Positions 1 to 64,000 of a stretch of 64,000 nucleotides of DNA are shown piece after piece (positions within the stretch are counted from its first letter, which is position 1; each line of letters starts with the position of its first letter). The DNA is taken from the NCBI GenBank assembly GCA_030529845.1, contig JAUMWB010000001.1, forward strand, positions 717,729 through 781,728. Reading direction: 5' to 3'. The notes below the pieces were generated by a model, which worked only from the letters and a program-made list of their open reading frames with translations, was not told the DNA's origin and did not search any database. The DNA is from Rothia sp. (in: high G+C Gram-positive bacteria) (GTDB lineage Bacteria > Actinomycetota > Actinomycetes > Actinomycetales > Micrococcaceae). A program made the translations under genes and the position numbers.

Positions 1-889
1 CGATACCCGAGATAAAGCCTAGGGCCAGAGCTCCGGCCGGATCGACGTTAGCGCAGGCCGGGGTGATAGCAACCAGCCCCGAGACCAGGCCGGACGCCGC
101 ACCCAGGGAGGTCACGTGGCCATCGCGGATTCGTTCAAGTAGGGCCCAGCCGAGCATGGCAGCCGCCGGGGCAGCAAGGGTGTTGACCCAGATCAGACCT
201 GCCTGGGCGCCGTCCGCAGCAGCCCCCACGTTGAAACCGAACCAACCAAACCAGAGGATAGCTGCACCCAGCATGACCAGGGGCAGGGAGTGGGGACGCT
301 GGTTGGGGTCTTCCCCAAAGCCCTTGCGAGCGCCCAGTACCAGGGCCAGGATTAGACCGGCGACGCCGGCATTGATGTGGATGACCAGGCCGCCCGCAAA
401 GTCAATGGCTTCGCCGAACATAGCCCCGATGAAGCCCTCTTCACCGAAGATGCCGCCGCCCCACACCATGAAGGCCAGGGGGCAATAGACCAGGGTGAGC
501 CAGAGGGGCACAAAGATGCACCAGGCCCCGAAGCGGGCGCGGTCCGCGATAGACCCTGAGATGATAGCCACCGCAATGATAGCGAAGGTGGAACTGAAGG
601 CTACCGAAAGGAGGTTGGTGCCGCCGTCCGCAAGCGTAGCTGATAGGCCAAAATCGTTGAAGGGTGAGCCGACGATGTCGTGGAGGAGGGCATCTCCCCC
701 GCTCATACTGTAGCCCCAGAGCACCCAGCACACGCCGACAAGCCCCATTGAGATGACCGACATCATCATCATATTGAGTGCTGACTTGGCTCGCGTCATA
801 CCGCTATAGAAGAGAGCGAGACCCGGTGTCATAAACAGAACAAGTGCCGCGGCAACCACGGTCCAAACATCACTGGCGGTAAGTTCCAT
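1..889 (-). CDS. amt: Ammonium transporter, 3' part beyond the window
   Basis: Integral membrane ammonium channel of the Amt/MEP/Rh family. The frame starts at an ATG at 887-889 (first residues MELTASDVWTVV) and stays open to the left edge, about 296 codons, so the C-terminal part is missing. Visible family features are the N-terminal membrane segment running into FYSGMTRAKSALN, the AFMVWGGG stretch, GGLVIHINAGVAGL (the twin-His helix region) and WFGWFGFN. It lies downstream of ftsY on the same strand, the usual actinobacterial place, where glnK and glnD normally follow outside this window. A GlnR-type box upstream suggests nitrogen control. The function is certain at family level; the full length cannot be judged. 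Confidence 0.95.
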   Translation of the reverse strand, partial: MELTASDVWTVVAAALVLFMTPGLALFYSGMTRAKSALNMMMMSVISMGLVGVCWVLWGYSMSGGDALLHDIVGSPFNDFGLSATLADGGTNLLSVAFSSTFAIIAVAIISGSIADRARFGAWCIFVPLWLTLVYCPLAFMVWGGGIFGEEGFIGAMFGEAIDFAGGLVIHINAGVAGLILALVLGARKGFGEDPNQRPHSLPLVMLGAAILWFGWFGFNVGAAADGAQAGLIWVNTLAAPAAAMLGWALLERIRDGHVTSLGAASGLVSGLVAITPACANVDPAGALALGFISGI

Positions 890-981
890 GCCTGTTACCC
901 CTTTCAAAACCCGTAAAGAAAACCTGTGTGCCGGTAGACCGGCTCTTGGCGTGTTGACAGTTTCTATTGTTCTCTGCACGT

Positions 982-1019
982 GTTTCGGCTGCTTGCGCGT
1001 GGAGTTTCGCTCCGGTTAC
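982..1019 (-). promoter_or_regulatory. Candidate GlnR box upstream of amt
   Basis: Read on the minus strand, the sequence is GTAAC, 6 nt, GAAAC, 6 nt, CGCAA, 6 nt, GAAAC. This has the phasing of the actinobacterial GlnR site (gTnAC-n6-GaAAC repeated), with the third half-site degenerate. It sits about 95 bp upstream of the amt start, and an AT-rich AACAAT that could be a -10 lies between them. The match is read directly; GlnR control of amt is known in Streptomyces and mycobacteria; use in this organism is inferred. The rest of the 890-1115 gap holds no other feature I can support. Confidence 0.6.
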
Positions 1020-1110
1020 AGGTACCCTCCCCGTGTTGCGGGTATGAAAACAGGGGTTACGGGGGTGTTTCGGGCAGTGACGGGCAGGTTACCGGCCCTC
1101 TAAGCGGGCA

Positions 1111-1150
1111 TGAAAAACCGGGGGAACTGTTAGAAACAGTTCCCCCGGTT
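1111..1150 (-). terminator. Intrinsic terminator after ftsY
   Basis: A perfect 15-bp inverted repeat (arms 1116-1130 and 1136-1150, 5-nt loop) is followed on the minus strand by TTTTT. It ends ftsY transcription and separates it from the amt unit. Confidence 0.9.
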
Positions 1151-1173
1151 CCTAGATGAACTTAGGATGCGCT

Positions 1174-2277
1174 TTAGTCGAGGAGAGCGTCGACGAAGGC
1201 TCCGGGCTCGAAGGGAGCGAGGTCGTCGGGGCCCTCACCCAGGCCGATGAGCTTGACGGGTACGCCCAGCTCTTCCTGGATAGCAACCACGATGCCACCC
1301 TTGGCTGAGCCGTCGAGTTTAGTGAGCACAATACCTGTAATCTGAACCACCTCGGAGAAGACCTTGGCCTGGATCATGCCGTTCTGGCCGGTGGTGGCGT
1401 CAATGACCAGGAGCACCTCGGTGACCGGCGCTTCCTTCTCAACCACGCGCTTGATTTTGCCCAGCTGATCCATCAAGCCGGCCTTGTTCTGCAGGCGCCC
1501 GGCGGTATCGATCATGACGGTATCAACACCGCGGGCCTTACCCTCGCGAATAGCTTCGAAGGCAACGGAAGCCGGATCGGCGCCGTCCTTCTCTGAGCGG
1601 ACGGTATCAACACCCACCCGATCGCCCCAGGTCTGAAGCTGGTCGGCAGCCGCCGCACGGAAGGTATCAGCCGCACCCAGTAGCAGGTTCTTCTCTTCAG
1701 CGACCATCACGCGGGCCAGCTTACCCACTGTAGTGGTCTTGCCGACGCCGTTGACGCCCACAACGAGAACGACACCGGGGTTGCCATCGGCACCATCGAG
1801 GGCCAGGGAGCGGTCGGTATCTTCACCCACGATGGCAAGAAGTTCCTCACGCAGCATCTGCTTGACGTGGGCGGGGTTCTCGGTGCCCTCCACGCGTACA
1901 CGCTGTTGCAGAGCCTCCACCAGGCGAGCGGAGGGTTCAGCGCCCAAGTCTGCTAGGAGCAGGGTTTCCTCAACTTCATCCCAGACGTCCTGGTCAATCT
2001 TGTCGCGGGACAGCAGAGCCAGCAGGCCCTTGCCCAGCAAGTTGTTGGAACGGGAAAGGCGGGCGCGCAGGCGCACCAGACGGCCTTGAGCGGACGCCGG
2101 ACGCTCGATCGCGGTAACCGGGCCATCAACGCTATCTGATGGTAGGTCATCAGAATCGCGAGTGCCCTCATAGCCGCCCTGAGGGGCCTTAGGGCCGCGC
2201 AACAGAACTGCGAGCACGCCACCTAAAATCAGCACACCCAGAAGTATGTACACAATGAGAGTTAGAGAATCATTCAC
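1174..2277 (-). CDS. ftsY: Signal recognition particle receptor FtsY
   Basis: SRP receptor GTPase that docks ribosome-SRP complexes at the membrane. From the GTG start it is 367 aa, with one N-terminal membrane helix (about residues 4-25), a short acidic linker and the NG domain. Motifs: G1 GVNGVGKTTT near residue 174, DTFRAAA, DTAGR and TKLDG. Longer open frames exist upstream, but the protein family begins with the membrane anchor, so GTG 2275-2277 is chosen; the purine-rich stretch before it is close to the start, so the exact codon is uncertain. It belongs to the conserved rnc-mutM-smc-ftsY-amt order, here interrupted by an opposite-strand MFS gene between smc and ftsY. Confidence 0.93.
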   Translation of the reverse strand: MNDSLTLIVYILLGVLILGGVLAVLLRGPKAPQGGYEGTRDSDDLPSDSVDGPVTAIERPASAQGRLVRLRARLSRSNNLLGKGLLALLSRDKIDQDVWDEVEETLLLADLGAEPSARLVEALQQRVRVEGTENPAHVKQMLREELLAIVGEDTDRSLALDGADGNPGVVLVVGVNGVGKTTTVGKLARVMVAEEKNLLLGAADTFRAAAADQLQTWGDRVGVDTVRSEKDGADPASVAFEAIREGKARGVDTVMIDTAGRLQNKAGLMDQLGKIKRVVEKEAPVTEVLLVIDATTGQNGMIQAKVFSEVVQITGIVLTKLDGSAKGGIVVAIQEELGVPVKLIGLGEGPDDLAPFEPGAFVDALLD

Positions 2278-2432
2278 CCTTCTAGCTTGCCATATTCTCC
2301 ACGCTCCATACAGCCCCGATGATGGGAGTAGAATGCACTTCTGCACAGCGCCACCCCACAACAGCAGGCGTTGTGAGCTAAGATACTTTTCGGAACGATA
2401 GATACAGCACAGAGGCATCAAAACACACGCAC

Positions 2433-3791
2433 ATGAGTAACCACATACCTACCCCCTCCATGGACACCGGGGCTATCCCAGTCATCCCCGAATCAGTACG
2501 GCAGGAAAGCCGCACTCAAAAGCCGAGCGCAAGCGAAGCCGTCAAGGTACCCACCCAGATCAAGGTGCTCATTGCAGCCTCCTTTCTGATAGCCCTCGGC
2601 TACGGTCTGGTAGCCCCGGTCCTCCCAGGATTTGCTCGCAGCTTCGATGTGGGAGCTATGGCAGCGACCTTCGTTGTCTCAGCCTTCGCCCTCTCGCGCC
2701 TGGCTTTCGCACCAGCGTCCGGACGCCTTATCTCCCGCTTCGGTGAGCGCCGTATCTACTCGGCGGGCCTCATTATCGTGGGGCTGGGTTCCATCGGAGC
2801 CGGGCTATCGGTCAATTACCCTATGCTGATTGCCTCCCGAATTGTCGGTGGCACCGGTTCGGTCATGTTTACCGTAGCGGCCATGGGTATTCTGGTGCGC
2901 AACTCTCCCCCCACTATTCGGGGTAAGGTCTCGGGCTACTTTGCCACTTCATTTTTGCTGGGCAATATCTTGGGGCCGGTACTGGGCGCAGCGGCCTCCT
3001 CTCTGGGCATGCGGGTACCTTTCTTCGTATATGCCACGATGCTCCTGTGCGCAGCTCTGGTAGTTCTTACCCAGCTCAAGGACGAGACCCAGGAGGTCAA
3101 CCTCAACACCCAGGGCATTGCTATTCCCAAGCCCGAACTCAAACTGGCTGATGCCCTCAAGTTCACCAACTTCAAAGCAGCCCTGGTCACTAATCTGGCG
3201 GTAGGGTGGAGCGTCTTCGGGCTACAGTCCACCGTGGTCCCTCTTGCCGCGGTAGCCCTCCTGGCCAACCTGCATGCCGGGGAGGCTGGCTACGATGCCG
3301 CTGTTGCCGGGGCCAAGCTGGCAGGCTTTACCCTCGCTACCTACGCAGCGGGCAACGCCCTGGTACAGATTTATTCAGGCAAGATGGGCGATAAGGTCGG
3401 CCGCCGTCCCATGGTCTTTTCTGGGCTGATTCTGGCTGGAATAGTCACTATCGTCTTTGGTCTGATTACCAGCCCGGCAGTCTTTGTGGGTGCGGCTGTG
3501 CTTCTCGGTATCGCCTCAGCCCTGCTTGGGCCTTCCCTACAGGCTGCCGTGTCAGACATTGTGGGCAATAAGCGCTCCGGTGGCCAGCCTCTGGCCTACT
3601 ACCAGATGGTTTCGGACATCGGCCTGATCGTTGGCCCGCTTGTAGCCGGCTTTATCATCGATGCCTGGGGTTTCTTCCCCGCGTTTATCGTCGCAGGTGC
3701 CCTGCTACTTCTTGCAGCTATCGGCTGGTTCCCCGGCTACCGGCCCAAGTACCCGGCCGATATAGCCGATGAAGGCTACACCGGCAGGTAG
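2433..3791 (+). CDS. MFS transporter, DHA1-like drug/metabolite exporter
   Basis: Predicted 452-aa, 12-helix major facilitator. After a polar N-terminal stretch of about 45 residues, helix 1 reads LIALGYGLVAPVLPGFA, typical of the DHA1 exporter group. The loop 2-3 motif A is present in variant form (SGRLISRFGERR), and its repeat in the C-half is MGDKVGRRPM. The substrate cannot be inferred. The gene lies on the plus strand between two minus-strand genes (smc and ftsY) that are neighbours in most actinobacteria, so it is probably a lineage-specific insertion. Its start lies 156 bp from the ftsY start, divergently; its stop is 4 bp from the smc stop, with no terminator hairpin visible between them. 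Confidence 0.88.
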   Translation: MSNHIPTPSMDTGAIPVIPESVRQESRTQKPSASEAVKVPTQIKVLIAASFLIALGYGLVAPVLPGFARSFDVGAMAATFVVSAFALSRLAFAPASGRLISRFGERRIYSAGLIIVGLGSIGAGLSVNYPMLIASRIVGGTGSVMFTVAAMGILVRNSPPTIRGKVSGYFATSFLLGNILGPVLGAAASSLGMRVPFFVYATMLLCAALVVLTQLKDETQEVNLNTQGIAIPKPELKLADALKFTNFKAALVTNLAVGWSVFGLQSTVVPLAAVALLANLHAGEAGYDAAVAGAKLAGFTLATYAAGNALVQIYSGKMGDKVGRRPMVFSGLILAGIVTIVFGLITSPAVFVGAAVLLGIASALLGPSLQAAVSDIVGNKRSGGQPLAYYQMVSDIGLIVGPLVAGFIIDAWGFFPAFIVAGALLLLAAIGWFPGYRPKYPADIADEGYTGR

Positions 3792-3795
3792 AAAT

Positions 3796-6700
3796 CTAGT
3801 CAGCTAACCGGTGAGACAGCACGGTCGATACCCCCTGCCGCATGGAAATGCCGTAAAGGGTATCAGCCTGGGCCATGGTGCGCTGGTGGTGGGTAATCAT
3901 CAAGAGCTGAGACTTCTCCCTGAGCTGCCCCAGCACTTCCAGCAGGCGGCCTAGATTCCGGTCGTCAAGCGCCGCTTCCACCTCATCGAGCACATAGAAG
4001 GGTGCTGGGCGAGCCATAAAGACTGCCAGTAGCAGAGCCAAAGAGGCCAGGGTGCGCTCACCGCCAGAGAGCAGGGATAAGCGGGTAATTTTCTTACCGG
4101 CTGGCTTGACCCGGATATCAAGGCCGCTGTGTTCCAGGTCGTTTGGGTCGGCAAGCACCAGTTCTGCCTGGCCGCCGGGAAAGAGCAGAGCAAAAATACG
4201 ACTAAACTCCACCTGCACATCGGCTAAGGCCCGAGTGAAAGAGGATTCAATATGACCGGTCACATCTTTCATCACGGCCCGTAGGTCAGCTCGCGATGCT
4301 TTGATGTCCTTAATCTGCTGGCGCAGGTAGCTGTGACGCTGCTCTAGGGCTTCGTATTCTTCAAGGGCGAGGGGGTTGATGGTTCCAAAGCGGGCCAGTT
4401 CTGCCTCAGCTGCTACCAGGTGAGCTTCAAGAGATTCGCGGGGCAGGTCGCTCGCTTCCCTGGTTTCGAGCAGGGTGTCGAGACTGAGCCCCAGGTCCTT
4501 CTCTACCCGCCGGGCAAGGGCTTCCCAACGGGCTTCAACCCGGGCTCCCTGGGCAGCAGCTTCAGCTTGCAGGGTCAGGGCAGCAGCAAGCGAAGCCTGG
4601 GATCCTGCTAGTTCTTCACGGGTAGCGTTCAGAGCCTTGCTGGCTTCTTGGACTTTCTTCAAGGCCTTCTGATGCGCCTCATCTTCAAGAGCCTGTACCC
4701 GCTCAATAGCCAGTGCCAGGGCTTGGCCACGGGCAGCGACCCTGCGCGCCTGGTGGCGGGCGTCCGCCTCCTCCTGCTGGCGCTGCTGGCGAGCCGTATC
4801 CGCCTGCTCCAGGGTGCTGAGCGCCTCTTGAGCCTGGGTTAGGCGGGCCTGGGCGGTCTCTTCCTTTTCGCGGGTGTAAATACAAGCGGCCTCGGCCAGG
4901 GTTTTTGTTTCGGCAGCCTCGGCCAGGGTTTGTTCTGCCGCGCGGACGACCCCGCTCAGGGTATCGAGGTCAGCCTCGGGTTTGTTCTGCTGAGTCTGAG
5001 CCAGGGCTTTTTGGGCCTTAGTCAGTGCTGCCTGGGCTTCTTTCTGGGTTTCGTCTGCGCGGGCGGCAGCTTCTTGTAGGCGCCTAAGAGAGGCTTGGGA
5101 GCTTTCTGCCCGGCCGGTAAGGGTGGCTAGTTCTGCGCGGGCGGTGGCTAGTTGGGCCGCCAGGGAGCCTGTGACACGAGCCTGTGCCTTCTCAGCCTCC
5201 TGAGCAGCTTTAAGGGCTTCTTGGGCCTGCCTATAGATTGTCTCTGCTCGCTGCTGATCATCAGCAAGGACGCCACAGATTCGCTCAGCCTGGGATAGCT
5301 CAGCGTAGCTTTCAGTCAGGGGTCTCTGTTCCGAGGGGTAGAGCACAGACCCGGCAGTTACCCTTATCCCCTCTGGCGTCACGGCGCTGACCTGCGGGTA
5401 ATCCTGGACCAGAGTTCGGGCGGTTGTTTCATCGGGGACTAGGTAGACATTGGCGGTCAGTAGGGCCAGGGTAGATTGTAGGGCCTGCGGAACGGTGAGG
5501 ACGTCAATGCATCTGTTAGCTTTATAAACCTCAGCTTGAGATAAAGATAGTTCGTACATGTCAGATGCAGAATGAGGTGCCTCAAGAGAGTAAATCTGGG
5601 AGACCTCGCAAGGTAGGGCAGCGCCGCTGTCTAGAGCCAGGACTCGCAAATAGGGGCCTAGCACAGAAGCTACAGCAGCCTGCCAGACTTGCTCAACCTC
5701 AAGTAGAGAAATAAGCTCTTCAGCCCCCTGCTGCAGGGCTTGCTGACGTAGACCTTCATCATCCCCGCTCTCAGCTCCATCATGGTCCCAGGCAGCTTTT
5801 AAAGCTTCATATCGTGCCCGAGCAGAATGAAGCTTTACCTGAACTTGATGCAGCTCCTGGCGGCTCTCTCCAACCTGAGCACCTGCCTGCTGGCGGGCCT
5901 GACGAAGCTTTTTCTCCTGGTTTTCTGCCTCTAGCAGTTGCTCCCGGAAACCTTCCACCCTTGCCCGAGCCTTTTCGGTATCAGCCCCGGCTGAGGCACC
6001 CTGTTCCTTGGCCTCAGCATATTCAGCTGCCCGTCGATCTGTTTCTTCCCGGGCTTTTTCAAAAGCTGCGCGGGCAGAGGCCAGCCCCGTGGTGAGCTCA
6101 GACAGGCTTTCTCGGTAGCCCTTAGCCTGCTGCTGGGCTACCTCAAGGGCCTGCTGGGTCTCATTCAACTGCTTCTGGGCAGCATCGAAGGCTACTCGGG
6201 CAGAAGCCACCTCCTCAGTCCCTAACCGAGCCGCCTGTTGGGCCTGAGCATACGTTTCCTTTTCCCGCTCACACGCCTGGGCAGCCTGAGCCAAGCGGGT
6301 GGCGGCGTCCTTTTCTTCCTCTTCATGCTGAACGCCATTCAAGCGTTCCGCGGCAACCAACTGCACCGTTTCCACCCGGTGGGCAAGCTCCTTGAGCGCG
6401 GTACTGCGCCGGGCAACCTTTTCGAGCCCCTCCTTAGCTGCCTGATGGGCAACACTCAGCTTTCCTAGCTGTTCCTGAAGGGCACTACTACGCTCCTGGG
6501 CCCGCATTCGGGCAGACTCAGCCTGTTCACCGGCGGCCATCTCAGCCTCTCGCTCCTTGGCCATGCCACGAGCTTCGCAGGCCAGTAGGTCGGCAGTAAG
6601 GCTACGGACCCGGCTGGCCACCTCGCCAGCAGCCCTGGCCGCCTCAGCCTGTTCCTTACGCCCCTCCAGCTGGTCAGCCAGCTCACCGGCCAGATCCTCT

Positions 6701-7272
6701 AACCGGTCCAGGTTAGTCTTCAGATCATCCAACTTGCCGGCAGTCTTAGCCTGTCGCTTGCGGTGCTTGAGCAAGCCAGCAGCCTGCTCAATCAGCTCCC
6801 TGCGGTCATCGGCGGTGCCGTGCAGGATCTTATCGACCTGCCCCTGACCCACCAGAGTATAGAGCTCCCGGCCCACCCCAGCGTCCGCCAGCAGATCCTG
6901 TACATCAGTAAGACGGGCAGGTTCCCCATTGATCTCATACTCAGAACCACCGGCAGAAAACATGGTACGCGACAGCCGAATTTCAGTATGAGGAAGCGGC
7001 AGCGCGCCGTCCTCGTTATCAATAACCAGCTCCACCTTGGCGCGCCCCAGCGCACCACGAGAGCCAGCACCGGCAAAGATAACGTCTTTCATGGCCCCAC
7101 CGCGCAGCTGCTTGGCACCTTGAGCACCCATGACCCAGGCCAGGGCGTCCACCACGTTGGATTTACCCGACCCGTTCGGCCCCACCAGCACGTTGAGGCC
7201 CGGCTCAAACTCAAACACGGTAGCCGAGGCAAAAGATTTAAAGCCGCGCACGGTCAAAGATTTTAGGTACAT
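3796..7272 (-). CDS. smc: Chromosome segregation protein SMC
   Basis: Structural maintenance of chromosomes ATPase of the condensin complex, 1158 aa from MYLKSLTVRGFKSFA; the open frame has five extra codons upstream, which I drop because the family starts at this strand. Order: N-terminal ATPase half with Walker A GPNGSGKSN (near residue 37) and the QGQVDKIL lid; a long Ala/Gln/Glu-rich coiled coil; a hinge around residues 500-650; a second coiled coil; and a C-terminal half with LSGGERTLA and Walker B FYVLDEVEAALDD. Length is normal. In this order smc is usually next to ftsY and mutM; here both sides are separated by plus-strand insertions. Confidence 0.96.
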   Translation of the reverse strand: MYLKSLTVRGFKSFASATVFEFEPGLNVLVGPNGSGKSNVVDALAWVMGAQGAKQLRGGAMKDVIFAGAGSRGALGRAKVELVIDNEDGALPLPHTEIRLSRTMFSAGGSEYEINGEPARLTDVQDLLADAGVGRELYTLVGQGQVDKILHGTADDRRELIEQAAGLLKHRKRQAKTAGKLDDLKTNLDRLEDLAGELADQLEGRKEQAEAARAAGEVASRVRSLTADLLACEARGMAKEREAEMAAGEQAESARMRAQERSSALQEQLGKLSVAHQAAKEGLEKVARRSTALKELAHRVETVQLVAAERLNGVQHEEEEKDAATRLAQAAQACEREKETYAQAQQAARLGTEEVASARVAFDAAQKQLNETQQALEVAQQQAKGYRESLSELTTGLASARAAFEKAREETDRRAAEYAEAKEQGASAGADTEKARARVEGFREQLLEAENQEKKLRQARQQAGAQVGESRQELHQVQVKLHSARARYEALKAAWDHDGAESGDDEGLRQQALQQGAEELISLLEVEQVWQAAVASVLGPYLRVLALDSGAALPCEVSQIYSLEAPHSASDMYELSLSQAEVYKANRCIDVLTVPQALQSTLALLTANVYLVPDETTARTLVQDYPQVSAVTPEGIRVTAGSVLYPSEQRPLTESYAELSQAERICGVLADDQQRAETIYRQAQEALKAAQEAEKAQARVTGSLAAQLATARAELATLTGRAESSQASLRRLQEAAARADETQKEAQAALTKAQKALAQTQQNKPEADLDTLSGVVRAAEQTLAEAAETKTLAEAACIYTREKEETAQARLTQAQEALSTLEQADTARQQRQQEEADARHQARRVAARGQALALAIERVQALEDEAHQKALKKVQEASKALNATREELAGSQASLAAALTLQAEAAAQGARVEARWEALARRVEKDLGLSLDTLLETREASDLPRESLEAHLVAAEAELARFGTINPLALEEYEALEQRHSYLRQQIKDIKASRADLRAVMKDVTGHIESSFTRALADVQVEFSRIFALLFPGGQAELVLADPNDLEHSGLDIRVKPAGKKITRLSLLSGGERTLASLALLLAVFMARPAPFYVLDEVEAALDDRNLGRLLEVLGQLREKSQLLMITHHQRTMAQADTLYGISMRQGVSTVLSHRLAD

Positions 7273-7471
7273 GGTGGTGGGCCCCATCAGTTGGGTAAAA
7301 CGGGTTCGGATCGGCTTACCACTTTACCGCAGGGCCGCCGCCCTGTTCGGTGTGAGATGAACCAGCTCTATCAATCACCTCACCAGCCCCACCGGGGCAT
7401 ATTATTGAAAAAGTGCCCTGTTTCTTCAAATAAGGGTTTGCCAGAGTCCCTACTAAGGCTAGAAGAGTAGA

Positions 7472-8503
7472 TTGACCGCCAATTCAGATATTCGCCACCA
7501 GAACACTTCCCTGCTATCGGTAACCAGGGTGCTACCGCCGGAGGTCGTCACCAGCTCCTATTTTGATGAGCAGTTAGCGGCCACCTACAAGCGACTCAAG
7601 ATGCCCAAGGGTCTGCTTGAGCGCCTCGCCGGTATTAGCGAGCGCCGCTCGTGGGGGCCCACCATGCACTTTGAGGACGGTGCGGTTCAGGCTGCTGAAG
7701 AAGCTATCGCCCAGGCCGGGATCAGCAAGGAACAGATTGGCCTGCTTATTAACACCTCGGTGACTCGCGATAATTTTGAGCCGGCAGTAGCTGTGGGTAT
7801 TCATGACCGCCTGGGTCTACCCCGCCACGCCTTGAACTTCGATATCACCAATGCCTGCCTGGGCTTTGTGAACGGTATTACGGTGGCCGCCACCATGATT
7901 GATGCTGGGGCTATCGACTACGCCCTGATTGTGGACGGTGAGGACCCCTCCCCCTGGCACGCTACCGCCCTGCGCCAGCTCAACCGACCCGACTCAACCC
8001 GTGATGATGTACTAGCCCAGTTCGCTACTCTCACCCTGGGGTCGGGGGCGGCCGCTGCCGTCATTGGTCGTTCTGACCTGCACCCCGCAGGCCACAAGAT
8101 TGTCGGTTCGGTCTCCCGCGCGGGAACCGAGCACCGCAACCTCTGCATCGGCGGTGAGGCTGACCAGGGAATGAATACGGACGCTGCGGGCCTGCTTAAG
8201 CACGGTCTGCAGCTAGTTGCTGAAGCCTGGGAAGAGGCCCACCAGAACGGTTGGGACTGGGGGAACATGCGCTCCTATGTAACCCACCAGATTTCTAACG
8301 CCCACACCAATGCCATTGTCGAGGCTGTGGGTATCGACCGCGAGCGCATCCCCATGACCTTCCCAGTCTGGGGCAACGTGGCGGCTGCTGCCCTGCCCAT
8401 GACCCTGGCTGAGGAAAGCTCCCACTTCGTAGCCGGTGACCGTATTCTCTGTATGGGTGTGGGCTCTGGCCTGAACACCGCCCTGATGGAAATCACCTGG
8501 TAG
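7472..8503 (+). CDS. oleA: OleA, thiolase-fold acyl-CoA head-to-head condensing enzyme
   Basis: First enzyme of long-chain olefin synthesis: non-decarboxylating Claisen condensation of two fatty acyl-CoAs to a beta-keto acid. 343 aa from a TTG start. The thiolase/KAS III triad is visible: Cys129 in TNACLGF, His272 in THQISNAH and Asn302 in WGNVAAA. OleA is set apart from FabH by the VTRDNFEP region and by the genes that follow. The next gene starts 10 bp downstream and encodes the fused OleB-OleC, then OleD, so the whole pathway is one operon. It is divergent from smc. The family call is strong; chain-length preference cannot be read. Confidence 0.92.
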   Translation: MTANSDIRHQNTSLLSVTRVLPPEVVTSSYFDEQLAATYKRLKMPKGLLERLAGISERRSWGPTMHFEDGAVQAAEEAIAQAGISKEQIGLLINTSVTRDNFEPAVAVGIHDRLGLPRHALNFDITNACLGFVNGITVAATMIDAGAIDYALIVDGEDPSPWHATALRQLNRPDSTRDDVLAQFATLTLGSGAAAAVIGRSDLHPAGHKIVGSVSRAGTEHRNLCIGGEADQGMNTDAAGLLKHGLQLVAEAWEEAHQNGWDWGNMRSYVTHQISNAHTNAIVEAVGIDRERIPMTFPVWGNVAAAALPMTLAEESSHFVAGDRILCMGVGSGLNTALMEITW

Positions 8504-8513
8504 GGGGGCTACA

Positions 8514-11231
8514 ATGACGTTTTCACAGCTCACTCCCGTCCCTGCCCTGTGGCCCGGGGTTGACCCTGCCTGGTCCCAGCAACTGCAGGTGCCCTCGTCC
8601 GCCCCGGTAGAGCACCCCGGTACCAGCCGCCGCTGGCACTACCTCGATAACGGCCCCGCCCTTGAGGCCGCCGGACGCACCCCTGTGGGTACCGTGCTGG
8701 CGGTACACGGCAACCCCACCTGGTCTTACCTCTGGCGGTCGGTTCTTGCGGCCGCTAGCGAGGCCGAGCACCCTTGGCGCGTAGTCGCCATTGACCAGCT
8801 CGATATGGGCTACTCCGAACGCACCGGCCTGACCCGCTCGCTCTCGGACCGCATCGCCGATGTGGGCGACTTTACCGCAGCCCTAGGCCTTGATTCGACA
8901 GAGCTTCCCCTGGTGACCCTGGCTCATGACTGGGGCGGACTCATCTCGCTGGGCTGGGCTCTACGCCACCGGGATATTGCCTCGGGGCTCATGCTGACCA
9001 ACACCGCTGTCTATCATGACGCCGGTGAGAAGATTCCCGTTGCTCTGCAAGCTGCCCTCAACCCGGCGCTACATTCCTGGGCTACCGAAAAGTCCACAGC
9101 CTTTATCGATGTGACGCTTGGGCTAGCTCGGGGCGGTCTGGATGCAGCGGTCAAAAAAGCATATAAACTGCCCTACACCACTGCCGAACACCGGGTGGGC
9201 GTGCGCAATTTTGTGGCTGATATTCCCGCAACCGAAGCGGCAGCCAGCTACCGGCCTATGGTCTCTGTTGCCGAAGGTATCACCGAGCTAGATTTACCTG
9301 CCCTGATGCTCTGGGGCACCAAAGACCCGGTCTTCCAGCGCCGCTACATGGCAGATTTGGCTGCCCGCCTGCCGCAGGCCGATATCCACCGGTTTGAAAC
9401 TGCCAGCCACCTGGTAGCAGAAGATGAAGACATCGCCAGCCCCATTCTGGCCTGGCTCACCGAGCACTTTGTTTCCGCAACTACCCAGCGCGAACTCCAT
9501 CAGGCTGCCCGAGCCCAGCTGATCACTGACCAAGCCCCCTACCGCCCCATGGGAGCAGAACTGGCAGATCGGTCGGCCGACAGCTCCCTGGCAATCGTCG
9601 ATATGAGTAGCAAGGGGGACGGCACACAGGTAGCTGCCCAGCTGTCGTGGTCTGAGCTGGCTGCCGAGGTTGATCGGGTAGCCTCAGGCCTGCACCGGCT
9701 GGGGGTTAATCCCGGGGACCGCGTTAACCTGCTGGTTCCGCCCGGTATCAAGCTCACCACCCTGATTTATGCCTGCCTCAAGATTGGCGCTGTGATTGTT
9801 GTTGCCGATACCGGCCTGGGGGCAGCTGGGTTGACGCGTGCTCTCAAGGGGGCCCGCCCGTCCTGGCTGATCGGCATTCCGACTGCTCTGGCCCTGGCCC
9901 GTACCCTGGGCTGGCCCGGGCAGCGTATTGCAGCCGCTTCCTTGCCCGCTTCCGCCGCCCGCGCCCTGGGTGTGGTGGCCTCGGTTGATGACTTTGCAAC
10001 CCCGGAGATTTTTGCGGCAGCTGACCCGGACCCCGATGCGGACGCCGCTATCCTCTACACCTCTGGATCTACCGGCCCAGCTAAGGGCGTGGTCTACACC
10101 CACCGCCAGTTGGCCGCCATGAGAGACACGATCGCTGCCACCTATGATCTGGCAGCCGGAAGTGGTCTGGTCGCAGGCTTTGCCCCCTTCGCGCTGCTGG
10201 GCCCGGCCCTGGGTGCCACATCCGTCACCCCGGCCATGGACGTCACCAAACCTAAGACCCTGACCGCTTCCGCCCTGGCGTCCGCTGCCCAGGCTATCGG
10301 GGCAACCACAGTCTTTGCCTCACCGGCAGCGCTCATGAACGTACTCGAAACGGTCGATGGGCTCACCAGCCAGCAGCAGGCAGCCCTGGGGCAGGTGACT
10401 ACCCTGCTCTCAGCCGGTGCCCCTATTACCTCTCCCCTGCTAGCCCGCCTGCAGGCCCTACTCCCGGCAGCCTCCCTGCATACCCCCTACGGCATGACTG
10501 AGGCTCTTCCCACCACAGACGTTTCCTTTGCCGAAATTCAGCAGGCTGAGCAGGACGCTTCAGACGGGCTTACCGGAGCTGGCGGCGGGGTCTGTGTAGG
10601 TGTGCCCGTCCACGGGGCTGCCCTGCAGATCGCTCCCCTACTGTCGGATGGAACTGCCTCAACCGAGGTCACTACCGAGCCCGGTATTACCGGTGAGATT
10701 CTGGTGTCTGCACCGCACATCAAGGACCGCTACGACACCCTCTGGGTCACCGAGCGCACCTCAAGTTCAACTCCCGGCTGGCACCGCACCGGCGATGTGG
10801 GGCATTTTGATGCTAGCGGACGCCTGTGGGTCGAGGGCCGTCTTGCCCACGTGCTGGTGACCGCCCAGGGTGTGCTCACCCCGGTCGCCCTGGAACAGGC
10901 CGCCGAGCTCGATGCCGAGGTGCGCCGGGCAGCAGCCGTGGCGACCGGCCCGGCCGGGGCGGCGTCCGTCCTGATCGTGGCCGAAGTTGGCACCACCTTC
11001 CGGGGTAAGAAGACCCGCAACGGTCTGGCACCAGCCGACCTAGCCCAGCGGGTGCGGGAGCGGGTACTGGCTGAGACCGGCTTAGAGGTATCGGCTGTGC
11101 TGGTAGTTGCGGAGCACCCCACCGATGTGCGGCACAACTCGAAGATTGACCGCCCGGTGCTTGCTGCCTGGGCCCAGCAGCTGCTGGAAGGCAAGCGGGC
11201 CCGTCTGGGCAAGGGGGTTATCGCGTGGTAG
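8514..11231 (+). CDS. oleBC: OleBC fusion: beta-lactone decarboxylase plus beta-lactone synthetase
   Basis: 905-aa fusion. Residues 1-320 form an alpha/beta hydrolase of the haloalkane dehalogenase type (OleB): HGNPTW at 65-70, nucleophile Asp139 in HDWGG, and a late His in TASHLVAED. Residues about 330-905 form an AMP-forming acyl-CoA-ligase-like enzyme (OleC): P-loop YTSGSTGPAKG near residue 512, TPYGMTE, WHRTGDVG, and a C-terminal lysine region. In the known pathway OleC closes a beta-hydroxy acid to a beta-lactone, and OleB removes CO2 to give the cis-olefin. The fusion is typical of actinobacteria, whereas Gram-negative bacteria have separate genes. It overlaps oleD by 7 bp, suggesting coupled translation. 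Confidence 0.92.
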   Translation: MTFSQLTPVPALWPGVDPAWSQQLQVPSSAPVEHPGTSRRWHYLDNGPALEAAGRTPVGTVLAVHGNPTWSYLWRSVLAAASEAEHPWRVVAIDQLDMGYSERTGLTRSLSDRIADVGDFTAALGLDSTELPLVTLAHDWGGLISLGWALRHRDIASGLMLTNTAVYHDAGEKIPVALQAALNPALHSWATEKSTAFIDVTLGLARGGLDAAVKKAYKLPYTTAEHRVGVRNFVADIPATEAAASYRPMVSVAEGITELDLPALMLWGTKDPVFQRRYMADLAARLPQADIHRFETASHLVAEDEDIASPILAWLTEHFVSATTQRELHQAARAQLITDQAPYRPMGAELADRSADSSLAIVDMSSKGDGTQVAAQLSWSELAAEVDRVASGLHRLGVNPGDRVNLLVPPGIKLTTLIYACLKIGAVIVVADTGLGAAGLTRALKGARPSWLIGIPTALALARTLGWPGQRIAAASLPASAARALGVVASVDDFATPEIFAAADPDPDADAAILYTSGSTGPAKGVVYTHRQLAAMRDTIAATYDLAAGSGLVAGFAPFALLGPALGATSVTPAMDVTKPKTLTASALASAAQAIGATTVFASPAALMNVLETVDGLTSQQQAALGQVTTLLSAGAPITSPLLARLQALLPAASLHTPYGMTEALPTTDVSFAEIQQAEQDASDGLTGAGGGVCVGVPVHGAALQIAPLLSDGTASTEVTTEPGITGEILVSAPHIKDRYDTLWVTERTSSSTPGWHRTGDVGHFDASGRLWVEGRLAHVLVTAQGVLTPVALEQAAELDAEVRRAAAVATGPAGAASVLIVAEVGTTFRGKKTRNGLAPADLAQRVRERVLAETGLEVSAVLVVAEHPTDVRHNSKIDRPVLAAWAQQLLEGKRARLGKGVIAW

Positions 11232-12295
11232 TCTCGTTGCGTCCGCTCGCCCCCGAGTTCTGTCGGCCAGCCCGTGCTGAGCGGGTGCTGGTCACCGGTG
11301 CCTCTGGGCTTCTTGGCCGCGAAGTCGTCTTTGCTCTGCTCCGTGCCGGCTACTCTGTGCGAGCCTTTCAACGTGGAGACTCCGGTATCGCCGAGATACT
11401 CCCTGCCCACCTGGCCAACCACTTTGACCAGGTGCAGGGTTCTCTCACCGACCAGCTGGCGGTCCGCCGGGCTGTCACCGACGTTCAGGGTGTTATCCAC
11501 CTGGCAGCCAAGGTATCTGTGGTCGGAGACTGGGAGGATTACCGGCAGGTCAATATTGAGGGCACCCGCACCCTGCTCGATGCCGCCCGTGCAGTGGGTA
11601 TCGGTAAGTTCCTGCACACGTCCTCGCCCTCGGTAGCCCATACGGGGGCCTCGATCGTAGGCGAGGGCAACCCACCTGCCAGCCCCCGTCACGCGCGGGG
11701 CAACTATGCCCGTTCTAAGGCCGAGTCTGAGATGCTAGCCCTAAGCTACGATGCGGATAATTTCTGGGTGGGTGTGCTGCGCCCCCATATCGTTTGGGGC
11801 CCCGGCGATACCCAGCTGGTGGAACGAGTGCTAGAACGCGCCGCTGCTGGCCGCCTGCCCCTGCTCAATCGGGGCACAGCCATGATCGACACCCTCTACA
11901 TCGACAACGGGGCGGACGCCTTCGTGCGTGGCTACCAGCGTCTTGAGACTATCCGCGGGGTGCCCCTGGTGGTGACGAACGGCCAGCCCCGCCCGGTCGG
12001 TGAAATTATCTCCGGTATGTGTAGCGCCTGCGGCGTCAAGCCCCCGGCTTACTCGCTACCGGCGTCCGTGGCCTACGGGCTGGGTTTGGCCTTGGAAAAG
12101 GTCTGGGCCCGTTGTGCCCCCGGGCAGATTCCCCCGCTGACCTCTTTCTTAGCCGAGCAGCTCTCCACCGCCCACTGGTTCGACCAGCGCACCACCCGGG
12201 AGCTTCTGGGCTGGTCCCCGGCTGTTTCCCTGGATGAGGGGTATGAGCGGCTGGGTGATTTCTACGGTCGAAGATTCGCAGCAACTACTAACTAG
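11225..12295 (+). CDS. oleD: OleD, NADPH-dependent 2-alkyl-3-ketoacid reductase (SDR)
   Basis: Extended short-chain dehydrogenase, 356 aa, from a GTG that lies inside the end of oleBC. It carries the Rossmann motif GASGLLG at residues 25-31 and the catalytic pair Tyr161/Lys165 in NYARSKAES. In the olefin pathway it reduces the OleA beta-keto acid to the beta-hydroxy acid used by OleC. It is the last gene of the operon and converges on mutM; a structured repeat element lies between the two stops. The pathway position is well supported by its neighbours; on sequence alone it could be mistaken for a 3-beta-hydroxysteroid dehydrogenase. Confidence 0.9.
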   Translation: MVVSLRPLAPEFCRPARAERVLVTGASGLLGREVVFALLRAGYSVRAFQRGDSGIAEILPAHLANHFDQVQGSLTDQLAVRRAVTDVQGVIHLAAKVSVVGDWEDYRQVNIEGTRTLLDAARAVGIGKFLHTSSPSVAHTGASIVGEGNPPASPRHARGNYARSKAESEMLALSYDADNFWVGVLRPHIVWGPGDTQLVERVLERAAAGRLPLLNRGTAMIDTLYIDNGADAFVRGYQRLETIRGVPLVVTNGQPRPVGEIISGMCSACGVKPPAYSLPASVAYGLGLALEKVWARCAPGQIPPLTSFLAEQLSTAHWFDQRTTRELLGWSPAVSLDEGYERLGDFYGRRFAATTN

Positions 12296-12308
12296 CTCAT
12301 CTCACATA

Positions 12309-12412
12309 GGCAGGCAGAGCGCCGTCGGCCAGCTGGACCGGGGCTGGCGGTGAATTGGGCGAGCGCCCCGCGCGAGCCCAAGAGGGTCGCTGACCTAGGC
12401 GTTCTGCCTGCC
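12309..12412. repeat. Structured intergenic repeat, copy A
   Basis: A 104-bp element between the oleD and mutM stops. The outer stem (12309-12323 with 12398-12412) is 15 bp with one G.T pair. Inside is a second stem, GTCGGC with GCTGAC, then a core hairpin TTGGGC-GA-GCGC-CCC-GCGC-GA-GCCCAA. A related element (copy B) follows serA at 57241-57360, in the same orientation relative to the gene it follows. It may also end transcription from both convergent genes, although no T-tract is present. Confidence 0.75.
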
Positions 12413-12424
12413 GTCTGATGATGG

Positions 12425-13378
12425 TTACATTCCTCTGGGTTTCCGTTGGCAATGGGGGCACCGGTAGGAGCTCCTGCCCCCGAAGGGCTCCCGCACCATC
12501 AGCGAGATGCGCCCCGCTTCTAGGCAGCGGTGGCAGGGCTGGCCTGCCTGCCCGTAGGCCTTGAGGGAGCGGTCGAAGTAGCCCGATTCTCCGTTGACAT
12601 TAACGTAGAGGGCATCGAAGCTGGTGCCGCCCTGGGCCAGGGCGTCCCGCATGACCGTGCGCGCAGCGTCCACGAGTTCACGGGCGGTTGAGGCGGAGAT
12701 ACTCTTGGCCGGTTTAGCGTAGTGCAGGCGGGCTCTCCAGAGGGCCTCGTCGGCGTAGATGTTGCCCACCCCGGAGATAGCGCTTTGATTGAGCAGGAGC
12801 TTTTTGATGCCTGTGGAGGTCCCCAGCATGGTGCGTCTGAACTGCCCAAAGTCGAAGTAGGGGTCAAGCGGGTCACGGGCGATGTGGGCAACAGCCTGCG
12901 GGATCAGGGGCAGGCTCAGAGCGGACGCGGACGCCCCCGGCACCGGCTGCCCGGCGGCGTTGTGCACGGGCAGCAGGGGGCTTACAAACATGCCGCCGAA
13001 AATACGCTGGTCCACAAAGCGCAGGGTGAGCGGGGCTTCGCGCCCGCTCTCATCGGTTGCACCGGCTAGGTCAATGAGCACCTTGAGGTGCTTTTCTGCT
13101 GGCAGCTCGGGGTCTTTGAGGAGCACCTGGCCGCTCATGCCCAGGTGAACTACCAGGGCAAAGTCTTCGTTGCCCTCAAAGAGCAGCCAGAGGTACTTAC
13201 CTCGTCTTGCCACATCGATAATCCTTTGACCTGTGAGTAGCCGCTCGAAATCCACCGGCCCGGCCTCGTGGCGCCGCACCGAGCGTCCGTCCACCACCTG
13301 CACGCGCTCCATCAGTGCCCCCAGGATGTGCCCGGCTAGACCCCGGCGAACCACCTCAACCTCGGGTAACTCTGGCAT
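12425..13378 (-). CDS. mutM: Formamidopyrimidine-DNA glycosylase (MutM/Fpg)
   Basis: Base-excision repair glycosylase/AP lyase for 8-oxoguanine. The start is moved to the ATG at 13376-13378 so that the protein begins MPELPEVE: the N-terminal Pro2 and Glu3 are the catalytic residues, and GGCGGAG upstream is a good ribosome-binding site. 317 aa. A central helix-two-turn-helix region is followed by a C-terminal zinc finger with four Cys (CHRC and CPHC). Part of the conserved rnc-mutM-smc order, but a permease gene separates it from rnc and the ole operon separates it from smc. Confidence 0.95.
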   Translation of the reverse strand: MPELPEVEVVRRGLAGHILGALMERVQVVDGRSVRRHEAGPVDFERLLTGQRIIDVARRGKYLWLLFEGNEDFALVVHLGMSGQVLLKDPELPAEKHLKVLIDLAGATDESGREAPLTLRFVDQRIFGGMFVSPLLPVHNAAGQPVPGASASALSLPLIPQAVAHIARDPLDPYFDFGQFRRTMLGTSTGIKKLLLNQSAISGVGNIYADEALWRARLHYAKPAKSISASTARELVDAARTVMRDALAQGGTSFDALYVNVNGESGYFDRSLKAYGQAGQPCHRCLEAGRISLMVREPFGGRSSYRCPHCQRKPRGM

Positions 13379-13544
13379 ATTCACTCCGCCTTTCGAAAAA
13401 TGAAAAAATATGCACCGCGTGGTGCCCACACCTTGAACATATCAGGTGCAGAATAGACCCTGTGCATTCTCACCTGCAACCAGCCTACTGATATTGAGCT
13501 GGTGGCAGGGGTAGAACCAACCCTTCTGTATCAAGGAGAGACTT

Positions 13545-15053
13545 TTGTCGACACCCCCACCCCCCAGAGGGCAGCACGCCGATGTGCCGTCCTTCGCCCA
13601 CGAGCAAGAGGGCTTCCAGCAGGGGCTCAAGCCCCGCCAGATTCAGATGATTGCCATGGGCGGTTCTATCGGAACCGGCCTCTTTCTCGGCGCGGGCGGA
13701 CGCCTGCACGATGCTGGCCCCTCCCTCATCTTCCTCTACGCGATTGCCGGTTTTTTCGGTTACATGATTTTGCGGCAGCTGGGTGAACTGGTCAGTTACC
13801 GTCCCTCGTCCGGCTCTTTCGTCAGCTACACCCGCGAATTTTACGGCGAAAAATGGGCCTTCTTCGTGGGCTGGATGTACTGGTTCTCCTGGGCCGCTAC
13901 CGCCATTGTGGACGCCACCGCTATCGCCATCTACTTCAACTGGTTTGGCCAGTACATCCCTGCTATCGAGCAGATTGACCAGTGGGTCGTGGCCCTCATC
14001 GTCATTGTTGTGGTGGTATCGATGAACCTGATTTCGGTCAAAATCTTCGGTGAACTGGAGTTCTGGTTTGCCCTGATTAAGGTCGGCTCCCTGGTGCTCT
14101 TCATGATCATCGGTATCTTCTTCGTTATCTTCGGTACCCCCACCGGCTCACCCGTGGGCTTTACCCACATCGCCGAGTCCGGTTTCCTGCCCAACGGCCT
14201 GATGGCGGCACTGGTTGTCTCCCAGGGTGTTATCTTCGCCTACTCCGGCATTGAGCTGGTCGGTACTGCCTCGGGTGAAATTAAGGACCCCCGCAAGGCT
14301 ATCCCCAAGGCCATCAACACCGTGGTCTGGCGTATTGCCCTCTTCTATGTAGGCTCCGTACTGTTGCTCTCCCTGCTGCTACCTTACGAAGCCTACTCGG
14401 CTGACGAATCTCCCTTCGTGACCTTCTTCGGTTCCATCGGTGTGGACTACGCCGCCCCCATCATGCAGCTGGTGGTCATTACCGCAGCGGCCTCATCGCT
14501 GAATGCGGGTCTCTACTCCACCGGCCGTATCACCCACTCTATGGCTATGAACGGCTCAGCTCCCCGTTTCACCGGGGCAATGAGTAAGTCGGGCGTACCC
14601 ATCGGCGGCATTCTACTCACCGGCGCGGTAGCCCTGCTCGGAGTGGCTATCAACTACTGGAAGCCCTCCGAGGCCTTCGAAATCGTCCTCAACATCTCAG
14701 CTGTCTGTATCGTGATTGGCTGGATGGCTATCACGCTCCCCCACCTACGTTTTGTAGCCATGGCCCGCCGGGGCCAGCGTGTCCGCCCCGAATATCGGGC
14801 TCCCCTAGCTCCCGTGACCAACTGGCTGACCATGGCCTTCTTGGTGGGTGTTCTGGTGCTGATCGCCTTCGACTACCCCATCGGCACCTACGCCCTGGCC
14901 GCTATGGCCCTGGTAGTACCGATTCTGGTTATTGGCTGGTTGGCCGTCCGCAAGCGGGTTCGGGCTCTAGCAGCCGAGCGTGCCCAGCAGGTATCCACCC
15001 AGACCACCTCGATTAACATCGTGGGTAGGGACGACGAGATCGGTCTGCCCTAG
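13545..15053 (+). CDS. Amino acid permease, APC family (AnsP/GabP/CycA-like)
   Basis: 502-aa, 12-helix amino acid/proton symporter. The TTG start has AAGGAGAG eight bases upstream. The family signature is in helix 1, GGSIGTGLFLGAG, followed by GELVSYRPSSGSFVSYTREF; the region around residue 120 (WSAATAIVD-like, here WAATAIVDATA) and the GQYIP motif resemble asparagine (AnsP) and D-serine/D-alanine/glycine (CycA) permeases. The substrate is not settled. It sits on the plus strand between mutM and rnc, both minus-strand genes of a normally adjacent group. Confidence 0.88.
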   Translation: MSTPPPPRGQHADVPSFAHEQEGFQQGLKPRQIQMIAMGGSIGTGLFLGAGGRLHDAGPSLIFLYAIAGFFGYMILRQLGELVSYRPSSGSFVSYTREFYGEKWAFFVGWMYWFSWAATAIVDATAIAIYFNWFGQYIPAIEQIDQWVVALIVIVVVVSMNLISVKIFGELEFWFALIKVGSLVLFMIIGIFFVIFGTPTGSPVGFTHIAESGFLPNGLMAALVVSQGVIFAYSGIELVGTASGEIKDPRKAIPKAINTVVWRIALFYVGSVLLLSLLLPYEAYSADESPFVTFFGSIGVDYAAPIMQLVVITAAASSLNAGLYSTGRITHSMAMNGSAPRFTGAMSKSGVPIGGILLTGAVALLGVAINYWKPSEAFEIVLNISAVCIVIGWMAITLPHLRFVAMARRGQRVRPEYRAPLAPVTNWLTMAFLVGVLVLIAFDYPIGTYALAAMALVVPILVIGWLAVRKRVRALAAERAQQVSTQTTSINIVGRDDEIGLP

Positions 15054-15087
15054 CTCCCAGCACAGCAAGAGGCAGAGAAAAAGAAGG

Positions 15088-15127
15088 GGCGGGCCCACCG
15101 TTTGATACGGTGGACCCGCCCTCCTTT
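15088..15127. terminator. Bidirectional terminator between the permease gene and rnc
   Basis: Near-perfect 14-bp inverted repeat (15088-15101 with 15107-15120, one mismatch, 5-nt loop). It is followed on the plus strand by CTCCTTTT and on the minus strand by CCTTCTTTTT. It serves both convergent genes. Confidence 0.85.
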
Positions 15128-15164
15128 TGAGCACTGCATTGAGGTTCTGCAGACAGCCGGGGCT

Positions 15165-15848
15165 TTAGCCGTAAACCTTATAGTAGGCCTGCTCAGCGGC
15201 CATACGCTCAGCTTCTTTTTTGCTGGTGCCCTTGCCCTGACCCATCACCTTGCCAGCCAAGAGAACCTTGGCAGTGTAGCGGCGAGCGTGGTCAGGGCCG
15301 GTGCCCTCCACCTCGTAGACGGGTTCGCCGGTTCCCTGGGCTGCGGCGTACTCCTGGATCTCAGTCTTCCAGTCACGGCCCACGTTCAGGGTTTTGTTAT
15401 CGTCTAGCAGGTGCGCAGTATGGTCAAGCACCAACTGGTGGGCAGCTTTAGCCCCGTGCTTCATGTACACGGCGCCGAAGACAGCCTCCATGGTGTCAGC
15501 CAGAATAGAATCCTTATCGGCACCACCGCTTTTCTTCTCCCCCTTACCCAGGCGGACGCAGGGCCCCAGCTTGAGGCTGCGGGCCAGGTTTGCCAGGGTG
15601 CGGGTGGAAACAATCACGTGGTGGCGCTTGACCAGCTCACCCTCGGGCAGGTCAGGGAATTTGATGTAGAGCTCTGAGGCGACGGCCAGCGACAGCACCG
15701 AGTCACCCAGGAATTCTAGGCGCTCGTTGTGGGGTATGCCGCCGTTTTCAAAGGAGTAGGAGCGGTGAGTCATTGCAAGCTGAAACGTCTCGGTATCGAG
15801 ATCGATACCGAGACGTTTCAGAAACTCTTGTGATGCAGAGTTAGTCAT
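15165..15848 (-). CDS. rnc: Ribonuclease III
   Basis: Double-strand-specific endoribonuclease for rRNA and mRNA processing, 227 aa. The signature NERLEFLGDSVLS near residue 41 and the second metal-site stretch DTMEAVFGAVY are present, followed by a C-terminal dsRNA-binding domain (KTEIQEYAAAQG to KEAERMAAEQAYYKV). It lies 10 bp after rpmF and is probably cotranscribed with yceD and rpmF. Confidence 0.97.
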   Translation of the reverse strand: MTNSASQEFLKRLGIDLDTETFQLAMTHRSYSFENGGIPHNERLEFLGDSVLSLAVASELYIKFPDLPEGELVKRHHVIVSTRTLANLARSLKLGPCVRLGKGEKKSGGADKDSILADTMEAVFGAVYMKHGAKAAHQLVLDHTAHLLDDNKTLNVGRDWKTEIQEYAAAQGTGEPVYEVEGTGPDHARRYTAKVLLAGKVMGQGKGTSKKEAERMAAEQAYYKVYG

Positions 15849-15858
15849 AAGGCGCGAA

Positions 15859-16062
15859 TTAGGCGTCAGCTACCTTGCGGCCCTTGTACTCGTAGAAGAG
15901 TTCGTTGCCGGCTGAGTCAGTCACGAGCTTTGCCTGGTGGGGCAGGGAGTAGGTGACGCGACCGTTTTCTACGGTCTTGACCAGCTGAGGAACGGAAGCC
16001 TTCCACTGGGAACGGCGGGCGCGGGTGTTAGCACGGGACATTTTCCGCTTGGGAACAGCCAC
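15859..16062 (-). CDS. rpmF: 50S ribosomal protein L32
   Basis: 67 aa, starting [20 protein letters not shown], the L32 signature. It has no cysteines: the four zinc-binding Cys of the C+ form are absent, so this is the zinc-independent (C-) type often seen in actinobacteria. It follows yceD (DUF177), which is its regular neighbour across bacteria, and precedes rnc. Confidence 0.97.
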
Positions 16063-16095
16063 AGCTATCTCTTTTCTCTTGTTGCTTTATAAGTT

Positions 16096-16683
16096 TTATT
16101 TGTCGTTCGCATCGAGCAACGCTGATAGCGCGTTCCACCGGGGGTCGATGACCTCATGATGGTGCTCGGGGTCGTCCTCAAGGCGTGCACCACATTCGGA
16201 GCACAGGCCCTGGCAGGAGTCACTGCAAACAGGTTGGAACGGCAGTTGAAGAATCACTGCGTCCCGCAGCGCCGGTTCGAGATCAATTTCATCGTTCTCT
16301 ACGGCGTACTGCTCATCTACTTCATCTTCGGGGCCGCCTTCGGGGGCCTTCTCGAAAACAAAAAGCTCTTGAACATCGGCTGTAACATCAAAGTCAACCG
16401 GGTCTAGGCAGAGGCTGCATTCACCGGAAACGGTGACAGTTGCAGTACCAGTTACCAAGATACCATCTGAAACGGATTCCAGGCGAACATTGAGGTCAAT
16501 GTCGCTGCCTTCTTCCGCCTCAATCAGAGCGTTGCCAAAATTGCTTGGCGCTGGCAGAACTTCATCAAGGGTCTCCATAGCGCCCGGGCGATGAGCTAGA
16601 TCTCGAACCGAGATCTTAAGGGGCGATGAATCTTTTCGTGAAATGACGAACTCCCTATCGAATGTTTTAAACCAAGTACCCAT
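16096..16683 (-). CDS. YceD/DUF177 family protein
   Basis: 195 aa. DUF177 proteins are nearly always encoded beside rpmF and are linked to 23S rRNA accumulation and ribosome assembly, although the exact action is unknown. Two Cys pairs are visible: CSLC near residue 97, and CSDSCQGLCSECG near residue 160, a likely metal site. The middle is very acidic. It is the first gene of a yceD-rpmF-rnc unit; coaD ends 64 bp upstream. Confidence 0.9.
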   Translation of the reverse strand: MGTWFKTFDREFVISRKDSSPLKISVRDLAHRPGAMETLDEVLPAPSNFGNALIEAEEGSDIDLNVRLESVSDGILVTGTATVTVSGECSLCLDPVDFDVTADVQELFVFEKAPEGGPEDEVDEQYAVENDEIDLEPALRDAVILQLPFQPVCSDSCQGLCSECGARLEDDPEHHHEVIDPRWNALSALLDANDK

Positions 16684-16747
16684 TTTAGGGGTTTAAGACC
16701 AGCCGAATCAAGCGCTCTCTGATTAACCCCCTGTTTGGCTGACCACA

Positions 16748-17236
16748 TTAATCCTTGATGTATTTCTCTGGGTAAAGTGCCCGCTGCACCGCCCGCGGAA
16801 CGAAAGCACGGACGTCCCCTCCATAGCCTGCCACCTCTTTGACGATGGTGGAGGAAATATGGTTGTACTTGGGATCACCGGCGATAAAGCTGGTCTCAAC
16901 TCCGGCGATATGCCGGTTCATGGAGGCCATGGGGGCTTCGTATTCGTAGTCAACGGTGTTGCGAAGCCCCTTCACAATGAGCACAGAGCCCTGCTCTCGC
17001 ACAAAGTTAGCCAGCAGCTGCCCCTCGGGGAGCACCTTGGCACTCACCCCGTCGAACAGGGCAAAGGTTTCTTCAACCATGGCAACGCGCTCTTCGAGGC
17101 TAAAACGATACTTTTTCTTAGAATTGTGAGAGACCGCGACAATGACATTGCCGTAGATTTTGGCGGCGCGGGTGATGATTTCGACGTGACCGTTGTGGAT
17201 GGGGTCAAAGGAACCGGGGCAGACAACCAATTGCAT
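16748..17236 (-). CDS. coaD: Pantetheine-phosphate adenylyltransferase
   Basis: Penultimate step of coenzyme A synthesis: 4'-phosphopantetheine plus ATP to dephospho-CoA. 162 aa, full length. The nucleotidyltransferase motif PGSFDPIHNGH is at the N-terminus, and ISSTIVKEVA is the second active-site motif; KGLRNTVDYEYE and the SFIAGDPKYNHISS loop are typical. Divergent from the aminotransferase gene across 146 bp that contain a perfect palindrome. Confidence 0.97.
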   Translation of the reverse strand: MQLVVCPGSFDPIHNGHVEIITRAAKIYGNVIVAVSHNSKKKYRFSLEERVAMVEETFALFDGVSAKVLPEGQLLANFVREQGSVLIVKGLRNTVDYEYEAPMASMNRHIAGVETSFIAGDPKYNHISSTIVKEVAGYGGDVRAFVPRAVQRALYPEKYIKD

Positions 17237-17265
17237 GTCTCTAGGCTACCGCAGGTTGGTTAGGT

Positions 17266-17282
17266 ATGACACACTGTGTCAT
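17266..17282. promoter_or_regulatory. Perfect 17-bp palindrome between coaD and the aminotransferase gene
   Basis: ATGACACACTGTGTCAT: two 8-bp arms around a central C. It lies 30 bp before the coaD start and about 100 bp before the divergent aminotransferase gene. The size and symmetry fit a dimeric repressor site. The regulator is unknown. Confidence 0.5.
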
Positions 17283-17382
17283 GCTGTCTTAGCTTCCTTT
17301 GCTCGGCCGGTAATCTGGGGTCAGTAGATACGGACGCCCGCTGTCAAGCAAGTCTGCGGGTCAAGAGAGGGGCAGGTTACCT

Positions 17383-18600
17383 GTGACCAGTATGAAAAAG
17401 CAGCGGGCATTTGAGCGGGTAGGTTTAGCGGCAGGGCTCATGGGGGCGGACGGCCACTGGCGCTCCACCATTTTTGAGGAAATGTCGGCACTGGCGTCAC
17501 GTTACGGTGCTATCAATCTGGGGCAGGGCTTTCCCGATACGGACGGCCCCGCCGAAATGCTTGACGCAGCAGCGCAGGCCCTGGCGGACGGAGTCAATCA
17601 ATATGCCACTATCGCGGGCAATCCTGCCCTGCGCCAGGCAATAGCCGAACACCAGCAGCGTTTCTACGGGCTTACCCTCGACCCCGATACCCAGGTGACG
17701 GTAACAGCAGGTGCCTCTGAAGCTCTCGCTGCCACCATTGCAGCTCTGGTAGAACCGGGCGACGAGGTTATCCTCTTTGAGCCCTACTACGACCTCTACC
17801 CTGCCGCTGCCGCCCTGGCCGGGGCGCGCGTCTGCACTGTACCGCTGCTCCCACCAACTTTTGAGCCCGATCTGGACGCCCTCGAAGCGGCTTTCTCTGC
17901 CCGCACCGCCCTGGTAGTGGTCAATGACCCGCACAACCCCACCGGAGCGGTATTCTCAGCCGAAGCCAAGACTAAGATTGTGGAGCTGGTGACCAAATTC
18001 AACGCGGTCATTCTGGCTGATCAGGTCTACGAGCACCTGGTCTTTACCGGCCCCTACCAACCCATTCAGACCCTCCCGGGAGCAGCTGAGCGTACGGTGG
18101 CAGTTTCAGCGATTTCGAAAACCCATTCTGCCACCGGCTGGCGGGTGGGCTGGATGACCGGCCCGGCAGACCTCATACTCCCCATTCGCCTGGTCAAGGG
18201 CTACTTCACTCACTCTGCGGCCGCTCCCCTGCAGGCAGCTGCCGCTGTCGGTGTGGGACTGGGTGACGATTTTTACTCAGGGGTCAAAGAACGCTACGCC
18301 CAGCAGCGTCAGATTTTGGTGGAAAACCTAGCAGGCTCCCCCTGGGCTGTGACTCCCCCGGCAGGCACCTTCTTCGCCGTGGCCAATGTGTCCCAGGTCT
18401 TGGCTGGACAGGGCCTCAAATCGGCAGAAGAACTCTGCCAGCGCCTTCCCGAGCAGGCCGGGGTAGCCCTGATTCCCCTCACTGCCTTTACTACCGAAAG
18501 CTACCGGCAGCAGGTAGAGACCTACGTTCGCTTTGCCTTCTGTAAGCGCCCAGAAGTATTGCAGGACGCCGCCGCCCACCTGCGCGCCTACAGCGGCTAG
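17383..18600 (+). CDS. Class I/II pyridoxal-phosphate aminotransferase
   Basis: 405 aa from a GTG; an ATG three codons later is an alternative. Fold-type I aminotransferase resembling the methionine/kynurenine aminotransferase and DapC group: NLGQGFPDTDGP near residue 45, the NDPHNPTGAVF substrate loop, ADQVYEHL, the PLP lysine in AISKTHSATGWRVGW, and an Arg region near the C-terminus (YVRFAFCKRPEV). The substrate cannot be assigned from sequence. The gene is single on the plus strand and converges on the LURP-like gene with only 6 bp between stops. Confidence 0.85.
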   Translation: MTSMKKQRAFERVGLAAGLMGADGHWRSTIFEEMSALASRYGAINLGQGFPDTDGPAEMLDAAAQALADGVNQYATIAGNPALRQAIAEHQQRFYGLTLDPDTQVTVTAGASEALAATIAALVEPGDEVILFEPYYDLYPAAAALAGARVCTVPLLPPTFEPDLDALEAAFSARTALVVVNDPHNPTGAVFSAEAKTKIVELVTKFNAVILADQVYEHLVFTGPYQPIQTLPGAAERTVAVSAISKTHSATGWRVGWMTGPADLILPIRLVKGYFTHSAAAPLQAAAAVGVGLGDDFYSGVKERYAQQRQILVENLAGSPWAVTPPAGTFFAVANVSQVLAGQGLKSAEELCQRLPEQAGVALIPLTAFTTESYRQQVETYVRFAFCKRPEVLQDAAAHLRAYSG

Positions 18601-18606
18601 GTTCTG

Positions 18607-19224
18607 CTAGTTGCGGGCGTCCTTAGCTCGAATCAGATCGAGGGCCACCAGACCACTCAGAATAGCCAGGCGCACAGGTTCGGGGGCACCTGGGTCGAAA
18701 TTAACCCCGTAACGGCTCTTACCTCGCAGACCTGCCACCAGGCCACCCCACTCGCGGGCGACACGGGCAGCGACATGGCCATTGACCGTAATGTTGAAGT
18801 CGTACTCAAAGAGGCTACCTTCGAGCTCCAGGGTGAGGCCGGGCAGTTCGATGGTCAGGCGCTTGCGCATGAAAGAGAACTGCTTTTGTACATGAGCAAA
18901 GACGGAACCATCAGGATTCTGCAGCTCATAACGGTCCAGACCAAAATCAAAGGGGTCAACAATCTTGATGAGCAGGTTACCCCGGTCATCAACAAGGTCA
19001 AAAGTGCGGTTGCCCTTGAGCAGCCTACCGGCGGTTGAGCCGGTGGTCAGTACCCGGCCGAGCACGCGCCCGTCCTGGCTCTGCATCTCAAAGTCATTGC
19101 TCATGAAACTGCGGGTCTGCTGCACCACCAGGGTATTACTGGTGAGCAGAGAAAAGGAGGCCTGCTGACTGGTTTCAGGGACGGGTTGGTGCTGGTAACC
19201 GGGTTCGTTCGTGTTCTCGCTCAT
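18607..19224 (-). CDS. LURP-one-related/tubby-C-like protein
   Basis: 205 aa. The pattern of beta strands with DRYELQNPDG, FSFMRKRLTIE and YDFNITVNGHVAARVAREW resembles the LURP-one/phospholipid-scramblase-like beta barrel. No signal peptide; the first 25 residues are polar and probably disordered. The biochemical role of bacterial members is not known. It lies between rsmD and a convergent aminotransferase gene, where the conserved gene order would have coaD next. Confidence 0.7.
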   Translation of the reverse strand: MSENTNEPGYQHQPVPETSQQASFSLLTSNTLVVQQTRSFMSNDFEMQSQDGRVLGRVLTTGSTAGRLLKGNRTFDLVDDRGNLLIKIVDPFDFGLDRYELQNPDGSVFAHVQKQFSFMRKRLTIELPGLTLELEGSLFEYDFNITVNGHVAARVAREWGGLVAGLRGKSRYGVNFDPGAPEPVRLAILSGLVALDLIRAKDARN

Positions 19225-19315
19225 AGTCCTACCCTAGCACCCGTCGTTGCCCACTAGCGGGCTAAGGCCAACGGTAGAGGCTAGAAGCGAAACCTTATGT
19301 CATACTCTGCAAGTA

Positions 19316-19882
19316 CTACTGGGTTAGTGCAGGTTCCAGGTAGTAGAGCACGGTTTCCCCGTATTTTTTCTCGGCAAACTTTTCAAGGCCTTCGGGCCAG
19401 GTAGGCTCGTCGGTGCGCGCGGCACGTTCGACCACGACCACGGCTCCCTCTGTCAGGCGGGGTGCCAGCAGGGCCAGGAGTTCTTCAAGCTCACTGTTGG
19501 TCACTGCGTAGGGCGGGTCGATAAAGACCAGATCCCAGGCGGACGCCCCCGCCGAGAGGTAGGTGCGGGCCGTCATCTTGTGCACGCGGGCGGTTCCGCT
19601 AGCGCTCTTCCCCACAGCCGCGATGTTTTTCTCGATGACGGCAACAGCCTTGGGGTAGTGATCTACGAAGTCCACGTGAGCGGCCCCGCGCGAAAGGGCC
19701 TCACAGCCCAGGGCACCTGAGCCGCCAAAGAGATCAAGTGCGCGTACGCCGTCCAACATGTTGTAGGTATCCAGGCGAGAGAAGAGGGCTTCTTTAACCC
19801 GGTCGGTGGTGGGGCGGGTGTTATCACCGGGGACATTCGCTAGGCGCAGGCCGCCTGCGGCTCCTGCAATAATGCGGCTCAT
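19316..19882 (-). CDS. rsmD: 16S rRNA (guanine-966-N2)-methyltransferase
   Basis: 188 aa SAM-dependent methyltransferase. RIIAGAAGGLRL at the N-terminus, TRPTTDRVKEALFSRL, the SAM-binding motif LDLFGGSGALGCEALSRGA and the catalytic motif DPPY are all present and diagnostic of RsmD. It lies between recG and coaD, as in many actinobacteria. Confidence 0.95.
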   Translation of the reverse strand: MSRIIAGAAGGLRLANVPGDNTRPTTDRVKEALFSRLDTYNMLDGVRALDLFGGSGALGCEALSRGAAHVDFVDHYPKAVAVIEKNIAAVGKSASGTARVHKMTARTYLSAGASAWDLVFIDPPYAVTNSELEELLALLAPRLTEGAVVVVERAARTDEPTWPEGLEKFAEKKYGETVLYYLEPALTQ

Positions 19883-20033
19883 TCGGCTGCGCTCCGCTCG
19901 TGATGGTAGGGGTGGGGACTGTTATAAGGGTACCGGCAGGCAGGGGCGGGAACAAAGGTGGATGTGATGTCAGGGTATACAGTGACGTAGTGCTGAACGG
20001 TAGGCCTTGGTTGACCGCATTTATTCTGTTCTG

Positions 20034-20051
20034 CCCGCAACTAGTTGTGGG
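20034..20051. repeat. 18-bp near-palindrome upstream of rsmD
   Basis: CCCGCAACTAGTTGTGGG is symmetric except for one pair. It sits in the 212-bp gap between the recG stop and the rsmD start, about 150 bp upstream of rsmD. It could be an operator or a small hairpin; nothing else stands out in this gap. Confidence 0.35.
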
Positions 20052-20094
20052 TACATCAGAAAAAGTGCGGGGTCTCCGTCCTCCACCGCCGAAT

Positions 20095-22710
20095 CTAGCC
20101 GCGCCCTAGGAAGGCCTCTCGGTCGGCATCCAGGGACCGGTCAATGGTGCGGGCCAAATCTGGGTGCTTGGCTAGGGTGGGGTCAGCTTCGATAATGCCA
20201 AAGGCATCCTGCCTGGCCCGCTCAATGAGCTTGGCATCGGTCAGGGCCCGCAACAGTTTGAGGGTGGACTTCTTCCCCGACTGGGCAGCGCCGAGAATAT
20301 CGCCTTCACGGCGCTGTTCCAAATCAACCCGGGAGAGCTCGAAACCGTCAGTAGTGGATGCCACTGCGTCTAGTCGTTCCCTGCTGACGCCGTCCGCCGG
20401 CTGCTTGGTGACCAGCAGGCAGGTGCCGGGCAGGGAGCCGCGGCCAATGCGTCCGCGCAGCTGGTGGAGGCCAGAGATACCGAAGCGGTCGGCGTCCATG
20501 ATAATCATGAGGGTCGCGTTGGGCACGTTCACGCCCACCTCGATCACGGTGGTTGAAACCAGCAGGTCAACGCGACCGGCAGAGAACTCTGTCATGACCC
20601 GGTTCTTCTCGGCGGTATCCATGCGCCCGTGTAGGCCCTCGATACGAACCCCGGCCAGGGCGGGGACGTCCTCCAGTTCCTCCAGGGTGCTCTCCACCGA
20701 GGCCAGCGAACCGCGAGCGCTCTCCCCCGCCGCAGCCTGGGAGCCCAGGTTCTGGCCTGTCAGCCCGCCTGCCCCGAAGAGGGTCTGGCCAGCCTCAGCG
20801 TCGGACTTTCCATCTGCCCCACCGATTTTAGGAACCACCACATAGACCTGGTGGCCCGCATCGATTTCTTCGCGGGCCCGGGCCCAGATGCGGTCAGCCC
20901 AGCGGGGGTGTTCAGCTAGGGGGACCACGTGGGTGGTAATTTTCTGGCGTCCAGCAGGCAGCTGGTCTAGCACGGAGGTATCGAGGTCGCCAAAGACGGT
21001 CATGGCCACCGTGCGGGGTATGGGGGTAGCGGTCATGACCAGGCGGTGGGGCAGCTCCCCGCCGGGTCCGCGCAGGGCATCTCGCTGTTCAACGCCGAAG
21101 CGGTGTTGCTCATCGACCACGACCAGCCCAAGGTCGGCGAAGGTCACCGAGTCTCCGAGCAGGGCGTGGGTGCCAATGACGATATCGGCCTCTCCCGAGG
21201 CAATTGCCAGCAGGGCTTCCCGCTTAGCCTTGGTTTTCAGGGAGGCGGTGAGCAGAACAACGCGGACGCCCGCCCCGGCGGCTCCTGTACCGGCAGGTGT
21301 GGGTGCTCCCTGGCGTGTCTTAGAACCCTCTCCCTCGGTTTTGGTGGGTGCAGCCAGCATGTCACCTAGAATCTCGCAGACCGACCGATAGTGCTGTTCG
21401 GCCAGCACCTCGGTGGGGGCCAGCATAGCTGACTGGGCTCCGTTATCAGCCACCTGCAACATGGCTCGCAGGGCTACCACGGTTTTACCCGATCCCACAT
21501 CTCCCTGGAGCAGGCGGTTCATGGGTGAAGAGCTGGCTAAGTCGGAGCGGATTTCTGCGCCAACGGCCTCCTGGCCCTCGGTCAGCCGATAGGGCAGGGC
21601 TTCCAGCAGGGCGTCCGCGAAACCGCCCTCTACATAGGGCCGGGCTAGGGTCTGGTGGGCGGCTCGGGCTGCACGAATACGGGCTAGGGCAGCCTGTAGC
21701 ACGAAGGCCTCGCGGTAGCGCAGGGAGTGGTGGGCTGCCCGCCAGGTCTCTTCGGTATCTGGGGTGTGCACGGCCCGGTAGGTCCATTCCAGGGAGGGAA
21801 TCTTGCGACTCTTGCGCACGGTGAAGGGGACGGGGTCTTCGAGTTCCTTGAGGTTGATGCGCTCGATCAAGGTCTCAATGCCAGCAGCTACCCTGTCGGT
21901 GGGGAATTTGGGGCTGGCCTTGTAGACCGGGATGGGCGCGGACGCCCGCGCTGCCGCCCGCTCAATCGCTTCGGCGCTGGCACCGGGTAGGGTTGCGGTT
22001 TCCTTACCTGCGATGACGGCGTAGTGGGGGTTGGTGAGGGTGATTTCGCCCCGGTAGGAGCCCACCTTGCCCGAGAACATGACTTGGTCGCCCTCGTGGA
22101 TGTCACGGGCTGCCGTCCAGGCGTTGAAGAAGCTCAGGGTCATGGTGCCGCTGGCGGTGAGTGAGTAGGGTTCAGCTGCATAGCCACCGAAAACGTCGCC
22201 CATGTGGTAGCTGGATGGGGTGCTCGGTTGCTGGGTACCGCTGTAGCCCCCGGCGCTGCCGTGTAGGCGGGGGTTGGTGTATCCCGGGGTAAAGGACGCC
22301 GGTGGGGCCGCCCCCCGGTAGGCGTTGGGGTTGGGGGGCTGCCAGGTGGTCTCGGGCTGGCCAACCTGGTCCAGCTGGTCCGTGATAGTGACCTCGGTAA
22401 TGGACCCGCGTCGCGATGCCATCTGCCGGGTGGTTACCCGAACGACCCGGGCCACGATGGTGGCTTCGCTGCCCTCTACCAGGGATGAGAAGGGGGTGAG
22501 TTCACCCCGGGGCAGGTATTTGCGGGGGTAGTAGTCCAGCGCCTGCCCTACGGTTTCTAGCCCCAGGTGGGTCTTGAAAGACTTGGCCAGGGTTGCCCCT
22601 AGGTAGTCGGCCAGGGGGGCGTTATCCAGCCGGTCTTCTGCGGCGTAGCGGGCCAGGGCGTCCTTGGCCTGCTCGCTCAGTTCCGGGGTCTTGCGTTGAC
22701 GGGCTGCCAT
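20095..22710 (-). CDS. recG: ATP-dependent DNA helicase RecG
   Basis: Branch-migration helicase that remodels stalled forks, 871 aa, longer than the usual 690-740. Order: N-terminal OB-fold wedge domain; helicase domain 1 with Walker A GDVGSGKT and DEQH box VVVDEQHRFGVEQR; domain 2 with EVGVNVPNATLMI and QLRGRIGRG. The excess length comes from a low-complexity insertion at residues 113-187 inside the wedge OB-fold and from Gly/Ala/Ser-rich loops near residues 445-470 and 625-655. The start overlaps the stop of the DAK2 gene by one base (TAATG), implying translational coupling. Confidence 0.95.
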   Translation of the reverse strand: MAARQRKTPELSEQAKDALARYAAEDRLDNAPLADYLGATLAKSFKTHLGLETVGQALDYYPRKYLPRGELTPFSSLVEGSEATIVARVVRVTTRQMASRRGSITEVTITDQLDQVGQPETTWQPPNPNAYRGAAPPASFTPGYTNPRLHGSAGGYSGTQQPSTPSSYHMGDVFGGYAAEPYSLTASGTMTLSFFNAWTAARDIHEGDQVMFSGKVGSYRGEITLTNPHYAVIAGKETATLPGASAEAIERAAARASAPIPVYKASPKFPTDRVAAGIETLIERINLKELEDPVPFTVRKSRKIPSLEWTYRAVHTPDTEETWRAAHHSLRYREAFVLQAALARIRAARAAHQTLARPYVEGGFADALLEALPYRLTEGQEAVGAEIRSDLASSSPMNRLLQGDVGSGKTVVALRAMLQVADNGAQSAMLAPTEVLAEQHYRSVCEILGDMLAAPTKTEGEGSKTRQGAPTPAGTGAAGAGVRVVLLTASLKTKAKREALLAIASGEADIVIGTHALLGDSVTFADLGLVVVDEQHRFGVEQRDALRGPGGELPHRLVMTATPIPRTVAMTVFGDLDTSVLDQLPAGRQKITTHVVPLAEHPRWADRIWARAREEIDAGHQVYVVVPKIGGADGKSDAEAGQTLFGAGGLTGQNLGSQAAAGESARGSLASVESTLEELEDVPALAGVRIEGLHGRMDTAEKNRVMTEFSAGRVDLLVSTTVIEVGVNVPNATLMIIMDADRFGISGLHQLRGRIGRGSLPGTCLLVTKQPADGVSRERLDAVASTTDGFELSRVDLEQRREGDILGAAQSGKKSTLKLLRALTDAKLIERARQDAFGIIEADPTLAKHPDLARTIDRSLDADREAFLGRG

Positions 22711-23681
22711 TAGGGGTTAGATTCCTGGTGGGTTTCCCGGTGGGCGGGGTCATCCAGGGAGGTAGTGCGAACATTCTGCGGGGTACCCACCGCGCGTAAC
22801 AGGGCCAGGGCGTCCTCGGCCTCAGGGACATGCACGTGGATGGCCCACAGGGCCTCGTTCCCAGCTTCGACCTGGGCGATGGAGATGGAGTCCCCGACCG
22901 TCTCTAGGGCGCTGCGCAGCTGCGTTACTTCGAGTACGGGCAGGTGAATCTCGCACATGACCTCGATGCGGGCTTCTGTTGCCGAGCCTTGCCGTGCACT
23001 TCGGACCGGTAAGGACGCCGCCCCCACCTGGAGTAGGTCGCGGTAGGTGGCCTGCGGGGCAGCCCCCAGTAGCTCGGTGGCCAGGGCAACGAGGACTAGG
23101 TGCAGCCCCAGGGCTCCGGAATCCACCCAGCCGTTACGGGCGTGGTCTGCCTGAGCGGTAGCGCGCAGGGCGGTTTCTGAGGTGGCTAGTAGATTGGTGA
23201 GGTAGTCCTGCCAGGGGTCCTCTTCATCGGTAGGATCTGGCAGCGGGCAGGTGGCTAGAGCCTGCATGAGGGTCAGCATGGTGCCATCTGCTGGCTGGCT
23301 GAGGGCAGCGGACGCCTGCTGGGCTCCGCGTTCCCAGGCGGCGGTGAGCCCCCTAGGAGTAAGAGGGTGTGTCGGGGGCGGTGCTAGGTGCTCTGCCTCC
23401 CCCAGCTCTTCTGCCAGTCCCAGCAGCCACACAGCTAGCAGGGTTCCAGAGTTGCCTCTGGCCCCGCGCAGGGCTGCACGCGCGGCAAGAGCTAGGGTGG
23501 GTTCGTCCGCCATTCCAGCGGTGTCGGCGGCCCGCCCCAGGGTAGCTACCATGTTAGCTCCGGTATCGGCGTCAGCCACCGGGAAAACGTTGATGCGGTT
23601 GAGAAGGGATCGGTGCTCCATCAGCTGGGTGCGGGCGCGCAGCAGCCAGTTCAGCCACCAGTCAGCGGGAACCTGCCTCAA
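22710..23681 (-). CDS. DAK2 (DhaL-like) domain protein
   Basis: 323 aa from a proposed TTG at 23679-23681, preceded by AAAGGATGG; the longer open frame merely runs inside thiL. The N-half is a DhaL/DAK2 nucleotide-binding domain with NRINVFPVADADTGANM (metal-binding Asp cluster) and GARGNSGT. In related FakA-like proteins this domain binds ATP for phosphoryl transfer to a fatty acid or glycerone carried by a partner. No DegV partner domain is present. It overlaps thiL by 20 bp and recG by 1 bp, so thiL-DAK2-recG form one unit. The substrate is unknown. Confidence 0.82.
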   Translation of the reverse strand: MRQVPADWWLNWLLRARTQLMEHRSLLNRINVFPVADADTGANMVATLGRAADTAGMADEPTLALAARAALRGARGNSGTLLAVWLLGLAEELGEAEHLAPPPTHPLTPRGLTAAWERGAQQASAALSQPADGTMLTLMQALATCPLPDPTDEEDPWQDYLTNLLATSETALRATAQADHARNGWVDSGALGLHLVLVALATELLGAAPQATYRDLLQVGAASLPVRSARQGSATEARIEVMCEIHLPVLEVTQLRSALETVGDSISIAQVEAGNEALWAIHVHVPEAEDALALLRAVGTPQNVRTTSLDDPAHRETHQESNP

Positions 23682-24705
23682 AGTGATCCCATCCTTTCGC
23701 TGTGTAGGTGCGGCCATCGACGGTGATGCCTTCTCCGGCCTGTACCCTACCAATTCTAGTAAATCCGGGAGGTATCTGCTCAGGGGGGCAGGTGCCCAGC
23801 AGGCCGTGGTCTTCGCCCCCGGATAAGACCCAGCGCAGGGACAGGGCCTCGGACTGGGCTGGGTTTTCACCGGTCAGCAGACAGGCGGCAGGGCGGACTA
23901 CTTCAAGCCAGGGGGCCAGAGACGCTGAATCCAGGTCTAGGGCGACTCCGGACGCTGAGGCTACCCGCCCGCCGTCGCGCACCAGCCCGTCTGAAACATC
24001 CATAAGCGAGGTGAGGTAGGGTGCGGCGGCAGGCCCCAGAGCCAGGGGGGATCGAGGTTGTTGTTGGGCGCGGACGCAGGTGCTCAGCTCCTGGCTGGCG
24101 GTGAAGGGGGGTGAGTCCAGCAGGGCTAGGCCAGCAGCTGCGGTGCCCAAGGCACCGGCGAAGACCACGGCGTCCCCGGGTCGGGCTCCGCTTCGGGTTA
24201 TGGGCCGGTCAGTCAGGCCCACGGCGGTGACCGTTACCGAGATTTCGCTGCCGGAGCCCATATCGCCCCCGGCGATAGTGCAGGTCCTTACCCCCTGGGC
24301 AGTGCAGGATTCGGTGAGGCCCCGGGCAAAGTCCTGTACCCAGCTCACCGGGGTGTCAGGGGTCAGGGTAAGAGATACCAGTAGGGTCACCGGTGTGGCC
24401 CCCATGGCCGCAATATCGGCCAGGTTCTGGGTAGCTGCCTTCCAGCCCACCTCAAAGCCACCGGTAGCATAACCTGAAAGCCAGGTGCGCCGGAAGTCCT
24501 GGTTCTCAGTCTGCGTATCCGTGCTCATGACGGTCAGCCCGCCGCGAAGGTCAAGGGCTGCTGAGTCGTCCCCCGGCCCTATTACCAGGGCGCCGGGGGT
24601 GCCCAGTGTCGCGCGGACGTCCGCCGCCTGCTGGTTATGCTCGGTGAGTATAGGCATGAAGAGGGCAAGGAGCTGCCCTTCGCTGACCTGGCCTACAGTC
24701 TGCAT
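23662..24705 (-). CDS. thiL: Thiamine-monophosphate kinase
   Basis: Makes thiamine diphosphate from thiamine monophosphate. The start is moved to ATG 24703-24705 (MQTVGQVSEGQLL), which has AGGAG upstream; 347 aa. PurM/ThiL-type ATP-binding fold: VIGPGDDSAALDL near residue 41, DTQTENQDFR, NLADIAAMGA, GGDMGSGSEI and LMDVSDGL. It lies 8 bp downstream of the surface-protein gene and overlaps the DAK2 gene. Confidence 0.94.
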   Translation of the reverse strand: MQTVGQVSEGQLLALFMPILTEHNQQAADVRATLGTPGALVIGPGDDSAALDLRGGLTVMSTDTQTENQDFRRTWLSGYATGGFEVGWKAATQNLADIAAMGATPVTLLVSLTLTPDTPVSWVQDFARGLTESCTAQGVRTCTIAGGDMGSGSEISVTVTAVGLTDRPITRSGARPGDAVVFAGALGTAAAGLALLDSPPFTASQELSTCVRAQQQPRSPLALGPAAAPYLTSLMDVSDGLVRDGGRVASASGVALDLDSASLAPWLEVVRPAACLLTGENPAQSEALSLRWVLSGGEDHGLLGTCPPEQIPPGFTRIGRVQAGEGITVDGRTYTAKGWDHFEAGSR

Positions 24706-24712
24706 GGGGCTC

Positions 24713-25693
24713 CTAGTTCCTGGGCGCGCGGCTACGCCACATAAAGTTAAAGACCACCAGGGCCAGTCCAGCTGTTGCAATACCCGTAAAAATGAGCAGG
24801 GGTCGGCTGCCATTCATGATGGTGCTCCCGCGCTGGAAAATGCTGCTCCCGGTAACGGCTCCAGCCTGGTGCCCCTGGGTTTCGGCCCCGGCAACACCGG
24901 CAGCCTGGTTGGGATCAATCGTCGAGGAAGATTTCTCTTGGGCTGCCGCTGCATTCAAGAACCCTTCTACCCACTCAGGTGCCCCTGAGTACCCCGGGTC
25001 TTGCTGGCTGCTTGAGAAAATACCCAGGACTGTTCCGCCCACCGGGGAGGCTTCCAGCTGGCTTGTATCGGCGTCCATGCGCCCGGGATCCTGGGCACCA
25101 GCAACGCTATTGCCCAGGGTTGAGGGCACAGGTGAGCCCTGAACCGGTATCAAACCTTGGCTAGTGTCGGTTTGACCGATACCCGGAGAAGGCTGCCCCG
25201 TAGGTTGGGGGGCTGGCAGGCTAGGGAGCCCGGCAGCTCCACCTGTCACATCAGGGTCAGCAGTTTCCCCCGGGGGCAGGAGAATCTCAATCTCCGATTG
25301 ACTGGGGGCAGGTTCAGGGTTAGCCGAAGGAAGCGGGTTCTCGCTCGGTTCTGGCACAGGAGTCGAAGGGGCGGACGAACTCGGTTCGGGGCTGGGGGTA
25401 GGGGCAACAGGCACTGGGCTAGTCGGCTCAGGGTCTGTGGGCTCGGGCGAAGGAGACTCTGGTGCAGAAGTTATAGGACCGGGTGAATCGGTGACGGTGG
25501 GGCTCTCACTCGGCAAGTCACTCGACGGGGAGGAACCAGTGGGGGCAGGGCTCACCGTAGAGGTGAACCTCTCAGTTGGGTCAGCTGCGTAAGCGCTCTG
25601 GGAGCCTGCCAGGGGCGAGCCGACCAGTAGGATCAGGGGGGCAAGGGATACCGCCAGAGCCGTTCCCGCAGCATAACAGGTCTTCTTCTGCAC
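24713..25693 (-). CDS. Proline/serine-rich membrane-anchored surface protein
   Basis: Not a recognised family. 326 aa from a GTG with AAGGAG seven bases upstream; the longer frame has no such site. A signal peptide (MQKKTCYAAGTALAV to AYAADP) is followed by about 130 residues of Pro/Ser/Glu/Thr repeats (PSPEPTDPEP-like), a Gly/Gln/Ser-rich stretch, and one C-terminal membrane helix (LLIFTGIATAGLALVVFNFMW) ending in RSRAPRN. No LPXTG motif, so it is probably held by the helix and not by sortase. The Pro-rich part would span the cell wall. It lies directly upstream of thiL, which is probably an accident of operon layout. Confidence 0.72.
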   Translation of the reverse strand: MQKKTCYAAGTALAVSLAPLILLVGSPLAGSQSAYAADPTERFTSTVSPAPTGSSPSSDLPSESPTVTDSPGPITSAPESPSPEPTDPEPTSPVPVAPTPSPEPSSSAPSTPVPEPSENPLPSANPEPAPSQSEIEILLPPGETADPDVTGGAAGLPSLPAPQPTGQPSPGIGQTDTSQGLIPVQGSPVPSTLGNSVAGAQDPGRMDADTSQLEASPVGGTVLGIFSSSQQDPGYSGAPEWVEGFLNAAAAQEKSSSTIDPNQAAGVAGAETQGHQAGAVTGSSIFQRGSTIMNGSRPLLIFTGIATAGLALVVFNFMWRSRAPRN

Positions 25694-25832
25694 AGGCTCT
25701 CCTTTCCATTGCTCAAAACCAGGCCGCCGTACCCGGAGCAACCCTACCCCTACCCTACCGAATCTGTCACCGCCCCGGCTAGCTAGACCGTTTACCAGCT
25801 CTAGGCCCTCAAGAAAGTTATAGAATAGCCGG

Positions 25833-26360
25833 GTGAGAACACCACACAAACCTCTTATTCTCTTCCTGGCAACCTTGGGCCTCACCGGCTGTGGGGCAGG
25901 TGCCGTCAACCTTGAACCGGCTCCCGACGCTGCCAATCCAACCTGCGCCTACGCCCTGGTTGCTATGCCTGAGACCGTCAGCGGTCTGACCCAGCGCGAA
26001 ACTACCGCCCAGGCGACGACCGCCTGGGGAGACCCCAGCGCCGTCATTCTCAAATGCGGAGTCGAGCTCAGCACAGCCCCCGTTGCAGACACCTGCGTCT
26101 CGGTCAACGGGGTGGACTGGATCGTCAAACCCGCCGACGAAGAACTTGCCACTGCCACCGAGCAAACAGCCACCGGCACCTGGGTTGCCGAAACTTTCGG
26201 ACGCGACCCCGCGGTGCAAGTCACCTTTGATGCAGATAGAGTCTCATCGTCCACCGTCCTGGCAGAACTCTCATCAGCAGTCACCCAGATACCCCAGCAG
26301 ATGCAGTGCACCAACCTCGATGACGCCCTTACAGGTATCGACAGCGGCACAGATAGCTAA
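25833..26360 (+). CDS. DUF3515 family lipoprotein
   Basis: 175 aa from a GTG. N-terminal signal with lipobox LTGC, so it is probably lipid-anchored outside the membrane. The body matches the actinobacterial DUF3515 pattern: a Cys near the start of the mature part (NPTCAYALVAMPETVSGL), WGDPSAVILKCGV, and WIVKPAD. DUF3515 genes lie beside ddl and thiL in most actinobacteria, as here. Function unknown; the conserved place beside ddl hints at an envelope role. Confidence 0.82.
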   Translation: MRTPHKPLILFLATLGLTGCGAGAVNLEPAPDAANPTCAYALVAMPETVSGLTQRETTAQATTAWGDPSAVILKCGVELSTAPVADTCVSVNGVDWIVKPADEELATATEQTATGTWVAETFGRDPAVQVTFDADRVSSSTVLAELSSAVTQIPQQMQCTNLDDALTGIDSGTDS

Positions 26361-26394
26361 AGAAAACCCCCAAGCACCAAACGGTGCCGGGGGT
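26361..26394 (-). terminator. Terminator after ddl
   Basis: Hairpin with arms 26366-26378 and 26383-26394, followed on the minus strand by TTTTCTTT. It lies between the convergent DUF3515 and ddl genes and is best formed for ddl. Confidence 0.8.
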
Positions 26395-26441
26395 CATTCA
26401 CAGCTACAGGTGCAGGGCTTAGGCCAGCACCACTACTAGGT

Positions 26442-27569
26442 CTAACGCAGGCCCAGAGGGCGCTCTAGAGCCAGAGAAATCAGCTCGTCAATCAGTTCTC
26501 CGTAAGGCAGGCCGGTGTTCTCCCACATGGTCTTATACATAGAAATCGGGGTGAAGCCAGGCATAGTGTTCACCTCGTTAATGACCAGGCGCCCGTCCTC
26601 GGTGTAGAAGAAGTCAGCGCGGCACAGGCCCTCACCGTCAACGGCCAGGAAGGCCTCCACAGCTAGCTGGCGCATCCGCTCAGAAACCTCAGCGGGCAGA
26701 TCAGCCGGGCAGCGGGTCTCAGCCGAAGTCTTCGAAACGTACTTGGCCTCAAAATCGTAGAAACCGTGCTGCTCATCCACCACAACAATTTCACCGGGGT
26801 AAGAGGCCCGAGGCAGCTCAGAACGGTGCCCATCGAGCACAGCACACTCAATCTCCCGGCCCACAATGCCAGCCTCAATCACGAGCTTAGGGTCGTGGGC
26901 CTGGGCCTCAGCAATAGCAGCATCAAGCTGGTCAGCCGAATCAACCTTAGTAATACCAAAGGAGGACCCCGCCCGAGCAGGCTTCACGAAGACCGGGTAG
27001 CCCAGCTTTTCGATGCGCTCGCGGGCACCGGCCTGATCGAGTACCCACTGGCGGTGGGTTACAACCTCGTAGGGGCCAACTTCCAGGCCAGCGGCCTCAA
27101 AGGCCACCTTCATAAAGTGCTTATCCATGCCGATAGCAGATGAGGCAACGCCACAGCCTACGTACTTCAAATCTGCCATTTCCAGCAGGCCCTGCACGGT
27201 GCCGTCCTCACCAAAGGGGCCGTGGAGTAGGGGGAAGACCACGTCGATAGCCGGGCCCAGCTCAACACTGGTGGAATCAGCAGAATCAATCAGGCGCAGA
27301 CGATTATCACCGCCGCCTAGGGGCAAAAAGACCTGCTTGCCCGCAGCTGGGAACTCTGCCAGGGCGGTAGCCTCGGTTAGCTCAATCAGGGCAGCTTCAT
27401 CGGTCAGGTACCAGCGGCCGTCCTTAGTAATACCGATGGTGATCACATCGTACTTGTTATGGTCGATAGCCCCGAGGACGCCTCGGGCGGTAATCAGTGA
27501 GATGGAGTGCTCCGACGAGCGCCCACCGCACAGCAGGGCGACAGTAGGTTTGGTGCTGGTTTCGGTCAT
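26442..27569 (-). CDS. ddl: D-alanine--D-alanine ligase
   Basis: Cytosolic peptidoglycan precursor enzyme, 375 aa. The start is moved to ATG 27567-27569 with AAAGGACG upstream. ATP-grasp fold: LLCGGRSSEHSISL at the N-terminus, LLHGPFGEDGTVQGLLE, KPARAGSSFGI, ADFFYTEDGRLVINEVNTMPGFTPISMYKTMW. The active-site residue after VNTMPGFT-PISM and the Tyr/Phe specificity region look like a D-Ala-D-Ala ligase; I cannot exclude some D-lactate activity from sequence alone. Last gene of the murA-plsC-gpsA-ddl run. Confidence 0.95.
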   Translation of the reverse strand: MTETSTKPTVALLCGGRSSEHSISLITARGVLGAIDHNKYDVITIGITKDGRWYLTDEAALIELTEATALAEFPAAGKQVFLPLGGGDNRLRLIDSADSTSVELGPAIDVVFPLLHGPFGEDGTVQGLLEMADLKYVGCGVASSAIGMDKHFMKVAFEAAGLEVGPYEVVTHRQWVLDQAGARERIEKLGYPVFVKPARAGSSFGITKVDSADQLDAAIAEAQAHDPKLVIEAGIVGREIECAVLDGHRSELPRASYPGEIVVVDEQHGFYDFEAKYVSKTSAETRCPADLPAEVSERMRQLAVEAFLAVDGEGLCRADFFYTEDGRLVINEVNTMPGFTPISMYKTMWENTGLPYGELIDELISLALERPLGLR

Positions 27570-27609
27570 AACGTCCTTTGGTATCGTGCGGGGCAAAGCC
27601 CCGTCTGCC

Positions 27610-28698
27610 CTAGCCTGCCGGGGTGCTATCCTCAGATTTAAGGGTGCGGCCCAGCAGGGCGGGGGCTAATTCTTCAACTGATATTCTACGGTCGAGCACA
27701 GCGGTGACAGCCTCGGTAATGGGCATTTCTACCCCTACTTTTCGCGCGAGTTCTGCCACAACGGGAGCTGATTTGATGGACTCAGCGGTCTGGGTCATGA
27801 CGGTGTGCAGCTGGTCAGGGGCGATTCCCTCAGCCAGGAGCCGACCGGCGGTATGGTTACGGGAGAGGGGCGAAGCGCAGGTGGCAATCAGGTCGCCCAT
27901 TCCTGCCAGGCCGCTCATAGTTTCGCTCTTACCGCCAAGGGCCAGAGCGAGGCGGGTCGTCTCAGCCAATCCACGGGTCATGACCGAGGCCTTGGAGTTA
28001 TCACCGTACTGCTTGCCCTCGCACATGCCTACGCACAGGGCAATCACGTTTTTGACCAGGCCACCAATTTCAACGCCAACGATATCGGTGTTGGTGTAGG
28101 GGCGGAAGTAGTCGGCAGCGCAGACGGCGGCAATCTCCCGGGCTGTATCCTGACTTAGGGCCGCCACCACACTGGTGGTGGGCTGTTCAGCAATAATTTC
28201 TTTAGCCAGGTTGGGGCCAGAGAGCACAGTAACCCGCCCGGGTACAGCCTCAATCGCTTCCGGCTCAGCGCCGCTGGCAATAAGGTGCCCCTGAAGTACC
28301 TCGACCATGACCTCGCTCATGCGCAGGCCTGTACCCATTTCAAGGCCCTTGGCCAGAGATACCAGCAGGGCGTCTGGCTCCATCAGGGGGGCAAGAACCT
28401 CAAGCTGGGAACGCAGCACCTGGGCGGGGATAGCCAGCACCACGATGGTGGCCCCGGTCAGAGCCTCAGCGGCATCTGCGGTCATCACCATGCTGTCGGG
28501 AAGCTTCACCCCGGGGAAGTAGCCCTCATTGGTGCGGCTCTCTTGCATGGCTGCCATCGTAGTGGGATTACGTCCCCACAGCACAACCTGCCGGTCGGTG
28601 CCTGAGCTGGCGGCGGCGTCCGCAAGAACCTTGGCAAAAGCGGTGCCCCAGCTGCCTGCTCCAAGAACGGCAATTTTCTGGTGCTTCAAATCGGTCAT
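27610..28698 (-). CDS. gpsA: Glycerol-3-phosphate dehydrogenase [NAD(P)+]
   Basis: 362 aa; makes sn-glycerol-3-phosphate for phospholipid synthesis. Rossmann motif VLGAGSWGTAFAKVL at residues 10-24, SLAKGLEMGT, VLSGPNLAKEI, the catalytic lysine in GGLVKNVIAL, and GMGDLIATC. It lies 22 bp after plsC, which uses the product after one acylation, so both act in the same pathway. Confidence 0.96.
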   Translation of the reverse strand: MTDLKHQKIAVLGAGSWGTAFAKVLADAAASSGTDRQVVLWGRNPTTMAAMQESRTNEGYFPGVKLPDSMVMTADAAEALTGATIVVLAIPAQVLRSQLEVLAPLMEPDALLVSLAKGLEMGTGLRMSEVMVEVLQGHLIASGAEPEAIEAVPGRVTVLSGPNLAKEIIAEQPTTSVVAALSQDTAREIAAVCAADYFRPYTNTDIVGVEIGGLVKNVIALCVGMCEGKQYGDNSKASVMTRGLAETTRLALALGGKSETMSGLAGMGDLIATCASPLSRNHTAGRLLAEGIAPDQLHTVMTQTAESIKSAPVVAELARKVGVEMPITEAVTAVLDRRISVEELAPALLGRTLKSEDSTPAG

Positions 28699-28720
28699 GG
28701 GTGCAGGCCTCCCCTAGTGG

Positions 28721-29494
28721 TTACTGGTCAGGTGACTGGCGGACGTCCAACACGGCATTCCAGCGCCCGGCAGGGGCTTTCTCCCCGCGCAGGCATTCGA
28801 GCAGGCTGGTAACGTCATCAAGCATACGGTTGGTGACGGCATTCAGCTCGTCGTGGGTATAGCGAGCACCGGCTTCACGGCGCTGTATCAGGTCGCTGAA
28901 ATCAACCGGATCGCCTACAACGATTTTGACCTTCTTGCGGGGCCAACCAAAACTAGGTTTACCGCGACGGGGCCAGAAGTCCTGGTCGCCCCAGTGAGCC
29001 ACCGGGTAGACCGGGGCCCCGGTAGCTAGAGCCAGGCGAGCAGCCCCCGATTTGCCGGTCATGGGCCACATCTCCGGGTCCTTGGTCAGGGTACCTTCGG
29101 GGAAGATGATGACTGCTCCCCCAGCGTCCAGAACGTTCTGGGCAACCTCAAGAGACTGGCCCGCCCGGGCTGAACCTCGGGCTACCGGAATGTGGGCACA
29201 CTGGCGCATGAGCCAGCCCAGCAGCGGTACCCTAAACAGCGCTTCTTTAGCCAAGAACCGGGGCAGGACCCCCTCCAGGAAGAGGGGGTAGGCTGCGGTA
29301 ATCGGGTCGACCACGGTCAGGTGATTTGAGACCACGATAAACCCGCCGGCCTTGGGGAGCTTCTCCCGCCCCTCAATCTGCGCCTTCATGGGCAGATTGT
29401 AGAGGGGGCGCAAGAGCGTACCGGCTACGGTGTAGACCGCGTCCCCCAGCTTGGTGGGCTTGATATCACTCAAAGAAGCGCTGTTCTTGCTCAT
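28721..29494 (-). CDS. plsC: 1-acyl-sn-glycerol-3-phosphate acyltransferase
   Basis: 257 aa from ATG 29492-29494; the longer frame runs back into murA. PlsC-type acyltransferase with the catalytic HX4D motif (SNHLTVVD) near residue 60 and the substrate-binding FPEGT motif (IIFPEGTLTKD). It makes phosphatidic acid on the inner face of the membrane. The start lies 1 bp after the murA stop, so coupling is likely. Functional class is firm; acyl-chain preference is unknown. Confidence 0.92.
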   Translation of the reverse strand: MSKNSASLSDIKPTKLGDAVYTVAGTLLRPLYNLPMKAQIEGREKLPKAGGFIVVSNHLTVVDPITAAYPLFLEGVLPRFLAKEALFRVPLLGWLMRQCAHIPVARGSARAGQSLEVAQNVLDAGGAVIIFPEGTLTKDPEMWPMTGKSGAARLALATGAPVYPVAHWGDQDFWPRRGKPSFGWPRKKVKIVVGDPVDFSDLIQRREAGARYTHDELNAVTNRMLDDVTSLLECLRGEKAPAGRWNAVLDVRQSPDQ

Positions 29495-29495
29495 C

Positions 29496-30818
29496 TTAGG
29501 CAGTGACCTCGAAGTTAGCACCCAGGGCGGTGAGCTTATCAACAAAGTGCTCGTAGCCGCGGGAGATGACAGAAACACCGGTGACGTTTGAGGTTCCTTC
29601 AGCGGTCAGGGCAGCAATCACGTGGGAGAAGCCACCGCGCAGATCGGGCACGTTAATGTCGGCACCGCGCAGGGGGGTCTTACCGGTGATGATGGCTGAG
29701 TGCTTGAAGTTCTGGTGGCCGAAGCGGCAGGGGGTGGGGCCCAGGCAGTCCTTGTGAAGCTGCACGGTAGCACCCATGCGCACCAGGGCGTCGGTGAACC
29801 CAAAGCGGTTCTCATACACGGTCTCGTGAACGACGGAGACGCCCTTAGCCTGGGTCATAGCAACAACCAGGGGCTGCTGCCAGTCGGTCATGAAGCCGGG
29901 GTGGACGTTGGTTTCAACAAAGAGAGGGTTCAGGTCGCCACCCTGGTGGAAGAAGCGGATGCCCTCATCGGTGATGTCCAGGCCGCCGCCCAGCTTACGG
30001 TAGACATTGATGAAGGTGGAAAGATCCTTCTGGTTGGCGTTACGCACGAAGATGTCGCCACCGGTGGCCAGGGCCGCTGAAGCCCAGGAGGCTGATTCAT
30101 TACGGTCGGGCATCGCCACGTGATTAAAGCCGGTCAGCTCGTCGACGCCTTCGATGATGATCTGGCGATCAGTTTCGACGGTGATAATGGCACCCATCTT
30201 CTGCAAGATGGCGATGAGGTCCATGATTTCAGGCTCAATGGCAGCGCCGGTCAGCTCGGTCTTGCCCTTGGCACGGGAGGCCGCCAGCAGAACCTGCTCG
30301 GTAGCACCGACGGAGGGGTATTCCAGGTTAATCTGGGCGCCCTTGAGACCATCAGCGGGAGCCTTCATGGAGATACCGGTAGGCAGCTTCTCAATCTTGG
30401 CACCAAACTTTTCCAGCACGCGCAGGTGCCAGTTGATGGGGCGGTCGCCGATCTTGCAACCACCCAGGTCGGGGATGAAGGCTTCCCCAATAGTGTGCAG
30501 CAGGGGGCCGCAGAGCAGAATCGGAATACGGGAGTCGCCTGCGTGCACCTCAATGTCGGTGTGGTTAGCTACGGAGACCTTAGAGGGGTCCATGCGCAGT
30601 TCGCCAGCCTGCATGTTGTAGTCCACCGACACACCGTGCAGCTCTACCAGGTCAGTAACAACCTGCACGTCCTTAATTTCGGGAACGTTGCGAAGCACCG
30701 AGGGGGTGGAGCCCAACAGGGCAGCAACCATGGCTTTGGGGACCAGGTTCTTAGCACCGCGGACGTTTACCTCGCCCTTCAGAGGGGTGCCACCTTCAAT
30801 ACGCAGTGCGCTGACCAT
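29496..30818 (-). CDS. murA: UDP-N-acetylglucosamine 1-carboxyvinyltransferase
   Basis: First committed step of peptidoglycan synthesis, 440 aa. GAKNLVPKAMVAALL at the N-terminus carries the substrate-binding Lys-Asn. The fosfomycin-target cysteine is present in LGGCKIGDRPINWH (the Asp variant found in mycobacteria is absent), so fosfomycin resistance by that route is not expected. TDWQQPLVVAMTQAKG and RGGFSHVIAAL follow. First gene of the murA-plsC-gpsA-ddl group. Confidence 0.96.
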   Translation of the reverse strand: MVSALRIEGGTPLKGEVNVRGAKNLVPKAMVAALLGSTPSVLRNVPEIKDVQVVTDLVELHGVSVDYNMQAGELRMDPSKVSVANHTDIEVHAGDSRIPILLCGPLLHTIGEAFIPDLGGCKIGDRPINWHLRVLEKFGAKIEKLPTGISMKAPADGLKGAQINLEYPSVGATEQVLLAASRAKGKTELTGAAIEPEIMDLIAILQKMGAIITVETDRQIIIEGVDELTGFNHVAMPDRNESASWASAALATGGDIFVRNANQKDLSTFINVYRKLGGGLDITDEGIRFFHQGGDLNPLFVETNVHPGFMTDWQQPLVVAMTQAKGVSVVHETVYENRFGFTDALVRMGATVQLHKDCLGPTPCRFGHQNFKHSAIITGKTPLRGADINVPDLRGGFSHVIAALTAEGTSNVTGVSVISRGYEHFVDKLTALGANFEVTA

Positions 30819-30979
30819 GTATGTCCAATCGTCAAAACTGTTAGGGTGTTGATTCGCGTTACTTTACGCATCAATTCTCGTTTACCAACTTTACCCCACT
30901 TAGGTGCACTGGTTGTTGTACAGGCGGTGTTCTTAGCCATACCACAGACTTTACTTATCTAGACGGGCTAGGCAGAAAG

Positions 30980-31019
30980 CCACAAGGACGCCGGTGCTTG
31001 GGGCACGGCGTCCTTGTGG
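30980..31019 (-). terminator. Terminator after leuD
   Basis: 13-bp perfect arms (30980-30992 and 31007-31019) with a smaller inner stem; the minus-strand tail is CTTTCT. It separates leuCD from murA. The remaining murA upstream region (30819-30979) shows no clear motif. Confidence 0.78.
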
Positions 31020-31037
31020 TTAAGCTGTGGGCTGGTT

Positions 31038-31634
31038 TTACAGCTGCTGAGTGCGGGGCAACCAGGCGGGGCGCTTGGCCTCGTAGGCGGTAATCGCATC
31101 CTCGTGTTGCAGAGTCAGACCAATGTCGTCCAGGCCCTCCATCAGGCGCCAACGCACGTAGTCGTCAATCTGGAAGGGCACAATCAAAGCACCGACAGTG
31201 ACAGTCTTTTCTTCCAGGTCAACGGTGACTTCGGTACCGGGTTCAGCTTCCAGCTGCTTCCAAATAAGTTCGATGTTGTCCTGGTCTACCTGGGCAGCAA
31301 CAAGGCCCTGCTTACCGGAGTTACCGCGGAAGATATCGGCAAAACGAGCTGAAATCACCACGCGGAAACCGTAGTCCTTCAGAGCCCAGACCGCGTGTTC
31401 GCGAGAGGAGCCGGTACCAAAGTCGGGGCCTGCAACCAGCACGGAACCCTGCTTGTAGGGCTCCTGGTTGAGGATGAAGTTGTCGTCCTTGCGCCAGCCT
31501 GCGAACAGGGCATCGTCAAATCCGGTCTTAGTGACGCGTTTGAGGTAGACAGCGGGGATAATCTGGTCGGTATCGACGTTGGAGGCGCGCAGGGGCACCC
31601 CGATGCCGGTGTGCTTCTTAATGGGTTCCATCAA
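31038..31634 (-). CDS. leuD: 3-isopropylmalate dehydratase small subunit
   Basis: 198 aa. Aconitase C-terminal (swivel) domain: the conserved YLKR stretch ([17 protein letters not shown]) and [15 protein letters not shown]. It pairs with LeuC to isomerise 2-isopropylmalate in leucine synthesis. It follows leuC by 46 bp on the same strand. Confidence 0.96.
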
Positions 31635-31680
31635 AAATCCGTTTCCGCCCGATCAAGCCGGACTAATGCGAGTGGGGTGC

Positions 31681-33102
31681 TTAGAGGTCAGCCGGTGAGG
31701 ACAGGGTACCGCGGATGGCGGTAGCGGCGGCGACCAGGGGTGAGACTAGGTGGGTGCGTCCGCCCTTACCCTGGCGTCCTTCGAAGTTGCGGTTAGAGGT
31801 TGAGGCGCAGCGTTCGCCGGGGGCCAGCTGGTCGGGGTTCATACCCAGGCACATGGAGCAACCGGCAAAACGCCAGTCAGCCCCGAAGTCCTTGAAAATC
31901 TGGTCCAGGCCTTCTTCTTCGGCCTGGGCACGTACCTTCTGAGAGCCGGGGACCACCATCATACGGACGCCTTCGGCTACCTTCTGGCCCTTGACGATTT
32001 CAGCGGCAGCTCGCAGGTCCTCGATACGGGAGTTGGTGCAGGAGCCCAGGAAGACCACATCGACAGGAATATCCTTCATGGGGGTACCTGCGGTCAGGTC
32101 CATGTATTCCAGGGCGCGGGAGGCGGCCTTCTGCTCGTTCTCGTCCTCAAAGTCCTCGGGGAAGGGCACCGCCTGGGAGAGGGGGACGCCCTGCCCCGGG
32201 TTGGTACCCCAGGTAACGAAGGGTTCAAGTTCGTCGGCATTGATGAAGACCTCCCGGTCAAAGGTTGCCCCCTCATCGGTGGGCAGGGTCTTCCAGTATT
32301 CAACAGCAGCATCCCAGTTCTCACCTGTCGGTGCGTGGGGGCGGCCCTTGACGTACTCAAAGGTGGTCTCGTCGGGAGCGACCATACCGGCGCGGGCACC
32401 TGCTTCAATGGACATGTTGCAGATGGTCATGCGGCCCTCCATGGAGAGGGCGCGGATGGCTGAGCCACGGTATTCAAGCACGTAGCCCTGGCCACCGCCG
32501 GTGCCAATCTCCGCGATAACAGCCAGGATGATGTCCTTGGCGGTCACGCCGGGCTTGAGGGTGCCCTCTACGTTAATAGCCATGGTCTTAAAGGGAGCCA
32601 GGGGCAGGGTCTGGGTAGCCATCACATGCTCTACCTCAGAAGTACCAATGCCAAAGGCCAGGGCGCCGAAGGCGCCGTGGGTTGAAGTGTGGGAGTCACC
32701 GCAGACCACGGTCATACCGGGCATGGTCAAACCCAGCTGAGGGCCCACCACATGCACGATGCCCTGTTCTTTATCGCCCAAGGAGTGGATACGGACGCCG
32801 AATTCCTCGGCGTTCTTGCGCAGGGTTTCGATCTGGGTGCGGGAGGTCAGATCAGCGATGGTGGAGAAGATGTTCTCGGTGGGGGTGTTGTGATCCTCAG
32901 TTGCGATGGTGAGGTCAAGCCGACGCAGGGGGCGTCCTTCCAGGCGCAGACCCTCAAAGGCCTGGGGTGAGGTGACTTCGTGGACCAGGTGCAGGTCGAT
33001 GTAGAGCAGGTCGGGCTTGCCGTTTTCGCCGGGCACTACGGTGTGCGCGTCCCAAACCTTTTCAGCCAAGGTTCGCGGGGTATGGTCGGTAATACCAGCC
33101 AT
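31681..33102 (-). CDS. leuC: 3-isopropylmalate dehydratase large subunit
   Basis: 473 aa. The start is moved to ATG 33100-33102 ([20 protein letters not shown]), with GGAGGA five bases upstream. [4Fe-4S] cysteines are visible in FLGSCTNSR and in [29 protein letters not shown] is typical. Transcribed with leuD and divergent from an IclR regulator gene of the LtbR/NdgR type, which controls leuCD in other actinobacteria. Confidence 0.96.
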
Positions 33103-33181
33103 GGAGTCCTCCATAAAGTTTTCTCGTGATGCTTTAACAAGTGTGACCCGCCGAAGAAAATCTTTCCAATAAATGAACTTG

Positions 33182-33195
33182 CATATCACCATATG
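33182..33195. promoter_or_regulatory. Candidate operator between leuC and the IclR gene
   Basis: CATAT-4 nt-ATATG inverted repeat in the 221-bp divergent region, in its AT-richest part. An LtbR/NdgR-like protein would be expected to act here. The link between this repeat and the regulator is inference. Confidence 0.35.
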
Positions 33196-33323
33196 AGAAG
33201 TCATGATAGGTTATACGGACACAATCCTTTAGCTCTCGATCTTTCACACTCGAAAGGCTCCCACCGCAACCACTCACCCGGGCCGAAGCCCGGCCCACGA
33301 CCACAGGCGAAAGAAAAGTCACC

Positions 33324-34040
33324 ATGCACGATAACCGCAGCTCAGGCGTCGGCGTCCTCGATAAAGCCGCACACATCCTTGACTGTCTCGAAGCAGGCCC
33401 CGCCACCCTCTCCCAGCTCGTTGAAGCCACCGGCCTTGCCCGCCCCACCGCCCACCGTCTTGCCGTAGCCCTGACCCACCACCGCCTGGTCGCCCGCGAC
33501 GTCCAGGGTCGGTTTATGCTTGGCCCCCGTCTGGGTGAACTGTCCAGCGCCGCCGGCGAAGACCGTCTGATTGCCGCTGCCGGCCCCGTGCTCAACAACC
33601 TGCGCAACGTCACCGGTGAATCCTCCCAGGTCTTCCGCCGCCAGGGCGACTGGCGCGTCTGCGTAGCCTCCGCCGAGCGTCCTATCGGCCTGCGCGACAC
33701 CATCCCCGTGGGCACCCAACTCTCCATGAAAGCCGGTTCAGCAGCCCAGATCCTAACCGCCTGGGAAGACCACGCCCGCCTGGTCGAGGGCCTACACAAC
33801 GCCCGATTCTCAGCCACCATGCTGGCAGCCGTCCGCCGCCGCGGCTGGGCCCAGTCCGTCGGCGAACGCGAACGCGGAACCGCCTCCGTTTCAGCCCCGG
33901 TGCGCTCCCCCTCCGGCAAGGTCATCGCTGCGGTTTCAATCTCAGGGCCCATAGAACGCCTAACCCGCCAGCCCGGCCGTTTACATGCCGAAGTAGTGTG
34001 CGAAGCTGCTGCTGCGCTAACAGAGGCGCTGCGTAGCTAA
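33324..34040 (+). CDS. ltbR: IclR-family regulator, LtbR/NdgR type
   Basis: 238 aa. An N-terminal winged helix (VLDKAAHILDCLEAGPATLSQL, then RPTAHRLAVALTHHRLV) is followed by the IclR ligand-binding domain (GSAAQILTAWED, GWAQSVGERERGTASVSAPV). Divergent from leuCD, the genomic place of LtbR in Corynebacterium and NdgR in Streptomyces, which repress leucine biosynthesis genes. The family is certain; the name rests mainly on context. Confidence 0.88.
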   Translation: MHDNRSSGVGVLDKAAHILDCLEAGPATLSQLVEATGLARPTAHRLAVALTHHRLVARDVQGRFMLGPRLGELSSAAGEDRLIAAAGPVLNNLRNVTGESSQVFRRQGDWRVCVASAERPIGLRDTIPVGTQLSMKAGSAAQILTAWEDHARLVEGLHNARFSATMLAAVRRRGWAQSVGERERGTASVSAPVRSPSGKVIAAVSISGPIERLTRQPGRLHAEVVCEAAAALTEALRS

Positions 34041-34067
34041 AGCCTTACTCAGCAGCTTAAACACAGG

Positions 34068-34110
34068 AACTCCCCGCTCACCGGTGTCGGTGGGCGGGGA
34101 GTTTTTGTTT
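34068..34110 (+). terminator. Terminator after the IclR gene
   Basis: 10-bp outer arms (34068-34077 and 34094-34103) plus an inner CACCG/CGGTG stem, followed by TTTTTGTTTT. Strong intrinsic terminator on the plus strand; it abuts the stop of the convergent GTPase gene. Confidence 0.9.
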
Positions 34111-35825
34111 TATCGGGCCTCGTGAAGGGCCTGGCGATAGCCCTCTAGGCGAGCTAGCTCTTCCAGTACAGGGGCGGTGACGCAGCGGGCTGCCACATCG
34201 GCCAGGTTGGTTTCGAGCTGGCGGCGGATGTTCTTGGCGTAGATACGGTGCCCCACCGCCGCTAGCCCCCGTCCCAGGGCCGCTGTCAGTATGCCCAGCA
34301 GGACGCCGGTGACCACCAGCAGGGTGGGGACGGGCAGGGGGAAGCCCTCTACAGTCGGCGGGTCGGGCAGGACAATCTGGAAGTAGCCAGCAAGGGCCAG
34401 GCCGGTGAGCCAGAGCAGGCCCACAAGCGCCGTTGCCAGCCCCACCCATTGCAGGACGTTGAGCAGGTGCCACCACCAGCGTTTTTTCTGGGCATCATAG
34501 TGAACGGTAGCGGCGGCGCGCTCAATCTCGCCGGGCAGGTGGCTCTCATAGGTGCGGGCAGCGTTCCTGATGGAGTGGCTCCAGGGCTCCTCGACGCCCT
34601 GCGAAACGCTGGTGGCAAAGGTGCGCAAGGAAGTTGAGAGGGCCGCTTTCTGGGGCGCTCCCAGCGGTGGCAGGGATGACTTAGAAATGGGTGCCCCGTC
34701 GTGCTCCTTGTGCAGGCCTAGGCGTTTGAGGGGGTCGCGTTTGATTTTGAGCAGCCAGCGGGTTGCAATCCAGCCGGTAGACGAAGCAGCGTGCAGCCTA
34801 TAGGAGTCAGACGCGGCCTTGACCAGGGCTTCTGCGCCGGAGGCAGCGTAGAAGTCGTCCTCAAGCCGGGTGGTTGCGGCAGCGGTGATGCCCGCGGGCT
34901 CTCCCCCGCCGTCCTGCCCAGCCAAATCTGTGCGGACGCCCGCCAGGTCAGCTTCGATACGGGCTACCGCAGCATTCTTGGTGACGGCCACCTGGCCGAG
35001 AATCTCGCGCAGGCGGGGTATCTGGTAGCCGGTGCGGGCAGAAACCCCCAACGGATCAGCAAGTAGGGTGGAGGTGAGCCCGTCCTGGGCCAGTAGGAGC
35101 TTGAGGGAGTCCAGAACTGCCGGGACTTCGGCTTCATCCAGGCGATCAACCTGGTTGAGCACGGCCAGGGTCACTGCCCCGTGGGCGGCTAAGGGCCGGA
35201 TGAAGTCCTGGTGAATCACGGCATCGGCGTATTTTTGGGGATCCATGACCCAGACCAGCACGTCCACGCACTGGGCCATTTTCTCCACAATCGCCCGGTT
35301 GGAGGCCTCTACCGAATCGAAGTCGGGTAGGTCAAGGAGCACGAGCCCGCCAGTGGCCTGTTCAGTCTTACCAGCTCCCACCGAACGGCGGATTTTGTTC
35401 CACATGCCCACGGTCACCGGCACATCTGCACGGTTGAGTGCCTCTGCTGCCTGGGCGGGGTCTTCGTCCATGTAGGTACGGTTATCTACCCCCAGCCAGT
35501 CCAGCAGGGGTTCTGCCCCTTCCCTGCCCCAGATAGCGGCCTGGGCGGTAGATGTAGTGGGGCGGCGGGCAGCACTCTTGGCGATTTCTTTGCCCACAAC
35601 CGCGTTGAAGAGTGTTGACTTGCCCGAACCGGTTGCGCCAAAGAAGCCGATGACGGTGTGTTCGGCGGAGAGTTCGCGGCGGGCTGCTGCGCGGGTGAGC
35701 ACGCCTCTGGCGGTCTCGATGGTTTCGGGGTCTACTCGCCCCTCGCCCAGTTCCAGGGCGGCGGTGAGGGCATCGACGCGGCTTGCTAGGGCTGTGGTTG
35801 CGACAGCTGTATCGGTGGTGGTCAC
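34110..35825 (-). CDS. Dynamin-like membrane GTPase (second of pair)
   Basis: 571 aa from a GTG. GTPase domain: G1 GATGSGKST near residue 64, a Thr-rich switch (RRPTTSTAQ), G3 DLPDFDS and G4 NQVD. A helical middle part and two closely spaced membrane helices follow (LNVLQWVGLATALVGLLWLTGLALAG and a second starting LLVVTGVLLGI), then a basic C-terminal tail. The layout resembles bacterial dynamin-like proteins of the DynA/DynB pair that stabilise Streptomyces septa, but orthology is not shown. It lies 15 bp after another large GTPase gene. Confidence 0.72.
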   Translation of the reverse strand: MTTTDTAVATTALASRVDALTAALELGEGRVDPETIETARGVLTRAAARRELSAEHTVIGFFGATGSGKSTLFNAVVGKEIAKSAARRPTTSTAQAAIWGREGAEPLLDWLGVDNRTYMDEDPAQAAEALNRADVPVTVGMWNKIRRSVGAGKTEQATGGLVLLDLPDFDSVEASNRAIVEKMAQCVDVLVWVMDPQKYADAVIHQDFIRPLAAHGAVTLAVLNQVDRLDEAEVPAVLDSLKLLLAQDGLTSTLLADPLGVSARTGYQIPRLREILGQVAVTKNAAVARIEADLAGVRTDLAGQDGGGEPAGITAAATTRLEDDFYAASGAEALVKAASDSYRLHAASSTGWIATRWLLKIKRDPLKRLGLHKEHDGAPISKSSLPPLGAPQKAALSTSLRTFATSVSQGVEEPWSHSIRNAARTYESHLPGEIERAAATVHYDAQKKRWWWHLLNVLQWVGLATALVGLLWLTGLALAGYFQIVLPDPPTVEGFPLPVPTLLVVTGVLLGILTAALGRGLAAVGHRIYAKNIRRQLETNLADVAARCVTAPVLEELARLEGYRQALHEAR

Positions 35826-35840
35826 GGTGGTTACTCTCGC

Positions 35841-37637
35841 TTACTCGGTGTCGGTGCCGGTGAATGCTGAATCGCTGGTGGTGGAGGCGGACGCCAGCTG
35901 CTCACCTGCCCGGGTCAGGGCCTGGGCTGCTGCGGTTAGGTCAGCCGCCGAGGGGGTTTCAGGGTCAGCTGCCCCGGTCGTCTCATCAAGACGCTGGGTG
36001 AAGCGTTCCTGCTGGCTCATGAGGAGTTCCTGCATGCGCTCTTCCAGGCGGTTGCGGGCACCGGCTGCCATGCGGCGCACGGCGTCCTCACCGAAAATTG
36101 CTTCAAGCAGCTTCTGGCCAACGACGCCTGAGCCGCCAGCGATGCCAACCTCTAGGCCGGTCAGGCCGCCGGTCATGGAGAAAACCGCGACCATGAGAAT
36201 TACGGCGGTGACGTTGACGCCCAGCGACATGAACCGGGCCTTTTGGCGTTTACCGGCACCTTCTGCGGCGATGATGTCCATGACGTCTTGCTGCCAGGCG
36301 CGAATAGATTCAGCAACTTCTTCGGAGAAGTTCTCGCCGAGGGAGGCTAGGTCGTCCCCGTTCAGCAGGGCACGGCCTGCCCGGTCTTCGAGCCAGCGGC
36401 GCTGGGCGGTTTCGGCGGCCGCTGCCGCTTCTTCCATGATGACCGAGTGCAGACCCACTTCCAGGGCCTGCTCCACTTCAACAGCGCGGGTAGGCGGGGT
36501 ACCCCTAAAGAAGCCGGCTACCCGGTCGCGTACCTTGCCAATGGTGGTTTCGACCTGGCGGAAGAATTCGCCGGTGCCCACAAAGTCCTGCCAGCGGGTC
36601 AGCACCTCGCCGCGGAGCATCTGCCCGTCCTGGGTAGCTTCATTCAGGTTAGCCAGGGCGCGTTCAAAGGCTGTGGTGACGTCCGCACGCAGGCGGGTCT
36701 CGGCGTCCTGCTGTTCCCCGGCGGCCTGGGCCAGGGTAATAGCCTGCTGGGCTACCCCGCGCACGGCTCCTTCTAGGGTTCGGCGGGCGATATCTGAGCG
36801 GGCGTCCACGTCAGCGCCCAGGGAACGCAACCAGAAGATCAGCGGGGTCAGGGCGACAGAGGGCAGTAGGCCGCGTTCGTCGCGCTCCTGCTCGGTCACC
36901 GAGTGAATGAGGGCGGGGGTGATACCGGCTTCGGTGAGCATGCGGGTGAGGTCGGCTTCGATTTCGTCCTCGGCTCCTTCGGGTACGCGGTTGAGTACCA
37001 CCGCGATGGTGATATCGCGGGCTGCTGCCTGGCGCAGGATTTCCCAGGGCACGGCGTCGGCGTAGCGGTTGGCCGTGGTGACAAAGAGCCAGAGATCAGC
37101 GGCGCGCAGGAGCTGCTGGGCCAGGCGGCGGTTCTCGTCTGAGACCGAGTCGAAATCGGGGGCATCAATCAGGGCGATACCGGCAGGCAGGGACTCTACG
37201 GGCACGGTCACCAGCTCGTCTTGGCCGCTGTGGGGGTTGGCCCCGGGCAGGGCTTCGCCGGGCGCTACGGGTACCCGCACCAGGTGGGGCAGGATTCGCT
37301 CGGGGGTGAAGGCGTCGGCATCCTCGGGGCGGTGGAGCAGGACGGGCTGGCGGGTGGTGGGGCGGATTGCCCCGGAGCGGGTAACAGGCTCCCCCATGAG
37401 GGTGTTGACCAGGGTTGACTTACCGGCGCCGGTAGAGCCACCCACGACCACGGTGAGCGGGGCGTCCAGGGTTGCTAGCTTAGGCAGGATGTAGTCATCG
37501 AGCTGGGTGACGGCGGTACGGGCTTCTTTGCGCGCGTCGTCAGCGGAAGCTGTGATGAGGGGAAAGGACGCTGCCGCCAAGGTATTGCGGGCGTCGCGGA
37601 CGGCTGCGAGAGCGGGGGTGATTGTTTCCTTGTGCAC
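35841..37637 (-). CDS. Dynamin-like membrane GTPase (first of pair)
   Basis: About 598 aa from a GTG at 37635-37637; the longer frame upstream is not family-like. G1 GGSTGAGKST near residue 65, RPTTRQP switch, G3 DAPDFDS, G4 NRVP (weak: the usual NKxD Asp is replaced). A long helical region follows, then a hydrophobic patch (LGVNVTAVILMVAVFSMTGGLTGLEVGIAGG) and a helical, acidic tail. Together with the next gene it would form a heteromeric membrane-remodelling pair. The unusual G4 may mean changed nucleotide preference. Confidence 0.7.
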   Translation of the reverse strand: MHKETITPALAAVRDARNTLAAASFPLITASADDARKEARTAVTQLDDYILPKLATLDAPLTVVVGGSTGAGKSTLVNTLMGEPVTRSGAIRPTTRQPVLLHRPEDADAFTPERILPHLVRVPVAPGEALPGANPHSGQDELVTVPVESLPAGIALIDAPDFDSVSDENRRLAQQLLRAADLWLFVTTANRYADAVPWEILRQAAARDITIAVVLNRVPEGAEDEIEADLTRMLTEAGITPALIHSVTEQERDERGLLPSVALTPLIFWLRSLGADVDARSDIARRTLEGAVRGVAQQAITLAQAAGEQQDAETRLRADVTTAFERALANLNEATQDGQMLRGEVLTRWQDFVGTGEFFRQVETTIGKVRDRVAGFFRGTPPTRAVEVEQALEVGLHSVIMEEAAAAAETAQRRWLEDRAGRALLNGDDLASLGENFSEEVAESIRAWQQDVMDIIAAEGAGKRQKARFMSLGVNVTAVILMVAVFSMTGGLTGLEVGIAGGSGVVGQKLLEAIFGEDAVRRMAAGARNRLEERMQELLMSQQERFTQRLDETTGAADPETPSAADLTAAAQALTRAGEQLASASTTSDSAFTGTDTE

Positions 37638-37699
37638 GTACCCTATTCTCGCATGTTTAGCGTAGGTTGAGGGTCTTGGGGTCCAATGAAACCGAGGGC

Positions 37700-37738
37700 A
37701 AAAGAAAAGCTCCACATCTTGGTAGATGTGGAGCTTTT
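37700..37738 (-). terminator. Terminator after tRNA-Glu copy 1
   Basis: 14-bp perfect arms (37705-37718 and 37725-37738, 6-nt loop) with minus-strand tail CTTTTCTTTT. Confidence 0.9.
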
Positions 37739-37744
37739 AGCCTG

Positions 37745-37817
37745 TGACCCCAACCGGATTTGAACCGGTGTTGCCGCCGTGAGAGGGCGGAGTACTAGGC
37801 CGCTATACGATGGGGCC
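37745..37817 (-). tRNA. tRNA-Glu(CTC), copy 1
   Basis: 73-nt cloverleaf on the minus strand: 7-bp acceptor stem GGCCCCA/TGGGGTC (one G.T pair), anticodon loop CTCTCAC with anticodon CTC, T arm with GGTTCAAAT, and discriminator A. Identical to copy 2, including 10 bp of 3' flank. It has its own promoter (37859-37888). Confidence 0.96.
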
Positions 37818-37858
37818 GAAGCTCTTTCGAGCTGTTACCATTTCCGGCAACAGATAAA

Positions 37859-37888
37859 ACTATACACAAGAGGTTCACCTACAGGCAA
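37859..37888 (-). promoter_or_regulatory. Promoter of tRNA-Glu copy 1
   Basis: Minus strand: TTGCCT (37883-37888), 18-bp spacer, TATAGT (37859-37864). It lies about 42 bp upstream of the mature 5' end. Confidence 0.65.
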
Positions 37889-37985
37889 ATTGAAGAAGTG
37901 TAATCTGCACTACCCTAGATTCTGCCAGACCCCACCAGAGCCAGACCTCAAGAGAGACCAGGGCCAGGCTAGCTACATTCGGGTA

Positions 37986-38020
37986 TGAAAAAACCCCCCG
38001 CTTCAAGCGAAGCGAGGGAT
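37986..38020 (-). terminator. Terminator after tRNA-Glu copy 2
   Basis: A stem CCCTCGCTTC/GAAGCGGGGG with one G.T pair is followed on the minus strand by TTTTTT. It ends the tRNA-Gln/Glu transcript. Confidence 0.8.
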
Positions 38021-38029
38021 TTTAGCCTG

Positions 38030-38102
38030 TGACCCCAACCGGATTTGAACCGGTGTTGCCGCCGTGAGAGGGCGGAGTACTAGGCCGCTATACGATGGGG
38101 CC
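38030..38102 (-). tRNA. tRNA-Glu(CTC), copy 2
   Basis: Same 73-nt sequence as copy 1. It lies 25 bp after tRNA-Gln and shares its promoter. The 84-bp stretch 38020-38103 is identical to 37735-37818, so the two copies come from a recent local duplication or are kept alike by gene conversion. Confidence 0.96.
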
Positions 38103-38127
38103 GTAACATCTCGAATCAAGATGTTCG

Positions 38128-38199
38128 CTGGGATACCAGGACTCGAACCTAGAATGACGGTACCAGAAACCGTAGTGTTGCCAATTACACCATATCCCA
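38128..38199 (-). tRNA. tRNA-Gln(CTG)
   Basis: 72-nt cloverleaf on the minus strand: acceptor stem TGGGATA/TATCCCA, anticodon loop TTCTGGT with anticodon CTG, T arm with GGTTCGAGTCC. Actinobacteria lack glutaminyl-tRNA synthetase, so this tRNA is expected to be charged with Glu by GltX and amidated by GatCAB. Confidence 0.95.
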
Positions 38200-38255
38200 T
38201 TATTATTTGCTCCGGCTTGTTTTCCTTTCGGAACTCATCGCCGCAACAAGTAATA

Positions 38256-38284
38256 ACTCTATACGAGCTTTTAAACCTGTGCAA
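38256..38284 (-). promoter_or_regulatory. Promoter of the tRNA-Gln/Glu operon
   Basis: Minus strand: TTGCAC (38279-38284), 17-bp spacer, TAGAGT (38256-38261), about 57 bp before the tRNA-Gln 5' end. The stretch 38285-38441 holds nothing else I can support. Confidence 0.6.
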
Positions 38285-38441
38285 CTCGAAATCTGTAGAG
38301 CTGGCTCACACCTGGGCAAGCTTTCGCGGTTTTACCCTTATTTCTAGCGGTTTTTGGCCTCAAAATTTTTGTAAAAATTCCTGAAAAAGCCGCTACGAGC
38401 GTCCTCGATCGCCCCTTTTTCCCGCATCTGGCAGGAAGGAA

Positions 38442-38486
38442 GCCCCGCCCCGCTCCCCTGCTGAAGACAGGGAAACGGGGCGGGGC
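38442..38486 (-). terminator. Probable terminator after gltX
   Basis: Perfect 11-bp GC arms (38442-38452 and 38476-38486) with a 23-nt loop. The minus-strand tail is only moderately T-rich (TTCCTTCC), so read-through into the tRNA genes is possible. Confidence 0.55.
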
Positions 38487-38508
38487 GTGAGCTAAACCTC
38501 GATATTTT

Positions 38509-40023
38509 TTAGGCCAGGGAAGCGCGCAGCTTCTTTAGGCGGGCGAGGGAGGAATCCTTACCCAGAATCTCCATGGATTCAAAGAGAGGCGGTGAGATGC
38601 GCTGGCCGCTCATAGCGGTACGCACCGGGCCGAAGGCAAGGCGGGGCTTGATCTCAAGACCGTCGACGATAGCTTCGCGCAGGGCAGCTTCAATGGTTGC
38701 AGCGGTGAAGTCGGTCAGGCCCTCAACGGCGGTGATCGCCGCATCCAAAACTGCCGGTGCTGACTCCTTGAGCTGCTTGGCGGCGTCCTCAGCGACCTCA
38801 ATCTTCTCATCGACGGTGAAGAGGAAGCCCAGCAGGCCGGGGGCCTCGCCCAGAAGCTGCATGCGCTCCTGCACCAGGGGCGCGGCCTCAGTCAGAATAG
38901 CCTGCTCACGCTCGGTCAGCTGTTCAAAGCTCTCGGCAGAGACTAATTCAGCCTTGTGCAGGAAGGGAACCAGGCGGTTACGGAAGTCCTCTGCTTCAAG
39001 CAGGCGGATGTGGGTGCCGTTGATGGCCTCAGCCTTCTTGACGTCAAAGCGGGCTGGGTTAGCCAGCACATCCTTGATGTCGAAGGCAGCCACCATCTGG
39101 TCCATGGTGAAGATATCTTCGTCGTGGGAGAGGGACCAACCCAGCAGGGAGAGGTAGTTGAGCAGGCCTTCCTTGATGAAGCCGGCATCCAGCAGGTTGT
39201 AGAGGCTGGATTCGGGGTCGCGCTTGGAGAGCTTCTTGTTGCCCTGGCCCATGACATAGGGCAGGTGGCCGAATTCGGGGATGAAGCTGGTGACGCCTAC
39301 CTCAACCAGGGCCCGGTAGAGGGCGATCTGGCGGGGGGTTGATGACAGCAGGTCTTCACCGCGCAGCACGTGTGTGATGCCCATCAGGGCGTCGTCCACG
39401 GGGTTAACCAGGGTGTAGAGGGGCTTGCCGTTGGCGCGGACGACCACGAAGTCGGGTACAGATCCGGCCTTGAAGGTGATGTCGCCGCGCACCAGGTCGT
39501 GGAAGGTGATGTCTTCATCGGGCATGCGCAGGCGCAGGACGGGCTGGCGGCCCTCGGCCCGGTAGGCGGCCTTCTGCTCTTCGGTCAGGTCGCGGTCAAA
39601 GTTGTCGTAGCCCAGCTTGGGGTCTTCGCCCTTGGCCTTGTGGCGTTCTTCAACTTCTTCGGGGGTGGAGAAGTCTTCGTAAACGAAGCCTCCGGCCTTG
39701 AGCTTCTCTACTACCTTGGCGTAGATGTCCATACGTTCTGACTGGCGGTAGGGCTCGTGGGGGCCGCCGATGCCAACGCCTTCATCCCAGTTGATGCCCA
39801 GCCACTGCAGGGATTCGAGCACCTGGTTGAAGGATTCTTCGGAGTCGCGGGCAGCGTCGGTGTCTTCAATACGGAAAACCATGGTGCCGCCGGTGTGCTT
39901 GGCGTAGGCCCAGTTGAAGAGGGCGGTACGCACCATGCCCACGTGCGGGGTGCCGGTGGGTGAGGGGCAAAAGCGGACGCGGGTTTCGCTGGGGTCGTTA
40001 AGTTTCAGAGCGTAATCACTCAT
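38509..40023 (-). CDS. gltX: Glutamyl-tRNA synthetase
   Basis: 504 aa from ATG 40021-40023; a GTG four codons upstream is the alternative. Class I synthetase: [12 protein letters not shown] (the HIGH region in its usual actinobacterial variant), FRIEDTD, and [10 protein letters not shown] (KMSKS region). It lies upstream of tRNA-Gln and tRNA-Glu on the same strand; as the organism should use the transamidation route, it is probably the non-discriminating enzyme that charges both. Confidence 0.96.
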
Positions 40024-40119
40024 GGATGTTGGCACATCCCTTTCTTCTTGAAAGCTGGTGGTGGGTTCTAGTTTACTCGCCGCTTTTCTTCGGCGCGGAA
40101 CTTTGCTGGGGGCGGTTGT

Positions 40120-40896
40120 TTACTCAGCGCGGACGGTGTTAATCAGGGAGCCGATGCCCTCTACCTCAATCTCGACCTCGTTGCCTGCACTCAGGCGTCC
40201 TACCCCTGCGGGGGTACCGGTGAGAATCACGTCACCGGGCAGCAGGGTGAAGTATTCACTGGCTGCGGCGACGAGTTCGGCCACGGAGAAAACCATGTCG
40301 GCGGTGGTGCCGTCCTGTTTGAGGTCGCCGTCCACCCAGGTTTGGATAGTCAGGTCGTCAGTGTCCAGCTCGGTTTCGATCCAGGGGCCGAGGGGGCAGG
40401 CGCCGTCGAAGCCCTTGGCGCGAGCCCACTGGACGTCAGTTTTCTGGGCGTCTCGAGCGGTCAGGTCGTTGGCGACGGTGAAGCCGTAGATAACTTCGGG
40501 CACGCGGTCCAGGGGCACGGACTTGGCGATGCGGCCGATGACGACGGCGAGTTCGCCCTCAAAGGAGACGTTGTCTGACCATTCGGGCAGGGCGATGGGG
40601 TCGCCGGGGCCGATGACGGAGGTGTTGGGCTTGAAGAAGAACTGGGGGGTGGTGGGGGTTTCGTTGCCCAGTTCGGACGCGTGGTCGCGCCAGTTGCGGG
40701 CCACACCAATGACCTTGGAGCGGGGAATGATGGGGGCCAGCAGGCGGACGTCCGCTAGGGGGTATCGCTTGTCGGTGGGGTTAATGCCGGTGTAGAAGGG
40801 GTCGCCGGAGAGGACAGTGATGGTCTCCTCGCCGGGCTCACCTTCAACCAGGCCAAAGTGCAGGGTATCGTCTACAGTAAATCGGGCAATGCGCAT
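40120..40896 (-). CDS. Fumarylacetoacetate hydrolase (FAH) family protein
   Basis: 258 aa. FAH fold with the metal ligands visible in SFEGELAVVIG (two Glu) and FTVANDLTARD (Asp), plus GVARNWRDHASELG and TGTPAGVG. Family members hydrolyse or decarboxylate acylpyruvates, oxaloacetate or catechol-cleavage products. In many actinobacteria this gene precedes gltX, as here, without an aromatic-degradation cluster, so a housekeeping acylpyruvase or oxaloacetate decarboxylase role is the best guess. Confidence 0.85.
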   Translation of the reverse strand: MRIARFTVDDTLHFGLVEGEPGEETITVLSGDPFYTGINPTDKRYPLADVRLLAPIIPRSKVIGVARNWRDHASELGNETPTTPQFFFKPNTSVIGPGDPIALPEWSDNVSFEGELAVVIGRIAKSVPLDRVPEVIYGFTVANDLTARDAQKTDVQWARAKGFDGACPLGPWIETELDTDDLTIQTWVDGDLKQDGTTADMVFSVAELVAAASEYFTLLPGDVILTGTPAGVGRLSAGNEVEIEVEGIGSLINTVRAE

Positions 40897-40930
40897 GGTT
40901 CTAGACTACCGGACTTGAGCACAAGGTTGA

Positions 40931-41018
40931 CCGCTTTTTGTAGGGACCAGATTCCTCTCAAATTCCTTCATCTCAATACATACAACCGTCACTTTTCTGG
41001 TCCATTCGCAAAAAGCGG
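40931..41018. repeat. Long imperfect inverted repeat upstream of the ABC-F promoter
   Basis: The left arm 40931-40951 (CCGCTTTTTG, 3 nt, GGACCAGA) pairs with the right arm 40996-41018 (TCTGGTCC, 5 nt, CAAAAAGCGG): 18 base pairs around an internal loop, with a 44-nt apical loop. It lies between the divergent FAH and ABC-F genes, 26 bp before the ABC-F -35. No open frame inside. Possibly a small RNA, an operator array, or a remnant of a small mobile element. Confidence 0.5.
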
Positions 41019-41044
41019 CAGCACTGGCTGAATTTCAGAAGTCG

Positions 41045-41074
41045 TTGACAGCGTCCGCACCGCTGTCCTACAGT
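41045..41074 (+). promoter_or_regulatory. Promoter of the ABC-F gene
   Basis: TTGACA (41045-41050), 18-bp spacer, TACAGT (41069-41074). A perfect -35 and a good -10. Transcription should begin near 41081, leaving a leader of about 110-125 nt. Confidence 0.75.
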
Positions 41075-41111
41075 AATCACCAGTTCTTGTTCCCTACGGA
41101 AGGCTCCCCCA

Positions 41112-41135
41112 GTGGATTTTTCAGCGGCTCTCTAG
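41112..41135 (+). CDS. Putative leader peptide of the ABC-F attenuator
   Basis: GTG start followed by six codons and TAG, peptide MDFSAAL. The ribosome-binding site GGAAGG (41098-41103) is eight bases upstream, better than any site at the main gene. Codons 3-5 (TTT TCA GCG) form segment 1 of the downstream attenuator, so a ribosome stalled here would block that segment. Too short to be found by ordinary gene callers; translation is inferred. Confidence 0.55.
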   Translation: MDFSAAL

Positions 41136-41190
41136 ACCACGCTGAAACCCCTCACCGCGGTTTTCAGCACATCAACTCTTTAACGCTGAA
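41119..41190 (+). promoter_or_regulatory. Translational attenuator with four alternately complementary segments
   Basis: Segments: 1 TTTCAGCG (41119-41126), 2 CGCTGAAA (41140-41147), 3 GGTTTTCAGC (41159-41168), 4 CGCTGAA (41184-41190). Pairing 1:2 (8 bp) leaves 3 to pair with 4 next to the main start; blocking 1 frees 2 to pair with 3 (about 9 bp), releasing 4. This is the logic of ermC-type induction. The pairing is seen directly; function is inferred. Confidence 0.6.
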
Positions 41191-41204
41191 TGGATCGCAC
41201 CCTC

Positions 41205-42896
41205 ATGCCTATTTCCGTATCTGAACCCCACCTTTCTTTTAACAGCCTCAGCCTGATCTGGCCCGACGGTACCCCCTGTTTTGAAAACCTCACCGGCGCT
41301 GTCAGTGCCCCGGTCACAGCTCTCATTGGCGATAACGGCTCCGGCAAATCAACCCTGCTCAAGCTTCTAGCTGGCACCCTAGAACCAACGAGCGGCAGCA
41401 TCAACCGGCCCGGTACCGTCGCCTACCTGCCCCAGGATTTAGGGCTTACCCCGCAGACCACCGTTGCCGACCTCTTCGCTATCACCGACGTCCTCGACGC
41501 CCTCACCGCGCTAGAAGCCGGCGACTACTCAGAAGAGCTCTACGACCGGATCGGTGATAACTGGGACGCCGCCGAGCAAGCCCAGGCTACCCTGGCCGCG
41601 TCCGGCTTCTCGCCCGCCCTAACCACTACCGACGCCCACGCCCTTATGCGGCGTACCGTCGGCACGCTCTCAGGTGGAGAGGCCGTCACCGCAGCCCTTA
41701 CAGCCCTAGTTGCCACCCGCCCCGGCGTCCTACTATTGGATGAGCCCACCAACAACCTCGACGCCGATGCCCGCGCTACTCTCTACCGGCTCCTAGATAC
41801 TCTGCCCTGCCCCGTGCTCGTGGTCAGTCACGATCGCGACCTGCTCGAGCGGGTCGATGAAGTGCTGGAACTCAGGCAGGGGGCCCTGCGCTTTTTCACC
41901 GGTAACTACAGCGCCTACCGGCAGGCCATCGACAGCGAGCAGGACGCTGCCGCCCGCCACCTGCGCGAGGCCAAGCAGGTTGAGCGGCAGGAAAACCGGG
42001 AGCGTATCGAGGCTGAAACCAAGCTGGCCCGCGCAGCCCGGGCTGGGGCGACCGCCCAGGCTAACCGGCGGGGCTCGCGTATGTCGATGGGGCTGGCGGC
42101 TTCCTCAGCCCAGCGGTCAGCCGCTAAGGTTCGGCAGACCCACCAGGGCAGGCTTGACGCTGCTACTGCAACCCGGAAGGCCCGGGAACGGGATATCCGC
42201 GAGGACCAGGCCATCTATCTTGACCTGCCCGGCACCCGGGTGCCAGCAGGTAAACGGGTGCTGGAGCTAACCCTACGGCAGGGCACCGGTGCGGACGCCA
42301 GCCCCTACCAGGGTGAGCAGAAGCAGGCGGATGACGGGGCGGCAGCAGCTACTCCCCTGCCTGAGCGGCTGATTGTCCAGGGCCCAGAGCGCCTGCGGCT
42401 GGCCGGGTCTAACGGGTCAGGTAAGAGCACCCTGCTGAGGGCCATCATGGGTGATTCTCAGGCTGCTGAAACCGCCCACTACACCTGCGACTACCGGGTA
42501 GCGAACACCGGCTACCTGCCCCAACGGCTAGCCCTCCCCCAGGACCAAAGCATGCTGCAGCTGGTCATGGCAGCCAACCCGACGCTGACCGAACAGCAGG
42601 TCCGCGATGATCTAGCCCGACTGCTCTTCCGCCGGGAACGGGTGCACCTGCCCGTGGGTGTTCTCTCCGGTGGCGAACGCTTCCGGGTGGCACTAGCAAC
42701 CGTCCTTTTGGCCAGCCCGGCACCCCAGCTGCTGATTCTCGATGAGCCCACCAACAACCTCGATATGACCTCGGTAGACTGGCTAATCCAGGCGCTGGCC
42801 TCCTATGAAGGTGCCCTCCTGGTCGTCAGTCACAACGAAGCCTTCTGCACGCAACTAGGCCTGACGGGCGTCCTGACACTGCCCGCCCTGACCTAA
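41205..42896 (+). CDS. ABC-F ATPase, probable ribosome-protection protein
   Basis: 563 aa from ATG 41205 (GGATCG seven bases upstream); ATG 41190 in the same frame is the alternative. Two ABC domains, no membrane part: Walker A GDNGSGKST and GSNGSGKST, signatures LSGGEAVT and LSGGERFR, Walker B VLLLDEPTNNLDAD and LLILDEPTNNLDM. The linker between them is helical and rich in Arg/Ala/Gln, as in ABC-F proteins that reach into the ribosomal peptidyl-transferase centre. The inducible-looking leader supports an antibiotic-resistance role (macrolide, lincosamide, streptogramin or pleuromutilin type), but the drug cannot be named. Confidence 0.85.
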   Translation: MPISVSEPHLSFNSLSLIWPDGTPCFENLTGAVSAPVTALIGDNGSGKSTLLKLLAGTLEPTSGSINRPGTVAYLPQDLGLTPQTTVADLFAITDVLDALTALEAGDYSEELYDRIGDNWDAAEQAQATLAASGFSPALTTTDAHALMRRTVGTLSGGEAVTAALTALVATRPGVLLLDEPTNNLDADARATLYRLLDTLPCPVLVVSHDRDLLERVDEVLELRQGALRFFTGNYSAYRQAIDSEQDAAARHLREAKQVERQENRERIEAETKLARAARAGATAQANRRGSRMSMGLAASSAQRSAAKVRQTHQGRLDAATATRKARERDIREDQAIYLDLPGTRVPAGKRVLELTLRQGTGADASPYQGEQKQADDGAAAATPLPERLIVQGPERLRLAGSNGSGKSTLLRAIMGDSQAAETAHYTCDYRVANTGYLPQRLALPQDQSMLQLVMAANPTLTEQQVRDDLARLLFRRERVHLPVGVLSGGERFRVALATVLLASPAPQLLILDEPTNNLDMTSVDWLIQALASYEGALLVVSHNEAFCTQLGLTGVLTLPALT

Positions 42897-42899
42897 CCA

Positions 42900-42971
42900 G
42901 CAAGGGGACCGCAAAACCAAAAAAGGACCGCATATTGTGCGGTCCTTTTTTGGAAATCTGGTCCCCTTGCA
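42900..42971. terminator. Nested bidirectional terminator between ABC-F and ilvE
   Basis: Inner perfect 14-bp stem (42919-42932 and 42938-42951) bounded by A6 and T6, a strong terminator in both directions. An outer inverted repeat, GCAAGGGGACC with GGTCCCCTTGC (42900-42910 and 42961-42971), wraps around it. Confidence 0.9.
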
Positions 42972-42991
42972 GGGCAGCCGGAAAAGGCAGG

Positions 42992-44089
42992 CTAGACCAG
43001 CTTGACGTTCCAGCCCAGGCGGTCTTCGACCTTACCGGTCTGAATACCAACCAGCTCCTCGCGCAGGGCCATGGTGACCTCGCCGCCGTCCGCACCTGAT
43101 GCCGAAGGAATCTCAAAGTCAGCGGCCTTGAGCTTACCCACGGGGGTAATGACGGCAGCGGTACCGCAGGCGAAAATCTCGGCAATCTCGCCGCTTGCTA
43201 CGCCCTCGCGCCACTCGCTCAGAGTAATCTTGCGTTCCTCAACGGTGTGGCCGCGGTCCTCAACCAGCTTGATGATGGACTTACGGGTTACACCGCGCAA
43301 AATAGTGCCGGTCAGCTCGGGGGTGACGATACGTCCGTCCTTGTAAACGAAGAAGACGTTCATGCCACCCAGCTCTTCGAGGGCGTCATCGCGGTTGGGG
43401 TCCTTGAAGATGACCTGCTTACAGCCCTGGGCCTCGCCCTCCAGCTGGGCAGCCAGAGAGGCCGCGTAGTTGCCGCCGCACTTCGCTTCCCCTGTACCAC
43501 CCACACCAGCGCGGGCGTAGGTGGTTGAAAGCCAGATATCGACGGGCTTGGGGGTGCCGAAGTAGTTACCGGCGGGGGATGCAATGATGAAGAAAGAGAC
43601 CTCGTGGGCCGGGCGGATACCCAAGAAAGCCTCGGTGGCAATCATGAAGGGGCGCAGGTAGAGGGATTCGCCCTCACCGGAGGGAACCCAGTCAGCGTCG
43701 ATAGTCACCAGCTGGCGAATCGCCTCAACGAAGAGCTCTTCGGGCAGGTTAGGCAGCACCAGGCGGTCTGCTGACTTATTCAGGCGGGAGGCGTTCTCTT
43801 CAGGGCGGAAGGTGGTGATGGATCCATCTGCCTGGCGGTAGGCCTTGATGCCTTCAAAGATTTCCTGGCCGTAGTGGAAAACGGAAGCCGCCGGGTCCAG
43901 GCTCAGAGGGCCGTAGGGCAGGACCTGGGCATTGGTCCATTCGCCGCCGTCGGTGTGGGTGCCGCGCCAGTCGATGCGCACCATGTGGTCGGTGAAGTAG
44001 TTGCCGAAGCCGGGGTCGGCGAGGATTTCGGCGCGTCGTTCGGCGCTGGCGGGGTTGGGGTTGCGGTTGATAGTGAATTCGAGTGACAT
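42992..44089 (-). CDS. ilvE: Branched-chain-amino-acid aminotransferase
   Basis: 365 aa from ATG 44087-44089, which has AAGGA five bases upstream; an ATG two codons earlier is too close to it. Fold-type IV PLP enzyme: HYGQEIFEGIKAYR near residue 75, YLRPFMIAT, the PLP lysine in EAKCGGNYAASL, EELGGMNVFFV, EIFACGTAAVITPV. Last step of Ile, Leu and Val synthesis. leuB follows upstream with 111 bp between, on the same strand. Confidence 0.95.
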   Translation of the reverse strand: MSLEFTINRNPNPASAERRAEILADPGFGNYFTDHMVRIDWRGTHTDGGEWTNAQVLPYGPLSLDPAASVFHYGQEIFEGIKAYRQADGSITTFRPEENASRLNKSADRLVLPNLPEELFVEAIRQLVTIDADWVPSGEGESLYLRPFMIATEAFLGIRPAHEVSFFIIASPAGNYFGTPKPVDIWLSTTYARAGVGGTGEAKCGGNYAASLAAQLEGEAQGCKQVIFKDPNRDDALEELGGMNVFFVYKDGRIVTPELTGTILRGVTRKSIIKLVEDRGHTVEERKITLSEWREGVASGEIAEIFACGTAAVITPVGKLKAADFEIPSASGADGGEVTMALREELVGIQTGKVEDRLGWNVKLV

Positions 44090-44164
44090 GCTCATCCTTC
44101 AAACTGTGTCGTGGGGTCTCTTATCTAGGGTACCCCAGGGTCTTTCGCTCTGTTAGCTAGCTTA

Positions 44165-44194
44165 CGCAAGACCCCACCGGGTTTCGGTGGGGTC
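44165..44194 (-). terminator. Hairpin after leuB
   Basis: Perfect 10-bp arms (44170-44179 and 44185-44194) around 5 nt. The minus-strand tail TTGCGT is poor in T, so it may be a weak terminator or an mRNA end. Confidence 0.6.
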
Positions 44195-44200
44195 AGGGGC

Positions 44201-45259
44201 TTAGCCCAGCTGGGCGAGGATTGCGTCGCCGATTTCGTCGGTGGCGCGGGTTGCGCCGGGGTTTGCGGCCAGGTCTGCTTCTACGGCCTGTTCGATGCGG
44301 GCGGCGCTGGTCTCGTGGCCCAGGTGGCGCAGGAGCATAGCAGCTGCCAGGACGGTCGCAGTCGGGTTGGCCTTGTTCTGCCCGGCGATGTCGGGGGCTG
44401 AGCCGTGCACGGGTTCAAACATGGAGGGGAAGGTTCGATCGGCGTTGATATTGCCGCAGGCTGCGTAGCCGATACCGCCGGTGATGGCCCCTGCCTGGTC
44501 GGTGAGAATGTCACCGAAGAGGTTATCGGTGACGATTACATCGAAGCGGGCGGGGTCGGTGGTGAAGAAGATGGTGGCTGCGTCGATGTGCAGGTAGTCG
44601 GTGGTGACCTGGGGGTATTCTTCGGCGACCTTGTTGAAGATGCGGTTGTAGAGGGCACCAGCGTTGACCAGCACGTTAGTCTTGTGGATTAGGGTCAGCT
44701 TTTTCTTCTCGCGGCTGGCGGCCAGCTCAAAGGCGTAGCGCACCAGGCGTTCGATACCGTAAGCGGTGTTGACCGATACTTCGGTAGCGATTTCAGCGTC
44801 GGTACCGGCTCGTAGCACACCGCCGTTACCGGCGTAGGGGCCTTCGGTACCTTCACGCACGACTACAAAGTCAATGTCGCCGGGGTTGCTCAGGGGTGAA
44901 ACAGCGCCGGGGAAGAGGCGGGAGGGGCGCAAGTTGATGTAGTGGTCGAAGGAAAAGCGCAGGTTGAGCAGAATTTCTCGTTCGATCAAGCCGCTGGGCA
45001 CAGCGGACGAGCGCGGGTCGGCGCCCACAGCGCCGAAGAGGATGGCATCATGCTGGGCGAGTGCGGTCTTGGTCTCTTCGGTGAGGGTCTGACCGGTGGC
45101 GAGCCAGTGCTCTGCACCGAGGGGGTATTCGGTGGAGGTGACAGTGATGTTGTCGAGTTCGGCTGCGCGGGTGAGGACGCGGTGGGCTTGGGCTACTACT
45201 TCGGGGCCGATGCCGTCGCCGGGAATGACGGCCAGGTTGATGGAGCTGTTTTCAGTCAT
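44201..45259 (-). CDS. leuB: 3-isopropylmalate dehydrogenase
   Basis: 352 aa. Beta-decarboxylating dehydrogenase of leucine synthesis: [15 protein letters not shown] at the N-terminus, [10 protein letters not shown], the [14 protein letters not shown] region of the actinobacterial LeuB group, [23 protein letters not shown], and [12 protein letters not shown] near the C-terminus. Upstream of ilvE, so two BCAA genes lie side by side. Confidence 0.96.
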
Positions 45260-45324
45260 GCTTTAAGGCTAGTCCTGCGAGCGCAGCTTTGCCCATATTT
45301 TGACTGGTGGTTTCATATATTGAA

Positions 45325-45714
45325 TTAGGGTGTGAGGTGGTCGTTAGCCGGCAGTACCTCTACCGGTTTGTTGCCGGTGGGGGCTACTTCGAGGGTAGCG
45401 AGTTTATCCCCTACCAGATGGACAAGGACGAGCGCGTCCCCGTCCTTGGTGTTTGCAGCCAGGTAGGTGCGGGGCAGGTCCTGATTGATGGGCTCGCCCT
45501 GGTAAAGCAGGTTGTAGGTGAGGCAGGTGCCGCAGTCGCAGATCTGCTCTATCTGAGCTTCTTCAAGGGCAGCAATTGCTGCCTCACGTTCTGCTGTATT
45601 CAGTTCACGGTCGCTTGGGGTGTGGGGCTTGGCCAGGCTTAATACCGCCGCAAAGAACTCTTTTTCTTGTTTCATAGCCACACTATAAAACAACACGTCA
45701 GAAGAGCGTGTCAT
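45325..45714 (-). CDS. Uncharacterised acidic protein downstream of yafQ
   Basis: Up to 129 aa; an internal ATG (45673-45675) would give 116 aa. No family recognised. The sequence is acidic and has a CDCGTC motif near residue 59, followed by LTYNLLYQGEP and a beta-rich C-terminal half (GDALVLVHLVGDKLATLEVAP). The first frame overlaps the 3' end of yafQ by 17 bp, so it is cotranslated with the toxin-antitoxin pair. It may be a passenger gene or a third component. Confidence 0.6.
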   Translation of the reverse strand: MTRSSDVLFYSVAMKQEKEFFAAVLSLAKPHTPSDRELNTAEREAAIAALEEAQIEQICDCGTCLTYNLLYQGEPINQDLPRTYLAANTKDGDALVLVHLVGDKLATLEVAPTGNKPVEVLPANDHLTP

Positions 45715-45979
45715 GACTACCAGTGCGGGTTAGGACCAGAAGAAGTTCTTCTCGTTCTACCTTATAGATCAGTAACCAGTCGCCTTCAATGTGCAGTTCC
45801 CGGTAGCCCTTCCAGTTCCCTTTGAGCGCATGATCCTTATATTTAGTAGAGAGCACGTCACGGTCTTCAGCTAAAAGCGCTTCAACAGCCGTGGCGAGCT
45901 TTTCGGGCTTGTAGTGCTTTCGAAAGAGTACTTTGGCATCTCTTTTGAACTGACTGGTTCGGTGGATTTTAGTCAGCAT
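45698..45979 (-). CDS. yafQ: YafQ-family mRNA interferase toxin
   Basis: 93 aa, RelE superfamily. The catalytic set known from E. coli YafQ is aligned at the same positions: His50 (KDH), His63 and Asp67-Trp68 (ELHIEGDW), and His89 with C-terminal Phe93 (SHDTLF). It should cleave mRNA on the ribosome. It overlaps the antitoxin gene by 11 bp, and its own end is overlapped by the next gene. Confidence 0.9.
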   Translation of the reverse strand: MLTKIHRTSQFKRDAKVLFRKHYKPEKLATAVEALLAEDRDVLSTKYKDHALKGNWKGYRELHIEGDWLLIYKVEREELLLVLTRTGSHDTLF

Positions 45980-46229
45980 CAGTCAAATCAGCCATGAGAG
46001 CCTCAACCGATGTGAAGGTCTTTCCGTGCCGCTGCTCAGCTTCCTGGCGTGCTCGTACATTGAGAGGGTTCTCGCGGTGCGGAGTAAAGGGCAGACCGTT
46101 ATCAACCAGCGACTGCTTAAGGAACATATTCAGTGCAGTGCTGAGGTCGAGGCCGAGGTCGCTGTAGAGTTTTCGCACCTCTTCTTTTGTGGCACTATCG
46201 GTGCGGAAGGAAATTGTTGTATCAGTCAT
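45969..46229 (-). CDS. dinJ: RelB/DinJ-family antitoxin
   Basis: 86 aa. A ribbon-helix-helix N-terminus (DTTISFRTDSATKEEVRKLYSDLGLDLSTALNMFLKQ, cited here as residues 3-40) gives DNA binding and dimer formation; the C-terminal part (NVRARQEAEQRHGKTF onward) wraps the toxin. AGGAG lies just upstream of the ATG. First gene of the toxin-antitoxin operon; expected to repress it with YafQ. Confidence 0.88.
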   Translation of the reverse strand: MTDTTISFRTDSATKEEVRKLYSDLGLDLSTALNMFLKQSLVDNGLPFTPHRENPLNVRARQEAEQRHGKTFTSVEALMADLTDAD

Positions 46230-46242
46230 GAGTGCTCCTGTT

Positions 46243-46259
46243 ATTACAGTGTCATTACA
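46243..46259 (-). promoter_or_regulatory. Candidate operator of the dinJ-yafQ operon
   Basis: Two direct repeats of ATTACA on the plus strand (46243-46248 and 46254-46259), exactly 11 bp apart, so on one face of the helix, 14-30 bp before the dinJ start. This spacing fits ribbon-helix-helix dimers. A TATGGT upstream could be the -10. Confidence 0.4.
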
Positions 46260-46344
46260 TTTGCACCATACTCGCGTGAATCTATCTTTTCAAGACTTTC
46301 GCCGAGAAACTCATGCGTTCGAACATCCCAGCAACAAGAAACCA

Positions 46345-46393
46345 CATGCCTTGTTACCAGCCCCAGAATTTAATCGGGGCTCAACAAGGCATG
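46345..46393 (-). terminator. Terminator after thrC
   Basis: Perfect 11-bp outer stem (46345-46355 and 46383-46393) and a 6-bp inner stem (AGCCCC/GGGGCT). The minus-strand tail is TGGTTTCTTG. Confidence 0.75.
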
Positions 46394-46419
46394 CGGTTCT
46401 ATAAGAGGTGAGCGAACGG

Positions 46420-47847
46420 TTAGACGTTCTTCTCGATCAGCTCCTTGACAGCCTCAACGTCGTTGGGCAGGTCAATCACGTGGCGGTCGGCTTCCATGAT
46501 GCCGGCAAAGCGCTCGGGGATGGCAGGCTCAGTACCGGTTGCTTCGAGGATGGTTTCAGCAAATTTAACCGGCAGGGCGGTTTCTAGGCAGATAATGGGG
46601 GTATCAACCTTCTCAGCCCAGTCGCGGGCTACCTTGACGCCGTCCGCAGTGTGGGGGTCAAGCAGCACACCCAGGCGCTCGTGGGCATCGCGAATGGTGG
46701 CGACGCGGTCGGCATGGGTTGAACGGCCAGAGGCAAAACCGTAGCGCTCAGCAGCTTCGGCAAAGGCCGGGTCATCGGTCAGGGAGAATCCGCCCTGGCG
46801 CACCTTGAGACCAAAGAGGTCAGCGGTCCGCTCGGCGTCACGGCCTAGCAGGTCAAAGACAAAGCGCTCAAAGTTTGAGGCCCGGGAGATATCCATGGAG
46901 GGGCTGGAAGTCTCGTAGGTATCAGCAGATGAACGCACCCGGTAGTCGCCGGTGCGGAAGAATTCGTCCAGCACGTCGTTCTCGTTGGTGGCCACAATTA
47001 GACGGTCGATGGGCAGACCCATCTGGCGGGCGATATGGCCGGCGCAGATATCACCGAAGTTACCGGTGGGCACACAGAAGGACACCTTCTGGTCGTTGCT
47101 TTCGGTAGCGCGAATCCAGGAGGAAACGTAGTAGACGATCTGAGCCATCAGGCGGGCCCAGTTAATAGAGTTGACTGCGCCAATGCGCTTCTCAGCCTTA
47201 AAGGCAGCGTCAGCAGAAATAGCCTTGACCACATCCTGGCAGTCGTCAAAGACGCCGTCGAGGGCAACGTTGAAGATGTTTTCATCGTCCAGGCCGAACA
47301 TCTGGGCCTGCTGGAAGGGGGTCATGCGGCCAGCCGGGGTAAGCATGAAGACCTTGATACCGGGGCGGCCGCGCATGGCGTACTCGGCAGATGAACCGGT
47401 ATCGCCTGAGGTTGCACCCACAATATTGAGGGTCTCACCCCGGCGGCCCAGTTCGTACTCAAAGAGTTCACCTAGCAGCTGCATAGCCATGTCCTTGAAG
47501 GCGGCGGTGGGACCTTCTGACAGGTGGCCGATCAATATACCGGGTTCCAGTTCAGTGACCGGCACAATTTCTTCGGAGGCAAACTTGGGGTAGGAGTATG
47601 CCCGGGCAGTCATGGCCTTGATATCGTCGGCAGGAATGTCGTCGATGAAGAGCTGCAGCACCTCAGCTGCCAGCGCCGCGTAGCTTTCTTCTGCCAGAAC
47701 TGTCCGCCAGCGGGTGAGGGTGGCGTCGTCGAGCTGGGGGTAGTGGACGGGTAGGTAGAGGCCGCCGTCGGGGGCTAGGCCACCGAGCAGGATGTCGGTG
47801 AAGCGGGCGGGAGTCTTGGAGGCGTCGCGGGTTGAGATGTACTGCAT
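46420..47847 (-). CDS. thrC: Threonine synthase
   Basis: 475 aa, class II (long) type, from O-phosphohomoserine to threonine. The N-terminal YISTRDASKT and GGLAPDGGLYLP stretches, PLP lysine in TAAFKDMAMQLLGE, GATSGDTGSSAEYAM (phosphate-binding loop), SINWARLMAQIVYY, and PTGNFGDICAGH are diagnostic of this type. Many actinobacteria have the short class instead, so presence of the yeast/E. coli-like class is noteworthy but not unique. No hom or thrB beside it. Confidence 0.95.
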   Translation of the reverse strand: MQYISTRDASKTPARFTDILLGGLAPDGGLYLPVHYPQLDDATLTRWRTVLAEESYAALAAEVLQLFIDDIPADDIKAMTARAYSYPKFASEEIVPVTELEPGILIGHLSEGPTAAFKDMAMQLLGELFEYELGRRGETLNIVGATSGDTGSSAEYAMRGRPGIKVFMLTPAGRMTPFQQAQMFGLDDENIFNVALDGVFDDCQDVVKAISADAAFKAEKRIGAVNSINWARLMAQIVYYVSSWIRATESNDQKVSFCVPTGNFGDICAGHIARQMGLPIDRLIVATNENDVLDEFFRTGDYRVRSSADTYETSSPSMDISRASNFERFVFDLLGRDAERTADLFGLKVRQGGFSLTDDPAFAEAAERYGFASGRSTHADRVATIRDAHERLGVLLDPHTADGVKVARDWAEKVDTPIICLETALPVKFAETILEATGTEPAIPERFAGIMEADRHVIDLPNDVEAVKELIEKNV

Positions 47848-47891
47848 GGGTATAAGCCTACCGAAACTGCCCGGCCGGTGGTGCTAGGCGC

Positions 47892-47907
47892 TCATACTGC
47901 GGTATGA
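47892..47907. promoter_or_regulatory. Palindromic operator, copy 1 (before the sensor kinase gene)
   Basis: TCATAC-4 nt-GTATGA, 64 bp before the kinase start and 45 bp before thrC. Both half-sites are identical to those of copy 2 at 49968-49983. Probable site of the response regulator encoded next. Confidence 0.6.
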
Positions 47908-47970
47908 ATTTGGAGTGCGGACGCCCGCCACCGCCTTCCCGGGGGCGGGGCGGCTTTTAGACTTAGGAGG

Positions 47971-49218
47971 GTGGATACCCTTCAGTTAGAGCTGGCTGCT
48001 ACTCAGCGCCGCAAGAAGCTGGTCAATGCGATTGCTGTTGCCCTGGGGCAGATACTGACCCTGCTGATAACTCTTGTCTCTGGTCTTTCCATGGTGGAGG
48101 GCACCTGGGCACTGATCTACATCGTTGCTTGGCTAGTTGCTACGTCCAGTCTCTACTTCCGGTATTCCCGTCCGGTCCTGGTCTTGGTTCTGGTGGTGGT
48201 ATCGCTGCTGGTCACTATTCCAGCTCAGTACCCTGCGGTGGGTTCCTGGTGGGCAGCCCCGGTGATGGTCTACCATCTAGTGCGCTATTTTTCGCGCCCA
48301 GTCCGCATTGGCGTTTTTCTTGCGGCTCTCCTTGCTTCGCTCGTTGGCGGCTTTGTTTTTGCTCGTGCCTTTTTGGTCTATGATGTCACAGCTTTTGAGT
48401 TCTACGTTACCGCTCTGACCGCTGCTTTTATCTGTGCGGCCATCGTTACCATTGCCTGGTTCTTTGGGGATTCCCGGCGGCTACGCGAGAACCGCCACCG
48501 GGCACTGATTGAGCGCAACCGCCAGCTGGAACATGAGCGGGAACAGGAACGGGCACTCGCAGCCCTGGACGAGCGGGCTCGCATTGCCCGAGAAATGCAC
48601 GATATCGTGGCGCATTCGCTCTCCGTCATCATTGCCCAGGCGGACGGCGCCCGCTACGCAGCGACCGCCCAGCAGGCTGGGAGTGGGGCGGGGGCGTCCG
48701 CTCACAATGAGGCCGTGGAGCTAGCTGCCCTAGGTACAATTTCTGAGGCGGCGCGGTCCTCCTTACAGCAGATGCGCACCCTACTGGGGGTTCTACGCAC
48801 GGACGAGGGCACCACCGTTGAACCCCTGCCCGCCCTGCACAATGTTCCCCAGCTCATTGAACAAACCCAAAAGCTAGGCATACCGGTGAAGTTCAGTACG
48901 GTCTCAGGGGTTGAAGAGAAACTCCCGCAGGGAGCGGATTTGACCATCTACCGTATCATTCAAGAGGCTCTCACCAACGTAGCCAAGCATTGCCCGGGTA
49001 CTCCCCTCGTCACCGTCACCATCAGCGAGGGCAAGCAAACCCTGGATATTGGCATCACCAACCTGCCCCAGGCAGAGCCCAGCTCGCCCCTGCCCGGTAC
49101 CCGCCGAGGGCTCTTAGGTATGCGCGAGCGCGTTGATATGTATAAGGGAACCCTGCACTACGGCCGCCTAGCCGATGGGTCTTTTAGGGTCTTTGCCCAA
49201 ATTCCTTTTGTGCCCTAA
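47971..49218 (+). CDS. Sensor histidine kinase, NarL/HisKA_3 type
   Basis: 415 aa from a GTG that directly abuts AGGAGG (unusually short spacing; leaderless or a slightly later start is possible). Four to five membrane helices fill the first 165 residues with almost no extracellular loop, as in intramembrane-sensing kinases. Then a coiled linker, the phospho-acceptor His210 in REMHDIVAHSL, N box EALTNVAKH and G box RRGLLGMRERV. The pairing with the next gene and an ABC exporter suggests sensing of membrane-active compounds or lipid state. Confidence 0.88.
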   Translation: MDTLQLELAATQRRKKLVNAIAVALGQILTLLITLVSGLSMVEGTWALIYIVAWLVATSSLYFRYSRPVLVLVLVVVSLLVTIPAQYPAVGSWWAAPVMVYHLVRYFSRPVRIGVFLAALLASLVGGFVFARAFLVYDVTAFEFYVTALTAAFICAAIVTIAWFFGDSRRLRENRHRALIERNRQLEHEREQERALAALDERARIAREMHDIVAHSLSVIIAQADGARYAATAQQAGSGAGASAHNEAVELAALGTISEAARSSLQQMRTLLGVLRTDEGTTVEPLPALHNVPQLIEQTQKLGIPVKFSTVSGVEEKLPQGADLTIYRIIQEALTNVAKHCPGTPLVTVTISEGKQTLDIGITNLPQAEPSSPLPGTRRGLLGMRERVDMYKGTLHYGRLADGSFRVFAQIPFVP

Positions 49219-49273
49219 AGACACCATAACTAAAGCCAGCCCCAACGATGACCAGGAACGATAGAGTAAAACC

Positions 49274-49954
49274 GTGATTAGAGTTCTTCTTGTAGATGAC
49301 CAGCAACTGGTGCGGTCTGGCCTAGCTATGCTGATTGGCTCCCAGGCCGATATGCAGGTAGTAGCTCAGGCCGGGGACGGCCAGCAGGCTATCGAGCAGG
49401 TCGCCGCGTGCCAGGCCCAGGGACAGGGGCCGGACGTCGTGCTCATGGACGTCCGCATGCCAGTGCTCGATGGTATCGAAGCTACCGGCGCTATCATCGC
49501 AGCCCACCCCGAGGTCAAAGTCGTCATGCTGACCACCTTCGACATCGACGACTACGTGTACGCTGCCGTCCAGCGCGGAGCCAGCGGCTTCCTACTCAAG
49601 GACGCCCCACCCGAGGAGCTTCTGGGCGCCATCAGGACGGTGCAGCGCGGGGATGCTGTCATTGCCCCCAGCGCCACCAAGCGGCTTCTAGAACAGATGC
49701 TCCCCTATCTGGCAGGTGGAGCTTCACCCCAGCGGACGCCCCAGAAACACGCCGATAAAATTGCCAGCCTGACCAACCGCGAATGCGAGCTGTTTCTGCT
49801 CATTGCCCAGGGGCTATCGAACGGGGAGATGGCCCAGCAGCTCTTCGTGTCTGAGGCGACCGTCAAAACCCACATCTCGCACATTTTGGCTAAGCTCGAA
49901 GCCCGCGACCGGGTGCAGGCAGTGATTATGGCCTACGAGGCAGGGCTGGCTTAA
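49274..49954 (+). CDS. Response regulator, NarL/LuxR type
   Basis: 226 aa from a GTG. Receiver domain with LLVDDQQLVRSGL, phospho-acceptor Asp59 in VLMDVRMPVLDG, and the conserved Lys in GFLLKDAPPEEL; C-terminal LuxR helix-turn-helix (LTNRECELFLLIAQGLSNGEMA onward, ending before ARDRVQAV). It follows the kinase gene by 55 bp. The TCATAC-N4-GTATGA palindromes before the kinase gene and the exporter are its probable targets. Confidence 0.92.
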   Translation: MIRVLLVDDQQLVRSGLAMLIGSQADMQVVAQAGDGQQAIEQVAACQAQGQGPDVVLMDVRMPVLDGIEATGAIIAAHPEVKVVMLTTFDIDDYVYAAVQRGASGFLLKDAPPEELLGAIRTVQRGDAVIAPSATKRLLEQMLPYLAGGASPQRTPQKHADKIASLTNRECELFLLIAQGLSNGEMAQQLFVSEATVKTHISHILAKLEARDRVQAVIMAYEAGLA

Positions 49955-49966
49955 CCTGGAGAGGTT

Positions 49967-49984
49967 CTCATACCTAGGTATGAG
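49967..49984. promoter_or_regulatory. Palindromic operator, copy 2 (before the ABC exporter)
   Basis: Perfect 18-bp palindrome CTCATACCTAGGTATGAG, 12 bp after the regulator stop and 67 bp before the ATPase start. Its inner 16 bp carry the same half-sites as copy 1. Confidence 0.65.
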
Positions 49985-50051
49985 GCCCAGCTCTTTCCAA
50001 TCACTCCCCGGTGCGATGTGCCCTACCCCACTGTCTTGCCATACTGGGTAT

Positions 50052-50801
50052 ATGAGCACCTCACACACTATTCCTATAGCAGTTTCTGCCCGGAACCTTT
50101 CAAAGACTTACGGAGGCGAGTCCCCCGTTCATGCTCTGCGCGATATTTCAGTTGATTTTGAGCGGGGTAAGTTCACCGCCATCATGGGCCCTTCTGGCTC
50201 GGGCAAGTCCACCCTCTTGCATACTCTGGCGACTCTTGATTCTCCCGACCCTGACCCGCAAACGTCACTTCAGGTTAAGGGAGTGGAGCTCACCGGACTT
50301 AAGGACGCCGCCCTAGCTGAGTTTCGGGCCCGGAATATCGGTTTTATCTTTCAGGCCTTTAACCTGGTTCCCACGCTCACCGCGGCCCAGAACATGGAGC
50401 TGCCCCTGGGGCTGGCTAAGGTGGCGGTAGATACCATCTGGCGTGATGAGCTGGTACGCGCCCTGGGTCTTGAGGACCGCCTCAAGCACCTGCCCTCCCA
50501 GCTCTCCGGTGGGCAGCAGCAGCGGGTGGCGATTGCTCGGGCTCTGTTGCCCCGCCCAGCCGTCATTTTTGCTGACGAGCCCACCGGCTCCCTGGACTCG
50601 GCAAGTAGCGCTGAGGTGCTGGGCCTGCTCCAACAGGCCAGCCGTGAGCAGGGGCAGACCATTCTGATGGTCACCCATGACCCGCTGGCAGCCTCCTACG
50701 CTGACCGGGTTCTCCTGCTCAAGGACGGTCAATTAGCCGGCGGGCTTGAAGCCCCCACCCAACCCGGTGTGCTCTCAGCTCTTGCAAGGCTCGGTGATTA
50801 G
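50052..50801 (+). CDS. ABC transporter ATP-binding protein (MacB/LolD type)
   Basis: 249 aa from ATG 50052; the open frame extends 24 codons upstream over the palindrome, which I reject. Walker [11 protein letters not shown] loop, signature [16 protein letters not shown], Walker [14 protein letters not shown], His switch THD. This class pairs with FtsX-like permeases to drive export or mechanotransmission. The permease frame begins inside its 3' end. Confidence 0.92.
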
Positions 50802-53397
50802 CGTGGCCACCACTCTAGGCACCGTCGCCTTCTCTCATCTAGGCAAACACCGTCTGCGCTTTGCCCTCACCTCTATCGGCATCGCGATTTCGGCTTTCTT
50901 TCTCACAGCCGTCCTGTTGATTAATACCTCCTTCTATGACGAGGTGAGGCAGGCAGCAGGCCAGAAGTACTCCACCGCCGATGCTGTTGTCGAAACTACC
51001 GATAGGTTCACTCAGGGGGGCGCCACCGACTACCTTCTCACCCAGGAGCAGGCTGACCGAATAGAAAATCTCCCCGCAGTTGACTCGGCCTGGGCATTGG
51101 CCGCCACCTATGCCGTTATCCACATACCAGACGAGGGCGAGCAGGCAGGGAGCACCTACAGCATCACCCAAGCCGATATGCCCGCCGAGGCCTTCTTCCC
51201 CTACTCCCTGAAAGAGGGCAGCCTTCCGACGTCCGCCCATCAGATAGTGATTACCGACCGGGCTGCCGAAGCTCTCTCTGTAGGGGTGGGTGGAACCGTT
51301 ACCCTCGATGATCTTTCTACCGTAACCGAGCAAACCGACCTGGCAGAGCCTCTCCCCCAGGTGACCTACACCGTCACCGGCATCTACGAAGGCCCCAAGG
51401 GCTACAGGGCCGGGCCTGATATGGTCTTTACCCAGGGGAACGGAGTGGCCGCCTACATTGAACGCAGCCACGCTTACTGGGGTAACGCCCCAGACGGTAT
51501 CTACGAGCAGGTTCTTCTGAAGCTCAAAGACCCCACCTCTACGTCCTTAGTGGAGCTCAAGCAGGCTCTTGCCAACTCCCCCACCCTTACTGTCTCCTCG
51601 GTTGAAGAGCAGATCAGAAACGATGTCGGTAAGGGAGTAGGCAGCTACACCGCCCTGCTCTCTATTCTCTTCGGCTTTGGGGCTCTCTCACTTCTCATGA
51701 GTTCCTTCATCATCGCCAGCACCTATAAGGTGCATGCGGCAGCCCGCTCCCGTGAACTGGCCCTGCTCCGTACCCTGGGCGCTACCCGCCTAGCGGTGGT
51801 GCGCATGCTCTTGCTTGAGGCAACAGCACTCGGTGCGCTCTCCTCCCTCGCAGGTATCATTACCGCCTACCTTGCCGCTCTAGTTTTCAACGAAAGTGGC
51901 CGAATCACCTTTAACCCCCTAGCGGGTATCCTGGCCATGCTGGTCTGTACGCTCATCACTCTCTTAGCCGTGCTCAAACCGGTTTGGGCCACCCGAGCCA
52001 TACCACCGGTAGCAGCACTCAGGGGCTACCAGGACCTTCCGAACGCTCCCCGCATCAGGAACACCTGGGCTTATATCGGCCTCTGCCTTGTACTCACCCT
52101 GGCTACAGCAGCCTGCGTCCTAGCCGGGCTTCAGGAGAGCCATGCGGGTCTCATCATGCTGGCTACGGTTCTGGCAGCCCTTACCTTCGTGGTGGCAGCT
52201 CCCCTGCTCGTCGCACCGGGCATCGCCCTGCTCCGGGTCTTTGCCCGCCCCTACTCCACCGCGGCCCTGGCCCACAGCAACATCGCCCAATCGCGGGCGT
52301 CCGCCTCGGTGACCGTGCGTATGGTCTTTATCTGCACCGCCTTCGTCAGCGCAGCCCTCACCGGTTATTCCACCATGCAGCAGAGCTTCATGGCAGAACT
52401 AGACCGCAACTACCCCTACGACGTTGAAGCGATACTTGCCGAACCAGACATCGCCCGCCTGCATGAGATACAGCGCCAGGTCTCCCAGCTCGACGGTGTG
52501 GACGCCGCCCTTGTGGCCCTGCCCCAGGGTAGTGTGCTGACCTCGTCCGATAGCTGGTTCAGCACAACGGTTTACTCCGTAGACCCCGAAACCTTCACCC
52601 GCCTGCACGGTGACCAGACCGGCCAAAAGCTGACTGAGCAGACGGTGCTGCTGAGCCAGGCCTACGCAGACTCCTTCGGGGTACAGGAGGGCCAGCAGCT
52701 CTACATCGAAGGAACCCGTGACGCTGTAGAACTCACCGTCAGCATCACCCCCGATACGCTGCGTGGCTTCCTCATCACCACGCAGAACGGCACCCTCATC
52801 AGCGGCACGGACCTAGTAGACCCCACCGGAGAGAACACCGAGGCTGGCCTGCTCCAGGCTAATCTTGATCCAGATATTAGCTGGAGTGACCGCTTCTCGG
52901 TACTCAACCCCATCGCCGAAATCACCGGCCTCGATGCGGGTGAACTTTCGGGGGTAGCCACCGAAAAAGCCCGCTTGCAGGATGATATGCGCTCAGTTCT
53001 CTGGGTCATTCTAGGGCTTCTATCGGCCTCGCTACTGGTCTCGCTCGTGGGACTTGCCAACACCCAGCTCCTGAGCACCCAGCAGCGGCGCAGGTCCTAC
53101 GCCCTACTTCGCGTCAACGGCCTCTCCAGCCGTCGATTGCAGGCCGCCGTCAGCTACGAAACCCTGCTATTGGCTGTCTTCGCCCTCATCTGGGGTGCTG
53201 GAGCCGGCCTTGCTACCGCCCTACTCCTGCTCCAGGTTTTTGCTGTCAACAATTTCACCCTGGTTTACAGCGTGCAGCCCTGTCACTATCTGGCGGTTAT
53301 TACATGCGGCCTTGCCCTGGCCTGGGCCACGGTCTTTTTCCCGGCCAGGTCAGCCTCCCGCATACCGCCGGTTGCCGCCCTACAGGAGGTGAACTAG
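50794..53397 (+). CDS. ABC transporter permease with two FtsX domains
   Basis: About 867 aa. The GTG at 50794 overlaps the ATPase stop and has AAGG four bases upstream; a GTG at 50803 is the alternative. Layout: helix 1, a large extracytoplasmic domain (about residues 55-285), three helices with the FtsX core (SRELALLRTLGATRLAVVRMLLLEA), further helices, a second extracytoplasmic domain and a second FtsX core ending ARSASRIPPVAALQE. Ten helices in all, the type II/VII exporter form seen in peptide-antibiotic resistance and lipoprotein release. Confidence 0.88.
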   Translation: MISVATTLGTVAFSHLGKHRLRFALTSIGIAISAFFLTAVLLINTSFYDEVRQAAGQKYSTADAVVETTDRFTQGGATDYLLTQEQADRIENLPAVDSAWALAATYAVIHIPDEGEQAGSTYSITQADMPAEAFFPYSLKEGSLPTSAHQIVITDRAAEALSVGVGGTVTLDDLSTVTEQTDLAEPLPQVTYTVTGIYEGPKGYRAGPDMVFTQGNGVAAYIERSHAYWGNAPDGIYEQVLLKLKDPTSTSLVELKQALANSPTLTVSSVEEQIRNDVGKGVGSYTALLSILFGFGALSLLMSSFIIASTYKVHAAARSRELALLRTLGATRLAVVRMLLLEATALGALSSLAGIITAYLAALVFNESGRITFNPLAGILAMLVCTLITLLAVLKPVWATRAIPPVAALRGYQDLPNAPRIRNTWAYIGLCLVLTLATAACVLAGLQESHAGLIMLATVLAALTFVVAAPLLVAPGIALLRVFARPYSTAALAHSNIAQSRASASVTVRMVFICTAFVSAALTGYSTMQQSFMAELDRNYPYDVEAILAEPDIARLHEIQRQVSQLDGVDAALVALPQGSVLTSSDSWFSTTVYSVDPETFTRLHGDQTGQKLTEQTVLLSQAYADSFGVQEGQQLYIEGTRDAVELTVSITPDTLRGFLITTQNGTLISGTDLVDPTGENTEAGLLQANLDPDISWSDRFSVLNPIAEITGLDAGELSGVATEKARLQDDMRSVLWVILGLLSASLLVSLVGLANTQLLSTQQRRRSYALLRVNGLSSRRLQAAVSYETLLLAVFALIWGAGAGLATALLLLQVFAVNNFTLVYSVQPCHYLAVITCGLALAWATVFFPARSASRIPPVAALQEVN

Positions 53398-53405
53398 CCG
53401 GGTAG

Positions 53406-53441
53406 GCGGGCGTCCGCTTCTCTCAGGGGCCGGACGCCCGC
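53406..53441. terminator. Hairpin between the permease and lipoprotein genes
   Basis: 11-bp perfect arms (53406-53416 and 53431-53441) between the convergent stops; no T-tract. Both arms contain the over-represented GCGGACGC octamer (one per strand). Confidence 0.6.
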
Positions 53442-53447
53442 CCCGCC

Positions 53448-54368
53448 TTAGCCATCGCTGGGGCTAGCGGTGGGGGTCGGGACCGTCACCGGTGAAGTAT
53501 TCTTGGGGTCGGCTTTATCGGCCTCAACCCGTTCAAGGGCGGTTGCGTGAGTAGCTTCCAATTCTTCAGAGAACTGCTCAAGACGCTGGTAGACAGCCTC
53601 GTAGTAGGAATGTTTAAGATCAGTCATCGAGGAGTCAAAAGAGATGCTCTCACGGCAAGAGATGTCGGCATGCAGCATCTTCTCCGCGCTATCGCCCCCC
53701 AGCAAACTAGAGCTATAGGCAGCCTGATCGGTGCTCGAAGCCTGACCAAACCCCGCGTCCTTCATGCAGCTAGCCCATGACTCCTGCAGAGCCAGATAAT
53801 TTTCATCGGACCGCAGGCTAGTCTCAATAGCCTGGGCGAACTCGGGGGCCAGCAGGGCAGCCTTCACACCGTTCTCCACAGATCCATAGATGTACTCGTA
53901 GCTCTGAGCCATACAACCAGCTGAGTTGAGCTCACCGCTGGAGTACTCCATGAAGGTGACGGTAAAGGTCTCGCCGCCCTTACCCAGGTAGGCGTCCAGC
54001 CCCTTTTGATCGAAGCTTGCCGTTGGTCGCCCCTCAGCGGCGGGTAGCTGCCCATAGCCGGTAGCTTTTAGCTCCTCGGTGGTTCGGCCCGTGTAAACCG
54101 CAGAGTCCAAGGTCAACCCAGCCTCAGGCTCCTGGTAGCTACCACCGGCCTCAGCCACGCAGCGCTCCACAAAAGCCCTACGGGCAGACTCAGCCTCTAT
54201 CGGTGGGAAAATCCAGGACTCAAGGGCATCAAGGTGCTCAGCCTGAGCGGTCTCAGCGGTCAGCTCATCGAAGTTCTGAGGCTGTGAAGAACACCCAGCC
54301 AGCCCTAAAGCTGTGAAACAGCCAAGCAAGGCCAGCCCCTTCACACAGCGGTTCGTAAGTAATGACAC
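53448..54368 (-). CDS. Uncharacterised lipoprotein
   Basis: 306 aa. Signal peptide with lipobox LAGC at residues 23-26. The mature part is acidic and mostly helical, with three Cys (RCVAEAG, GCMAQSY, SCMKDAG) plus one later (SCRES), and ends in a Thr/Pro tail. No family recognised. It converges on the exporter genes and could be a substrate-binding or sensing partner, which is inference from position only. Confidence 0.7.
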   Translation of the reverse strand: MSLLTNRCVKGLALLGCFTALGLAGCSSQPQNFDELTAETAQAEHLDALESWIFPPIEAESARRAFVERCVAEAGGSYQEPEAGLTLDSAVYTGRTTEELKATGYGQLPAAEGRPTASFDQKGLDAYLGKGGETFTVTFMEYSSGELNSAGCMAQSYEYIYGSVENGVKAALLAPEFAQAIETSLRSDENYLALQESWASCMKDAGFGQASSTDQAAYSSSLLGGDSAEKMLHADISCRESISFDSSMTDLKHSYYEAVYQRLEQFSEELEATHATALERVEADKADPKNTSPVTVPTPTASPSDG

Positions 54369-54407
54369 GGCATCCTCCCTAGATAATCAGCCTCAATTCT
54401 AACTACT

Positions 54408-55550
54408 ATGAATAAGCAGCATCACCACAATCCCCACACGAAACCACGACGACCTCGTCACAGAAAGCAGACTAGTAACGTTATGACCTCCCTTGACCAG
54501 CAAGGACTTCAGACCAACCGCCGTGGCCTCATGCGCTTTGCAGCGCTCACAGGTGTGGCCGGTGTTGCCACCGCAGCAGGAACCGTAGCCATCAACGCTA
54601 CCGCTCACGCAGCGGACGCAACCGCCAGCGTCTTCCCCTCAGATTTCTCCTACCCCACCGTTACCGGCCCCTCCCTGGCCCTGTGGGGTAGCTCATCTTT
54701 TGAAGGCGCTCAGGCCGAACAGGGCGTACCGGCAGGTTTTAATGCGAGTATGGAAGCTCTACTCAGCAACTACCTTTCAGCCCCGGTTCTAGAATTTGGC
54801 CGTGGTGGCGAAACCTCAACCATGATCGCTGCCCGCCGAGGCGTGCCCAACAACATCTATAAGCTCTCTTTCCCCAATGACCGTATACCGGCCAGCGGAA
54901 CAGTAAATATCACTCTTTCTGATGCCACCTATGTTGCCTGGGGTGTAAGTGCCTATGTGCCCGGCTACGTTGGCGGTGTAGCGGGTGTGCTCAAGGCAGG
55001 TACAACAGAGGGTACCTATACCTTCACCCGCGTTGTTCCCGGCGAAGAAATCTATGCTCCCGCCAATACTGAGGCTGCCTGGTTCTACTCCTACCAGGAG
55101 ATGATTAGTCGCTCTTCCTACCATGTGCTCCAAATCGGCCGTAATAATATCAGCGATTACGACCGCATCACTCAAGATACCCAGCGTTGCTTTGACTTAG
55201 CACCGGAGCGCACGATTGTTATGGGCCACTTCGCGTCAAAGGGTGATGCCCTGGACTCTGACCGTGTCAAGAAGGTCAAAGCCTATAATGAGTGGGCAGC
55301 AAGCACCTACGGCGCTAAGTTCATGAACCCCGAAACCTATCTGCGCGAGACGACCCAGGAGTCTTGGCTGCGCTACGGTGCCCTAGCTGGCTCAGGAGTT
55401 TGGTCTTCAGATGAAGACCGTAAAGCCTATGATGCCGGGCAGATTCCCCCGTCACTATACTCATCTGATGGCCTGCATCTGAACGGCTGGGGCTACATTG
55501 CCCTGTCGCAGATGATCTACTACAAGGTCACTGAGCTCGGCTGGTTTTAG
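54408..55550 (+). CDS. Tat-exported SGNH/GDSL-type hydrolase
   Basis: 380 aa; an ATG at 54483 would give 355 aa, with a more usual Tat n-region. Neither has a clear ribosome-binding site. The twin-arginine signal reads TNRRGLMRFAALTGV and is followed by an Ala-rich h-region ending AHAAD. SGNH blocks are recognisable but variant: the Ser block is WGSSSFEG, the Gly block is FGRGGETS, the Asn block is IGRNN, and DGLH supplies the Asp and His. Probably a secreted or wall-associated esterase/acyltransferase. Related genes occur near polymer D-alanylation or O-acetylation loci; no such locus is visible here. Confidence 0.68.
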   Translation: MNKQHHHNPHTKPRRPRHRKQTSNVMTSLDQQGLQTNRRGLMRFAALTGVAGVATAAGTVAINATAHAADATASVFPSDFSYPTVTGPSLALWGSSSFEGAQAEQGVPAGFNASMEALLSNYLSAPVLEFGRGGETSTMIAARRGVPNNIYKLSFPNDRIPASGTVNITLSDATYVAWGVSAYVPGYVGGVAGVLKAGTTEGTYTFTRVVPGEEIYAPANTEAAWFYSYQEMISRSSYHVLQIGRNNISDYDRITQDTQRCFDLAPERTIVMGHFASKGDALDSDRVKKVKAYNEWAASTYGAKFMNPETYLRETTQESWLRYGALAGSGVWSSDEDRKAYDAGQIPPSLYSSDGLHLNGWGYIALSQMIYYKVTELGWF

Positions 55551-55570
55551 CCCTGAAGATTTTTAGGAAT

Positions 55571-55622
55571 AAGGACGCGGCCCCACCTTTCGCTCTGAAA
55601 GGTGGGGGCCGCGTCCTTAGGT
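55571..55622. terminator. Bidirectional terminator between the SGNH gene and metG
   Basis: Arms of 20 and 21 nt (55571-55590 and 55598-55618, one bulged base, 7-nt loop). Runs of T on both sides (TAGGTTTT on plus, TTCCTAAAA on minus) are moderate. Confidence 0.82.
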
Positions 55623-55646
55623 TTTAGGTAAAGCCTTATCAGCGAC

Positions 55647-57188
55647 TTAGGCGCTCTTAGGCTCCTCGTAGCGGGGGAAGATAGGGGCCGGGGCGGGTAG
55701 CTCAGTGCCCGATACCAGGGCCTTATCCAGGGCTGCAAAGACGCGGTTCTCGGGGGCAACAGCCAGCAGGTCGAGCAGCTTGCCCATGGAGGTGGGCATG
55801 ACCGGCTGGGTCAGGGTTGCAACGATGCGTAGCACCTCGGCAGTCACGTAGAGTACGGTGTTCATGCGCTCCAGGTCGGTCTTGCGCAGCTTCCAGGGCT
55901 CCTGGGCAGTGAAGTAGCGGTTGGCTTCGCCCACAACCTGCCAGATGCGCTCCAGGGCGCGGTGGAAGGCCTGTTCGTCGAAGTCTGCGCGGACGGGCTC
56001 GTACAGGGCTGCTGCCATCTCTAGCATGGCGGTATCTTCTGCGGTAAATGCACTGTGGGCAGGAACCTTACCCTCGCAGTTCTTAGCGACCATGGAGAGG
56101 GAGCGCTGAGCCAGGTTACCCAGGTCGTTGGCTAGGTCTGAGTTGATGCGGTTCTTGATGCCCTCAGCTGAGTAGGAGCCGTCCTGGCCGAAGGAGACAT
56201 CTCGCAGCAGGAAGAAGCGCAGCTGGTCCAGGCCGAAGCTGGCGACCAGGTCGGCAGGGTCAACCACGTTGCCGATGGACTTGCTCATCTTCTCGCCGTC
56301 CACCAGCAGGAAGCCGTGGCCAAAGACCCGCTTGGGCAGGTCCAGACCGGCTGACCAGAGGAAGGCGGGCCAGTAGATGGCGTGGAAGCGGGTGATGTCC
56401 TTGCCAATCATGTGCAGGTCGGCAGGCCAGAACTTGGTGAACAGTTCGCCCTCGGTATCGGGGTAGCCCAGGCCGGTGAGGTAGTTGGTGAGGGCGTCCA
56501 CCCACACGTACATGACGTGCTTATCGTTGCCGGGTACAGGCACGCCCCAGTCAAAGGTGGTGCGGGAGATAGAAAGGTCAGTCAGACCGTTCTTGATGAA
56601 AGCGGCCAGCTCATTGCGGCGGGATTCGGGGTAGACAAAACCCTCGGTGGAGTAGAGTTCCAGCAGGCGGTCGCCGTACTTGGAGAGACGGAAGAAGTAG
56701 GATTCCTCTTCGGTCCATTCGACCTCGGTGCCGGTTGAGATGGCGTAGCGGACGCCGTCCCGTACCTCGGTTTCGTCCTCGGTGTAGTAGGCCTCGTCGC
56801 GGACGGAGTACCAGCCTGCGTACTTATCGAGGTAGATATCGCCGTTCTCTTCCATCTTTGTCCAGATAGCCTGAGAGGCGGTGTAGTGGTCGGCATCGGT
56901 GGTGCGCATGAAACGGTCATAGGAGATGCCGAGCATATCGTCCATCTCTCGAATCGCGGCAGCGTTGCGATCAGCAAGCTGGCGCGGAGTGAGACCTTCT
57001 TTCTCTGCCGTGGTCTGCATCTTCTGCCCGTGCTCATCGGTTCCGGTCATAAACCGGACATCGAACCCGTCGAGACGTTTGAATCGAGCCATGACGTCAG
57101 TTGCAATGTGCTCATAAGCGTGCCCGATATGAAGCTTGCCGTTGGGATAAACAATCGCAGTGGTGATGTAGTACGGGGTAGAAGTCAT
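55647..57188 (-). CDS. metG: Methionyl-tRNA synthetase
   Basis: 513 aa from ATG 57186-57188 ([17 protein letters not shown]); a GTG three codons upstream is the alternative. Class I synthetase: HIGH box [10 protein letters not shown] near residue 21, KMSKS box [12 protein letters not shown]. No zinc-knuckle Cys cluster between the catalytic halves, so it is the zinc-free, short form without the C-terminal tRNA-binding domain. Copy B of the structured repeat lies upstream, between it and serA. Confidence 0.95.
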
Positions 57189-57240
57189 AGCTACCACTTT
57201 ACCAACTTACATCAACCACTGCGAACGATATTTCCCCTGT

Positions 57241-57360
57241 TGGAAAGGCGCGGGTGGGCTTTCCCAAAGCCGACTGGCTGGGGCTGGCATGAATTGGTCG
57301 AGCGCCCCAGCGCGAGACCAAGAAGGTTAGTCGGCAAGGGAAAGCCCACCCGCGCTTCCA
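57241..57360. repeat. Structured intergenic repeat, copy B
   Basis: A 120-bp element 1 bp after the serA stop. The outer stem (57241-57265 with 57338-57360) has about 23 pairs with a 2-nt bulge; then GCCGAC pairs with GTCGGC; then the core hairpin TTGGTC-GA-GCGC-CCCA-GCGC-GA-GACCAA. Shares the core with copy A (12309-12412), with compensatory changes at several pairs and unrelated outer arms. Confidence 0.78.
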
Positions 57361-57361
57361 G

Positions 57362-58957
57362 TTAGTCGGCCAGGTTAATAACCGCTGCGCGAGAAGCGTT
57401 GACTACCCGCTTGATGGATTCGAGCACCTCAAGGGAGAGGGCTGAGTCCAAGGCAAGGACGCAGAGGGCTTCAGCGTTCTTGTCGTTGCGGGAGACCTGC
57501 ATGCCGGCAATGTTGATGGAGGCGGTGCCCAGCAGGGTGCCGATAGCGGCAATGACGCCGGGGCGGTCAACGTACTCCAGCACCAGCATGTGGTCGGTGA
57601 TGGGGATTTCTACGTCGAAGCCGTTGACGTTGGTCAGCTTCTCAATCAGTTTGGGGCCGGTGACGGTACCGGCTACAGAAACAACCTCGCCGTTGGCTAG
57701 GGCGCCGGTGAGCACGGTTTCGTTGCGGAAGTAGTCGGTTTCGGTGGTGGTGACCAGTTCAACCTCTACGCCACGCTGTTCTGCCAGTACGGGGGCGTTG
57801 ACGTAAGACACCTTGTCTGAGACGACGTCGGTGAAGACACCCTTGAGAGCTGAGAGCTTGAGGGAGGTGACGTCCTTGGATGCGATTTCACCGGCGATCT
57901 TGACTTCAACGCGGGTCAGGGCCTCGTCGCCGCCAATGGCGGTAAGGATGCGGCCAACCTTCTCTGCCAGGGGCACGCCGGGGCGGACGTCCTTGTCGAT
58001 TGCGCCGCCTGCAACATTGACAGCATCGGGCACCAAGTCGCCTTCAAGGGCCAGGCGAACCGACTTTGCCACCGAGATACCGGCCTTTTCCTGGGCCTCG
58101 AAGGTGGAAGCACCGAGGTGGGGGGTAGCAACGACGTTGGGCAGCTCAACGAAGGGCACGTTCTTGGCCGGTTCTTTGACGTAGACGTCGATGGCAGCAC
58201 CGGCAATTTCACCGGACCGCAGGGCAGCATCGAGGTCAGCTTCGTCAATCAGGCCACCGCGGGCTACGTTGACAACGTAGGCGGTCTTCTTCATCTTCTT
58301 GAAGCTCTCAGCATTGATCATGCCCAGGGTTTCGGGGGTACGAGGCATGTGGATGGTGATGAAGTCAGAGCGCTCTACCAGCTCATCGAGTTCAACCAGT
58401 TCTGCCCCCAGGGCTGCTGCGCGGGCGGAGGTGACGAAGGGGTCGTAAGCGATAATCTCGGTGCCAAAAGCCTTGAGGCGTTCGGCAACCAGGCCACCGA
58501 TACGGCCCAGGCCGATAATACCGATGGTCTTTTCAAAGAGTTCAACGCCAGAGAAAGCGGAGCGCTTCCACTGGCCAGCCTTCATGGAGGCATCGGCTGC
58601 GGCGATATTTCGGGCCAGACCCAGAATATGCCCAACGGTGAGCTCTGCTGCTGAGATGACGTTCGAGGTGGGAGCGTTGACCACCATGACACCAGCCTTG
58701 GTGGCGGCCTTGATGTCTACGTTATCGAGGCCCACACCCGCACGGGCAATGACCTTGAGTTTCTTGGCAGCAGCGATGGCTTCGGCGTCCACTTGAGTTG
58801 CTGAGCGAACCAGAATGGCATCTACATCTGCAATGGCGGGGAGCAGTTCGTCACGGTTGGCGCCGTCGCAGGAGCGGATTTCAAAATCAGGGCCCAGGGC
58901 TTCAACGGTGGCGGGTGAGAGTTCTTCAGCGAGCAGAACGACGGGTTTTGCAGTCAC
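57362..58957 (-). CDS. serA: D-3-phosphoglycerate dehydrogenase
   Basis: First step of serine synthesis, 531 aa, the long actinobacterial type. NAD-binding motif IGLGRIGGLVAERL near residue 147, catalytic Arg/Glu/His region (NVARGGLIDE, and His in TPHLGAST), then an intervening domain and a C-terminal ACT domain (HMLVLEYVDRPGVIAAIG onward) that senses serine. Between ilvC and metG on the same strand. Confidence 0.96.
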   Translation of the reverse strand: MTAKPVVLLAEELSPATVEALGPDFEIRSCDGANRDELLPAIADVDAILVRSATQVDAEAIAAAKKLKVIARAGVGLDNVDIKAATKAGVMVVNAPTSNVISAAELTVGHILGLARNIAAADASMKAGQWKRSAFSGVELFEKTIGIIGLGRIGGLVAERLKAFGTEIIAYDPFVTSARAAALGAELVELDELVERSDFITIHMPRTPETLGMINAESFKKMKKTAYVVNVARGGLIDEADLDAALRSGEIAGAAIDVYVKEPAKNVPFVELPNVVATPHLGASTFEAQEKAGISVAKSVRLALEGDLVPDAVNVAGGAIDKDVRPGVPLAEKVGRILTAIGGDEALTRVEVKIAGEIASKDVTSLKLSALKGVFTDVVSDKVSYVNAPVLAEQRGVEVELVTTTETDYFRNETVLTGALANGEVVSVAGTVTGPKLIEKLTNVNGFDVEIPITDHMLVLEYVDRPGVIAAIGTLLGTASINIAGMQVSRNDKNAEALCVLALDSALSLEVLESIKRVVNASRAAVINLAD

Positions 58958-59070
58958 AGGTGGTTTCCTTAGATAGCGGGTGACGGTTAGATGAGGGGGC
59001 AGCTGGCGCTTCGGACCCTAAGGACGCCGCTGGTGGGGGGCTCTGGAAGTGAGCAGGTCGTGCGGTGGGC

Positions 59071-59127
59071 GGCTACAGTTCACCGTACGGCTGTAGCCTA
59101 TCCGCTCCCCCAGTCTACTACTGGGGG
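59071..59127 (-). repeat. Two hairpins upstream of serA
   Basis: GGCTACAG/CTGTAGCC (59071-59078 and 59091-59098) and CCCCCAGT/ACTGGGGG (59107-59114 and 59120-59127). They lie 114-170 bp before the serA start. They could be part of the serA leader or of the ilvC mRNA end. Confidence 0.4.
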
Positions 59128-59133
59128 TTGGCA

Positions 59134-59176
59134 AGAGCCGGCCACCTTGCCCTGTCTGGGTGAGGTAGCCGGCTCT
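59134..59176 (-). terminator. Probable terminator after ilvC
   Basis: 9-bp perfect arms AGAGCCGGC/GCCGGCTCT (59134-59142 and 59168-59176) with an inner pairing; weak T content downstream. Confidence 0.5.
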
Positions 59177-59213
59177 AAAGATTCACTGCTGGTGCAGGTG
59201 AGAGTAGCTTGGC

Positions 59214-60308
<1,095 letters not shown>

Positions 60309-60390
60309 TCAGTCTCTAGCCTAATAGTTTCGGCTATTTTTGAGACACGGGTTTCATATTTTGGAATAGTTTTTTGTGGTGACCCTTGGT

Positions 60391-60900
60391 CTAGCTGCGC
60401 AGGGCCTTCTCGCTCATTGACCTGGGCCCACGAGAGAGCCCGATAGTTCCAGCACGAACAATCTCACGCACACCGAAGGGTTCTAACACTTCGAGCAGGG
60501 CGTTGATCTTGTTAGCAGAACCGGTGGCCTCGATAATGACGGACTCGGTAGAGACGTCCACAATCTTGGCACGGAAAAGGTCGGCGGCCTGGGTGACCTG
60601 GATGCGGGCTGCCGCGTCCGCCTTGACCTTAATGAGAATGTGGTCTCGCTGGGCCGACTGTTCATCGGGCAATTCCACAATCTTCAGCACGTGAATCAGC
60701 TTATTGAGCTGCTTGGTCACCTGCTCAAAAAACACCCCTTCTGCGTCCACCACTACGGTAATGCGGGAGATGCCCGGAACCTCGGTGGGGCCCACGGCCA
60801 GGGAGTCAATGTTAAACATGCGGCGAGCAAAGAGGCCTGAGACTCTGGCCAGCACGCCGGGCTTATCTTCTACAAGAACCGAGAGGGTGTGGCGGCTCAT
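60391..60900 (-). CDS. ilvN: Acetolactate synthase small (regulatory) subunit
   Basis: 169 aa. N-terminal ACT domain ([22 protein letters not shown]) that binds valine and sets feedback inhibition, followed by the second ACT-like domain ([14 protein letters not shown] onward). Its start overlaps the ilvB stop by 4 bp (ATGA), a coupling overlap. Confidence 0.96.
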
Positions 60901-62735
60901 AGCATCTCCTCATCTTCGCCCCAGGAGGCTGAGATATCTTTAGCAATCTGAATCTGGTCGTTGGACACACCCGCAGGCACCATAGGCCAGACCAGGGCAT
61001 CGGGGCTGACATTGAAGTCCACGACGACAGGACGGTCGTTAATGGCCAGGGCCTGCTTGATGGTCTCCTCTACATCCTCATCGCTCTCACAGCGCAGGGC
61101 GGCGCAACCATAAGCTTCGGCCAGTTTGACGAAGTCAGGTACTCGCTCGGTACCCATGCCGGTCTTGAGGTGGGTGTTGGAGTAGCGCCCATCATAGAAG
61201 AGATTCTGCCACTGGCGCACCATGCCCAGGGAGGAGTTGTTGATGATGGCAACCTTGATGGGAATGTTGTTCTGCACGCAGGTAGCTAGTTCCTGGTTGG
61301 TCATCTGGAAGCAACCGTCACCGTCAATAGCCCATACGACGGAGTCGGGGAAGGCAACCTTGACCCCCATAGCGGCGGGTACCGAGAAGCCCATGGTGCC
61401 CAGACCTGCTGAGTTGATGAAGTGGCGGGGGTTTTCACTCTGGATAAACTGGGCGGCCCACATCTGGTGCTGGCCTACGCCGGTGACGTAGTAGGCGTCG
61501 GGGCCGGTGAGCTCGCTCAGCTTTTGGATAACGTACTGGGGTGAGCCCAGGCCGTCATCGGTCTTGGTGTAGCCCAGGGGGTAGTTGTCCTTGAAGCGAT
61601 TGACCAGCTTCCACCAGTCGGTCAGATCGGGCAGGTCAGAGGCGAACTCGCCTTCAAGGATTTCATTGAGGTCGGGCAGCACGTAGCGCAGGTCGCCCAC
61701 GATGGGTACATCTGCGATACGAATCTTGGAGATTTCCGCGGGGTCTACATCGACGTGGATAACCTTAGCGTGCGGCGCAAATTCCGAGACAACACCGGTG
61801 ACGCGGTCGTCAAAACGGGCACCCAGGGCAATGAGCAGGTCGGACTTCTGCATGGCGGTCACCGCCGGGACGGTGCCGTGCATGCCAGGCATGCCCAGGT
61901 TCTGGGGGTCTGAGTCGGGGTAGGCACCACGGGCGGTGAGGGTGGTAACGACGGGCGCACCGATAGTTTTTGCTAGCTTCAGCAGTTCTTCTGAAGCTTC
62001 AGCGCGCACGACGCCTCCGCCCACGTAGAGGACAGGGCGCTGGGATTCGGTGATGAGCTTGGCCGCTTCGCGAATCTGCTTGGAGTGGCCGCGAGTCACA
62101 GGGTTGTAGCCGCGGGGATCGGTGTTTGCGGGGGGCCAGGAGAAGTCCATCATGCCCTGCTGAGCGTCCTTAGTGATATCGACAAGGACGGGGCCGGGGC
62201 GGCCGGTTGCGGCTATCTTAAAGGCGGTAGCGATGCAGCGGGGAATTTCCTGGGCATCACGCACCATGAAGGAGTGCTTGGTGATGGGCATGGTCATGCC
62301 CACAATGTCAGCTTCCTGAAAAGCATCGGTACCGATGACCTTGGATGAGACCTGGCCGGTGATGCAGACCAGGGGCACAGAGTCCATATTGGCGTCGGCA
62401 ATGGCGGTGAGCAGGTTGGTGGCACCGGGGCCAGAAGTGGCAATAGCTACACCTACCTTGCCGCTGGCTATGGAGTACCCTTCTGCGGCATGCCCTGCTC
62501 CCTGCTCATGACGCACCAGAATATGGTTGAGCTTTTCAGAGTCAAAGAGGGGGTCATAGGTGGGAAGAATCGCGCCACCGGGCAGGCCGAAAATATCGGT
62601 AACACCCAGTTCTTCGAGGGAGCGGACGATGGCCTGTGAGCCGGTCATGCGCTCTACCGGTGAGGTTTCTGAGCCGCTACGGTTGCCCAGGTTCTTAGCT
62701 AGATCTGCAGGGTTGATGGGATTTCCCGCTGTCAT
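60897..62735 (-). CDS. ilvB: Acetolactate synthase large subunit
   Basis: Thiamine-diphosphate enzyme that starts Val/Leu/Ile synthesis, 612 aa. The catalytic Glu is in [36 protein letters not shown] is typical, and the ThDP-Mg motif is [15 protein letters not shown] ending in IINN. Anabolic type, as FAD-binding-domain residues (RFDDRVTG) are kept. GAGGATC is the ribosome-binding site. Upstream lies an attenuator with leader peptide and terminator. Confidence 0.97.
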
Positions 62736-62828
62736 TGGTGATCCTCGCGATGGTCTGAAGATAATCTTGTGTGCGAGCGGTGGGTGCGCCCGTGGGTGTA
62801 GGTGATGCCGGGTTGCGGTTGAACCTAG

Positions 62829-62859
62829 AAAAAAACCCTCCGCCTGGTTGAGCGAAGGG
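62829..62859 (-). terminator. Attenuator terminator upstream of ilvB
   Basis: Arms CCCTTCGC (62852-62859) and GCGGAGGG (62836-62843), one G.T pair, followed by seven T on the minus strand. It lies 94 bp before ilvB and after the leader ORF. The competing antiterminator pairs 62887-62900 with 62859-62874. Confidence 0.75.
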
Positions 62860-62886
62860 TGCGCACGCTATAAGACACATCAAAGA

Positions 62887-62920
62887 CTTATGCTGCGCAC
62901 TCGTTCACGAGTCGCACCAC
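62887..62920 (-). CDS. Putative ilvB leader peptide
   Basis: GTG GTG CGA CTC GTG then five codons and TAA: VVRLVNECAA. Two or three Val and one Leu codon would make it sense charged tRNA-Val and tRNA-Leu. The coding part forms a hairpin (GCGACTCG with CGAGT-CGC, TGAA loop). No clear ribosome-binding site, so it may be leaderless or the start may differ. Too short for ordinary callers. Confidence 0.45.
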
Positions 62921-62961
62921 AAGAATAATCTGTGACGGCTGGCGTGTTGTCATACCCCTTA

Positions 62962-62990
62962 TTCTTAGTGCTCAAGGGCACGCCGGTCAA
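62962..62990 (-). promoter_or_regulatory. Candidate promoter of ilvBN(C)
   Basis: Minus strand: TTGACC (62985-62990), 17-bp spacer, TAAGAA (62962-62967). It would give a leader of about 220 nt containing the peptide ORF and attenuator. The 429-bp gap 62736-63164 contains only these signals and the promoter side of the divergent gene. Confidence 0.45.
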
Positions 62991-63164
62991 ACTGGTCTTA
63001 GAATATGACACACCATTTCCATTTTTCAAAACAGTCGAAGAGTTAGAAGAGAGCCTTTTATCTGGTGAAACGACACAAAGCCGCATATCGTCATTTTAGG
63101 ACTTTTAGGCAATCAGGAGTGCTTTCCCAGTCTTCACCTCCCCCTTAGCACGTAGACTGATGGT

Positions 63165-63617
63165 ATGACTGAACCCCAGCTCACCAGTAGTGAAATTGCC
63201 AAGGCCCTCCACACTGTCTTTGACAGTCAGATTATTAACTACGGGGCTTACAACCTGGTTTTTGCTACAGGTTCATCTATTTACCGCAACCCCGATGTAG
63301 CTTCTCGCCAGGAAGAGCAACAAGACTACTTCCTCATTGGCTATAGGGATACCCCGCGCGAGGCCGTTATCGCTCCACTCTCCCTGCCAGAGGTTCGCAG
63401 CACCGGCACCCCCACTTCGATTGATAATACGAACGCAGCACGAACTTTTAGCCTCTCTGAGTTTTCATTTGGGCTAGAATCCACCAACGGCACCTCTTTT
63501 TCTCTCACCTTTGAGCCCCACGTGACTGTTCAGACGTCACAAGGTAGTGGAGTACTTGACCAGGCCCTTGATATCGAAGATTTCAAGCGCGTTATTATCG
63601 AAGCCTGGGAACTCTAG
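63165..63617 (+). CDS. Uncharacterised protein
   Basis: 150 aa, no family recognised. Acidic, no signal peptide or membrane helix; begins MTEPQLTSSEIAKALHTVF. The middle (DYFLIGYRDTPREAVIAPL) and end (VLDQALDIEDFKRVIIEAWEL) read as an alpha/beta protein with a helical end. Divergent from ilvB. Codon use is a little less GC-rich than its neighbours. The frame is well formed and the region has no better candidate, so I consider it real. Confidence 0.6.
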   Translation: MTEPQLTSSEIAKALHTVFDSQIINYGAYNLVFATGSSIYRNPDVASRQEEQQDYFLIGYRDTPREAVIAPLSLPEVRSTGTPTSIDNTNAARTFSLSEFSFGLESTNGTSFSLTFEPHVTVQTSQGSGVLDQALDIEDFKRVIIEAWEL

Positions 63618-63699
63618 CCCTCTGCCCATCTCTTTCCCATCAGGGACTACCTGTAGCCATACCGGCAGGCACGGAGAACTCAGGAATTTACCGTGAATA

Positions 63700-63738
63700 G
63701 AGAAAGAAGCCCGACAGGCTAACCGGTCGGGCTTCTTG
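63700..63738 (-). terminator. Terminator after tRNA-Lys
   Basis: 10-bp perfect arms (63706-63715 and 63726-63735). The minus-strand tail is TTTCTCTATT. It may also serve the plus-strand gene, whose tail reads TTGTATT. Confidence 0.82.
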
Positions 63739-63743
63739 TATTG

Positions 63744-63816
63744 TGCGCCCCCTGGGACTCGAACCCAGAACCCATTGATTAAGAGTCAATTGCTCTGCCA
63801 ATTGAGCTAGAGGCGC
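63744..63816 (-). tRNA. tRNA-Lys(CTT)
   Basis: 73-nt cloverleaf: acceptor stem GCGCCTC/GGGGCGC (one G.T pair), D arm TAGCTCAATTGGCAGAGCA, anticodon loop CTCTTAA with anticodon CTT, T arm CTGGGTTCGAGTCCCAG, discriminator A. Confidence 0.96.
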
Positions 63817-63860
63817 ATATTTACTTGTCAGATTGAGAACCTGTCTCAGCAACGGGTTCT

Positions 63861-63889
63861 ACTATACGCACCTTCTATCACGCATGCAA
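63861..63889 (-). promoter_or_regulatory. Promoter of tRNA-Lys
   Basis: Minus strand: TTGCAT (63884-63889), 17-bp spacer, TATAGT (63861-63866), about 45 bp upstream of the tRNA. The last 110 bp of the window hold no gene that I can support. Confidence 0.65.
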
Positions 63890-64000
63890 GCCGAAATCAG
63901 CATTTGTGAGCACCTCCACACAAAATATGATTACTCGCCTGCAAAACGGGTTATAGGCAGAAAAGTGTGTCCCCAACACCCCCACAACCCAATCAACACA

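What the first reader, a model, noticed from the sequence alone, without database searches (positions are those of the whole stretch)
41045..41210. erm-like ribosome-stalling attenuator in front of an ABC-F gene
Five parts are read directly: a TTGACA/TACAGT promoter; a 7-codon ORF (MDFSAAL) with a strong ribosome-binding site; segment 1 inside that ORF; segments 2, 3 and 4 complementary in the order 1:2, 2:3, 3:4 (also 1:4); and segment 4 ending at the possible start ATG 41190 and directly before the GGATCG that would serve ATG 41205. In the off state 1:2 and 3:4 form. If a drug stalls a ribosome on the leader ORF, segment 1 is masked, 2 pairs with 3 and the main start opens. This is the ermC logic, here for a putative ribosome-protection ABC-F. 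Known drug-induced ABC-F leaders mostly use transcription attenuation, and I know of none described with this peptide.
Basis: partly seen in the sequence, partly recalled or inferred. Interest (0 to 1): 0.85.

Follow-up and report, generated by a model that had tools for sequence, protein, structure and literature searches.

The report
Drug-sensing leader before ribosome-protection gene
A tiny seven-codon gene and a folding RNA sit in front of a probable ribosome-protection (ABC-F) gene in Rothia and most likely switch that gene on when an antibiotic stalls a ribosome; it looks like a purely translational variant of a switch already known from Streptomyces.

Summary
Confirmed: in a Rothia nasimurium-group genome an ABC-F gene (true start ATG 41205) is preceded by TTGACA-18-TACAGT, an SD-led seven-codon ORF (MDFSAAL, GTG 41112) and four mutually complementary segments, near-invariant in 10 of 10 close orthologues (own included) while upstream DNA differs. 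The protein falls in one clade (100/99) with ABC-Fs bearing the published are5sc (MLV) and tiaA (DDISG) uORFs, on which lincosamides, streptogramin A and pleuromutilins, not erythromycin, stall ribosomes. Short uORFs recur before this gene (67 of 115 loci; 19.6 expected). Best explanation: a translational attenuator. Idle RNA is closed (uORF pairs with the main RBS, 1:4, around hairpin 2:3); a ribosome stalled early on the uORF frees the RBS. The modelled opening is matched by at most 1 of 100 shuffles in 42 of 62 leaders and by none of 46 other window genes. Reclosing by a ribosome at the uORF stop (3:4) is strong in some relatives (18 of 47) but weak in the window's own group (1 of 9). No terminator found. 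New variant of a known kind; no experiment done.

The parts
41045..41074 (+). sigma-70-like promoter TTGACA-18-TACAGT; start of RNA inferred near 41081
   Evidence: mean identity 82% over 10 orthologues against 53% upstream
41098..41103 (+). Shine-Dalgarno GGAAGG of the leader ORF
   Evidence: sequence; block 41093-41104 has 11 of 12 columns invariant in 10 orthologues
41112..41135 (+). leader ORF MDFSAAL* (GTG start, TAG stop)
   Evidence: 22 of 24 columns invariant in 10 orthologues; relatives have other short uORFs near this place
41112..41126 (+). segment 1: uORF codons 1-5, pairs with 41184-41200 (15 pairs) or, in short transcripts, with segment 2
41140..41149 (+). segment 2, just after the uORF stop; pairs with segment 3
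   Evidence: 41136-41168 has 31 of 33 columns invariant
41159..41169 (+). segment 3, shared partner of segments 2 and 4
41184..41200 (+). segment 4 with main SD GGATCG (41192-41197); closed by segment 1 or 3
41205..42896 (+). ABC-F ATPase gene (563 aa), in the clade of ARE5-type ABC-Fs; start ATG 41205
   Evidence: two PF00005 stretches; NF000355 312.6 bits, cut-off 380; tree; ATG 41205 in 10 of 10

Best explanation
It is a uORF-based translational attenuator of an ARE5-type ABC-F gene. Idle RNA: codons 1-5 of the uORF pair with the main SD region (1:4) around hairpin 2:3, so translation is low. When a peptidyl-transferase-centre drug (most likely lincosamide, streptogramin A or pleuromutilin) halts a ribosome at or near the uORF start, the ribosome covers segment 1 and the main RBS is freed, so ABC-F is made and protects ribosomes. 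If the ribosome is not halted it runs to the stop next to segment 2 and covers it; segment 3 can then close segment 4 again. This last, reclosing step is well supported in some relatives and only weakly in the window's own group. Shown here: anatomy, conservation, recurrence of uORFs and of the modelled opening, protein kinship. Inferred: transcription start, ribosome footprint, inducing drugs, resistance function.
For: Leader near-invariant in 10 of 10 close orthologues (own included) while DNA upstream differs. Pair probabilities by ribosome position, RNA to 41230: free 1:4 0.94 and 2:3 0.92; P-site codons 4-5 2:3 0.98-0.99 (0.87 with RNA to 41250); codons 6-7 3:4 0.99-1.0. Cost of opening the main RBS falls from 9.6 to 5.0 kcal/mol on a codon-3 stall, a gap reached by 0 of 100 shuffles and by none of 46 other window genes. 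Over the 62 distinct assigned leaders the free-minus-stall gap is matched by at most 1 of 100 shuffles in 42 (25 of 37, 17 of 25). The stop-minus-stall gap passes in 18 of the 47 with 6 or more codons counted that way in the two calls (15 of 25, 3 of 22). For the 37 with footprint +13, or with a codon-1 stall: 0 of 40 shuffles in 20 and in 22 of 37. 67 of 115 loci have an SD-led short uORF, 19.6 expected. One clade with MLV- and DDISG-uORF ABC-Fs, 100/99, apart from 10 rows found with NF000171 and 2 own paralogues. [quoted passage not shown] In G016, where no close ABC-F was found, a uORF relic without SD remains at the same place.
Against: No expression or drug data for this genus. In the window the modelled opening is partial: main SD unpaired 0.22 free, 0.35-0.43 with a ribosome on codons 1-5, 0.16-0.20 on codons 6-7, while ATG 41205 itself goes 0.67, 0.40-0.42, 0.22-0.29; on codons 1-3 the model even prefers 3:4 (0.68) to 2:3 (0.31) when the RNA ends at 41230, and the reverse (2:3 0.63-0.69) when it ends at 41250. 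By opening cost codons 4-7 hardly differ (5.8-5.9); the stop-minus-stall gap is 0.8 kcal/mol, reached by 11 of 100 shuffles. Among the 9 distinct nasimurium-type leaders only L005 passes that test. 20 of 62 leaders fail the free-minus-stall test and 29 of 47 the stop-minus-stall test. Six leaders (L006, L020, L023, L024, L078, L104) have no uORF:RBS helix in the idle MFE. Formal covariation in 8 relatives is weak: 2:3 score reached by 24 of 500 shuffles, 3:4 by 411 of 500. 48 of 115 loci fail the automatic uORF rule. uORFs of the 63 loci were assigned by eye.
Confidence: 0.75

Rival explanations
1. Strict ermC-type attenuator: OFF = 1:2 + 3:4, ON = 2:3, induced by macrolides through a stalling peptide MDFSAAL.
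For: All four complementarities exist; with the RNA ending at 41200 the 1:2 + 3:4 form dominates at 0.70, so it may be an OFF form during transcription.
Against: With the RNA ending at 41190-41195 or at 41210 and beyond, 1:4 + 2:3 leads (0.65-0.72, then 0.91-0.94). The peptide is not kept in more distant relatives (MDSAAFIR, MDTVAL, MKIFS, MKTWFAFA, MWI). The two uORFs of kin that were toeprinted were not stalled by erythromycin.
Confidence: 0.13
2. Transcription attenuation, as published for are5sc and lmrC, with stall-dependent antitermination.
For: The published mode for are5sc and lmrC; five Rothia relatives (L013-L016, L018) have T-runs 76-83 nt before the matched start of the gene.
Against: No terminator-like site at 40890-41260; the only T-run of 5 or more between uORF start and gene lies inside the uORF; 11 of 63 assigned leaders have any such run.
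Confidence: 0.06
3. General translation-stress or amino-acid-starvation sensor (whiB7-like, recalled), not a drug-specific one.
For: The model opens for a ribosome halted on any early codon, so other causes of early stalling could induce.
Against: By eye no amino acid recurs as a shared run over the uORFs of the 63 assigned leaders; the gene is an ABC-F, not a metabolic gene.
Confidence: 0.08
4. Chance structure: a conserved uORF of other use (e.g. coupling) with incidental complementarity.
For: Short SD-led ORFs precede 12 of 47 window genes, the ABC-F included; formal covariation is weak.
Against: Conservation block, shuffle and gene controls, recurrence in relatives.
Confidence: 0.05

Closest known systems
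are5sc leader of Streptomyces coelicolor (uORF MLV; PMC12421871)
   Same: ARE5-type ABC-F downstream, very short uORF with a non-ATG start, early stall expected to open expression; 7 of 27 class-level loci here carry a TTG-start MLV uORF
   Different: the published mode is transcriptional, with terminator/antiterminator; here no terminator found and a closed main RBS; different peptide
tiaA leader of S. coelicolor (uORF MVGDDDISG; PMC12421871)
   Same: ARE5-type gene, one uORF, reporters pointing to translational control
   Different: different peptide; the authors' fold still had a terminator form
lmrC leader of S. lincolnensis (PMC8546547)
   Same: attenuator before an ARE5 gene that senses LSAP drugs, with a uORF
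   Different: transcription terminator; there uORF2 translation is needed to form the OFF structure
cplR leader of Clostridioides difficile (uORF MRI; PMC10201436)
   Same: SD of an ABC-F gene closed by a hairpin and opened by a stall on a uORF; translational attenuation reported as sufficient
   Different: not an ARE5 gene; a terminator adds to it
ermC leader (recalled, not tested here)
   Same: four-segment logic, translational
   Different: methyltransferase gene, longer sequence-specific stalling peptide, macrolide inducer, OFF = 1:2 + 3:4

Membership tests
ARE5 subfamily of ABC-F ATPases | two ABC_tran domains | tested here: met
   PF00005, two stretches
ARE5 subfamily of ABC-F ATPases | groups with Are5sc/TiaA-type proteins apart from ARE4-like and housekeeping ABC-Fs | tested here: met
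   37 rows in one clade 100/99, against 10 rows found with NF000171 (3 of them over its cut-off) and 2 own paralogues. The Are5sc- and TiaA-type rows are recognised by their uORFs, not by name; AAF groups and LmrC were not included
ARE5 subfamily of ABC-F ATPases | resistance to lincosamides, streptogramin A or pleuromutilins | not testable with these tools
   needs MICs; the best NCBIfam model NF000355 is below its cut-off (312.6 of 380), as in one MLV- and one DDISG-type relative (339.2 and 368)
uORF-mediated attenuator of ABC-F genes | conserved translatable short ORF before the gene | tested here: met
   10 of 10 orthologues, own included; other uORFs in relatives. That it is translated was not shown
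uORF-mediated attenuator of ABC-F genes | expression platform that closes RBS or terminates, relieved by a stalled ribosome | tested here: met
   by modelling only: 0 of 100 shuffles for the window, 42 of 62 leaders at most 1 of 100; in the window the SD opens only partly
uORF-mediated attenuator of ABC-F genes | induction by drug | not testable with these tools
   no expression data
Transcription attenuator (are5sc/lmrC type) | intrinsic terminator before the gene | tested here: not met
   0 terminator-like sites by a simple scan; no T-run of 5 between uORF stop and gene
ermC-type attenuator | OFF state 1:2 + 3:4 | tested here: inconclusive
   0.70 with the RNA ending at 41200, 0.06-0.07 with RNA to 41210 and 41220
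ermC-type attenuator | conserved drug-stalling peptide | tested here: not met
   peptide not kept outside the closest orthologues
Rfam families | match to a covariance model | tested here: not met
   no match at 40900-41300 at E up to 5, nor in 6 relatives up to 2

The most novel reading that the evidence does not exclude
Across Actinomycetes the ARE5-type genes share one ribosome-position switch in which the peptide does not matter: the uORF codons themselves serve as the anti-RBS (in Corynebacterium even the uORF start region pairs with the main start), idle RNA is closed, an early stall opens it, and in longer uORFs a completed reading closes it again. The sequences of uORF and RBS have turned over together in each genus. 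(Probability lowered from 0.45 after the full test: reclosing passes in only 18 of 47.)
Probability: 0.38. Interest if true: 0.65.

Novelty: new variant of a known kind. Interest (0 to 1): 0.5.

Why it matters
If true it extends the published ARE5 attenuators from Streptomyces to commensals and opportunists (Rothia; Corynebacterium, including plasmid pA505; further genera unnamed here), predicts which drugs switch the genes on, and predicts that the uORF works by its position and its pairing rather than by its peptide. That can be tested with reporters. It may help to explain inducible lincosamide or pleuromutilin tolerance in such organisms (inference).

Tried and rejected
alignments with minus-strand loci not yet turned; discarded and redone (whose output was cut); script error, redone; finished its main table, then stopped with an index error; the missing part was redone. 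In one search the ABC-F row used start 41190 out of register (gap 1.3) and is not the observed value; 4.5 uses 41205. The 37 leaders were picked, one per type by eye, after the profiles had been seen; to remove that bias I ran the other 25 of the 62, which confirmed the opening (17 of 25) and weakened the reclosing arm (3 of 22). Formal covariation on the 8-row alignment gave little; L022 and L028 are misaligned there in segment 2 and were left in. A whole-leader alignment of the nasimurium type with L011 and L021 did not line up segments 3-4, and the 19-row alignment was not used for counts. Rfam found no leader RNA. A uORF as evidence in itself was rejected (12 of 47 genes). Amino-acid attenuation was set aside because no residue run is shared. 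Papers: PMC12421871, section 7 read and passages; PMC10201436, PMC8546547, PMC6723617, PMC10219788 and PMC11109978, passages only; others search listings only; ermC and whiB7 logic recalled. In nine literature searches no listed title or abstract beginning describes this leader in Rothia, Corynebacterium or Arthrobacter; some searches listed only 20 of 27, 10 of 18 and 12 of 25 papers, and the library is open-licence papers only. The uORF list in the supplement of PMC12421871 could not be read and may contain some.

Full report
WHAT IS THERE. The window lies in a Rothia nasimurium-group genome: the ABC-F protein is 91-96% identical to eight records named R. nasimurium, R. endophytica, R. nasisuis or Candidatus R. 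avicola. The ABC-F gene (41205-42896, +) stands between a gene that looks like a fumarylacetoacetase-family hydrolase (40120-40896, -) and one that looks like ilvE (42992-44095, -) (ORFs; both names recalled, not searched). In front of it are a promoter-like site 41045-41074, a Shine-Dalgarno GGAAGG, the leader ORF MDFSAAL* (41112-41135) and segments 1-4. The main start is 41205: its ATG is in 10 of 10 orthologues, while 41190 is TTG in L005.

CONSERVATION. In 10 of 10 close orthologues (91-100% protein identity, own genome included; 35 genus genomes searched) the leader is near-invariant: SD block 11 of 12, uORF 22 of 24 and 41136-41168 31 of 33 columns invariant, while 40945-41040 has 53% mean identity and no invariant column. 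A DNA search of the 35 genomes finds the leader in these 10 and, as an 11th hit, a 30-base piece in G016 (90%, E 8.2e-5). G016 has the same neighbours (258-aa hydrolase, 368-aa ilvE-like protein, with another 118-aa ORF between) but no close ABC-F (best match E 1.2e-26); the piece reads GTG GAT TTT TCA GCT ACT CTC TAG, and by eye has no SD before it and no segments 2-4 after it. So where the gene is gone the leader seems to have decayed.

MODELLED SWITCH IN THE WINDOW. With a ribosome footprint that leaves RNA free from 16 nt after the first P-site base (RNA to 41230): idle RNA 1:4 0.94 and 2:3 0.92, SD unpaired 0.22; P-site on codons 1-3 a mixture (2:3 0.31, 3:4 0.68-0.69; with RNA to 41250 2:3 0.63-0.69), SD 0.35-0.37; codons 4-5 2:3 0.98-0.99 (0.87 to 41250), SD 0.42-0.43 (0.35); codons 6-7 3:4 0.99-1.0, SD 0.16-0.18. 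ATG 41205 is most open in the idle RNA (0.67), which speaks against a simple reading. The cost of opening the main RBS is 9.6 idle, 5.0 at codon 3, 5.8 at codons 4-5 and 5.9 at the last codon. The first gap (4.5) is reached by 0 of 100 shuffles; the last (0.8) by 11 of 100. Of 46 other window genes given the same geometry none reaches 4.5; the highest is 3.2 (all 47 rows: mean -0.16, sd 1.44). In growing RNA 1:2 holds to 41165, 1:2 and 2:3 share to 41185, 1:4 + 2:3 leads at 41190-41195 (0.65-0.72), 1:2 + 3:4 at 41200 (0.70), and 1:4 + 2:3 again from 41210 (0.91-0.94).

RELATIVES. I assigned uORFs by eye in 63 loci by start, SD and stop, not by pairing. Rothia (same genus): MDSAAFIR, MDSQTLSA, MDTVAL, MDSAPSA, MKSAFVSA(IS), MDSAPLLAIR, MDSAPLAPIG, MKSAPLR, MDLLPLSR. 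Corynebacterium (named): MKIFS, MKIRS, MKISA, MKIFA. Same family, unnamed: for example MLLVLAFA, MKTWFAFA, MKTVRTLR, MDSFLA. Same order, unnamed: for example MKI, MEL, MWI, MIKL, METSGTALTAR. 62 leaders are distinct. In 56 of 62 the idle MFE joins uORF and main RBS by at least 3 pairs, in 50 of 62 the stop state has a helix of at least 3 pairs onto the RBS (loose criteria without a null). The null is 100 dinucleotide shuffles per leader: 37 leaders, the other 25. Idle-minus-stall gap: at most 1 of 100 as high in 25 of 37 and 17 of 25, together 42 of 62. Stop-minus-stall gap, leaders with 6 or more codons: 15 of 25 and 3 of 22, together 18 of 47; of the 9 distinct nasimurium-type leaders only L005. 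For the 37, footprint +13: 0 of 40 in 20 of 37 and 9 of 25; codon-1 stall: 22 of 37 and 12 of 25. The rows are related, so these are not independent events. By eye two designs appear: leaders in which any ribosome on the uORF opens the RBS (most of 2-5 codons, but also MLLVLAFA types), and leaders in which a ribosome at the stop closes it again (for example L020: 14.2 idle, 5.8 stalled, 15.3 at stop; also L011, L019, L021, L024, L026, L075, L081). The window is nearer to the first.

UNBIASED COUNT. An automatic rule (2-12 codons, SD match of 4 or more, start within 150 nt of an automatically chosen gene start) finds a uORF in 67 of 115 loci against 19.6 expected from shuffles. Left out before the count: L002, L003, L007, L008, L031-L038, L040, L041, L043, L047, L050, L052 and L064-L072 (near-duplicates or the same places fetched again), L025 and L030 (fragment or paralogue), L053-L063 (unrelated hits). 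Some of the 48 misses have uORFs outside the rule: Corynebacterium uORFs without SD, MLV uORFs more than 150 nt upstream, MTHRA types.

COVARIATION. In 8 relatives (L019, L020, L022-L024, L026-L028; L022 and L028 misaligned in segment 2) helix 2:3 has 3 pairs changed on both sides, score reached by 24 of 500 shuffles; 3:4 has no excess, 411 of 500. One site is telling by eye: in L027 the U-A-U of segments 2, 3 and 4 became C-G-C, as expected if segment 3 pairs with both (alignment). In L021 the idle uORF:RBS helix has other letters on both sides (CTGTAGC/GCTACAG).

WHAT GENE IT IS. Two ABC_tran stretches; best NCBIfam model NF000355, 312.6 bits, under its cut-off 380. Of 27 class-level loci 7 carry a TTG-start MLV uORF and 3 M[A/V]G[D/E]DDISG, which match the published uORFs of are5sc (MLV, TTG start) and tiaA (MVGDDDISG) (PMC12421871). 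In a tree with 10 rows found with NF000171 and 2 own paralogues the 37 rows of this set that I gave, window included, form one clade, 100/99. [quoted passage not shown] With the footprint used here a codon-1 stall would cover segment 1 of the window (to 41127).

KNOWN OR NEW. uORF attenuation of ABC-F genes is a known kind, also in actinomycetes. What differs: no terminator found in the window, closing of the main RBS by the uORF itself, and the recurrence of this in Rothia, Corynebacterium and unnamed genera of the order. No listed title or abstract beginning in nine searches (three listings were capped) describes it in these genera; the supplement of PMC12421871 was not readable here. Hence: new variant of a known kind.

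LIMITS. No expression data, no drug data; energies are from a nearest-neighbour model at 37 C; the transcription start is inferred; opening in the window is partial and its reclosing arm weak.

Noticed in passing
L181 (G016:C54:22000-25200), minus strand about 1602-1632: Relic of the leader ORF at the same locus in a Rothia genome without a close ABC-F gene; by eye its SD and segments 2-4 are gone.
   Followed up: yes
L013-L016, L018 upstream of the ABC-F: Five Rothia relatives (mucilaginosa/dentocariosa-type, label recalled) have another leader (MTHRA or similar) and a T-run 76-83 nt before the matched gene start, suggesting transcription attenuation before the same gene family.
   Followed up: partly
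L039, L042, L044-L046, L049, L051 and L168: Corynebacterium uORFs (MKIFS, MKIRS, MKISA, MKIFA): 6 of 7 assigned have no SD and by eye start close to a -10-like box, so the uORF may be leaderless; in several its start region pairs with the main start region.
   Followed up: partly
L168 (C. jeikeium plasmid pA505): The ABC-F gene with an intact MKIRS leader lies on a plasmid near a recombinase gene.
   Followed up: partly
window 40931-41018: Long inverted repeat (CCGCTTTTT...AAAAAGCGG with inner GGACCAGA/TCTGGTCC) just upstream of the promoter; seen by eye in the alignment in 3 of 10 orthologues (L001, L002, L006); a second partial copy (84% over 64 bases) elsewhere in the genome.
   Followed up: partly
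window about 42918-42954: Terminator-like hairpin AAAAAAGGACCGCA/TGCGGTCCTTTTTT after the ABC-F gene (by eye).
   Followed up: no
window 45698-46229, minus strand: Two small genes that look like a RelB/RelE-type toxin-antitoxin pair (by eye, not searched).
   Followed up: no
L007 and L008, ABC-F gene: A TAG within the match and an open frame of 565 instead of 568 codons in two orthologues, probably a slightly earlier stop; place not checked.
   Followed up: no
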